A stretch of DNA of 37,263 nucleotides from Candidatus Omnitrophota bacterium (GTDB lineage: Bacteria > Omnitrophota > Gorgyraeia > Gygaellales > UBA12090). Of this stretch, positions 1 to 37,263 are shown one piece after another. The stretch is taken from positions 1-37,263 of the forward strand of contig JAUSCZ010000025.1 in NCBI GenBank assembly GCA_030674475.1, given 5' to 3'. The position numbers and the translations under genes are program-made. Every line of letters begins with the position of its first letter. The first letter of the stretch is position 1. The notes under the pieces were generated by a model that was not told the origin of the DNA, ran no database searches, and saw nothing but the letters and a program-made list of their open reading frames with translations.

Positions 1-1
1 C

Positions 2-3000
2 TGGAGCCCGATACCCTTCGGCTTAGCCGACTTAAACAACACCAATAAGATAAGAATTACCCAGTTCAATCCCCTGAATGAAACCCCGACCAAAAACGAA
101 TCCGCGGCCAACTTCTCGATCCTGGGTAAGCTGATCGTAACGGTGCCGGGAACTGGCTCGGAATCCTGGGTAGTAAACACCACTCAGGCAATTAAGTTTA
201 AGAAAAAGGGCGCGATACAGTCAGTGGATTTGTATTATTCTTATGATGGCACGGCTTTAAACTATGTGAAAATAACCCCTACACCTATTGATGTTTCTCT
301 TTTAGCTAATGATGTGGAAACTACTTATAACTGGCTTATTCCCAGCACTACCACGCTTACCGCGGGATTTAGCGGAAAAATCAAGGCCAAGGCAGTTAGT
401 CCCTCCAGCCAAAGTTCGGTGGAAGGTATCCAGGCTAATTCTTTAGAGGTTAAAGGGACTTTGGTTTTAAATACTCCCAGCGCTAGTGGTGTGGTTATGG
501 AGGTGGGCGGCACTTATGGAATTGGCTGGACTCCTTCCGGGGCGATCAATAATGTTAAACTTTACTATTCTACTAACGGAGGTATCGTCGGATTAGGCAC
601 TTATCCGGAAACTAATCTGATTGGGACATTTCCGGCTCTGCCAGCAACTCTGACCTGGAATGTTCAGGATAAGATCGGCACTAATCTGCGTATTCGGGTC
701 AGCGATGCCAATAATCCTAATGTCTGGGTGGAATCGGCTAATCCTTTTCGGATAAAAGGCCGGGTGCAATTGGATGTCCCGGAGACCCCTGGTATTTCCT
801 GGCCAGTGGGCACTACCCAGTTAATTAAGTGGACCCCTACTGGAACCTACTCTAATGTAGAAATTTATTATGCTACGGATGGGAATTTTGCCGGGTTGAA
901 TGTTTTTCCCATTGCCCCGTTATCAATAGTGCTGAATTCCGCCTCCGGGGTTCAAGCCCAGGCTAATTGGCTGATTCCGGATAAGATTGGCTCCTTGGTC
1001 AAGGCGCGGGTGCGCGATGCTGGAAATACCGATGTTGAGGATATCTCCACTAATGCTTTTAAAATAGTGGGCGTTTTGGATGTAACCGCTCCGGAATCCG
1101 GGCAGATATGGTATGTGGGAGAGACTAATCGGGTGATTACCTGGGATGCCACCGGAACTATTACTAATGTCAAAATAGAATATAAGACTTCTGCCGCCGG
1201 CGCCTATACTACTATTGTGGCTAATCATCCCGGGCACACCACCGGAGCTAACTCTTATACCTGGAATGTCTGGGATACCGGGGTGGGGGTGGCTGATGAA
1301 AGGACCGAGGCCGCTTATATTCGGGTTTCCGACGCTAACTTTCCGGAGGTGGCTAATGTCTCAGCCGCGCCATTTTCTATTCGTCCCCGGATTACGGTGG
1401 ACTCTCCGGTTCTGGGCCAACGTATCGGCGTAACCAGTAATAATGCCAATCTGATTAAATGGACCCGGGTGGGGACTAAGACCACTACAGTAGATATCCG
1501 TTATGATACCAATGATGGCAAGGGCGCGGATGGTGTTGCCGGTAATGCCGATGATTATCCGGTGCTTACCAATACTATTGCCAGCGCGGTGGATGCCTCT
1601 TTAGGTTCTTTAGGGGTTAGTTGGAACCTTATCCCGGATGCGATAAGTAATCTGGTAAGAATCAAGATCGTGGATCCCTTAAGCAGCGCTGAATTGGTCT
1701 CGGGAGTTTCTCCGGCCTTTAAGATAGTAGGGACTTTAAATCTGACGAATCCTCCAGTAGATACGGTGCTTAAAGTCAGCCAGGATTATTTGATTAAATG
1801 GACCAAGACCGGTTCCTTTGCCAATGTGAACTTATGGTATTCCACTGATGGCGGGCTTAATTTTAATTACCTGATTAACGCTTCGACTCCGGCCGGTACC
1901 CTCCAATATCTTTGGACCGCTATTGGCAATACTCCCTCGGCAAATGTGATCGTTCGGGTGGCGGATGCCAATGACCCGGAAACCAAGGCCTTGTCCGGCC
2001 GGGTATATATTCAACCTACCTTAAATATTACCCAGCCGGAAAATGGTGAGGTTTTAGGGGTGGGAGATTCCTATAATATCATCTGGACTACCAGTGGAAC
2101 TGCTACCAATGTCCGGCTGGATTATGCTACCAACGGCGGCGGCGCGGGCGGTAACTGGGGGACAATTCCGGGAGCGGCAAATCTAATCAATAGCGGAACC
2201 TTTGCCTGGACCATACCCAATGCCATATCTAATACGGTTAAGGTCAGGGTAGTGGACTTGGCCGATACCTCTAACTGGAATGAGTCTCTAAATAATTTTA
2301 AGATTCGGGCCAACATTGCCATGCTTTCTCCTAATGGAAATGCCGATCCTAACCTGACGGAAAAATGGACCGTAGGGGATACGGCCAATAAAATTAAGTG
2401 GTCTATAAATGGAACGGTGGCCACGGTTAAGCTGATGTATTCAGTTGATGCTGGTGTCTTTACCCAGATTCCCGGGGCAACTCTGATTGATGCCACAACC
2501 GGAGCAGTTGGCTGGGCCTGGACTATCCCGGATAGTATATCCTCCGCAGTTAAGGTTAGGGTAGTCAATGAGGGAGACTCTACTAATTATGATGATTCTA
2601 ACTACAACTTTAGTATCCAGGGTAAATTAGATTTTAGCCCCCAGCTGCCGGCAGTCGGCGATGAAACCTGGTTGGTTAATGACCCTAAAACCCTGGCCTG
2701 GGTCAAGACCGGAACTATCCCTACGGTAAAATTAGAATATACTACTAACGGAACCACTTACAATCCTATTCCCGGAGCCGAAAGCCTGATTGGTTTAAGT
2801 TTTGTCTGGCCGGTCTCGGATGCTGTCGCGACCACAGTGAGTCTGCGGGCCAGCAATGTTGACGCCACTAAACCCACTATCCCAGCGCTTTCTAACAATT
2901 TTGCTCTTAAGGGCAAACTTACTTTAAATGCCCCACTGGCTATTGATAAATGGCAAGTGGATAGTATTCAAAATATCCTTTGGACCCCGGCTGGAACTAT

Positions 3001-6000
3001 GGGGACAGTAAAATTAGAATATTCTACTGATGGATTTGTTCTGGTGAATAATCCTATTCCTCTGGCCGGCGCTTTGTCCGCCGGGGTAAATGGAATTCAA
3101 CAGTCCTTTGCCTGGACTATTCCTAATAATATAGGCAACAATGTCTCAGTGAGAATTACCCCCAATACCGCAACTCAGGCCTTAACCAATACCACGGCGG
3201 CCTTTAAGATTGTGGGTGGGTTTAAGGTATTGACTCCTAATGGTGGTTCGTTCTATGAGGTTGACGGCTCAACCGCGATTACCTGGGAGAAACACGGTAC
3301 TATTACTGATGCCAAAATAGAGTATTCTACTAATGGCTTCACCAATGAATCAGAAACCTTTCTTATTACCACGGTCCCGGCCGGAAATTTAAGTTATACC
3401 TGGATTGTCCCGAATAAGATTGGAACCAATGTTAAGGTAAGAATCTCTGACCCGGCGGTGGGAAGCTATACCTTAGCCGATAGCTCAGACACTGCCTTTG
3501 AAATCAGGGGAAAGTTAGAGTTTAATTCAACTAATATTGACGCTCCCTTAGGCAGTGAGGTCTGGCTGATTAGCAGCCCTAAGACTATCCAATGGACTAA
3601 GCACGGAAGCATAGCCAGCGTCAAACTGCAATATTCAGTTAATAATGGTGTCCTATATACCGATATTCCGGGGGCCTTGAGTTTAGCCGGAAACACCTTT
3701 AGCTGGACCGTTCCTGACCAAAAGACCTTAAACGGGGCCAAAATTAAAGTGATTAATCTTAGCGATCCTCTTGTCTTGGCAATAAGTAATGCTTTTACCA
3801 TCAGAGGAGGCTTTAGTTGGAATTATCCGGTAACCGCGGGTCAGGCGCTTAAGGTGGGGACAACTGAGGTCTTAAACTGGAGCACTTTCGGAACTATTCC
3901 CAATGTTAGTTTGGAATATTCGGTCAATAATGGGTTCTCCTATCTTCCGGTATTATTTCCCGATGGAGTAACTGCGGCCACCGGTATTAGTAATACCGGA
4001 ACCTTCAACTGGAAGATTCCTAATAATATCTCTAAGGATGTGTATATCAAAATAAAGGATTCTACTGATACCGACGCGGTGCAGACCTCAGTTAAGCTCA
4101 AGATCGCCGGCATACTCTATCTTGACCAGCCGGTGAGCACCTCACGCTGGGGAGTGGGGTTAACCAAGCAGATTCTCTGGCATACCGACGGCTCTATTGC
4201 TAATGTGAAATTAGAATATTCTACTAATGGAGGGGCTCTCTGGACGGATTTGGGTAATGTCATTGCTTCTTTAGGAACTAAGGACTGGTTGATTCCGGCG
4301 ACGGTTACTACCAATGCCCAGGTAAGAATTAGCGATGTGATAATTGACAGCGGGACAACTACAGTAGTCTCTCCGGACTTTAAGATTAGCGGAAGCTTTT
4401 CCTTTAATTCTCCGCTCTCCAGCTCTATCTGGCCGGTTACTAATGGGGATATAGTTAATCCTCAGCAGACTATTTCCTGGTCTACCCAGGGCAGTGTGGT
4501 CTCGGTGAATTTGCGTTATTCTGCCACTGGAATTGCTCCCTGGACATTAATTAATACCACTGCTCCTATTGCCGATGGCGGTCTGGGCGGAAGCTTAGCC
4601 TGGACAGTGCCGGATACGATTTCCACCGCGGTCAAGATTAGGATTGAAGATAGCTCCGATAGTGAAACCTTTCAAGAGTCCAGCCCCTTTACTGTCCGGG
4701 GAGATTTGAAGCTCACCTCTCCTATAGGAGGAGAAAAGTGGGGGGTGGGTTCAACCCAGGGAATAATCTGGCAGCGCAATGGTTCTATTGCTCAGGTATA
4801 TATTTCTTATTCTAAGAATGGCAGTGTCGGACCCTGGATTGCGATTATGAATCCCCTGACCGGATTAGCCCCCCATTCTAATAGCGGAAGTTTTGCCTGG
4901 GTAGTTCCAGATGATATGGCTACTTTGGCTCGAATTAAGATTACTAATGTTTCCGGGCCGGCGGTAAGCACTGAATCTACAGCTAACTTTAAGATTATGG
5001 CCAGGTTCGATGTGCTTAATCCCGACGGAGGAGAAGTGGTTAATGCCGGAGGAGATTATACTATTACCTGGAATAAGTGGGGTATAGGCGCTACCAATGT
5101 CAAGATAGAATTGGCTACTAACGGAAATGATCCTTCGCCAACTTACAATAAGGTTATTGTGGCCAATAGCGCTAATTCCGGAAGCTACATCTGGCCAGCC
5201 AGCGCAGTGGTTTCTGCGGTGGATAACATTACTCCAGCTGGCCGGGTGCGCGTATCTGATGTCAATGACCTAGACAGCGCCAGTGTCTCCGCGGCCTCCT
5301 TTATTATCCGGGCCGGTTTTACCCTGGCTCCCACTATAGGTTCCGTTCCTTTGGAGGTAGGTAAGACCTATGATATTGTCTGGACTAAGAAGGGAAACAT
5401 TGCTCAGGTAAAACTGCAGTATTCGCCGGATAATTTCTTTGCGGATATCCGGAATATTGAGGATGTAAATGGCACAACTATAGCCGGGGGATTGGTGGCT
5501 AATCAAGGGGATGCCCTTAAAGGAGATGGACCAACCACCGGCAGGCATGTTTGGAAGGTTCCGGATATTGAGGCAATTAATGCCGATACCGTGCGCCTGC
5601 GCATCGCTGATCCTGCTGACCCAGCGGCTAACAATATCTCTAATGTCTTTAGGATTATTCCCAGCTTTACCTTGATTGCGCCTAACGGCAATGCTGATCC
5701 TAATCTTACCCAGAAGTTAAAGGTGGGAGTTCCTTATACTATTACCTGGACCAGCACCTCCAGCAATGTGGTTAATAAGACTCCTAATGTTAAGCTCCTT
5801 TATTCCACTACCGGAGGCGCTCCTTATACCAAAGTAATCACCACTACCGCCAATAGCGGTTCTTATAGCTGGGTGAGTGTCAATGGAGGTGTTCCCGATG
5901 ATATTTCAGCTCAAGTAAAAATCAGGATAGAAGACCCCAATGATTCTACTGCTTTTGATGAGTCGGATTATAATTTTAAGATTATCTCCAACCTGACTAT

Positions 6001-9000
6001 GACCAATCCTAATGCTGCTAATCCTGCTTCTTACGAAGTGAGCGATCCGCTGACTATTACCTGGAGTAATGTGGGCAGTGCGGCCAATGTGGAGTTGGCC
6101 TATTCCACTGCTTCTTCTGACTTTAGCTCTGCGGTAGTCTTAGCCGCGACTACTCCTAATAACGGTAGTTTTGCCTGGAATGTTCCTAATGCTATCGGCT
6201 ACAATTTCCGGGTCAGGGTGAGGAGTTTGACTGATGACGGTTTTGATATTTCGGATGCCGATAATAGGATTCGCGGTAAGCTGGCAATTAGCGCGCCTGT
6301 TCTGGGGACACCTGTTCTCATAGGCCAGAATTATCTAATGACCTGGACCACTACCGGCACTATTCCTCAGGTGAATATAAAGTATGATACTAATGACGGC
6401 TTAGGCGGTTATCCTTATACGATTATGGGGGATCCCAATCCTGATGATGCTATAGTCGAGAATGTGGCAGCCGGCGCGGTAGCTAATAATGGTAAGTTCC
6501 TCTGGAAGGCGGTTCCGGATATGCCTACTGCCTTAGCCAGAATAAAGATTATTGATTCCCGGACTATCCCCGATAATAGCGATGTCCTCGCGGTCTCACC
6601 TAAGTTTAATCTGGTGGGTAATTTTACCCTTTCCGCTCCTAATGGAAATGAAGACTGGAGGGTGAATACTCCCCAAAATATCGTATGGCTTTGGGGCGGC
6701 ACTATTTCTAAAGTGAAACTGTTTTACAGTAAAAATACCGCGGTTGATCCTGCAACTATTCCGGATATTGAGTGGATAGAAATAGACCCCGCGATAGTTA
6801 AGGATTACGCCTTAGACGGTAAGGGTAATGGCAGCGGGGCCCAGACCCGCAGCTATGCCTGGACCGTTCCCAATGACATTTCAATCACGGTGAGAATTAA
6901 AGTGCAGGATTATAATGATCCCACGGTGAAGGATTATTCCAATAACTTCTTTAAGATTCGCGGGTCCTTTATGGTAACCTCTCCCAACGGAAATTCAAAT
7001 GTTAGCCTGACTGATCGCTGGGTTACCAATGAGATCAACCGGAACATTACTTGGACCAGTAATGGAACTATGGCTAATGTTAAGATCCAGTATTCTAATG
7101 ATAACTTTGTCCTGGATTTCCACGATATTGCCTTAAGCACAGCCAACGACGGAAGTCATAACTGGGTGATCCCGGATATTGTGCTTAAAGATATAAACGG
7201 AAATTATACCGGTCCGAATATGATTAAAGTTCGGGTGAGCGATGTCAATGACCCGGGGGTTTATGATAATTCGGATTATAATTTTAAGGCAGACTATTAT
7301 TTGATTACCTGGACGGTCCGGGATTTGATTACCAACTTAGTTCTAAGCGACCTTTCAGTGCGCGCGGTAAAAGGAAATGATCCCAATTTTATCCAGTGGT
7401 CAGAGGCCGGTATTACCACTTCGCCTCCCCGGGTTCAGCCTACGCCTTTTGGGACATGGCTCTCCACCTGGAGTAAAACCGGCTACGGAGATATGGCCCA
7501 GACGGTAATTGCTGATCAGGATAGGTCGTATCTGCTTTTGATGGAAACCAGCTCCGTACACATCTGGAGGTCTTATTCCGAGTTTGTCTATGATTCTGCC
7601 AGCGGTAGATTGGATTCCAGCGCCTGGTTAGAAAGAGACGGTTCGATAGTCACCGGAGCGGTTTCGGTAAATGTGGATATTTATGATAGTGGGGTATTTA
7701 TTAAAACTATGACCTCCAGTCTGGTCAACTCCGCGGGTTTCTTTAGTATGAGCTGGAATAACAGCGGTCTGAGCGTGGGTAAGGTCTATACCGCGGTAGC
7801 GGATATTACTAACGCCTCAGGGGCCCACTTTAAGACTCCTTCTTCTTTCAAGATTAATTATAATTCTCTCGCCCGCGCGGAGTTTACCTATTACGCCTCC
7901 GGCGACGACCTGAAGGTTACTTCCTGGTTAGAAATAGACGCTAAGATTATTGCCTCAGTCAGCCAGATAGACATTGATATTCGCGACGGTTCCCTGGCTT
8001 TAATTAAAACTCTATCCTCAACCACTCCCACGGTTGAGGGCTATTTTAGTACTAACTGGGATGGGACAACCGTGTCTCCTACCGGATTAGCGGAAGGCGT
8101 GGTTTATACTGCTTCGGTGAAGATTACCACTGCCGGAGGCATGGTTTTTACCTCACCCGGTTCATTTAGCGTAACTATTCCCAAGAGATTACAGATCGTG
8201 GAAGATGTGGTTAAGGCCACTCAGCAGACGGTTACGGATAAGCTTAATGAGCAGATTAATGTTATGACCGGCACCGCGACTACCCCGGCTGATATTATTG
8301 CCCAGGGCGGTATGACCGGTATAATTCAGACTAAGATGAACGAACAGAGCGCTACTATCACCAGTAAGACTACCGCGATGCAAAATACCATTGAGACTAA
8401 GATGACTGAGCAGACCAATATTATCACCACTAAGACTGCTGAGATGAAGAGCGCGGTGGAAACCACCTTGGCCAGCTTTGAGACTCGTTCTGACGCGGCC
8501 ATTACCAAATTGCAGTCTGGGGCGGATCAGGCAGTGGCGGCCGGCCAGCAGGTGGCTAGCGCGGCCAGCGAGCTGGAAGCCACGGCCAAGAAGTATTCCT
8601 GGAATGCCACGGTATCGCCTAACCCGGCTTTATCCGGCGATGGGATAACCCTGCAGGTCCAGGGCCAGCCGGGGTTACTGCCTATGGTAACCATCTATAG
8701 CTGGGACAATAAGATCCTTATGGGGGATAGATATCTTAAGGAAACCACAGTCGGACTTTACACTTTCGCCTTTAAGGCCGATGAGCGCTTTACCCCTGGT
8801 AAGTCCTATACCTATGTAGTTACTGAGTCGGTTACCGGAGGCTTGATTGCCGGCTCCGGGGTGGTGGAGTCAATGTCCATCACCACTATCGCCGGCTTAG
8901 CCGCGGCCGCTCCTGGGGCGGAAAAGGCGGCCAAGGCGGCCCTGGATGCTATTTCAGCCATTGAGGCAATGCTGATTAATCGTGACAATACCAATATCGC

Positions 9001-10027
9001 CCTGACCCTAAGAAACTTACAGGCCTCGGTTGACCGCATTCCCTCAGTATTCGCCAAGGAAGCCGAATCGTCTAAAGTAACCGCCGATACCCTTAATGAG
9101 ATATCCGAGCGGCTGAAGAAAATAGCCGGGGATGAAGGTTATGATTTAGGCGCTCTCTTAGAGCAGAAATTAGCCGATTCGCCCACCATGAAAGAGGTGC
9201 GCAGTAAGACCGAAAGGATTAATACTACCACCGGATTATTGCTAAAACTCTTTGAAGCTGAATTTGGCGGCGATGAAGGGGTGGTAGTTTCTATGGGATT
9301 AGAGAGCGGAAGCGTTATCTTTAGGATTGTTGCCGCTAATCCTTCCAAGACCAAGCCTCAGATAGTCAATATCAAACAGTATCTGCCTCAAGAGGTTAAA
9401 CCCAAAGATATTATGGAGATATCCAACCTGCAATTGGAGTATGATTCCCAAAAAGGGATTTACTATGTCTATAAGGATGATGTTCAGCTTAATCCTAATG
9501 AGATCAAGGTCTTTGAGGTTGAGGTGGAGGATATCTGGCTGATAGTGGATAGCGAGATCAATTTCTTAAAGGCCCATACCGATACCATTATGGAAAAGGT
9601 GAAGAACAGCGAATATTATTTAAGGTCAAAAGAGGTTGCCGATACCATCTATCTGCGCCTGGCTGAAATCGCCAAGGCTCAAAAGGAAGATGACGGAAGC
9701 CGGGAGCAGCACATCGGCCTGTATCGCCAGAATGTCCAGATAGTAGATAAAATCAAAGAAGACATCGCCCGCTTAGAGAAAATGCTGGCTACCGCCGGCG
9801 GCCCCCTGGCCCCGGAGATGCTTTCTAAGAGTAAGATTAAATCCGAAGAGCCGACCAAGACGATGACCTGGATAGTTATCTTCAGCCTGATTATCTTTAC
9901 CAGTTTACTGGCCGGGGTTATGTTTTTCACCTGGAACCGCCAGGCCCGCATTACCAAAGACGCGCTCTCAGCAGCCAAGCGCGCGGCATTCCCCGAGGCC
10001 GAAAGCAAGGAAGAAAAAACGAAATAA
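2..10027 (+). CDS. Giant repeat-built surface protein with C-terminal membrane anchor (5' end outside window)
   Basis: The frame is open from base 2 to the TAA at 10025-10027 (3341 codons), so the true start lies upstream; the GTG at 143 is only an internal codon. About 7.2 kb encodes 23 tandem units of 95-110 residues. Each has a W-x-V-G segment, an I-x-W-x-x-x-G motif, N-V-K-L-x-Y-S-T-N-G, W-x-I-P-D, V-R-V-x-D and a closing F-K-I-R-G; this resembles the Ser/Thr-rich Kre9/KNH-type Ig-like fold (PF10342). Next come a divergent beta region (7290-7570), two related beta domains (about 7580-8185), a coiled coil rich in T/Q/E (8190-8590), another beta domain (8590-8890), helices, a beta domain (9260-9560) and a membrane helix at 9869-9937 followed by a short basic/acidic tail. 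Likely a long envelope-anchored stalk or adhesin. Omnitrophota are known for giant proteins, but ligand and exact role cannot be read from sequence. No enzyme motif was seen. Confidence 0.85.
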   Translation, partial: WSPIPFGLADLNNTNKIRITQFNPLNETPTKNESAANFSILGKLIVTVPGTGSESWVVNTTQAIKFKKKGAIQSVDLYYSYDGTALNYVKITPTPIDVSLLANDVETTYNWLIPSTTTLTAGFSGKIKAKAVSPSSQSSVEGIQANSLEVKGTLVLNTPSASGVVMEVGGTYGIGWTPSGAINNVKLYYSTNGGIVGLGTYPETNLIGTFPALPATLTWNVQDKIGTNLRIRVSDANNPNVWVESANPFRIKGRVQLDVPETPGISWPVGTTQLIKWTPTGTYSNVEIYYATDGNFAGLNVFPIAPLSIVLNSASGVQAQANWLIPDKIGSLVKARVRDAGNTDVEDISTNAFKIVGVLDVTAPESGQIWYVGETNRVITWDATGTITNVKIEYKTSAAGAYTTIVANHPGHTTGANSYTWNVWDTGVGVADERTEAAYIRVSDANFPEVANVSAAPFSIRPRITVDSPVLGQRIGVTSNNANLIKWTRVGTKTTTVDIRYDTNDGKGADGVAGNADDYPVLTNTIASAVDASLGSLGVSWNLIPDAISNLVRIKIVDPLSSAELVSGVSPAFKIVGTLNLTNPPVDTVLKVSQDYLIKWTKTGSFANVNLWYSTDGGLNFNYLINASTPAGTLQYLWTAIGNTPSANVIVRVADANDPETKALSGRVYIQPTLNITQPENGEVLGVGDSYNIIWTTSGTATNVRLDYATNGGGAGGNWGTIPGAANLINSGTFAWTIPNAISNTVKVRVVDLADTSNWNESLNNFKIRANIAMLSPNGNADPNLTEKWTVGDTANKIKWSINGTVATVKLMYSVDAGVFTQIPGATLIDATTGAVGWAWTIPDSISSAVKVRVVNEGDSTNYDDSNYNFSIQGKLDFSPQLPAVGDETWLVNDPKTLAWVKTGTIPTVKLEYTTNGTTYNPIPGAESLIGLSFVWPVSDAVATTVSLRASNVDATKPTIPALSNNFALKGKLTLNAPLAIDKWQVDSIQNILWTPAGTMGTVKLEYSTDGFVLVNNPIPLAGALSAGVNGIQQSFAWTIPNNIGNNVSVRITPNTATQALTNTTAAFKIVGGFKVLTPNGGSFYEVDGSTAITWEKHGTITDAKIEYSTNGFTNESETFLITTVPAGNLSYTWIVPNKIGTNVKVRISDPAVGSYTLADSSDTAFEIRGKLEFNSTNIDAPLGSEVWLISSPKTIQWTKHGSIASVKLQYSVNNGVLYTDIPGALSLAGNTFSWTVPDQKTLNGAKIKVINLSDPLVLAISNAFTIRGGFSWNYPVTAGQALKVGTTEVLNWSTFGTIPNVSLEYSVNNGFSYLPVLFPDGVTAATGISNTGTFNWKIPNNISKDVYIKIKDSTDTDAVQTSVKLKIAGILYLDQPVSTSRWGVGLTKQILWHTDGSIANVKLEYSTNGGALWTDLGNVIASLGTKDWLIPATVTTNAQVRISDVIIDSGTTTVVSPDFKISGSFSFNSPLSSSIWPVTNGDIVNPQQTISWSTQGSVVSVNLRYSATGIAPWTLINTTAPIADGGLGGSLAWTVPDTISTAVKIRIEDSSDSETFQESSPFTVRGDLKLTSPIGGEKWGVGSTQGIIWQRNGSIAQVYISYSKNGSVGPWIAIMNPLTGLAPHSNSGSFAWVVPDDMATLARIKITNVSGPAVSTESTANFKIMARFDVLNPDGGEVVNAGGDYTITWNKWGIGATNVKIELATNGNDPSPTYNKVIVANSANSGSYIWPASAVVSAVDNITPAGRVRVSDVNDLDSASVSAASFIIRAGFTLAPTIGSVPLEVGKTYDIVWTKKGNIAQVKLQYSPDNFFADIRNIEDVNGTTIAGGLVANQGDALKGDGPTTGRHVWKVPDIEAINADTVRLRIADPADPAANNISNVFRIIPSFTLIAPNGNADPNLTQKLKVGVPYTITWTSTSSNVVNKTPNVKLLYSTTGGAPYTKVITTTANSGSYSWVSVNGGVPDDISAQVKIRIEDPNDSTAFDESDYNFKIISNLTMTNPNAANPASYEVSDPLTITWSNVGSAANVELAYSTASSDFSSAVVLAATTPNNGSFAWNVPNAIGYNFRVRVRSLTDDGFDISDADNRIRGKLAISAPVLGTPVLIGQNYLMTWTTTGTIPQVNIKYDTNDGLGGYPYTIMGDPNPDDAIVENVAAGAVANNGKFLWKAVPDMPTALARIKIIDSRTIPDNSDVLAVSPKFNLVGNFTLSAPNGNEDWRVNTPQNIVWLWGGTISKVKLFYSKNTAVDPATIPDIEWIEIDPAIVKDYALDGKGNGSGAQTRSYAWTVPNDISITVRIKVQDYNDPTVKDYSNNFFKIRGSFMVTSPNGNSNVSLTDRWVTNEINRNITWTSNGTMANVKIQYSNDNFVLDFHDIALSTANDGSHNWVIPDIVLKDINGNYTGPNMIKVRVSDVNDPGVYDNSDYNFKADYYLITWTVRDLITNLVLSDLSVRAVKGNDPNFIQWSEAGITTSPPRVQPTPFGTWLSTWSKTGYGDMAQTVIADQDRSYLLLMETSSVHIWRSYSEFVYDSASGRLDSSAWLERDGSIVTGAVSVNVDIYDSGVFIKTMTSSLVNSAGFFSMSWNNSGLSVGKVYTAVADITNASGAHFKTPSSFKINYNSLARAEFTYYASGDDLKVTSWLEIDAKIIASVSQIDIDIRDGSLALIKTLSSTTPTVEGYFSTNWDGTTVSPTGLAEGVVYTASVKITTAGGMVFTSPGSFSVTIPKRLQIVEDVVKATQQTVTDKLNEQINVMTGTATTPADIIAQGGMTGIIQTKMNEQSATITSKTTAMQNTIETKMTEQTNIITTKTAEMKSAVETTLASFETRSDAAITKLQSGADQAVAAGQQVASAASELEATAKKYSWNATVSPNPALSGDGITLQVQGQPGLLPMVTIYSWDNKILMGDRYLKETTVGLYTFAFKADERFTPGKSYTYVVTESVTGGLIAGSGVVESMSITTIAGLAAAAPGAEKAAKAALDAISAIEAMLINRDNTNIALTLRNLQASVDRIPSVFAKEAESSKVTADTLNEISERLKKIAGDEGYDLGALLEQKLADSPTMKEVRSKTERINTTTGLLLKLFEAEFGGDEGVVVSMGLESGSVIFRIVAANPSKTKPQIVNIKQYLPQEVKPKDIMEISNLQLEYDSQKGIYYVYKDDVQLNPNEIKVFEVEVEDIWLIVDSEINFLKAHTDTIMEKVKNSEYYLRSKEVADTIYLRLAEIAKAQKEDDGSREQHIGLYRQNVQIVDKIKEDIARLEKMLATAGGPLAPEMLSKSKIKSEEPTKTMTWIVIFSLIIFTSLLAGVMFFTWNRQARITKDALSAAKRAAFPEAESKEEKTK
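125..7291 (+). repeat. Array of 23 tandem Ig-like coding repeats
   Basis: Counting the I-x-W-x-x-x-G landmark gives 23 complete units, preceded by the tail of one more (ending FSILG before base 125). Units are well diverged at DNA level but keep the same landmarks. Units 8, 19 and 23 share an extra Pro-Asn-Gly-Asn start, and units 8 and 19 share the insert NADPNLT and an ending of the D-S-T-x-x-D-x-S-x-Y-N-F type. This suggests duplication of blocks inside the array rather than one unit at a time. Confidence 0.85.
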
Positions 10028-10037
10028 TAGTTTATCC

Positions 10038-10066
10038 GTAGGGGCAGGTTCGGAACCTGCCCCTAC
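10038..10066. repeat. REP palindrome, 29 nt (copy 1, centre TTCGGAA)
   Basis: Starts GTAGGGGCAGG and ends CCTGCCCCTAC; the arms are exact reverse complements around one central base. It lies 10 bases after the giant gene's stop, followed by the phrase ACCATCAACCATAAACC that partly recurs after the copy at 14450. Confidence 0.95.
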
Positions 10067-10086
10067 ACCATCAACCATAAACCAGC

Positions 10087-10110
10087 ACTCTCCAAGGAGA
10101 GTATTTTTTA
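10087..10110 (+). terminator. Probable intrinsic terminator after the giant gene
   Basis: ACTCTC/GAGAGT, 6 bp stem with a CAAG loop, followed by ATTTTTTA. It separates the giant gene from atpC. The stem is short, so this is moderate evidence. Confidence 0.5.
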
Positions 10111-10146
10111 TATCCGATAAAGAAAGCGCTTTCAATCTAAACTAAA

Positions 10147-10377
10147 ATGTTTCTTTTAGATGTTTCTATTCTTAGCCCAAGGGGGGTTATTTTTGAGGGA
10201 AAGGCAGGGAGGGTTATACTGCCGGGTGAGCAGGGCGTTTTTGAAATTATGCCTTTTCATAAGCATATCTTAAGTTTGTTGGTAGGCGGAAACCTGACGG
10301 TAGACGAGAAAGATATCCCGGTGAAAAGAGGTATCGCCAAGATTGAATTAAATAAAGTAACCGTGATCATCGAGTAG
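10147..10377 (+). CDS. atpC: ATP synthase F1 epsilon subunit, short form (N-terminal domain only)
   Basis: 76 residues matching the N-terminal beta-sandwich of F1 epsilon: L-D-V-S-I-L-S-P-R-G at the start, then V-I-L-P-G-E-Q-G-V-F-E-I-M-P-F-H-K-H-I-L. In the complex this domain sits on the rotor foot, joining gamma to the c-ring. The usual C-terminal two-helix domain, which gives inhibitory control in many bacteria and brings epsilon to about 130-140 residues, is absent. The stop codon TAG is part of the REP palindrome starting at 10374, so the helical domain may have been cut off by the repeat. Naturally short epsilons also exist (for example in Chlorobi), so loss by insertion is only a hypothesis. 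It is the first gene of the ATP synthase set; no good Shine-Dalgarno was seen. Confidence 0.85.
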   Translation: MFLLDVSILSPRGVIFEGKAGRVILPGEQGVFEIMPFHKHILSLLVGGNLTVDEKDIPVKRGIAKIELNKVTVIIE

Positions 10378-10402
10378 GGGCAGGTTCTGAACCTGCCCCT
10401 AC
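10374..10402. repeat. REP palindrome, 29 nt (copy 2, centre TTCTGAA), supplies atpC stop
   Basis: Same arms as copy 1. The atpC frame enters it as GAG TAG GGG, so the TAG of the GTAG end is the atpC stop codon. Confidence 0.95.
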
Positions 10403-10465
10403 GGAAAACGGCGAGGACGGGGAATGAAATACAAGTAGGAAATCCACCATCGCCGGTCAATTCGA

Positions 10466-10999
10466 TTGAAGGGATATGATTATTCATCGCCGGGTTCATA
10501 TTTTGTAACGATTTGCACCCAAAATAGAGATTGTATTTTTGGAGAAATAAATAACGAAAAAATGGTATTGAATGAATATGGTAAAACCGTTGAATTTATA
10601 TGGTATGATTTATTGAATCATGCTGCCAATATTGAATTGGATGAATTTATCGTGATGCCGAATCATTTCCATGGAATCATCAACATTATTGTAGGGGCAG
10701 GTTCAGAACCTGCCCCTACGGATAACCGGAACCAACACGGGTTATCCGAAATAATTCGGCAATTAAAAACATTTACATCCAAACGTATTAACACGATTCG
10801 ACAAACCCCCGGTGTTTCCGTATGGCAGCGAAATTATCATGACCGTATTATCCGCGATGAGAGGGAATTAAGCCGTATTCAGGAATACATTATAAATAAT
10901 CCCTTGAAATGGCAAGAGGATAATAATAACCCTGCCAATTTTTCTGTGGATGGGAATGGCCCGGTGAATAAAATTACGGATGAGGGTTGGAATTTATGA
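10466..10999 (+). CDS. REP-associated tyrosine transposase (RAYT / TnpA-REP, Y1 HUH family), probably decaying
   Basis: Shows RAYT landmarks: GYDYSSPGSYFVTICTQNR at the N-terminus, the metal-binding HxH motif in M-P-N-H-F-H-G-I-I, the W-Q-R-N-Y-H-D-R-I-I-R segment and the helix R-I-Q-E-Y-I-I-N-N-P-L-K-W with the candidate catalytic Tyr. RAYTs nick and join single-stranded DNA at GTAG-marked REP hairpins. The span given starts at TTG 10466. The conserved upstream residues HHRRSIRLKGYDY are also in frame, and an ATG at 10424 begins this stretch (M-K-Y-K) but is followed by TAG at 10436. The native N-terminus therefore seems broken by a nonsense codon. A REP copy is inserted at 10691-10719, read as VGAGSEPAPT directly after the HUH motif. 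The stop TGA overlaps the atpE start (ATGA). It interrupts the ATP synthase gene order between epsilon and c. Confidence 0.85.
   Translation: MKGYDYSSPGSYFVTICTQNRDCIFGEINNEKMVLNEYGKTVEFIWYDLLNHAANIELDEFIVMPNHFHGIINIIVGAGSEPAPTDNRNQHGLSEIIRQLKTFTSKRINTIRQTPGVSVWQRNYHDRIIRDERELSRIQEYIINNPLKWQEDNNNPANFSVDGNGPVNKITDEGWNL
10691..10719. repeat. REP palindrome inside the RAYT gene (copy 3, centre TTCAGAA)
   Basis: Exact 29 nt copy translated in frame as VGAGSEPAPT, between the HUH motif and the rest of the catalytic domain. The transposase gene thus carries its own presumed substrate. Confidence 0.95.
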
Positions 11000-11217
11000 A
11001 TCGTAATCTTTCTCTGATAATAATCTTTGGTTTATGCGTTTTGGGGCCTTGCATGGTGTTCGCGGCCAGCGCCTACGCCAGTATCAGCGCTTTAGGAAGA
11101 AACCCTTCCTCCGCCCCCAAAATATTTACCGCGATGGTGCTCGCCATGGCTTTTGCCGAGATATTGGCGTTTATCGCGCTGCTGATTGGGTTTCAGCTGT
11201 TTAGCGCGAGTCAATGA
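10996..11217 (+). CDS. atpE: ATP synthase Fo c subunit (rotor ring)
   Basis: 73 residues forming a helical hairpin: membrane helix 1 (residues about 6-32), polar loop with the conserved R-N-P (GRNPSS), and helix 2 (MVLAMAFAEILAFIALLIGF). The single Glu in helix 2 is the ion-carrying carboxylate. The residue after it is Ile and helix 1 has no Gln, so the classic Na+ signature is not seen; proton coupling is more likely. Helix 1 has an A-S-A-Y-A-S run instead of the common glycine repeat. The ATG at 10996 is chosen because it follows GAGGG at 10983 with good spacing and overlaps the RAYT stop by 4 bases. Confidence 0.9.
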   Translation: MNRNLSLIIIFGLCVLGPCMVFAASAYASISALGRNPSSAPKIFTAMVLAMAFAEILAFIALLIGFQLFSASQ

Positions 11218-11256
11218 AAGTGATTTTCTTGCGGAATATGGTATAATTACAATTGC

Positions 11257-11285
11257 GTAGGGGCAGGTTCCGAACCTGCCCCTAC
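11257..11285. repeat. REP palindrome (copy 4, centre TTCCGAA), between atpE and the b-delta gene
   Basis: Exact 29 nt copy occupying most of the space just before the next start codon at 11299. A TATAAT at 11242-11247 lies shortly upstream but lacks a convincing -35. Confidence 0.95.
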
Positions 11286-11298
11286 AACGGGGGGTAGT

Positions 11299-12015
11299 AT
11301 GCTGATAGTTTCTTTAATATTCTTGCAGGTTGTTATTTTTGCCGGGATGATTTTTTTATTGAAAAACATAATGAGTAAAAATGTGGGGACGGCCACTAAG
11401 CATTTGGAGGAGATGGGCCAGGAGTATGTTAAGAAGGAGAAAGAAATAGAAACGCAGCTTGAGGAGATAAAGCAAAAATCCCAGGAGATATTGGCTAAGG
11501 CTGAGGCCGACGGCCTGAAGCAAAAAGAGCAGATAGTGAAATCCGCCCAGGAAGAGAAGGATAAGGCTATAAATACCGCCCAGGCCAAGGCCGATGAGAT
11601 TATGAACCAGGCTGACCGGGCCTATAAGGCGCTTTTAGAGCAGATAAATAAAAAAATAGAGGAAGGGGCCAGGGAAGAGGCGGTCCGGCTTTTAGGTAAG
11701 GCTTTGCCTGAGGAGCTCAGGCGGGATATCCATAACCGCTGGGTCAGTGATTTGATAGCCGGCAACCTTCAGCAGTTAGACCGCCTGCGGGTGGATGGGG
11801 TGGTGGCTCAAGCGGCCGTGATTTCGGCTTTTTCTCTGAGTGAGGAGCAGCGCCGGGGATTAAGTGAAAAAATCAAGGAGAAATTAGGCCGGGATTTAGA
11901 GATAAAAGAAGAAGTAAACCCGCAGATAATAGCCGGGTTGGTAGTAAATATCGGAAGTATTGTTTTTGACGGAAGCCTGAAGTCAAAGATACAGCAAGCG
12001 GCGTACAATCTGTAA
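11299..12015 (+). CDS. ATP synthase b-delta fusion subunit (peripheral stalk)
   Basis: 238 residues. An N-terminal membrane helix (residues about 3-23) is followed by a long charged coiled coil (about 30-145) typical of Fo subunit b. The C-terminal part (about 165-238) matches the end of F1 delta/OSCP: V-I-S-A-F-S-L-S-E-E-Q, then a V-N-P-Q-I-I-A-G-L-V segment and F-D-G-S-L-K-S-K-I-Q-Q. One protein therefore joins the membrane arm and the delta cap that holds the alpha3beta3 head. No separate delta gene is seen, which supports a true fusion of atpF and atpH functions. The alpha gene follows after 11 bases. The start is the ATG 13 bases after a REP palindrome. Confidence 0.85.
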   Translation: MLIVSLIFLQVVIFAGMIFLLKNIMSKNVGTATKHLEEMGQEYVKKEKEIETQLEEIKQKSQEILAKAEADGLKQKEQIVKSAQEEKDKAINTAQAKADEIMNQADRAYKALLEQINKKIEEGAREEAVRLLGKALPEELRRDIHNRWVSDLIAGNLQQLDRLRVDGVVAQAAVISAFSLSEEQRRGLSEKIKEKLGRDLEIKEEVNPQIIAGLVVNIGSIVFDGSLKSKIQQAAYNL

Positions 12016-12026
12016 TCTGTAAAAAT

Positions 12027-13478
12027 ATGTCCACAGTCGGTTTTGAGGTCAGGGAAAAAGGCACGGTTAAGTCGGTAAGAGAGTGCATCCTTACTATAGA
12101 CGGACTTCCCTCATGCTTAAACGGCCAGATTGTTGAGCTTAAGCAGGGCGGCCGGGGCATGGTTACCGGTTTTAAGGAGCACGAGGTCCAGGTGTTGGTC
12201 CTTAATAGCAAGTCTCCTATTCGCACCGGTGATGAGGTCTTTAGCCGGGGAGAATCCTTGCATCTGCCGGTGGGTGAAGCCTTTTTAGGCCGGGTGGTCA
12301 ATGGTTTGTGCGAGCCGGTTGACGGCCGCGGTGCTATAGCTCAGAATGCTTTATATCCGGTATTTAGAGACGCCCCCGGGGTTATGGATAGGGTTCCTCT
12401 TAAGGAGACCTTAGAAACCGGAACCTTGCTTATCAACGCGGTTATTCCTATTGCCAGGGGCCAAAGACAGCTTCTGATCGGGGACCGGCTCACCGGAAAA
12501 ACCACAGTGGCCCTGGACGCCATCCTTAACCAAAAAGGAAAGGATGTTATTTGCATCTATTGTTGTATCGGGAAAACCGGCTCCAGCCTGATGAAGGTGT
12601 TAAATCTCTTATGTCAAAAGGGGGCGATGGAGTATACTATTGTGGTAAACGCGGTGGCTTCCTGCTCAATGGGAGAACAGTATATCGCCCCTTATACCGC
12701 GGCTATGTTGGGCGAATATTTTATGTATAACGGTAAGCATGTCTTGGTGGTTTTTGACGATCTTACCCGCCATGCCTGGGCCTACCGCCAGATCTGCCTT
12801 TTGTTGGAGCGCGCCCCCGGGAGAGAGGCTTATCCGGGAGATATCTTTTATATCCATTCTCAATTAGTTGAAAGGGCGGCCTACCTGAAGCCGGAGTTAG
12901 GCTCAGGCTCAATGACTTTTCTGCCGATTACCGAAATACTCCAGGGTGATGTTACCGGTTTTGTCTCCAGCAATCTGATTTCCATGACTGACGGCCAGAT
13001 TTATTTTAACATTACCCTTTTTAATAAAGGCATTAAGCCGGCAATAGACTTTGGCTTATCGGTTTCCCGTATCGGAAGCAAGGCTCAGTGGCCGGCAATG
13101 AAGGCCTTGAGCGAAAGGTTAAAATTAGAATACATCCAGTATCAGGAATTACTCCAGATGACTCAATTGCGCACCGCCGGACTCTCCAAAGAGGCGGAAG
13201 AAAAGATAAAAAGAGGCCAGGTGATTACCCAGCTTCTCATTCAGGATAAAAATAAACCTTTGCCTATGGAAGGCGAGATAATCTTATTATTTTGTTTGAG
13301 CACGGGGGTCCTGGACACCCTGCCGCTGGAGGACTTAAAGAAATTCAAAGAAGGGTTTATTGAGAAAATAAAAGAGTGGTATCCTGAGGTTTTTAATGAC
13401 CTAAGAACCACCCATGTCTTGGGCGACAATAGCCTGGAAAAGCTTTATGAGGCATTAGGTAAATATTTTGGAAGCTAA
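12027..13478 (+). CDS. atpA: ATP synthase F1 alpha subunit
   Basis: 483 residues, near the usual 500. The P-loop is GDRLTGKTT at residues 152-160 (usual GDRQTGKT; Gln replaced by Leu). The A-P-G-R-E-A-Y-P-G-D segment is present, and the alpha signature reads PAIDFGLSVSRIGSKAQ. This keeps the S-V-S-R arginine finger that reaches into the beta catalytic site, although I-D-F replaces the usual I-N-V. Alpha binds nucleotide without hydrolysing it and forms the head with beta. The order here is alpha-gamma-beta, as in most bacteria, minus a separate delta. The sequence is clearly divergent from textbook alpha but the motifs look functional. Confidence 0.93.
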   Translation: MSTVGFEVREKGTVKSVRECILTIDGLPSCLNGQIVELKQGGRGMVTGFKEHEVQVLVLNSKSPIRTGDEVFSRGESLHLPVGEAFLGRVVNGLCEPVDGRGAIAQNALYPVFRDAPGVMDRVPLKETLETGTLLINAVIPIARGQRQLLIGDRLTGKTTVALDAILNQKGKDVICIYCCIGKTGSSLMKVLNLLCQKGAMEYTIVVNAVASCSMGEQYIAPYTAAMLGEYFMYNGKHVLVVFDDLTRHAWAYRQICLLLERAPGREAYPGDIFYIHSQLVERAAYLKPELGSGSMTFLPITEILQGDVTGFVSSNLISMTDGQIYFNITLFNKGIKPAIDFGLSVSRIGSKAQWPAMKALSERLKLEYIQYQELLQMTQLRTAGLSKEAEEKIKRGQVITQLLIQDKNKPLPMEGEIILLFCLSTGVLDTLPLEDLKKFKEGFIEKIKEWYPEVFNDLRTTHVLGDNSLEKLYEALGKYFGS

Positions 13479-13519
13479 CATATATCAACAAAGAATAATG
13501 AATTTGGTTCCGGTTATCC

Positions 13520-13548
13520 GTAGGGGCAGGTTCCGAACCTGCCCCTAC
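13520..13548. repeat. REP palindrome (copy 5, centre TTCCGAA), alpha-gamma spacer
   Basis: Exact 29 nt copy in the 105 bp gap between atpA and atpG, preceded by TTATCC as are copies 1 and 6. Confidence 0.95.
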
Positions 13549-13583
13549 GCGCTGACCGCTACTACGGTAACAACCTACTTAAT

Positions 13584-14435
13584 ATGCAGCTACTCTCCCA
13601 GATAAAAAAAGATATGGAGTTTAATCAGGGGCTCTATAGCCTGATTGATGTTTTAAAATCCATAGCTATTTCTCAGTATCGTTCGCTGGAGAACCGGATA
13701 AAGCAGTTTGAGAAATTATTTATTGTTTTGGGAGGCTTTTTCGCGATGATTGACGCGGATAAATCGGATCACCCTTTGATAAATACTCAAGGCAGGAAGC
13801 AAGCGGTTATTGCTATTACCTCCGACAGCGGACTGGTGGGCGGATTAAACACCAAGGTGATGAATCTGGCGCTTAAAGAAGTAAAGAATAATCAAGCTAA
13901 ACTAATTGTAGTGGGGGATAGAGGGAAAGTTTACGCCCAGGATAGCGGAATCGCCCTTACCGCCTTTGGCGGGATTAAGGACGATACCCGCTTAGTCCAG
14001 GCTGAGGAGCTCAGGGACTATGTTATGGACCAGGAGTTAAGAAGGGAGATGGGGGCCTTAAAGATAATCTATCCTTATCCGCTTTCTATTGTTTCTCAGG
14101 CCGTGGGGACTTTGCAGCTGCTCCCATTTTCTAATGCCATAATGGATAGTAGAGACGCACGGCCGTGCGTCTCTACGGAGTTGATTTTGGAATCTTCCCC
14201 GAGTGATATCGCCGGTTATCTGGCGTATCTTTTCTTAGGGTATAAGTTCGGAGAGATATTTGGTTTGGGCCGTTTGGCCGAGCTCTCCGCTCGTTTTGCC
14301 CACCTTGAGGATAGTAAAACCAAGGTTGAGCAGTTGAATAAACAGCTTAAAATGCAGTATTTTCGTCAGCGCCATGAAATGATTGACCGGAATATGCGCG
14401 AAATTTTCTCCTCGAGGATTAATTTAGCGAAATAG
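13584..14435 (+). CDS. atpG: ATP synthase F1 gamma subunit (central shaft)
   Basis: 283 residues. The central fold has the gamma hallmark ITSDSGLVGGLNTKV (residues about 75-89; usual D-R-G-L-C-G-x-x-N). N- and C-terminal helices (1-55 and 235-283) would form the rotating coiled coil inside the head. Two features look odd: the N-terminal helix lacks the usual R-x-x-x-I-x-x-x-x-x-I-T-x-A-M pattern, and residues around 189-198 (S-R-D-A-R-P-C-V-S-T) come from a perfect 28 nt palindrome inserted in frame. The insertion is probably in a surface loop of the Rossmann-like domain. The rest of the gene appears intact. Confidence 0.88.
   Translation: MQLLSQIKKDMEFNQGLYSLIDVLKSIAISQYRSLENRIKQFEKLFIVLGGFFAMIDADKSDHPLINTQGRKQAVIAITSDSGLVGGLNTKVMNLALKEVKNNQAKLIVVGDRGKVYAQDSGIALTAFGGIKDDTRLVQAEELRDYVMDQELRREMGALKIIYPYPLSIVSQAVGTLQLLPFSNAIMDSRDARPCVSTELILESSPSDIAGYLAYLFLGYKFGEIFGLGRLAELSARFAHLEDSKTKVEQLNKQLKMQYFRQRHEMIDRNMREIFSSRINLAK
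14149..14176. repeat. 28 nt perfect palindrome inside atpG, GTAG/CTAC ends
   Basis: GTAGAGACGCACGG followed by its exact reverse complement. The core differs from the common REP here but the GTAG...CTAC ends are the same. It is read through in frame. Confidence 0.95.
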
Positions 14436-14449
14436 TTGATAATTTATCC

Positions 14450-14478
14450 GTAGGGGCAGGTTCCGAACCTGCCCCTAC
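14450..14478. repeat. REP palindrome (copy 6, centre TTCCGAA), gamma-beta spacer
   Basis: Exact 29 nt copy between atpG and atpD; flanked by TTATCC upstream and ACCATAAACC repeats downstream. Confidence 0.95.
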
Positions 14479-14509
14479 CATAAACCATAAACCATAAACG
14501 GATTCGTAA

Positions 14510-15910
<1,401 letters not shown>

Positions 15911-15913
<3 letters not shown>

Positions 15914-16053
15914 CGCGCTGTTAACTTAATTTTTAATAGAACAGCGCGCAGAGCAATTGAGCAATAGACAATAGAACAATAGACAAGCAAACGCTCAATT
16001 GCGGTCTATTTTCTATTGTTCTATTGTTCAAAGACTAATTTAACAGTGTATTA
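15911..16053. mobile_element. Foldback MITE, copy A (143 bp)
   Basis: Begins TAGCGCGCTGTTAA and ends TTAACAGTGTATTA, imperfect terminal inverted repeats with TA at both ends, like elements moved by IS630/Tc1-type enzymes. Inside are a 5' hairpin (CGCGCTG/CAGCGCG) and a second fold of GAACAATAGA with TCTATTGTTC. It overlaps the atpD stop and ends just before the Shine-Dalgarno of the next gene. Confidence 0.8.
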
Positions 16054-16065
16054 TGGGAGGTTGTT

Positions 16066-16554
16066 ATGAAAAAAGGCTTGATGCGTTTGGGGGAGATTTT
16101 AGTTAAGAAGGGAATGATTACCGAGGCCCAGCTTCATGATGCCCTGTTGTCCCAGAAATTAACCAGCGGTTTCCTGGGGACGATTCTGGTCAGTAAGGGG
16201 GTAATCGGCCAGCGTCAGCTTGTGGAGGCCCTCTCCGAGCAGTTTGACCTACCCCTGATTGATTTAAAGACCCAGCAGGTTGATATGGAGCTATCCCGCA
16301 AGTTTTCTTCTTCTCTTATTGTTGACCATAAATGTTTTCCTTTGCGTTCTGATGATATGTCGGTAACCGTGGCTATTACCAATCCCCTGAACGCGGTTGC
16401 CTTAAGCAAGGTTGAGGAAGAGGCCGGATCAAAAAGGATAAATTGGGTTTTAGCCGGCGAGGAGGATATGAAGGAGCTTATTCAGAAATACCGTCAGAAT
16501 ATCAGCCTGAATATCCAGAAACTGCTCAGAAAAGACAAGGAAAGTCAGAAGTAG
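16066..16554 (+). CDS. Stand-alone MshEN / GspE N-terminal domain protein
   Basis: 162 residues matching only the N-terminal T2SSE (MshEN) domain of secretion ATPases: M-R-L-G-E-I-L-V-K-K-G-M-I-T-E-A-Q-L-x-x-A-L, then L-G-x-I-L-V-S-K-G-V-I, L-x-x-A-L-S-E-Q-F-D-L-P-L-I-D-L and V-A-I-T-N-P-L-N. Some MshEN domains bind cyclic-di-GMP, so this may be a regulatory partner of the GspE encoded next. GGGAGG at 16054-16059 is a strong ribosome site for ATG 16066. The stop TAG is donated by the REP copy at 16551, so the protein may once have been longer or fused to an ATPase. Confidence 0.8.
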   Translation: MKKGLMRLGEILVKKGMITEAQLHDALLSQKLTSGFLGTILVSKGVIGQRQLVEALSEQFDLPLIDLKTQQVDMELSRKFSSSLIVDHKCFPLRSDDMSVTVAITNPLNAVALSKVEEEAGSKRINWVLAGEEDMKELIQKYRQNISLNIQKLLRKDKESQK

Positions 16555-16579
16555 GGGCAGGTTCTGAACCTGCCCCTAC
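16551..16579. repeat. REP palindrome (copy 7, centre TTCTGAA), supplies upstream stop
   Basis: Exact 29 nt copy; the upstream gene reads AAG TAG GGG into it and stops. Confidence 0.95.
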
Positions 16580-16581
16580 GG

Positions 16582-16610
16582 ATGTTCCCCACGCACGTGG
16601 GGATGAACCG
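16582..16610 (+). repeat. Single type I-E-like CRISPR repeat
   Basis: 29 nt with TTCCCCACG/CGTGGGGA stem and the terminal ATGAACCG tag. It differs from the familiar I-E repeat form that starts GTGTTCCCC at the first base only. No second repeat, spacer array or cas gene is in the window. It touches the REP copy upstream and ends 6 bases before the gspE ATG. Confidence 0.75.
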
Positions 16611-16615
16611 TAAAA

Positions 16616-18763
16616 ATGACTAAAATAGACACCGTATTATATGAAGCCTTAATTAAGAGAGGACATCTAAATAAAGAGGCCCTTGAGCCGCTGGTCAGGG
16701 AGGCCCAGGAATCTTCGTCCGGCCTGTCCGTGATCTTGCGCAAATACAACATAATTTCTGAAGCGCAGATTTTAAAGATATTATCCGAAGAGCTGAGCAT
16801 TCCTTATCAAGAGCTTAAATCCGCGGCCGCGGATAAAGCCATTATTGATAAGATTTCCTTAAAGATCGCCTCTTATTATAAATTTTTCCCTTTGGGGCTG
16901 AATAACCGTGTTTTGACCATCGCCGTCAGTTATCCCCTGGACCTAAAAATCCAGGACGAGATAAGGACGCAGTTAGGTTATGATATCGCGATGGTTCTCT
17001 CTCCCGCTGAAGATATCGTTGACGCCTTAAAGAGAAATTACGGCCTGGCCGCTGAAACCTTAGAGAGGATAATCTCCGGGGAAGAAGCAGGCGGGTCAGC
17101 CATTGAAATAACCACTGACGCGGTTGAGGATATTGAGAAGCTGGCCGGGGATGCCTCGGTAATAAAATTAGTTAATCAGATAATCCTGGAGGGCTGGAAG
17201 AAGCGCTCTACGGATATCCATATCGAGCCTTATCGCGGGGGGGTGCATTTGAGATACCGCATTGACGGCCTGCTTTATGACGCCAATGTTCCCCCGGAGA
17301 TCAAGAATTTCTTAAGCGCGATAATCTCCCGGATTAAGATTATGTCTAACCTGAATATCGTGGAGCGCCGCCTGCCCCAGGACGGCCGGGCAGTGGTCAG
17401 GATCCAGGAGCATATGCTGGATTTGCGGATTTCCACTATCCCTACTCCTTTCGGGGAGAGTTTGGTTATCCGGCTCCTGCCGGCCAATATGCTTTTTAGC
17501 CTGGAAAAGCTGGGCCTGCCCAAAAAAGATCTCCAGACCTTTGAGATGCTCATTCAGAAGCCCCACGGAGTCATCTTTGTAACCGGCCCCACTGGAAGCG
17601 GAAAAACCACTACCCTGTATACCTGCTTAAGCCGGATAAATACCCGCGACCGCAAGATTATCACTATAGAAGACCCCATAGAATACGAGATGTCCGGGAT
17701 TACCCAGATTCAGGTTATCCCGGAGATTGGCCTGGATTTTGCCCGGGGCCTGCGCAGTATCTTAAGGCATGACCCCGATGTAATTATGGTGGGAGAAGTC
17801 CGGGATTTAGAAACCGCGGAGATAGCTATCCGGGTGGCTCTTACCGGGCATCTGGTTTTTTCCACTCTGCATACTAACGACGCCGCCAGTGGTATTACCC
17901 GTCTGATAGATATCGGCCTTGAGCCGTATCTCTTATCATCAAGCATTGAGGCCTTTATTGCCCAGCGGCTTATCCGGGTAATTTGCCAGAATTGTAAGTA
18001 TGAAGACAAAAGCGCTCCGGATGAGTTAAGGTCAGAGATTGCCCGGGAGTCCGGGGTGGCAGTATCAGAAGTTAAGGTGTACCGCGGCAAGGGCTGCCCC
18101 AGCTGTAATTCTACCGGATTTTTCGGCCGGACAGCCATATATGAAATATTGCTCTTAGACGATGAAGTGAGAAGCCTGGTAGTCAAAAAGACCCCTTCTC
18201 ACCAGATAAAAAAATTAGCCGTTTCTAAGGGTATGCGCACCTTGCGCCAGGACGGCTGGCAGAAGGTGATCAGCGGCATAACCACCCCTGAGGAGATAAT
18301 GAAGGTGGCTCCCGCTTCTGAAAAATTGGCCGGAGAAATGTCTGTAGGGGCAGGTTTAGCCCCTAGGGCAGGTTTAGAACCTGCCCCTACTATACCTGAT
18401 GCCTTTGAGAGAAGGGTGTTTATCCGTTTGGACGAGAAGGTTAACCTGCGCTATAAGGTGCTTTCGCTCGAAGAACTGCATCCGCGCCAGTCATTTAATC
18501 CGGAACAGCTTAGCGCGAGTAAAAATATTTCCGCCGGAGGATTGGTTTTTATCGCGGATGAACCGCTGACTGTAGGCTCAATAATAGAATTAAAAATAGA
18601 GTTAGGCCCCGCGGCGGATAGTATAGAATGCCTGGCTAAGGTAATCAGGACTGAGGAAAAAGAGCCTGAGAAAAGCTATGACATCGCCGTTTGTTTCTTA
18701 GACATCAGCGGCGCCCAGCGTCAGGCTTTGAGTAAATATGTGGAAGGGCAGGGACAGGTTTAG
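16616..18763 (+). CDS. gspE: Type II secretion / pilus assembly ATPase GspE fused to a C-terminal PilZ domain
   Basis: 715 residues. MshEN domain (about 1-150), then the secretion ATPase: R-S-T-D-I-H-I-E-P-Y, Walker A GPTGSGKTT at 324-332, Asp box ITIEDPIEYE, Walker B V-I-M-V-G-E-V-R-D, His box T-G-H-L-V-F-S-T-L-H-T-N-D, and a zinc clamp C457xxC460...C494xxC497. Residues 577-592 (VGAGLAPRAGLEPAPT) are encoded by an expanded REP palindrome. After it comes a PilZ domain (about 600-710) with the R-V-F-I-R box and N-I-S-A-G-G, matching the RxxxR and [DN]xSxxG cyclic-di-GMP motifs. It powers pseudopilus assembly at the inner membrane, probably under cyclic-di-GMP control. The PilZ fusion is unusual for GspE, and the repeat lies exactly at the junction. 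gspF follows after 28 bases. Confidence 0.93.
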   Translation: MTKIDTVLYEALIKRGHLNKEALEPLVREAQESSSGLSVILRKYNIISEAQILKILSEELSIPYQELKSAAADKAIIDKISLKIASYYKFFPLGLNNRVLTIAVSYPLDLKIQDEIRTQLGYDIAMVLSPAEDIVDALKRNYGLAAETLERIISGEEAGGSAIEITTDAVEDIEKLAGDASVIKLVNQIILEGWKKRSTDIHIEPYRGGVHLRYRIDGLLYDANVPPEIKNFLSAIISRIKIMSNLNIVERRLPQDGRAVVRIQEHMLDLRISTIPTPFGESLVIRLLPANMLFSLEKLGLPKKDLQTFEMLIQKPHGVIFVTGPTGSGKTTTLYTCLSRINTRDRKIITIEDPIEYEMSGITQIQVIPEIGLDFARGLRSILRHDPDVIMVGEVRDLETAEIAIRVALTGHLVFSTLHTNDAASGITRLIDIGLEPYLLSSSIEAFIAQRLIRVICQNCKYEDKSAPDELRSEIARESGVAVSEVKVYRGKGCPSCNSTGFFGRTAIYEILLLDDEVRSLVVKKTPSHQIKKLAVSKGMRTLRQDGWQKVISGITTPEEIMKVAPASEKLAGEMSVGAGLAPRAGLEPAPTIPDAFERRVFIRLDEKVNLRYKVLSLEELHPRQSFNPEQLSASKNISAGGLVFIADEPLTVGSIIELKIELGPAADSIECLAKVIRTEEKEPEKSYDIAVCFLDISGAQRQALSKYVEGQGQV
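18344..18390. repeat. Expanded REP palindrome (copy 8, 47 nt) forming the GspE-PilZ linker
   Basis: GTAGGGGCAGGTTTAG and AACCTGCCCCTAC flank an extra 18 nt that partly repeats the left arm (CCCCTAGGGCAGGTTTAG). 18 nt is six codons, so the frame is kept. Confidence 0.9.
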
Positions 18764-18776
18764 AACCTGCCCCTAC
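18743..18776. repeat. Degenerate REP palindrome (copy 9) overlapping the gspE stop
   Basis: Intact right arm AACCTGCCCCTAC with a disturbed left arm (GAAGGGCAGGGACAGG). The central TTTAGAA gives gspE its stop TAG at 18761-18763. Confidence 0.8.
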
Positions 18777-18791
18777 TTTTAATTTTAAAAC

Positions 18792-20039
18792 ATGCCGACC
18801 TATAAATACAAGGCTAAAAAGGGCTTAGAGACGACCGAAGGAAGGATTGAGGCCATTTCGGAGAAGGCCGCGGTGGAGAAGCTGGGCGCTTTGGGTTATC
18901 TTCCGGTAAAGCTGGAGGTAGACGTAGGGGCGGGTTCGAACCCGCCCCTACCCGCGGAATTCGCCTTAAATAAAATTTCTTCTGGCTCAGGCAGTGTGGT
19001 CCGGGGCCGGATCAGGTCCAAGGATATTACTGTTTTTAGCCGCCAGCTGGCCAGCCTTTTAAAATCCGGGGTGCCGATTTTAAGGGCTATAGAGATCATT
19101 TCTGAGCAGTCAGAAAACCATAAGTTAAAAGCCATCCTTAGAAATGTGTATGCTTCAATAAAAGACGGCTCAACCTTTTCTTCGGCTTTTCTTAGATATC
19201 CGAATGTCTTCGCGCCTATTTATATAGCTATTATCCGCAGCGGCGAGGATAGCGGGGCCTTGCCGGAGGCCTTGTTAAGGATTGCCGAATACCGCCTTAA
19301 GCAGGAAGAGGTTATCTCCCGGGTGCGTATGGCCATGGCCTATCCTTTGTTTATGGGGTTAGTGGGCTGTGGCACCATAGTCTTTATGCTTACTTTTGTG
19401 ATGCCTAAGCTGACGCGTTTATTTAGCGGTATGAGCCAGAGCCTGCCCTTTCCCACCCGGATGCTGATGGCGGCCAGTTCGTTTTTGCGCCAGTGGTATC
19501 CGCTGATAATTATCTTTCTGGTGGTTTTTATCTTTGTCTTGCGGGCTCAGGCCAGGACCAAGGCGGGAAGATTATATTTGAGTTCATTTATACTCCGGCT
19601 TCCGCTGTTAGGAAAATTTATCCTTAAAGCTGAGCTCGGCCGTTTTAGCCGCACCTTAGGGTTGTTGATTAAAAACGGCATATCTATTTTAAGGGCTATT
19701 GACATAGCTATTCCGGCATTGGATAATGAGGTGATTAAGAATATCTTAAGGCAAAGCCATAAAGATTTAGAGCAGGGTGGTTCTTTCGGTAAGAGCCTTA
19801 AAAAATCCAGGTTGATCCCGGTTTTTATGAGCAATCTCATAATTATCGGAGAAGAGAGCGGAAAGCTTGACGATGCCCTGGCCGAGACCGCCTTTAGTTA
19901 CGAGCGCGATACGGATGAGTCTTTAAAGACTATGGCTAACTTGCTTGAACCGTTGATGATTTTGGTGATGGGCCTGATTGTGGGTTTTATCGTGGTGGCG
20001 ATGTTACTTCCGGTATTTGAAATGAACGCTGTTGTATAG
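18792..20039 (+). CDS. gspF: Type II secretion inner-membrane platform protein GspF
   Basis: 415 residues, usual length about 400. MPTYKYKAKKGLETTEG is the standard start; two GspF domains (about 75-200 and 275-400) each carry a helix with F-S-R-x-L-x-x-L-x-x-x-G-x-x-I-L-R-A-I, and there are three membrane segments (about 180-220, 235-255 and 385-410). It anchors GspE at the inner membrane. Residues VGAGSNPPLP (about 45-54) are encoded by a perfect 28 nt palindrome, placed between the short N-terminal domain and the first GspF domain where a linker is tolerated. It is transcribed with gspE; a GTG-started response regulator follows 18 bases later. Confidence 0.93.
   Translation: MPTYKYKAKKGLETTEGRIEAISEKAAVEKLGALGYLPVKLEVDVGAGSNPPLPAEFALNKISSGSGSVVRGRIRSKDITVFSRQLASLLKSGVPILRAIEIISEQSENHKLKAILRNVYASIKDGSTFSSAFLRYPNVFAPIYIAIIRSGEDSGALPEALLRIAEYRLKQEEVISRVRMAMAYPLFMGLVGCGTIVFMLTFVMPKLTRLFSGMSQSLPFPTRMLMAASSFLRQWYPLIIIFLVVFIFVLRAQARTKAGRLYLSSFILRLPLLGKFILKAELGRFSRTLGLLIKNGISILRAIDIAIPALDNEVIKNILRQSHKDLEQGGSFGKSLKKSRLIPVFMSNLIIIGEESGKLDDALAETAFSYERDTDESLKTMANLLEPLMILVMGLIVGFIVVAMLLPVFEMNAVV
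18924..18951. repeat. REP palindrome, 28 nt subtype (copy 10) inside gspF
   Basis: Arms GTAGGGGCGGGTTC and its exact reverse complement; a G-C-richer subtype without a central odd base. Read in frame as VGAGSNPPLP. Confidence 0.95.
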
Positions 20040-20057
20040 CCATAAGCAGGAGAGAGG

Positions 20058-20447
20058 GTGGATAGAAAAAAGATAATAATAATTGACGATGATAAGGTGG
20101 TTTTGGAGAGTTTGCAAAAACTGCTGGAACTGCATTCTTATGAGGTGCTCGCGGTGCAGGAGGCTGGGGAGGCGTTTTCTAAAACCAAGTCTTTTAATCC
20201 GGATGTGATACTTTTAGACCTATTGATGCCGCATTTAGGGGGACTGGAAATCTGCGAGATGCTCAACAGCGATAAAGAAACCCAGGGCATCCCGATTATC
20301 GTGGTTTCGGCCTTAGATAAAGAGGCGGACATCAAAAAGGCCTATCATCTGGGAGTGGTGGGCTACATCACCAAGCCGTATGACTTAAATAAATTATTAC
20401 AGGAAATAAATAAGGCAATTGCTTATAAGCAGGAGGATTTAGCATAA
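20058..20447 (+). CDS. Single-domain response regulator (CheY-like)
   Basis: 129 residues, a receiver domain only: acidic pocket I-D-D-D, phospho-acceptor Asp54 in VILLDLLMP, the conserved V-V-S-A, and Lys in TKPYD. It starts with GTG after AGGAGAG. With no output domain it probably acts by protein contact or as a phosphorelay shuttle. First gene of the seven-gene signalling block placed between gspF and the pseudopilin genes; partner kinase unknown but likely one of the next three. Confidence 0.88.
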   Translation: MDRKKIIIIDDDKVVLESLQKLLELHSYEVLAVQEAGEAFSKTKSFNPDVILLDLLMPHLGGLEICEMLNSDKETQGIPIIVVSALDKEADIKKAYHLGVVGYITKPYDLNKLLQEINKAIAYKQEDLA

Positions 20448-20450
20448 AAC

Positions 20451-20488
20451 ATTCCCCTCCCTGGCCCTCCCCACAAGGGGGAGGGAAG
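20451..20488. repeat. GC-rich palindromic repeat (TTCCCCTCCC...GGGAGGGAA)
   Basis: Imperfect hairpin with outer arms TTCCCTCCCCC-type and their complement, filling the gap between the regulator and the next kinase. Core (CTCCCC...CAAGGGG) resembles the translated repeats at 24711 and 26252. Confidence 0.75.
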
Positions 20489-20517
20489 TTTATCAAATGT
20501 AGCTAATAGGAGATTGT

Positions 20518-23199
20518 ATGTTTAAGTTTATCCGGGATATGAAAATCAGGTTCAAGCTGTTTGGGATGTTTCTTGTCTCTCTGGGCGGCTTTATCGTTCT
20601 TTTCTTATTTGGATACAGCACTTTGGATTATGTCAAGGTAAACGGCCCGATATATAAAAACATCAGGGCGGGCAAAGACATTGTTGCCGATGTCCTGCCT
20701 CCGCCAAAATATATCATTGAGGCGTATCTTATTTGTAACCGGGTGTTCTTTGAAAAATACCCCGAAAATATCCCCGCGATAAAAGAGCTTTTCCGGAAAC
20801 TTCAACACCTGAAAGAGGAATATTACGAGCGCCAGGAGGTTTGGTTAAAAGAGCTGGCTCCGGGACAATTAAAGGCCGAATTAGTTGAGCTTTCCCATAA
20901 ACCTGCCGAGGAGTTTTTTAGGCTTACCGATGAGGAATATATTCCTCTGGTCTTGGCCGGAGAGCTGGATGAGGCCAGGAAGGTTTTGGATGATAAATTA
21001 GCGCCGCTGTATGAGGAGCATCGTAAGCATATTGACCAGGTAGTCCTGCTGGCTTCCGCGGCGAATGAGCATTATGAAGAAGACTCCCGGAGATTAGTTT
21101 CTAATCGAATTAGATGGATGATTATATTGGAAATATTATTAATAAGCGTTGATATCATTCTGATAACCCGGTTTATCCGCCTGATCACCTTTCCTTTGAT
21201 GAAACTGGTGGAATCGGCCAAAAGGATTTCCGAAGGGGACTTGTCGGAGCAGGGACTCGTTTCAACTGCCAATGATGAGACCGGGATCTTAGCCAAGGCG
21301 GTGGAAGAGATGCGGGTGGCCTTGAAATCTACTGTGGGAGGGCTTAAGGATGAGATAGACCAGCGCAGAAAAGCGGAAGATGAACTACGGGAGGCCCGGG
21401 ATAATTTGGAAGATAAGGTTCAGGAAAGGACCGCGGAATCAGAGGAAGCCAACGAAGCCCTGCATAAGGAAATTGAGGAACACAAGAAGCTCCAGAAGAG
21501 GCTGGATACCCAGTATCGGGTGGCTCGTCTCCTGGCCGAGGCCAAGACTTTTTCGGATATTTCCTCTCGCATCCTGGAATTCGCCGGCCAGAATTTAAAC
21601 TGGGTTTTTGGAGAAATCTGGTTAGTGGATAAAGAGGCGGGATTATTGCGTTGTTTTTCCACCTGGTATGACCCGGTTAACGGACTGGCTGAATTTGATG
21701 TCGATAGCCGCCAGCGGACTTTTTCTGTGGGAGAGGGACTCCTTGGCCGGGCCTGGGCCGATAAGGAGCCGGTCTGGGTTACGGATCTATCCGTTGACTC
21801 AAATTTTTCCCGGGCCAAGATAGCGGCTGAGCAGGGTCTGCAGAGCGGATTTGCCTTTCCTATCCGCATAGGAGATGAAATTTTAGGGGTGTTTGATTTT
21901 TTTAGTTTAGAAATCCGCTTGCCCGACTATGAGGTAATTCTAATGTTTACGGCCCTGGGAAGCCAGATCGGACAGTTTATTGAACGTAAGCGCGCCGAGG
22001 AAGATCTGGTTAAACTGAATCAGTCCCTGGAGGGCCGTATTGTCACGCGCACCAAGGAATTGGAATTCGCCAATAAAGGATTAGTTGAGGCCAACTTTAT
22101 GGCTACGACTCTCTTAGAGGCAATTCCCTTTGTGATGGATATTGTGGATGAGGAAGGAACGGTTTTGCGGGTCAGCCCTAAATTAGAGGCGATAACCGGT
22201 AAAGGGGTTGTGGGCGGGAAGTGCTGGGAGTTTTACCGGGATAATAAAAGGCAGTGCGTGGATTGCCCTTTAAGGAAGGAAGTAAGGGTGGGCCAGACCG
22301 CCTTTATGGAAACCAGCGGAGTATTCGGAGGCAGGATATTCAGCATCAGCCATACCGGAATGATTTATCAGGGGAAAAAGGCGATTTTAGAAATCTTCCA
22401 GGATATTACCGAAAGAAAGCAATCTGAAGAAGAGCTGATTAAGGCCCATGAGGAACTTAAATCCACCCAGGCGCAATTAGTTCAATCAGCCAAGATGGCC
22501 TCGGTGGGCCAGCTGGCCGGAGGGGTGGCTCATGAGATCAATAACCCTTTGACCGGGGTATTAAATAATGTCCAGCTGATTAAGATGGAGCTGGCGGATA
22601 AAGTTGATTTTAAAATAGATGATTTTAAGGAGCTTTTGGATATTATTGAAGAATCGGCTCAGCGCTGCGCCAAGATAACCCGTTCTCTGTTGGAGTTTTC
22701 CCGCTCTCCCAAGGAAACCCTGGCTCCGGTCTCTTTGAATGAGGCAGTGGAAAAGGTGGCGGCCTTAATCAGCCACGAGTTAAAATTGCAGAATATCATA
22801 ATTGAAAAACAGCTTGAGCCGAATCTGCCCCCGGCTTCGGGAAATTTTCAGCTTCTTCAACAGTGTATTTTTGACATCATTACCAATGCCCGCTGGGCTA
22901 TCCACAAAAAATCCGAAAACGCCGGCGGGGTAATCACCATTAAGACTCATTATGATGACCATCTGGGAAAAACGGTGAATATCTCTATTTCGGATACCGG
23001 CGTAGGCATTGCCCGGGAAAACTTAGGCAAGATTTTTGAGCCGTTTTTTACCACTAAACCGGTTGGCGAGGGCACCGGACTGGGATTATCCATTGTCTAT
23101 AACATCATCAAGGAGCACGGCGGAATAGTTACCGTGGAAAGCGAGCCCGGACAGGGAGCGGTTTTTAAGATATCCCTGCCGGCGATACAAGGAAAATGA
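20518..23199 (+). CDS. Membrane histidine kinase with HAMP, GAF and Cys-rich PAS domains
   Basis: 893 residues. Membrane helix 1 (about 12-36), a periplasmic helical sensor (about 37-195), helix 2 (197-220), HAMP (about 215-270), coiled coil to about 325, GAF (about 330-490), a second coiled coil, and PAS (about 530-640) with Cys residues in C-W-E-F-Y...C-V-D-C-P. Then HisKA with His672 in GGVAHEINNPLTG, and HATPase with N-box (DIITNARWAI), DTGVGIA and GEGTGLGLS. It likely phosphorylates one or more regulators of the block; the signal is unknown. Its core is closely related to the next kinase, with which it overlaps by ATGA, suggesting tandem duplication of the catalytic half with different sensors. 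AGGAG precedes the ATG. Confidence 0.92.
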   Translation: MFKFIRDMKIRFKLFGMFLVSLGGFIVLFLFGYSTLDYVKVNGPIYKNIRAGKDIVADVLPPPKYIIEAYLICNRVFFEKYPENIPAIKELFRKLQHLKEEYYERQEVWLKELAPGQLKAELVELSHKPAEEFFRLTDEEYIPLVLAGELDEARKVLDDKLAPLYEEHRKHIDQVVLLASAANEHYEEDSRRLVSNRIRWMIILEILLISVDIILITRFIRLITFPLMKLVESAKRISEGDLSEQGLVSTANDETGILAKAVEEMRVALKSTVGGLKDEIDQRRKAEDELREARDNLEDKVQERTAESEEANEALHKEIEEHKKLQKRLDTQYRVARLLAEAKTFSDISSRILEFAGQNLNWVFGEIWLVDKEAGLLRCFSTWYDPVNGLAEFDVDSRQRTFSVGEGLLGRAWADKEPVWVTDLSVDSNFSRAKIAAEQGLQSGFAFPIRIGDEILGVFDFFSLEIRLPDYEVILMFTALGSQIGQFIERKRAEEDLVKLNQSLEGRIVTRTKELEFANKGLVEANFMATTLLEAIPFVMDIVDEEGTVLRVSPKLEAITGKGVVGGKCWEFYRDNKRQCVDCPLRKEVRVGQTAFMETSGVFGGRIFSISHTGMIYQGKKAILEIFQDITERKQSEEELIKAHEELKSTQAQLVQSAKMASVGQLAGGVAHEINNPLTGVLNNVQLIKMELADKVDFKIDDFKELLDIIEESAQRCAKITRSLLEFSRSPKETLAPVSLNEAVEKVAALISHELKLQNIIIEKQLEPNLPPASGNFQLLQQCIFDIITNARWAIHKKSENAGGVITIKTHYDDHLGKTVNISISDTGVGIARENLGKIFEPFFTTKPVGEGTGLGLSIVYNIIKEHGGIVTVESEPGQGAVFKISLPAIQGK

Positions 23200-25040
23200 T
23201 GCTGACTAAAAAAGCTGTTTCGGGAGGGATAAATACCGGGGTGTATTATTTATTTATTTTGGTAACCTTTATCTTTTTCCTGATAACCGGCGCGGTAGTT
23301 TTTGTCCAGACTAAGGATATAATCAAGGATTTTATTTTTAATGAGCTGGGCTATTTTATTCAGAATGTTGACGCCAAGATCGACCTTTTTATTGAGGTCA
23401 AAAAAGGCCGGGCCCTGGATTTCTGTTCCGACGGCATTATTAAAGACGGGCTTACCTATTACGATCCCGACGATAAAGGCGTGGATAAGCTCATCCAGGA
23501 GATTAATTACCATCTGGCCAAAAATAAGGTGACGCTGGATGCCCAGCTTGAGGATACCCTTATCCTTAATCTCAAGGGAAAGGCTATCTTTTCCAATAAT
23601 GAGGAGAATATAGGAAAGGATAAATCTAAGAAAGAGTATTTTAAACAAATAAGCCGTTATTTTAAAGATGAGGCGGTTTTAAAGAAGCTGCGCCGTAACC
23701 CCACCTCTATAGTTTACGCGAGTGATGTCTATGTTTCTGAAGACCTGAACGCCCCGGCCTTGGCGGTTTCCAATATTATTACTGCCCGGGCTACCGGACT
23801 TCCTTTGGGGGTTCTGGTTAATCGCTATCGGCTGGACGCCTTGATCGGCTTGCTAAAGATACAAGGGATTGAAGCGGGTAAGACCGGTAAGATTTATCTG
23901 GTTAATAAGGACGGCCTTCTGCTTAACGCGCCTAAGTTTTTTCCGGGTAAAAAAGAAGATATAATCTTAAAAGAAAAGATAAACATTCCGGTCGTGATTA
24001 CCGCTTTGGAGGATTCGGTTCAGATGCTGGGGGTATATAAAGATTTTCGTAAAGAACTTGTTTTGGGCGCGGCAATGCTGATGAAAAGAAATAGCTGGAT
24101 CGTTATCGCGGAAAAAGATACCCAGGAGGTATTCGCCCCTCTTTACAGCTTAACCTGGCAGATGATCTTCATCGGCTTAGCCGCTTTAGTGGTGATTGTC
24201 GGGGTATTCTTATTTATTATCCGTTTACATAAAAAAGTAAATGAAAAAAACCGGGAATTAGAGGATTCCCGCAATAAAATGTTTCAAAGCGGGAAGTTGG
24301 CCGCGGTGGGGCAATTGGCCAGCAGTGTGGCCCATGAGATCAATAATCCGCTTACCGGCGTTTTAAACAATGTCCAGCTGATCAAGATGGAGATGGATAT
24401 GGGCACGGATTTTAAGATTGAGGACTTTAAAGAGCAGTTGGATGTGATTGAGGAGTCGGCCTCCAGGTGCGTGAAAATAGCCCGCTCTTTGCTGGATTTC
24501 TCCCGGGCCTCCCAAGGGACATTCCAGCCTTTTTCCCTGAACGAGGCAATAGAGAAGACTATAACTTTAATCGGCCACGAACTAAAATTGCGGGATGTCT
24601 CGGTCAAAAAAGAGCTGGGGGAAAACCTTCCCCGGATTCAAGGCGATACCCAGCTTATCCAGCAGGTCATCTTTGATATCGTTAATAACGCCAGATACGC
24701 CATAGAAAAGAAATCCTCCCCTTACCAAGGGGAGGCGGGGAGGGGTAATAACCCCAAAAAAGAAGCCGGCTTGATAACCTTAAAAACCCGCTATGATCTG
24801 GTTAAGGATTTGGTTTTGCTTTCCATCTCTGACAACGGCACGGGAATTTCTCCGGAAAACCTGGAAAAACTCTGGACCCCGTTCTTTACCACTAAGCCGG
24901 CCGGCGAGGGCACCGGATTGGGCCTGTCTTTTATCCAGGACATCGTGAAAAGGCACAACGGTAAAGTTTCAGTGGAAAGCGAATTAGGCAAAGGAACGAC
25001 TTTTCATATCTCTCTTCCAGTGATAAAGGAGAATAAATGA
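23196..25040 (+). CDS. Membrane histidine kinase with Cache-like sensor
   Basis: 614 residues. Helix 1 (about 8-32), an extracytoplasmic sensor of about 285 residues with a Cache/PAS-like pattern (SNNEENIGKDKSKKEYF, then G-K-T-G-K-I-Y-L-V-N-K-D-G), helix 2 (about 322-346), HisKA with His380 in SSVAHEINNPLTG, and HATPase with DNGTGIS and GEGTGLGLS. Residues 506-517 (KSSPYQGEAGRG) come from an inserted repeat between the N-box helix and the next strand; the neighbouring paralogue lacks them at that point. The start overlaps the previous stop and its own stop overlaps the next start (ATGA both sides), so the three genes are probably translationally coupled. Confidence 0.92.
   Translation: MMLTKKAVSGGINTGVYYLFILVTFIFFLITGAVVFVQTKDIIKDFIFNELGYFIQNVDAKIDLFIEVKKGRALDFCSDGIIKDGLTYYDPDDKGVDKLIQEINYHLAKNKVTLDAQLEDTLILNLKGKAIFSNNEENIGKDKSKKEYFKQISRYFKDEAVLKKLRRNPTSIVYASDVYVSEDLNAPALAVSNIITARATGLPLGVLVNRYRLDALIGLLKIQGIEAGKTGKIYLVNKDGLLLNAPKFFPGKKEDIILKEKINIPVVITALEDSVQMLGVYKDFRKELVLGAAMLMKRNSWIVIAEKDTQEVFAPLYSLTWQMIFIGLAALVVIVGVFLFIIRLHKKVNEKNRELEDSRNKMFQSGKLAAVGQLASSVAHEINNPLTGVLNNVQLIKMEMDMGTDFKIEDFKEQLDVIEESASRCVKIARSLLDFSRASQGTFQPFSLNEAIEKTITLIGHELKLRDVSVKKELGENLPRIQGDTQLIQQVIFDIVNNARYAIEKKSSPYQGEAGRGNNPKKEAGLITLKTRYDLVKDLVLLSISDNGTGISPENLEKLWTPFFTTKPAGEGTGLGLSFIQDIVKRHNGKVSVESELGKGTTFHISLPVIKENK
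24711..24746. repeat. 36 nt palindromic repeat translated inside the kinase
   Basis: AAATCCTCCCCTT, loop ACC, AAGGGGAGG, then CGGGGAGGGGT. Identical apart from one base to 26252-26287 and in the same reading frame. 36 nt is 12 codons. Confidence 0.92.
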
Positions 25041-25786
25041 CCGAAAAGACTAAATTGAAGGTTCTGGTAGTTGATGATGAAAAGGTAATCCGGGATTTCT
25101 TGAGCCGTTTTTTAAGCCTGCAATTGGCCGAGGTGAAGACCGCCTCTGACGGAGAAACGGCTATAGAGCTGGCCAAAACCGAGCAATTTGATTTGGTGTT
25201 TTTGGATATCCGGATGCCCAAGACCAACGGCCTGGAAACATTCGGGGAGTTGAAGAAAATAACTCCGGATATAGCCTGCGTGTTTATGACCGGGTATGCC
25301 TCAGCCGAAGAGGATTTGATTAACAAGATTAAGTATGAAGGGATTATGTGCGTGCGTAAGCCCTTTGAGAATTTAAATAAGATAAAAGAGATCGTGGAAA
25401 ATGTCCTTAAGGAAGCCAGCCTGGCGCCGGATAAAAAAAATGATGACCCTAAGCAAAAAAGGGCCTACCAGCGCCTCAATACGACTTTAGATGTGGATTA
25501 CCGGATTAAAGGCAAAGATGGCGTTTTTAGCCATTGCCAGAGCAGTAATATCTCTTTAGGAGGAATAAGGCTTTTAGCGCCCGAGGAGTTTTCTGTGGGG
25601 ACAAAATTAGATTTGGTTATCAAGAGTCCGGACAATAAAAATACCTGCGTGGTTCCCGGCGAGGTGGTGTGGGTAAGAAAGTCCGAAAGTAAAACCGGAT
25701 GTTATGACGCGGGAGTAAAATTCAGCGAAATAAATATTAATCAGCTGTCCGGGCTGATGATGTCAATAGATGATAAATCATCTTAG
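25037..25786 (+). CDS. Response regulator with C-terminal PilZ domain
   Basis: 249 residues. Receiver domain (about 8-125) with V-D-D-E, Asp57 in LVFLDIRMP, M-T-G-Y-A and RKPF. After a charged linker, a PilZ domain (about 140-235) has R-A-Y-Q-R and N-I-S-L-G-G, the two cyclic-di-GMP contact motifs. It may join phosphorelay input to cyclic-di-GMP-dependent output, possibly acting on the T2SS motor, which has its own PilZ. The receiver is closely similar to that of the next gene. The stop TAG directly abuts a REP copy that begins at its last base. Confidence 0.92.
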   Translation: MTEKTKLKVLVVDDEKVIRDFLSRFLSLQLAEVKTASDGETAIELAKTEQFDLVFLDIRMPKTNGLETFGELKKITPDIACVFMTGYASAEEDLINKIKYEGIMCVRKPFENLNKIKEIVENVLKEASLAPDKKNDDPKQKRAYQRLNTTLDVDYRIKGKDGVFSHCQSSNISLGGIRLLAPEEFSVGTKLDLVIKSPDNKNTCVVPGEVVWVRKSESKTGCYDAGVKFSEININQLSGLMMSIDDKSS

Positions 25787-25814
25787 TAGGGGCAGGTTCA
25801 GAACCTGCCCCTAC
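25786..25814. repeat. REP palindrome (copy 11, centre TTCAGAA)
   Basis: Exact 29 nt copy; its first G is the last base of the upstream stop codon and its own TAG makes a second in-frame stop. Confidence 0.95.
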
Positions 25815-25873
25815 CCATTACTGTCTTGCGCTTGATTATTGATTCTGGTGTTTAATAATTATGGGGATACAAT

Positions 25874-26662
25874 ATGGCTGATACTAAAATCAAGGTTTTG
25901 GTAGTGGATGACGAGAAGATTATCCGGGATTTTTTTGCCCGGCTTTTGTCCTTGCAGGGATTAGAGGTTATTGAGGCCGAAGACGGCTATAAGGCGGCGG
26001 AGCTGGCCAAGGGTAACAAGTTTGACCTTTATTTTATTGATGTGCGCATGCCCGGAATGGACGGACTGGAAACCTTTCGCCAGATACGGCAAATTCATCC
26101 TGAGGCCCTGGTGGTGATGATGACCGGTTATGCTTTAGATAATATTTTAGAACAGGCCCAAAAGGAAGGGGCATCCGGCTCTATCCGCAAACCCTTTGCC
26201 ATAGGTGAAATAAAAGGTATTGTGGAAAAAGCCGCCCAGAAAAAGAATAAGAAATCCTCCCCTTACCAAGGGGAGGGGGGGAGGGGTGAGGAAGCCGCGA
26301 ATACTTTAGTTATTGATGATGATCAAGCGGTGCTTAATTTTTTCGGTAATTTCTTAAAGGTAAAGAATCAAAAATACAGCCTGATAAATAATGCCAAAGA
26401 TGCCTTAGAACTTATCCAAAGAGAAAAGTTTAATTTAGTCTTCTTGGATCTGGTGCTTAAAGACGCCGACGGTCTAGAATTGTATAAAAAGATTAAGAAA
26501 ATCCTGCCCCAGGCGGAGATAGTGATAATCACCGGATACCACGATAAAGCCAAAGAAATTGAAGGTAAGGCCGATATCAGTGGTCTTCTTTACAAACCCT
26601 TTGAAATTGAGGGGATAATTAAGTATATTGAAAAAATCACTCGACCCTTTACTCCCAAATGA
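25874..26662 (+). CDS. Double-receiver response regulator (REC-REC)
   Basis: 262 residues. First receiver (about 6-122) with V-D-D-E, Asp56 in YFIDVRMPGMDG, M-T-G-Y and RKPF. Second receiver (about 143-260) with I-D-D-D, Asp192 in LVFLDLVLKDADG, I-T-G-Y and YKPFE. The linker at 127-138 is KSSPYQGEGGRG, encoded by the same 36 nt repeat found in the second kinase. No output domain, so a phosphate-relay or protein-contact role is likely. The first receiver resembles the one in the preceding regulator, suggesting tandem duplication. The next gene overlaps its 3' end if its TTG start is right. Confidence 0.88.
   Translation: MADTKIKVLVVDDEKIIRDFFARLLSLQGLEVIEAEDGYKAAELAKGNKFDLYFIDVRMPGMDGLETFRQIRQIHPEALVVMMTGYALDNILEQAQKEGASGSIRKPFAIGEIKGIVEKAAQKKNKKSSPYQGEGGRGEEAANTLVIDDDQAVLNFFGNFLKVKNQKYSLINNAKDALELIQREKFNLVFLDLVLKDADGLELYKKIKKILPQAEIVIITGYHDKAKEIEGKADISGLLYKPFEIEGIIKYIEKITRPFTPK
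26252..26287. repeat. 36 nt palindromic repeat forming the REC-REC linker
   Basis: Same element as 24711-24746 with G for C at one position, same frame, placed exactly between two receiver domains. Confidence 0.92.
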
Positions 26663-28307
26663 AAATCCTCCTTCATCTAGTGCCACAGACATCTTGTCTG
26701 TGGAAGAGTTTATGCAACAGTTTCCACAGGCAAGGATGCCTGTGCCACCAATGACCGAATTGGATAGTCTTAAAGAGGAAAACCAACGCCTGCGCGATGA
26801 ACTCAACGACCGGATTTTTGAGCTGTCCATACTTTATGATATTTCCAACAGCATCAGTTATACCTTAAATTATGAGGATTTTCTAAAGATTATGGCTGAT
26901 TCTCTGCACAGGATTATTGATTATGACCTTTGTAGTTCTCTGCTTACCCTTGACGGAGAAAAGGCCAGAATGATAATCCGCGCGGCCCATCCGGTCAAGA
27001 GGGATATTTTTGAGGAAGTTAAGCATAATGTGATCAGCTCTTTAAACTCGCTCCGGCCCAACCCTATTTCTGAGCGAGAGATTGAGTTTGAAATAAGAGG
27101 AGAGATTCTGGACGATCAGAGAAGTGAAGGTGAGCGGATAGTTTCTTCTTTTGACGTGCCTTTGTTTGTGCGTCAGGAAGCGGTAGGGATATTAAATGTG
27201 GCCGCGGTCAGGGATATCGCCTATTCGGATGAGGAGATAAAACTGCTTTATACCCTGGCCTCCCAGGCCTCCGCGGCTATTGAAAGACTGCAAGCGGTAT
27301 TATCCGCGGAAAAGAGCAAGATGAAGGTGATGGTGGAGAGGATGTCTGAGGGGGTGGCGATGTTTGACGAAAAGGATGAGTTGGTGATTGCCAATTCCGC
27401 CTTTAAGGAGATGACCGGAGGCGACTTAAGCCTCTTGGGAGAGCTGGATGAGATAAAGAAGCGCCGCAAACAGCCCAAGGTTTTGGATATTCATTTAGAA
27501 AAACCATTTCCCCGGATAATCAACAGCGAATCAGCCTGCATTGAGGATGATAATGGCCGGTATCTGGGGATAGTGGTGCTCTTAAGGGATGTAAGCAAAG
27601 AGCGGGAGATTGAGCAGATGAAGTCGGATTTTGTTTCGCTGGTTTCCCACGAACTGCGCACGCCCCTGGTAGCCATAAAAGGAGCGGCGGATAATCTCTT
27701 AGACGGCCTGGCGGGTGAGCTAAACGATACTCAGAAGGATTGCCTGGTTCTTTCCAAACGCAATATTGACCGCTTAAACCGGTTGATTTCCGATCTTCTG
27801 GATATATCCCGGATTGAGGCCGGAAAGATTCAACTTAACAAACAGCCGGCGGATGCCGCTTCTATAGTTAAGGACGTGTTGGGTTTATTTCAGGCCAGCG
27901 CGAAAGAGAAAAACATCGCTTTAGAGTCATTGTTATCTGAGGAACTTCCCTTAGTTACGATTGATTCGGATAAGATTAATCAGGTGCTTACCAATTTAGT
28001 GGGCAATGCCCTGAAGTTTACTCCCGCCCAGGGTAAAATAATTGTCAAGGTTTTTCGCGCGGAGAACTTCTTGCGGGTAGAAGTGAAGGATACCGGAGTA
28101 GGCATCCCTAAGCAGGATTTGGAGAAGGTTTTTGACAAGTTTTATCAGGTGGACCGTAATAAGAGTTTTACCTCGGTTAAAGGCACCGGATTGGGGCTTC
28201 CTATATCTAAAGGCATTGTGGAAAGGCACGGAGGCAAAATCTGGGCCGAGAGCGAGGCAGGACAGGGGAGCAAATTCATCTTCACCCTGCCGGTAGTGCG
28301 CTGTTAA
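26628..28307 (+). CDS. Soluble histidine kinase with GAF and PAS domains
   Basis: 559 residues from TTG 26628; ATG 26751 (MTELDSLKEENQRLR) is a likely alternative because residues 19-41 are encoded by two small palindromic repeats and have no domain. Coiled coil, GAF (about 62-225), PAS (about 235-330), HisKA with His341 in SLVSHELRTPL, and HATPase with N-box (NLVGNALKFTP), DTGVGIP, F-D-K-F-Y-Q and GTGLGLP. No membrane helix. Unlike the other two kinases it has the E-L-R-T-P form of the H-box typical of the PhoR/WalK group. Its end (VVRC, TAA) lies inside the foldback element that follows. Partner is plausibly the regulator at 28463. Confidence 0.9.
   Translation: MKKSLDPLLPNENPPSSSATDILSVEEFMQQFPQARMPVPPMTELDSLKEENQRLRDELNDRIFELSILYDISNSISYTLNYEDFLKIMADSLHRIIDYDLCSSLLTLDGEKARMIIRAAHPVKRDIFEEVKHNVISSLNSLRPNPISEREIEFEIRGEILDDQRSEGERIVSSFDVPLFVRQEAVGILNVAAVRDIAYSDEEIKLLYTLASQASAAIERLQAVLSAEKSKMKVMVERMSEGVAMFDEKDELVIANSAFKEMTGGDLSLLGELDEIKKRRKQPKVLDIHLEKPFPRIINSESACIEDDNGRYLGIVVLLRDVSKEREIEQMKSDFVSLVSHELRTPLVAIKGAADNLLDGLAGELNDTQKDCLVLSKRNIDRLNRLISDLLDISRIEAGKIQLNKQPADAASIVKDVLGLFQASAKEKNIALESLLSEELPLVTIDSDKINQVLTNLVGNALKFTPAQGKIIVKVFRAENFLRVEVKDTGVGIPKQDLEKVFDKFYQVDRNKSFTSVKGTGLGLPISKGIVERHGGKIWAESEAGQGSKFIFTLPVVRC
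26680..26745. repeat. Pair of CACAG-type palindromes in the 5' part of the kinase gene
   Basis: GTGCCACAGACATCTTGTCTGTGG and, 19 bases on, CCACAGGCAAGGATGCCTGTG. The first contains CCACAGACA with TGTCTGTGG, the second CACAGGCA with TGCCTGTG. They surround the stretch that overlaps and extends beyond the upstream gene end. Confidence 0.65.
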
Positions 28308-28457
28308 ATTAATCTTTAACATCGCAGCGCACAGAGCAATTGAGCAATACCTGCCTGCCGGCAGGCAGGGACAATAGAACAATAGACAAACAAAAGCTCA
28401 ATTGCGGTCTAATGCTCTATTGTTCTATTGTTCAAAAACTAATTTAACAGTGCATTA
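28294..28457. mobile_element. Foldback MITE, copy B (164 bp, carries a nested 20 nt palindrome)
   Basis: TAGTGCGCTGTTAAATTAAT at the left pairs with CTAATTTAACAGTGCATTA at the right. Without the nested insertion the length is 144 bp, matching copy A at 143. In its 5' hairpin the pair C-G of copies A and C is replaced by T-A, a compensatory change. The TAA in its left end is the kinase stop codon. Confidence 0.8.
28350..28369. repeat. Nested 20 nt palindrome CCTGCCTGCCGGCAGGCAGG-type
   Basis: Self-complementary except for its central register; sits inside MITE copy B at a point where copies A and C read AATAGACAAT without interruption. Confidence 0.9.
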
Positions 28458-28462
28458 GCAAT

Positions 28463-28837
28463 ATGGACAAGAAGCCTAAAATACTTTTAGTGGACGATGA
28501 GCCGGATGTTTTGAGTATGACCAAGATGCGCTTAGCCTCGGCAGGTTATGAGGTTATTACCGCCGAAGAAGGCGTTATGGCTTATAATATGGCCAAGTCC
28601 GAAGCGCCGGATTTAATTATCTTAGATGTGATGCTTCCGGGTATGGACGGATACCATATCTGCCGGCTTTTGAAATTTGACCAGAAATACCGTAGTATCC
28701 CGATAATTATACTTACGGCGCGGGGGCAGAAAGAAGACCAGGAATTAGGCGCCAAGGTGGGCGCCGATTGTTATATGGTCAAGCCCTTTGAGCCTAAGGA
28801 GTTTTTGGATAAAATCAAGGAATTGCTAAAGATATGA
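28463..28837 (+). CDS. Single-domain response regulator (CheY/PhoP receiver-like)
   Basis: 124 residues. L-V-D-D-E, Asp55 in LIILDVMLPGMDGYHICRLLK, I-I-L-T-A-R, and VKPF; ends right after the last receiver helix, so no DNA-binding output. Sits directly after the soluble kinase, separated by MITE copy B, and is its most likely partner. Its stop TGA overlaps an ATG (28834) in the ATGA fashion used throughout this operon; that ATG appears to be the old start of the peptidase gene now separated by an insertion. Confidence 0.9.
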   Translation: MDKKPKILLVDDEPDVLSMTKMRLASAGYEVITAEEGVMAYNMAKSEAPDLIILDVMLPGMDGYHICRLLKFDQKYRSIPIIILTARGQKEDQELGAKVGADCYMVKPFEPKEFLDKIKELLKI

Positions 28838-28868
28838 AAAAACCGAAAAACCAAGGCAAGAAAGTATT

Positions 28869-29194
28869 TGTTCATTCGTAAATAATGTGGAAGAAATAGC
28901 GTAACACATTGCAATACAAGAAGAGACATCAAAATGACATTACGTAACGAAACTAATGGTCTTTTCGCTCAAGGACGATTTTTTAACGCCAAAGGTCTTT
29001 CGCATTTTGGCGGCTGCGGAACTCGGGGTATTTGTTCTCACAAATACCCCTCACACATCCTCGCCGTCCCAGTGTTGTCGCTTCGCTCCACTGGGATTCT
29101 CAAAATGCTCAAGCTGCTTTGGCTAAAATCGTCATTCGCTCAAAAACCATTAGTTTCGTTTACAGGGCCACTCCGCAATAATTACGAAAGAACC
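28869..29194. mobile_element. 326 bp MITE-like foldback element with 8 bp target duplication
   Basis: Flanked by direct repeats AAAGTATT at 28861-28868 and 29195-29202. The ends are inverted repeats: left TTCGTAAATAATGTGGA, right (reverse strand) TTCGTAATTATTGCGGA, preceded by TGTTCA and GGTTCT. Inner arms also pair over long stretches (AACGAAACTAATGGT at 28948 with its complement near 29143), and two hairpins lie at the centre: GGGGTATTTGT/ACAAATACCCC (29025-29050) and CCCAGTG/CACTGGG (29068-29095). No transposase is encoded. An 8 bp duplication and GG-type ends fit ISL3-like movement, but the family is a guess. Confidence 0.8.
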
Positions 29195-30076
29195 AAAGTA
29201 TTTGTTTTAAAGTTTTCGAGTTTTTTAGTCTTTTGGTTTTTTAGTCTTTTGGTTCCAGTTCTTTCTTTATCAATTAACTGTTTTGCCCAAGAGTGGCAGG
29301 AGTTAAAGGGAGACCATTTTCTGGTTTATTTTACTAAGGATGAGGGCTTTGCCAAAGATGTTTTAAATAAATCCGAGATTTATTATAACCGGATAAGTTC
29401 AGATTTAGGTTATGCCCGTTATTCGGAATTCTGGACCTGGGATAAGCGGGTGAAGATTTATATCTATCCGGATAAAGACTCTTTTTTGAAGGCCTCCGGC
29501 GAACAAAATTGGTCGGAAGGTATGGCGGATTATAAGAAGAAAGAGATTGTTAGCTATGCCTGGAACCAGGGGTTTTTAGAGAGCCTGCTTCCTCATGAGC
29601 TGGCCCATTTGATTTTCCGGGATTTCGTCGGTTTCAAGGGAGAGGTGCCTCTTTGGCTGGATGAAGGCGTAGCCCAATGGGCGGAAGAGGCCAAAAGAAG
29701 GCAGGTGAAGGTAATCTCCAGACAGCTTTATAGAGAGGACACCCTGATTTCGCTTTCGGATATGATGAATCTGAACATACGTAATATCAGTGATAAGGAT
29801 GGAGTCTATATCCGTTCAACTAAGGCTAAGGATAATAAAGAAGGGGTTTTGTTTTTAAGCGGAAATAATCTGGTCAATGTATTTTATGTCCAGGCGGTTT
29901 CCTTGGTGGGATTTTTGGTGGAAAAATACGGCGGGTCAAGTTTTATTGATTTCTGCCGCCAGCTTCGGGACGGGAAAGGCCTGGAAGACGCTTTAAGTTC
30001 AGCTTACTCCGGATTAGTGGGCAGCCTTCAGGAGCTGGAGGATAAATGGAGAAGGCATTTAGGGGAGGGAGGATAA
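28934..30076 (+). CDS. Secreted MA-like zinc metallopeptidase (HExxH), 5' end rebuilt by an inserted element
   Basis: 380 residues if started at ATG 28934; ATG 29104 is an alternative. Residues 1-87 are encoded by the 326 bp element. The true protein begins about residue 88 with a signal peptide: V-F-V-L-K then FSSFLVFWFFSLLVPVLSLS and a cleavage-like N-C-F-A-Q. The catalytic segment is SLLPHELAHLIFRDFVG followed by VPLWLDEGVAQWAE, which matches peptidase MA-like (PF13485) Zn sites: HELAH plus Glu of D-E-G. An ATG at 28834, overlapping the previous stop, and the target duplication would restore M-K-K-P-K-N-Q-G-K-K-V-F-V-L-K before the element inserted. Secretion of the present product is doubtful. 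Encoded just upstream of the pseudopilins; a GGAGG run at 30064 serves the next gene. Confidence 0.8.
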   Translation: MTLRNETNGLFAQGRFFNAKGLSHFGGCGTRGICSHKYPSHILAVPVLSLRSTGILKMLKLLWLKSSFAQKPLVSFTGPLRNNYERTKVFVLKFSSFLVFWFFSLLVPVLSLSINCFAQEWQELKGDHFLVYFTKDEGFAKDVLNKSEIYYNRISSDLGYARYSEFWTWDKRVKIYIYPDKDSFLKASGEQNWSEGMADYKKKEIVSYAWNQGFLESLLPHELAHLIFRDFVGFKGEVPLWLDEGVAQWAEEAKRRQVKVISRQLYREDTLISLSDMMNLNIRNISDKDGVYIRSTKAKDNKEGVLFLSGNNLVNVFYVQAVSLVGFLVEKYGGSSFIDFCRQLRDGKGLEDALSSAYSGLVGSLQELEDKWRRHLGEGG

Positions 30077-30080
30077 AGAT

Positions 30081-30482
30081 ATGAGAAGAAACGGTTTTAC
30101 CTTGATTGAGCTTATGCTGGTAGTCATAATTATCGGCGCGCTGGCGGCAATGGTTATACCCCGCTTTGCCGGAAGGGGTGAGCAGGCGCGCGTGGGAGCG
30201 GCCAAGGCTGATATCCAGGCCAATATCGCCACCGGCCTAAAGATGTATGAGATGGATAATGGAAGTTTCCCTACTACAGAGGAGGGTTTAGCCGCCTTGT
30301 TAGGTAAGCCCTCATCAGCTAACAACTGGAACGGCCCTTACCTGGAAAGAAAGGCTATTGATCCCTGGGGACGGGAATACAAATACAAATCTCCCGGTGA
30401 ACATCGGAGCGCGGATTATGATTTGTATTCTTTGGGTAAAGACGGCGCGGAAAGCGCGGACGATGTCAAAAACTGGGACTAA
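30081..30482 (+). CDS. gspG: Type II secretion major pseudopilin GspG
   Basis: 133 residues. The prepilin leader MRRNG is cut before FTLIELMLVVIIIGALAAMV, with Glu at +5 for assembly. The C-terminal part has the GspG features N-N-W-N-G-P-Y-L, D-P-W-G-R-E-Y-x-Y and Y-D-L-Y-S-L-G-K-D-G, including the calcium-binding region of T2SS major pseudopilins. This identifies the system as T2SS rather than a type IV pilus. GGAGGGAGG precedes the ATG. Unlike gspI and gspJ its leader holds no palindrome. Confidence 0.95.
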   Translation: MRRNGFTLIELMLVVIIIGALAAMVIPRFAGRGEQARVGAAKADIQANIATGLKMYEMDNGSFPTTEEGLAALLGKPSSANNWNGPYLERKAIDPWGREYKYKSPGEHRSADYDLYSLGKDGAESADDVKNWD

Positions 30483-30484
30483 AA

Positions 30485-30585
30485 AAGAATAAATCAACCG
30501 TGCCGGGTAGGGGCGGGTTCGAACCCGCCCCTACGATAATTACCAATAATCATTCTACATTATTTACGTTTGGTTATTGGTGCTT
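30485..30585. repeat. 101 bp direct repeat, first copy (gspG-gspI spacer)
   Basis: Identical over 101 bases to 31078-31178. It contains a REP palindrome and the hairpin ACCAATAA/TTATTGGT. Both copies begin at the 3' end of a pseudopilin gene and end just before the next one. Confidence 0.95.
30507..30534. repeat. REP palindrome, 28 nt subtype (copy 12)
   Basis: GTAGGGGCGGGTTC and exact complement, inside the 101 bp repeat. Confidence 0.95.
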
Positions 30586-30602
30586 TAACCAGGGAGGATA
30601 AT

Positions 30603-31085
30603 ATAAATAAGAGAGGGTTTACCCCGTTAGAAAGCTCCCTAAGATTGGGAGGTAAACATAATCAAAGAAAGCACCAGCAGAGAACACCGCTCTTTCTAAC
30701 GGGGTTCACTCTGATTGAGGTGTTGGTTACCACCGCGGTTTTATCTTTGGGCATAGTGCTTATCTACCGGGCATTTTTTACCCTGCTGGATTCCTTTGGT
30801 TATTACAGTAATTATTTGAGGGTGATTGCTTTCGCCGATGAAAAACTCTGGCAGGCCCAGGACACCTTAAGTTGTTCCGGCTCTGATGCCGGGGCAGGGT
30901 CCTCGGGCAGGCTGAATATTCAGAATAAGGATTTTAACTGGAGGCTTTCGGTCAGTGAAGTAGGGGCGGGTTCGAACCCGCCCCAACTCTACAGAATAGA
31001 TTTGGCGGTGAATTGGCATGAAGGCCAGAGAATAAGAGGGCTTACCCGGAACGGGTACGCGCTGTATATCAAGAAAGAAGAATAA
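30603..31085 (+). CDS. gspI: Type II secretion minor pseudopilin, GspI-like, with palindrome-expanded leader
   Basis: The mature part begins FTLIEVLVTTAVLSLGIVL after a TG leader end, with Glu+5, and is about 125 residues, fitting GspI by size and position between gspG and gspJ. The leader is about 34 residues instead of 5-8 because a palindrome has been inserted, giving K-R-G-F-T-P-L-E first and then T-G-F-T-L-I-E. Start is unclear: by comparison with gspJ (GTG after AGAGGATAAT) the equivalent codon here is ATA at 30603, 5 bases after GGGAGG; the first ordinary start in frame is TTG 30570, inside the repeated spacer. A REP copy adds VGAGSNPPQL near residue 120. Two insertions in a small gene suggest tolerance or loss of function. 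Confidence 0.75.
   Translation: MNKRGFTPLESSLRLGGKHNQRKHQQRTPLFLTGFTLIEVLVTTAVLSLGIVLIYRAFFTLLDSFGYYSNYLRVIAFADEKLWQAQDTLSCSGSDAGAGSSGRLNIQNKDFNWRLSVSEVGAGSNPPQLYRIDLAVNWHEGQRIRGLTRNGYALYIKKEE
30621..30705. repeat. Palindromic insertion in the gspI leader
   Basis: 14 bp arms ACCCCGTTAGAAAG and CTTTCTAACGGGGT with a long loop that holds CTCCC/GGGAG. Flanked by GGGTTTAC (30615) and GGGTTCAC (30702), 87 bases or 29 codons apart. Confidence 0.88.
30960..30987. repeat. REP palindrome, 28 nt subtype with one mismatch (copy 13) inside gspI
   Basis: Final CTAC is CAAC; otherwise exact. Read in frame as VGAGSNPPQL. Confidence 0.92.
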
Positions 31086-31178
31086 ATCAACCGTGCCGGG
31101 TAGGGGCGGGTTCGAACCCGCCCCTACGATAATTACCAATAATCATTCTACATTATTTACGTTTGGTTATTGGTGCTT
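31078..31178. repeat. 101 bp direct repeat, second copy (gspI-gspJ spacer)
   Basis: Perfect copy of 30485-30585; similarity then continues imperfectly through the ribosome site and leader codons of the next gene. Confidence 0.95.
31100..31127. repeat. REP palindrome, 28 nt subtype (copy 14)
   Basis: Inside the second 101 bp repeat, identical to copy 12. Confidence 0.95.
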
Positions 31179-31194
31179 AGTATAAGAGGATAAT

Positions 31195-31839
31195 GTGAAA
31201 AAGAGAGGGTTTACCCCGTTAGAGATAGCGGGGGGTAACTATAGACGGCCGCCTAAAGGCGGCCTATCTCTAACGGGGTTTACGCTCATCGAGCTGTGCT
31301 TAGTAAGCCTGATAGCTTCGGTGATCGGCCTGGCGGTGTATTTTACTTTTAGTAACGGGATGAGAATTTGGCAGAAGGCGAATCAGAAAGTTGTTGAGGA
31401 GGATTTAAGTATATTTTTTGACCGATTTGCCTCAGATGTAAGAAGCTGCCTGAAATTTTCCGGCCTGGGTTTTTTAGGAACCCAGGAGAGGCTTGAGATT
31501 GTTTCCCGTGTGGTTAGTAGGGGCGGGTTCGAACCCGCCCCTACTATAGGCCGGGTGGCTTACTTTTATGAGTCGAAAAGTAAGGCCTTATTCAGGGAGG
31601 AAAAGGACCTCAGCCGGATATTCGAAGGCAAGCAAGGAATAGTGAAAGGGATTTTAGAAAATTTAAATTCTTTGAAGTTCGGGTATTACTTTTATGATAA
31701 AGAGAAAAAAGAATATGTCTGGCTTGAAGATGCCACTCTTGATGGATTACCGCTGGCGGTCAGAATAGAATTTGAGCTTAACACTAAGAGTTCAAGCGGC
31801 AAATTTGTCAGGACAGTAAGTATCCCTATCGGCGGATAA
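31195..31839 (+). CDS. gspJ: Type II secretion minor pseudopilin, GspJ-like, with palindrome-expanded leader
   Basis: 214 residues from GTG 31195, after AGAGGATAAT. The leader is 28 residues, running M-K-K-R-G-F-T-P-L-E ... S-L-T-G, and the mature part starts FTLIELCLVSLIASVIGLAV with Glu+5. Size and a following W-Q-K-A-N-Q-K-V helix fit GspJ, which forms the tip with GspI and GspK. A REP copy at 31517 is read in another frame as RGGFEPAPT. With the leader palindrome removed in thought, the start would be M-K-K-R-G then FTLIE, a normal short leader. Assignment between GspH, I and J rests mainly on order and length. Confidence 0.78.
   Translation: MKKRGFTPLEIAGGNYRRPPKGGLSLTGFTLIELCLVSLIASVIGLAVYFTFSNGMRIWQKANQKVVEEDLSIFFDRFASDVRSCLKFSGLGFLGTQERLEIVSRVVSRGGFEPAPTIGRVAYFYESKSKALFREEKDLSRIFEGKQGIVKGILENLNSLKFGYYFYDKEKKEYVWLEDATLDGLPLAVRIEFELNTKSSSGKFVRTVSIPIGG
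31213..31279. repeat. Palindromic insertion in the gspJ leader
   Basis: 16 bp arms ACCCCGTTAGAGATAG and CTATCTCTAACGGGGT enclosing a second hairpin GGCCGCCT/AGGCGGCC. Flanked by GGGTTTAC at 31207 and 31276, 69 bases or 23 codons apart. Confidence 0.92.
31517..31544. repeat. REP palindrome, 28 nt subtype (copy 15) inside gspJ
   Basis: Exact copy; codons are shifted by two relative to the other coding copies, giving RGGFEPAPT. That frame is also free of stops. Confidence 0.95.
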
Positions 31840-32132
31840 ATAAAATTCAAAAATCAAAATGACAAATCAAAATCCAAAATTATATAAAAATAGGAATAAA
31901 TATAAAATTTTTTATTTTTGTTTGTATTTTTGATATTTGATATTTGATCGGTGCTGTCCAAATTAGCTGTTACAGTGTCATTCCCGAAATCTTTTGTCGG
32001 GAATCCACGATTGACTCAAGAGTCTGGATGCCCGCCTTCGCGGGCATGACAGCTTTGGAATTTCAAAACTGCTTTGTCGTCGGTATTCAAGGTCTAATTT
32101 GGACACGAGTGGTATTTGATATTTTAGTGAAT
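31840..32132. other. AT-rich spacer with a nested repeat element before gspK
   Basis: First about 100 bases are runs such as AATTCAAAAATCAAAATGACAAATC and GATATTTGATATTTGAT. Then comes an element of about 164 bp (31949-32112) with inverted TGTCCAAATTAG ends at 31955-31966 and 32094-32105, flanked by TATTTGAT at 31941 and 32113. Open frames here are translated repeat, not a gene. Confidence 0.6.
31976..32051. repeat. TGTCATTCCCG...CGGGCATGACA repeat
   Basis: 76 nt with TGTCAT/ATGACA ends, CCCGA/TCGGG and CCCGC/GCGGG hairpins; of the type found dispersed in many bacterial genomes. Nested within the 164 bp element. Confidence 0.7.
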
Positions 32133-33146
32133 ATGCCTTATAATTTAAAAGGGATTAAAGGAAGCATTCTGATGCTGGCCCTCTGGTCGCTTTCGCTCTT
32201 GACGGTATTTAGCGTGACTTTAGGTTATGGCCTCAGACAGAAACTCTCTTTAGTTAAACGTATTGATGAGAGGGATAGGCTGCGCCTTATCGCTGAGGCA
32301 GGCGTAAAGAAAGCTCTTGCTGAGCTTATAAGACAGGAAACCGAAGGTGGTAACAGCCTAAAAGATCCTGTGAGTAATGACCCGGCACTGTTTAAAGATG
32401 TGTATCTTGAGGGAGGGAGCTTCTCGGTATCGTATAATTTTATGAACGAGCCGGGAGGAGCTTTAGAAACGCGTTATGGCTTATCCGATGAAGAAAGTAA
32501 AATTAACTTTAATACCGCCGGACTCGCGGTGTTAAAAAATCTTTTCGCCGCTTTCGGGCTTGATGAGGTTGAGGCCCAGGAGTTGGCGGCTTCAATAGTT
32601 GATTGGCGGGATAAAGACAGCCAGCTTTCTATACCCTTAGGAAGCGCCGAAGACCCTTATTATCACGGATTGCCTTATCCTTATGAGGCTAAAGATTCTG
32701 AGTTTGAGTCTTTGGATGAGCTTTTATTGGTCAAGGGGATGACGCCGGAGATGCTGGATAAGCTAAAAGATTATGTTACGGTGTCCTCCGGAGGCAGAAT
32801 AAATATTAATACCGCGAGTTCACTTGTGCTTCTATCCCTGGGCCTGGATGAGGATACCGCGGATAAAATTATCCGCCACCGAAGCGCGGATGACGGCATC
32901 TTAGGCAATGAAGACGATAATGTCTTTATGAAAACTTCCGATATAGTGCCTCAGGTAAGCCAGGCTTTCCCTTTAAGCGATTCCCAAATCTCAAAACTTA
33001 CCGTTGTGATTGACCAGGGCTTAGATGTCTATTCCAACAATTTTATGATTCAAAGTACCGCCAGGCTGAATAATAGAAAGGCCGAACTAAAGGTGGTGTG
33101 TATAGCTGATATATTCGGAAAAATCCTGTATTGGCAGGAAGGCTAG
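32133..33146 (+). CDS. gspK: Type II secretion minor pseudopilin GspK
   Basis: 337 residues from ATG 32133, chosen because the codons upstream are repeat sequence. Leader M-P-Y-N-L-K-G-I-K-G then SILMLALWSLSLLTVFSVTL, the GspK type of prepilin start. D-E-E-S-K-I-N-F-N-T-A, the S-I-V-D-W-R-D-K-D segment and R-I-N-I-N-T-A-S are GspK family marks, with helix-hairpin-helix-like repeats between. GspK caps the pseudopilus tip with GspI and GspJ and controls its length. The stop TAG is the first three bases of MITE copy C. Confidence 0.93.
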   Translation: MPYNLKGIKGSILMLALWSLSLLTVFSVTLGYGLRQKLSLVKRIDERDRLRLIAEAGVKKALAELIRQETEGGNSLKDPVSNDPALFKDVYLEGGSFSVSYNFMNEPGGALETRYGLSDEESKINFNTAGLAVLKNLFAAFGLDEVEAQELAASIVDWRDKDSQLSIPLGSAEDPYYHGLPYPYEAKDSEFESLDELLLVKGMTPEMLDKLKDYVTVSSGGRININTASSLVLLSLGLDEDTADKIIRHRSADDGILGNEDDNVFMKTSDIVPQVSQAFPLSDSQISKLTVVIDQGLDVYSNNFMIQSTARLNNRKAELKVVCIADIFGKILYWQEG

Positions 33147-33286
33147 CGCGCTGTCAAATTAATTTTAACATCGCAGCGCGCTAGAGCAATTGAGCAATAG
33201 ACAATAGAACAATAGACAAGCAAAAGCTCAATTGCGGTCTAATGCTCAATTGTTCTATTGTTCAAAAACTAATTTAACCATACAGC
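33144..33286. mobile_element. Foldback MITE, copy C
   Basis: Left end TAGCGCGCTG pairs perfectly with CAGCGCGCTA 31 bases on. Body closely matches copies A and B, but the right end is worn (AATTTAACCATACAGCA). It fills the gspK-gspL gap; about 30 bases of GCGCGC-containing sequence follow. Confidence 0.78.
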
Positions 33287-33315
33287 AATGCGCGCGCAAT
33301 GCTTAATTAAAGGCT

Positions 33316-34788
33316 ATGTTTAAAACAGGTATCCAGAAGTTCAATCCCTTAAAGCGTAAGACAAGCGAATTGGTGAGCCTTAGTCTGGGAAACTCTTTAA
33401 CCATCGCTTCTACCACAGCTTCCCTCAGCAAAAAGGAAATCTCCGGAATCTTCTCTAAGAATATTAACAGCTTAAACGATGACGAGATCTCCAAAATAAT
33501 CAAAGAAGGTTTCACCGAATTAAAAATTAAAAATCCCAAGATAATATGCGTGATAACTTCGCAGCTGGCTATTACCAAAAACATCGAGATACCCTCTACC
33601 GACCCTCAGGAAATAAAGGAGATTATTAACCTTCAGGCCGGCCGCCACACTCCTTACGCGCGCGAGGAGATAATCGTTGATCATATCAATATCGGAACTT
33701 ATAAAAACAGCTATACTAAGATTTTGCTGGTGATAGTGGCGCGCGCCGCGGTAAAAAGGCACTACGAAATCTTAGCTAAAATAGGCCTGAAGCCGGAAAA
33801 GGTTTTTTTTGCCCCTGAGGCGCTCGGCCTGGCTTCTTCAAGGATGCTGAAAGTTGAAAGCGATAACAGTCCTCTGAGCCTGGTCCATATTGACGAGGCC
33901 GCGACTGATTTTACGGTAATTTTCAAAAGAAAACCGCTGTTTATCCGCAGTATTCCGATAGGGATACAAAGCTTCGCGCTGGATAAAGATAAAAATCAGT
34001 TAAGATTTGCCGATGAGCTTAAGAAATCCATAGAATCCTATCAAAACGAAGGGATCGCGGATGTCCCCTCCAGGTTTATCCTTACCGGAGTCATTGAGGA
34101 GCTTAACAGCCTATCCGAGGTGTTGAACAATTCCCGCGTCCCGCTAAAAATAACCACTTATCTGGGCGGCTTTCATTTGCACCCGGAGGCCTTGAAGGCG
34201 CTCTCCGCGGCCTCGCACGTTTCTTTCTTAAATGTGATTGCCGGCCTTTTTTTCTCTGATGAGCTAAAAGTGGATTTGGTTCCCGAGGAGGTAAGATTAG
34301 CCAGGGCTCTTGAAGAAAGAGGAAGGGAACTTATAAAAATAGGAATTTTTGTCCTGGCGGTATTTGTGTTGGTATTTTTTATACTGTTAAGTAACATATT
34401 CTTTAAGAGCGCGTATTTAAAAAACTTAGATGAAAGATACGCTCCGATGATTGGTGAGTCCGAGAAATTAGAAAAGGATTATGCCAGGGTTTCAACTATC
34501 AGGCATTATTTAGAAAACCGCGGGTATTCCCTGGAGGTATTGACTGAGCTCCACCGGCTGACTCCGCTGGAGATTGCCCTTACTGATATCCGTTTAGATG
34601 AGCAGAGAAAATTTTCCATCAAGGGAACAGCCGAGGCGATGTCGGTAGTTTTTTCTTTCGTGGATAGCATGGAGAAATCCAGGTACTTCAGGGATGTAAA
34701 AACCAAATATACCACAAAAAGAAAGGACGGCATGAAAGAATTTACCGATTTTGAGATAACCGCGGCCATTGAGAGAGGGGAAGAATAG
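33316..34788 (+). CDS. gspL: GspL-like assembly-platform protein (PilM-PilN type)
   Basis: 490 residues. The N-terminal cytoplasmic part (1-340) is PilM/GspL-like with an actin fold: S-L-S-L-G-N-S-L at the start, the Q-A-G-R-H-T-P-Y segment, and L-V-H-I-D-E-A-A-T-D-F. One membrane helix at about 342-366 (IGIFVLAVFVLVFFILL) and a periplasmic coiled coil plus ferredoxin-like domain (370-490) follow. It links GspE to the membrane platform. Being one chain, it corresponds to GspL, or to a PilM-PilN fusion. gspM follows after 3 bases. Confidence 0.85.
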   Translation: MFKTGIQKFNPLKRKTSELVSLSLGNSLTIASTTASLSKKEISGIFSKNINSLNDDEISKIIKEGFTELKIKNPKIICVITSQLAITKNIEIPSTDPQEIKEIINLQAGRHTPYAREEIIVDHINIGTYKNSYTKILLVIVARAAVKRHYEILAKIGLKPEKVFFAPEALGLASSRMLKVESDNSPLSLVHIDEAATDFTVIFKRKPLFIRSIPIGIQSFALDKDKNQLRFADELKKSIESYQNEGIADVPSRFILTGVIEELNSLSEVLNNSRVPLKITTYLGGFHLHPEALKALSAASHVSFLNVIAGLFFSDELKVDLVPEEVRLARALEERGRELIKIGIFVLAVFVLVFFILLSNIFFKSAYLKNLDERYAPMIGESEKLEKDYARVSTIRHYLENRGYSLEVLTELHRLTPLEIALTDIRLDEQRKFSIKGTAEAMSVVFSFVDSMEKSRYFRDVKTKYTTKRKDGMKEFTDFEITAAIERGEE

Positions 34789-34791
34789 CCA

Positions 34792-35349
34792 ATGCTTAAA
34801 TTTACCCGGTCTTTTCAGGCGTTTTTCCTGCGCCTATCCAAGAGGGAAAAATTTATTTTTTACGGCGCGCTGTTTTTCCTCTCCCTTACTCTGCTTGATC
34901 AGCTGGTGGTGTCTCCGGTATTTTCTAAAATTAAATTTTTGGACGCCGAAATAAAGGATAGAGAAACCTTGATAAGAAGCAGTCTGAAAATAGTTACTCA
35001 AAAAGAAAGGATACTCTCAGCCCGGAATAAATACAGCTACCTCTCCAGCGGTTTTACCTCAAGTGATACCGAGGTAACTTCTTTATTGAAAGAGATAGAA
35101 GGGATGAGCAATAAAAGTTCAGTGTATCTTGTGGATATGAAACCGGCAGCTATTAAGGGGGGCTCTTCCGAGAAGTTTATGATATCCTTAAGCTGTGAGG
35201 CCCAGATGGAGCAATTAGTTGATTTTATGTATAATATAGAAAATTCGGATAAACTTTTGATGATTGAGAAATATCAGATCAGCCCCAAATCCAAAGAATC
35301 AAGCGTGGCCAAATGCACCATGTCCATATCAAAGATAGTGATACCGTAA
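34792..35349 (+). CDS. gspM: GspM / PilO-like assembly-platform protein
   Basis: 185 residues: a short basic cytoplasmic N-terminus with LSKREKFIFYGALFFLSLTLL (membrane helix about 23-45), a coiled coil (about 50-85) and a ferredoxin-like periplasmic domain with S-V-Y-L-V-D-M-K-P and M-E-Q-L-V-D-F-M-Y-N-I-E. Pairs with GspL. Last gene of the T2SS set here; no GspD secretin or GspC is visible, so they must be elsewhere. Confidence 0.82.
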   Translation: MLKFTRSFQAFFLRLSKREKFIFYGALFFLSLTLLDQLVVSPVFSKIKFLDAEIKDRETLIRSSLKIVTQKERILSARNKYSYLSSGFTSSDTEVTSLLKEIEGMSNKSSVYLVDMKPAAIKGGSSEKFMISLSCEAQMEQLVDFMYNIENSDKLLMIEKYQISPKSKESSVAKCTMSISKIVIP

Positions 35350-35385
35350 TAAAAGAAAAAAGTTTAAAAAAAATGATAAAAAAGC

Positions 35386-35413
35386 TTGACAAAAGTTTTT
35401 TTTGTATTAAAAT
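35386..35413 (+). promoter_or_regulatory. Sigma-70-type promoter
   Basis: TTGACA at 35386-35391 and TAAAAT at 35408-35413, 16 bases apart. It points into the tRNA-Thr, rpmG, tRNA-Trp, secE, nusG, rplK block and is the clearest promoter in the window. Confidence 0.7.
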
Positions 35414-35740
35414 TATGATTCCACTGTAAATGTTTACTACTATTCGCGTAGAAAAGAAAGCTGGTTTTTACAGGGCAAACAGGTCTTTTCTGTCTATAGG
35501 TGTTTCTCTGCTGTTGGTGGGACAGGCAGTGAAGAAAAGGTCAAAATTCCAGCAAAATAAAATCGAACCAAATCCAAGATAAGGATTGCGCGAAAAAAAC
35601 GTAATTCTTAGAAGGGGTGGTTTTTTGTTTCTTTTATTCCGGCGATTTCATAGGTAAAAAAGGAATTAGGCCAGTAGATAATAATGTCTGTTAAGCTTAA
35701 TAAGGGATTACAACTGGAGTGAAAAAGCGGTTAACAATCT
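35414..35740 (+). other. Unassigned leader of about 330 nt between promoter and tRNA-Thr
   Basis: No gene or named RNA family recognised. About 100 bases (near 35461-35556) can fold into a rod: AGCTGG with CCAGC, CTTTTCTGTC with GACAG...GAAAAG, and CTGCTGT with ACAGGCAG. It could be a small RNA, a processed leader or an unknown regulator. No SRP, tmRNA or 6S signature was found. Confidence 0.3.
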
Positions 35741-35813
35741 GCTGGAGTAGCTCAGTTGGTAGAGCACGTCCTTGGTAAGGACGGGGTCACGGGTTCGATT
35801 CCCGTCTCCAGCT
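35741..35813 (+). tRNA. tRNA-Thr (anticodon GGT)
   Basis: Acceptor arms GCTGGAG/CTCCAGC with T as discriminator, D-loop AGCTCAGTTGGTAGAGC, anticodon loop TTGGTAA between GTCCT and AGGAC, T-arm GGGTTCGATTCCC. The 3' CCA is not encoded. Confidence 0.95.
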
Positions 35814-35843
35814 TAAATTCGCGCTAAAAAAGCGCGAATTTAA
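35813..35843 (+). other. 13 bp hairpin after tRNA-Thr
   Basis: TTAAATTCGCGCT, loop of five A, then the exact complement. No U-run follows, so it is more likely a processing or spacing hairpin than a terminator. Confidence 0.6.
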
Positions 35844-35872
35844 TCCTGAGGAGCGATAGCGACGAAGGATCT
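35841..35872. repeat. Imperfect palindromic repeat (ATCCTGAGG...GAAGGAT)
   Basis: Partly pairs on itself (ATCCT with AGGAT, GCG with CGA-type centre). Lies just before rpmG. Confidence 0.5.
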
Positions 35873-35879
35873 ATAAGAC

Positions 35880-36029
35880 ATGCGTGAAACTATAACTTTG
35901 GAGTGTTCGGTTTGTAAAAACCGTAATTATACTACCACTAGAAATAAAAAGTTACATCAAGATAAGCTTCTTTTGAGCAAATACTGCAGATTTTGCCGTA
36001 AGCACGCGGAGCATAAAGAAATCAAGTAA
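35880..36029 (+). CDS. rpmG: 50S ribosomal protein L33
   Basis: 49 residues: [20 protein letters not shown], then [14 protein letters not shown]. The two C-x-x-C pairs make this the zinc-binding form of L33. Its place, before tRNA-Trp and secE-nusG, is the usual one in bacteria. Confidence 0.95.
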
Positions 36030-36031
36030 TG

Positions 36032-36057
36032 TTTTACCCCGCGTTGACGGGGTAAAA
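36032..36057 (+). other. 10 bp hairpin after rpmG
   Basis: TTTTACCCCG, six-base loop, CGGGGTAAAA. Followed by TTC rather than a U-run. Probably a processing site or weak terminator ahead of tRNA-Trp. Confidence 0.5.
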
Positions 36058-36117
36058 TTCGCCGCTGACAGCTTCAGGGAGCAGTGGAAAAAAGGCTGGA
36101 ATAACGCGGCTCATTTT

Positions 36118-36188
36118 AGGAGCGTCGGTTAATGGCAAACCACCGGTCTCCAAAACCGGGACTGCAGGTTCGAGCCCTGCCGCTCCTG
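36118..36188 (+). tRNA. tRNA-Trp (anticodon CCA)
   Basis: Acceptor AGGAGCG/CGCTCCT, anticodon loop CTCCAAA between CCGGT and ACCGG, T-arm GCAGGTTCGAGCCCTGC. No encoded CCA. Standard position before secE. Confidence 0.95.
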
Positions 36189-36240
36189 GTAATTTAAGGA
36201 AACGCAACCGGTTAATATATAAATAATATTCTTTCTAAGG

Positions 36241-36426
36241 ATGATAAAAAAGACTAAAAAATTCTTGAGCGAAGTAAAAGTGGAATTAAGCAAGGTTTCC
36301 TGGTCAACCCGCAATGAACTGATCGGGGCCACGGGCGCGGTCATGACAGTTACCTTGATTATGGCGATATATATCGGAGTTGTGGATTTGTGTCTGTCTA
36401 AAATGTTTACCTATTTTATAAAATGA
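36241..36426 (+). CDS. secE: Preprotein translocase subunit SecE
   Basis: 61 residues, single-helix form: a basic amphipathic N-terminus with K-K-F-L-S-E-V-K-V-E-L-S-K-V-S-W-S-T-R-N-E-L (the SecE signature) and one membrane helix (about 29-53). It clamps SecY in the translocon. The stop overlaps the nusG start (ATGA). Confidence 0.95.
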   Translation: MIKKTKKFLSEVKVELSKVSWSTRNELIGATGAVMTVTLIMAIYIGVVDLCLSKMFTYFIK

Positions 36427-36950
36427 AAAAGTGGTACGTGGTCCATACCCAGACCGGTGTAGAGGAAAAGGTAAAAGTAAATTTAGAAAAACGCATATTA
36501 AGTTCGCGGGATAAAGATTCTTTTGGCCAGGTAATGATTCCTACAGAGCAGATTTCTGAGATTAGAAGCGGCAAGAAAAGAGTAACCCAGAGAAAATTCT
36601 TTCCGGGATATTTATTGGTAGAGATGGATTTAAATGACGCGAGCTATCTTTTGGTAAAGACTGCTCCCGGGGTAACCGGTTTTATAGGCTTAGGAAGACA
36701 GCCTTCATCTTTACCTGACGAAGAAGTCAAGGGCATTCTTAAGAAATCCGAAGATACTCAGGCTAAGCCCAGCCCTAAGATTGTCTTCGCCAAGGATGAG
36801 CAGGTGAGGGTTACTGAAGGGCCGTTTGTTAATTTTAACGGGACCATTGAAGAAGTTCGTCCTGAAAAAGGAAAGTTGAAGGTCGCGGTTTCTATTTTTG
36901 GCCGGGCAACACCGGTTGAGTTAGAATATTGGCAGGTGGAGAAGGTATAA
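36423..36950 (+). CDS. nusG: Transcription elongation/antitermination factor NusG
   Basis: 175 residues. NGN domain starting [16 protein letters not shown] with [12 protein letters not shown], then T-P-G-V-type [10 protein letters not shown], and a KOW domain (about 120-175) with [16 protein letters not shown]. It binds RNA polymerase and couples to ribosome or Rho. Coupled to secE. Confidence 0.97.
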
Positions 36951-36951
36951 G

Positions 36952-37263
36952 ATGGCTAAGAAAATAGTTGCACAAATTAAGCTTCATGTTCCCGCGGGGC
37001 AGGCTAATCCGGCCCCTCCAGTTGGCCCGGCATTAGGCCAGCACGGCGTGAACATAATGCAGTTCTGCAAACAATTCAACGACCAGACTAAGGGCAGGGA
37101 AGGCCTAATCCTTCCGGCGGTAATCAGCGTATACGAGGATAAAACCTTTACTTTTATAATTAAAAGCCCGCCCAGCTCGGTCCTGCTTAAAAGGGCGGCA
37201 AATATCGCCAAGGCCTCAGGCCAGGCGGGAAAAGAAAAAATCGGGACTGTTACCCGTAAGCAG
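36952..37263 (+). CDS. rplK: 50S ribosomal protein L11 (3' end outside window)
   Basis: 104 residues seen. [20 protein letters not shown], then [19 protein letters not shown] and [14 protein letters not shown]: classic L11 N-terminal domain and linker. It starts one base after the nusG stop and runs off the right edge. Confidence 0.97.

Follow-up and report, generated by a model that had tools for sequence, protein, structure and literature searches.

The window analysed here, a stretch of 37,263 nucleotides from a Candidatus Omnitrophota contig, carries a type II secretion (T2SS) cluster for which Pfam reports gspG (T2SSG), an N_methyl pseudopilin, T2SSJ and T2SSK; T2SSG, T2SSJ, T2SSK and N-methylation motifs thus lie clustered together, as in a T2SS pseudopilin operon. 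The gspG-like major pseudopilin gene (30081..30482, plus strand; T2SSG, E 2.5e-31, and N_methyl) has an empty leader, MRRNGFTLIE. On the same strand follow a gspI-like gene (30603..31085; recognised from its translation, with a weak N_methyl match over residues 32-53) and a gspJ-like gene with a GTG start (31195..31839; T2SSJ, 26 bits, under the 28-bit cutoff). Scanned as whole proteins, both fall slightly under the Pfam cutoffs. Their orthologues in a congener (G335) share 85% identity from GFTLIE onward (gspI) and 88% (gspJ), and a prepilin peptidase gene was found in the genome. We placed the gspI start at 30603 by alignment with gspJ; the ORF caller gives TTG at 30570. An ATA (30603-30605, GAGGATAATATAAATAAG) stands where gspJ has its GTG, and gspI may use either this rare start or the upstream TTG.

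Within each of the two prepilin leaders lies a palindromic element, CCCCGTTAGANNN...N'N'N'TCTAACGGGG. The earlier note had described palindromes between a GFTPLE and the GFTLIE of gspI and gspJ, and this holds: both frames are open throughout (KRGFTPLE...LTGFTLIE) and the arms are not accidental. In gspI, the left repeat GGGTTTAC (30615-30622) contains the left target-site duplication TTTA (30618..30621, plus strand; its 4-bp length derives from 214 copies), and the element itself, CCCCGTTAGA...TCTAACGGGG, spans 83 nt (30622..30704, no strand assigned) with the stem CCCCGTTAGAAAG/CTTTCTAACGGGG according to sequence and folding. The right duplication is TTCA (30705..30708, plus strand), one change from the left, within GGGTTCAC (30702-30709). 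In gspJ, GGGTTTAC stands on both sides (31207-31214 and 31276-31283) and both duplications read TTTA (31210..31213 and 31279..31282, plus strand; the left one again backed by the 214 copies); the 65-nt element between them (31214..31278, likewise without strand) folds into the stem CCCCGTTAGAGAT/ATCTCTAACGGGG with an inner hairpin. The repeats are 87 nt (29 codons) apart in gspI and 69 nt (23 codons) in gspJ. These distances agree with those given previously for identical direct repeats. Three of the repeats are GGGTTTAC and the fourth is GGGTTCAC, a mismatch that had been overlooked. From the prepilin consensus, the mature proteins are predicted to begin with Phe 30705 (GspI) and Phe 31279 (GspJ).

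Two side observations concern the same genes. The spacers 5′ of gspI (30481-30585) and gspJ (31074-31178) are 99% identical to each other, and the corresponding two spacers of G335 (locus L311) are about 90% mutually identical over 210 nt and unrelated to those of the window, which suggests that both upstream regions may have been replaced repeatedly in concert. A GTAG-tagged, REP-like palindrome (GTAGGGGCGGGTTCGAACCCGCCCCTAC) occurs five times in the window (30507-30534, 30960-30987, 31100-31127, 31517-31544 and 18924-18951); the two copies within the gspI and gspJ frames encode VGAGSNPPQ and SRGGFEPAPT, and at these places the residues of the congener differ.

Structure, target site and distribution of the element

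Could such palindromes arise by chance? The pattern GGTTTACCCCGTTAGA (up to three mismatches) had four sites against 0.39 expected, a number reached by 0 of 100 shuffles, and the DNA hairpin z-scores of the two elements are -3.3 and -5.9. When the arm pair was searched in this genome and in 384 genomes of the phylum, with the reversed pattern as control, 17 forward matches appeared in this genome and further ones in 85/384 genomes (70/283 genera); the control gave 0. Chance is ruled out by the shuffles, the z-scores and these controls, as well as by the 14 intact copies of the element in this genome (a number that rests on pattern searches) and its phylum-wide occurrence. The junction TCTAACGGGGTTYACNYTNRTNGA, with at most two mismatches, was present in 64/384 Omnitrophota genomes, controls being near zero; the pattern is therefore not peculiar to gspI and gspJ, which answers the earlier note's question of a phylum-wide occurrence, and it extends beyond the phylum.

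Comparing the flanks of 214 copies at all offsets revealed a 4-bp direct duplication immediately outside CCCC...GGGG, identical in 153 of them. The 8-bp duplication GGGTTTAC that the direct repeats of the earlier note would suggest is rejected by the same comparison, which gives exactly 4 bp. In copies not selected for their flanks, the duplications were TTTA (33, as TAAA/TAAA), TTCA (11, as TGAA/TGAA) or mixed (6), with CGAG, TCAA, CTCA and CAAG as rare duplicated flanks. Since left and right tetramers covary (Fisher 3e-6), the rare ones included, the flanks are real target-site duplications. In the phylum sample, about 43% of duplicated sites are bordered by G on the left side and by C on the right; the target is therefore G-TTYA-C, and the duplication mainly TTTA or TTCA.

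The terminal inverted repeats consist of CCCCGTTAGA plus three covarying base pairs, as seen in 194 distinct cores. Beyond the 10 fixed pairs of CCCCGTTAGA, exactly three more positions are complementary yet variable (paired in 179, 172 and 153 of the 194 cores versus 83, 107 and 66 expected; at least 17 kinds of triplet), and at the next position complementarity is at chance level. Interiors and lengths vary: most cores differ, and only scattered sub-classes share an interior, short of the common interior of a MITE family. Prepilin leaders also harbour palindromes with other arms and the same CCCC/GGGG tips and TTTA duplication, namely CCCCGTTCCAAAT, CCCCATTACAAAT and CCCCAAACAAAAC (loci L289, L290, L291 and L313, the last at 1455-1507). 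At two further loci (L172, L315), one element is inserted in or beside another within a single prepilin leader (GFTPLEKATDFNPVRNKLSNGVREQSSLTGFTLIE).

Among the matches listed from a named genome collection, the element also occurs in at least about ten other phyla, with the proviso that bin assignments, and hence phylum labels, may be wrong. Copies at GTTYAC sites among these matches come from Omnitrophota, Planctomycetota, Nitrospirota, Elusimicrobiota, several Patescibacteria, Desulfobacterota, Nitrospinota, Cloacimonadota, WOR-3 and others; 18 of 119 lie in prepilin leaders, including those of Planctomycetota, Nealsonbacteria and Doudnabacteria. Other copies sit in frame within ordinary, unprocessed proteins or, with their duplication, in intergenic DNA, and one element-rich genome (G230) holds 84. 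In three loci (L093, L056, L183), in-frame copies lie within ordinary-looking enzymes, e.g. AAA-ATPase-like (LAEDACPVRDKTPEVSDGCLRQPVSNGVNLEKLAEIT) or dihydroorotase-like ones, identities that we guessed from sequence. Phages are no evident reservoir, the element being found in just five contigs of the viral collection, mostly small, and spread by viruses was set aside as an explanation.

Target, reading frame and the prepilin cleavage motif

What brings this element to prepilin leaders? This genome encodes about 30 prepilins (29 N_methyl matches and gspJ), and ten of their leaders carry inserts, some with decayed arms and two with double inserts in tandem. Half of the intact copies from the pattern searches (7/14) lie in leaders, compared with 30 of 884 GTTTAC sites (p 1e-7; 5/12, p 3e-5, when the two copies of the window are omitted); because the test assumes equal tolerance at all GTTTAC sites, this enrichment reflects insertion preference and survival together. 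We read the inserts, with a probability of roughly 85%, as copies of a non-autonomous mobile palindromic element, close in life-style to Rickettsia palindromic elements (RPEs), which makes a 4-bp duplication, preferably in G-TTYA-C, and thereby regenerates the prepilin cleavage motif.

Leaders are hit, first of all, because G-F-T is encoded by the target sequence G-TTYA-C. The codons GGG-TTY-ACN specify Gly(-1)-Phe(+1)-Thr(+2), such that any prepilin leader with a GGG Gly codon carries the target sequence itself, the tetramer TTYA comprising the Phe codon and the opening base of the Thr codon. Once an element has been inserted, the right junction reads ...CTA-ACG-GGG-TTY-AC..., or Leu-Thr-Gly-Phe-Thr. 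As Gly(-1) is re-created by the terminal GGGG of the element, and Phe-Thr by the right TTYA duplication together with the host C, the mature protein is predicted to be unchanged. About 19–29 codons come to lie between the original leader start and the re-created cleavage motif, in a phase set by the target (FTPLx...LTGFT) and stop-free if the insert is a multiple of three. Prepilin peptidase would then cut after the second Gly, before the hydrophobic helix, and remove the peptide encoded by the element; the insertion would be nearly neutral, the left motif would be free to decay, and the regenerated site can take another insertion, giving rise to tandem inserts.

Several observations bear on this scheme. 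The FTPLE phase is used by 26 of 28 leader copies versus 30 of 75 elsewhere (p 1e-6), and outside leaders the NPVR...SNGV phase is commoner. Insert plus duplication add up to a multiple of three in 29 of the 35 copies with both sides open for at least 100 codons, and in 13 of the 30 that lack an open stretch of 60 codons on either side. By ORF length, the fractions are 97/111 (long) versus 43/107 (short), a comparison with some circularity, as an insert that shifts the frame makes the ORF shorter by itself. A hydrophobic segment follows the right motif only, not the left GFTPLE, and in three of the ten occupied leaders of this genome the left motif has decayed to GLA, GPA or NFT. The data fit cleavage at the second Gly but are no proof of it, because the right motif had served to find some of these genes.

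Two suggestions of the earlier note can be judged against this background. The left GFTPLE, regarded there as a mimic of a cleavage site, is no adaptation but a by-product of target duplication and element end, since TTTA followed by CCCCGTTAGA in that frame always reads F-T-P-L-E/D, in non-pilin genes as well. The idea of a safe harbour at the protein level fared better: the whole insert precedes the predicted cleavage point, insertion places are strongly enriched for leaders, and the mature sequence is conserved across presence/absence pairs of congeners. Yet the element is not a leader specialist, because many copies are kept in frame within proteins that are not processed.

Might the insert benefit its host, as a portable basic leader that brings its own Gly(-1) and improves or changes prepilin targeting? 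The leader peptides that it encodes are indeed basic, with a mean charge of +3.0 against +2.2 in non-pilin copies read in the same frame (p 0.04), and in some occupied leaders the left motif is preceded by Ala or Ser and the right one by Gly, which looks as though the element had changed the -1 residue. The charge difference is small, though, and the test was unplanned; moreover, the unoccupied prepilins of this genome manage without an insert, and the left motif decays. We thus consider a benefit of this kind improbable, if the least so of the alternatives.

Recent movement and competing explanations

Within the genus, the element comes and goes. One pilin gene of this genome (contig C32, 110038) is occupied and its counterpart in G335 is empty (AAAACGGGGTTTACCATGATTGAG); for a second one (C32, 106862), the situation is reversed. 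As such clean occupied/empty pairs exist in both directions, insertion is recent. We took them from these other pilins because gspI and gspJ offer no clean empty site: in G335 their leaders are short and free of the element, and the sequence that follows is 85-88% identical, but the whole spacers and leader starts also differ from those of the window. Across the order, the gspJ leader bears different inserts in this genome and two others (G122, G362) and none in G335 and three more (G202, G277, G106). On a related contig (L127), a double insert takes the place of the single one found in this genome, and a neighbouring pilin has a different element at the same place.

This turnover weighs against selected regulatory mRNA hairpins of pseudopilin genes, for instance in translation control of minor pilins. 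Stable hairpins just 3′ of the start codon, recurring in pilin leaders, would suit such a function, but presence flips between orthologous genes of congeners, its length and interior are free to vary, the hairpin is missing from 20 of about 30 prepilins, and the same element is found in unrelated genes and outside genes, all of which renders this explanation very unlikely. Least likely of all, if by a small step, is the spread of pilin N-terminal segments by gene duplication or conversion instead of transposition: upstream spacers and leader starts of gspI and gspJ are nearly identical as far as the left arm reaches, and some homogenisation between neighbours is seen, but the two genes have different inner arms and interiors, the element with its duplication recurs in intergenic DNA and in genes other than pilins, and gains take the form of clean insertions bounded by TTYA.

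A non-autonomous mobile element, our preferred reading, would presumably be transposed by an enzyme that it does not itself encode. None of nine DDE_Tnp_1 loci examined as potential partners had an arm with both a matching partner and a target duplication, and 30 Y1 loci yielded two isolated arms with one mismatch and no complete element; neither set has a credible link to the element. (Y1 transposase matches in this genome number 11.) The absence of complete elements at Y1 loci and the covariation of left and right tetramers also disfavour a Y1/IS200-type insertion without duplication. Between arm pairs 0.3-3.5 kb apart, no transposase-like frame was recognised by eye; the intervals hold ribosomal-protein, pilin and other host-like frames.

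Mobilisation by recognition of shape is possible. We also put forward, tentatively and at clearly less than even odds, a more far-reaching proposal: an undescribed cross-phylum class of mobile hairpins, recognised mainly by their shape (CCCC/GGGG at the tip and 13 bp of stem, the last three pairs of which are variable yet complementary, with an inner arm that is wholly replaceable), would target the coding sequence of the universal prepilin motif G-F-T and find in secretion and pilus genes a renewable, self-repairing refuge.

The observation itself is real and general, and is explained mechanistically at the level of target and frame. It offers a concrete molecular reason for a mobile element in secretion genes, in that the target consists of the cleavage-motif codons and the element's own end rebuilds the motif. 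With the translated insert expected to be discarded by the peptidase, the idea that selfish DNA finds refuge in processed leader peptides becomes directly testable. For annotation, it follows that GFTPLE...LTGFTLIE leaders and NPVR...SNGV segments in many proteins of uncultured phyla are derived from the element.

Relation to known systems

Our search of the open-access literature found no description of the element, of GFTPLE, of palindromes in pilin leaders or of MITEs in Omnitrophota, and by this measure the element is undescribed so far. Rfam gave no match over threshold. In the attC sites of integrons, the arms follow the order RYYYAAC ... GTTRRRY; here it is reversed (GTTAGA ... TCTAAC), and this identity was rejected.

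With MITEs (reviewed in PMC10969869), the element shares terminal inverted repeats, a target-site duplication of fixed length and the lack of coding capacity of its own. Unlike them, its copies have only the 13-bp stem (10 fixed and three covarying pairs) in common, with far more diverse interiors, and no autonomous partner was found near the DDE_Tnp_1 and Y1 loci or between arm pairs. GTAG-type REP/RAYT systems (PMC3733652) likewise comprise palindromic repeats, sometimes within genes, and a REP of this type is present in the same two genes, gspI and gspJ; the element differs in having no GTAG tag and a real 4-bp duplication, and it does not flank the Y1 genes examined.

Its host genes belong to the type IV/type II prepilins (N_methyl, T2SSG/J), with their conserved G|FTxxE followed by a hydrophobic helix. 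Compared with an ordinary prepilin, an occupied one has a leader longer by about 19-29 codons per insertion and a decoy GFTPLE upstream. The closest likeness in life-style is to RPEs, which PMC10969869, citing Ogata et al. (2000, 2002), characterises as short palindromic selfish DNA, non-autonomous and in frame within unrelated protein-coding genes. The present element, too, is a short non-autonomous palindrome kept in frame in genes, as its 3n lengths and open frames indicate. It departs from RPEs in its CCCC/GGGG ends, in place of their CGTC tag (PMC3733652), in its smaller size (about 45-120 bp against about 150 bp), its TTYA duplication, its variable interior, its occurrence in many phyla and its hotspot in cleavable prepilin leaders, and it extends protein-coding palindromes of the RPE kind far beyond Rickettsia.
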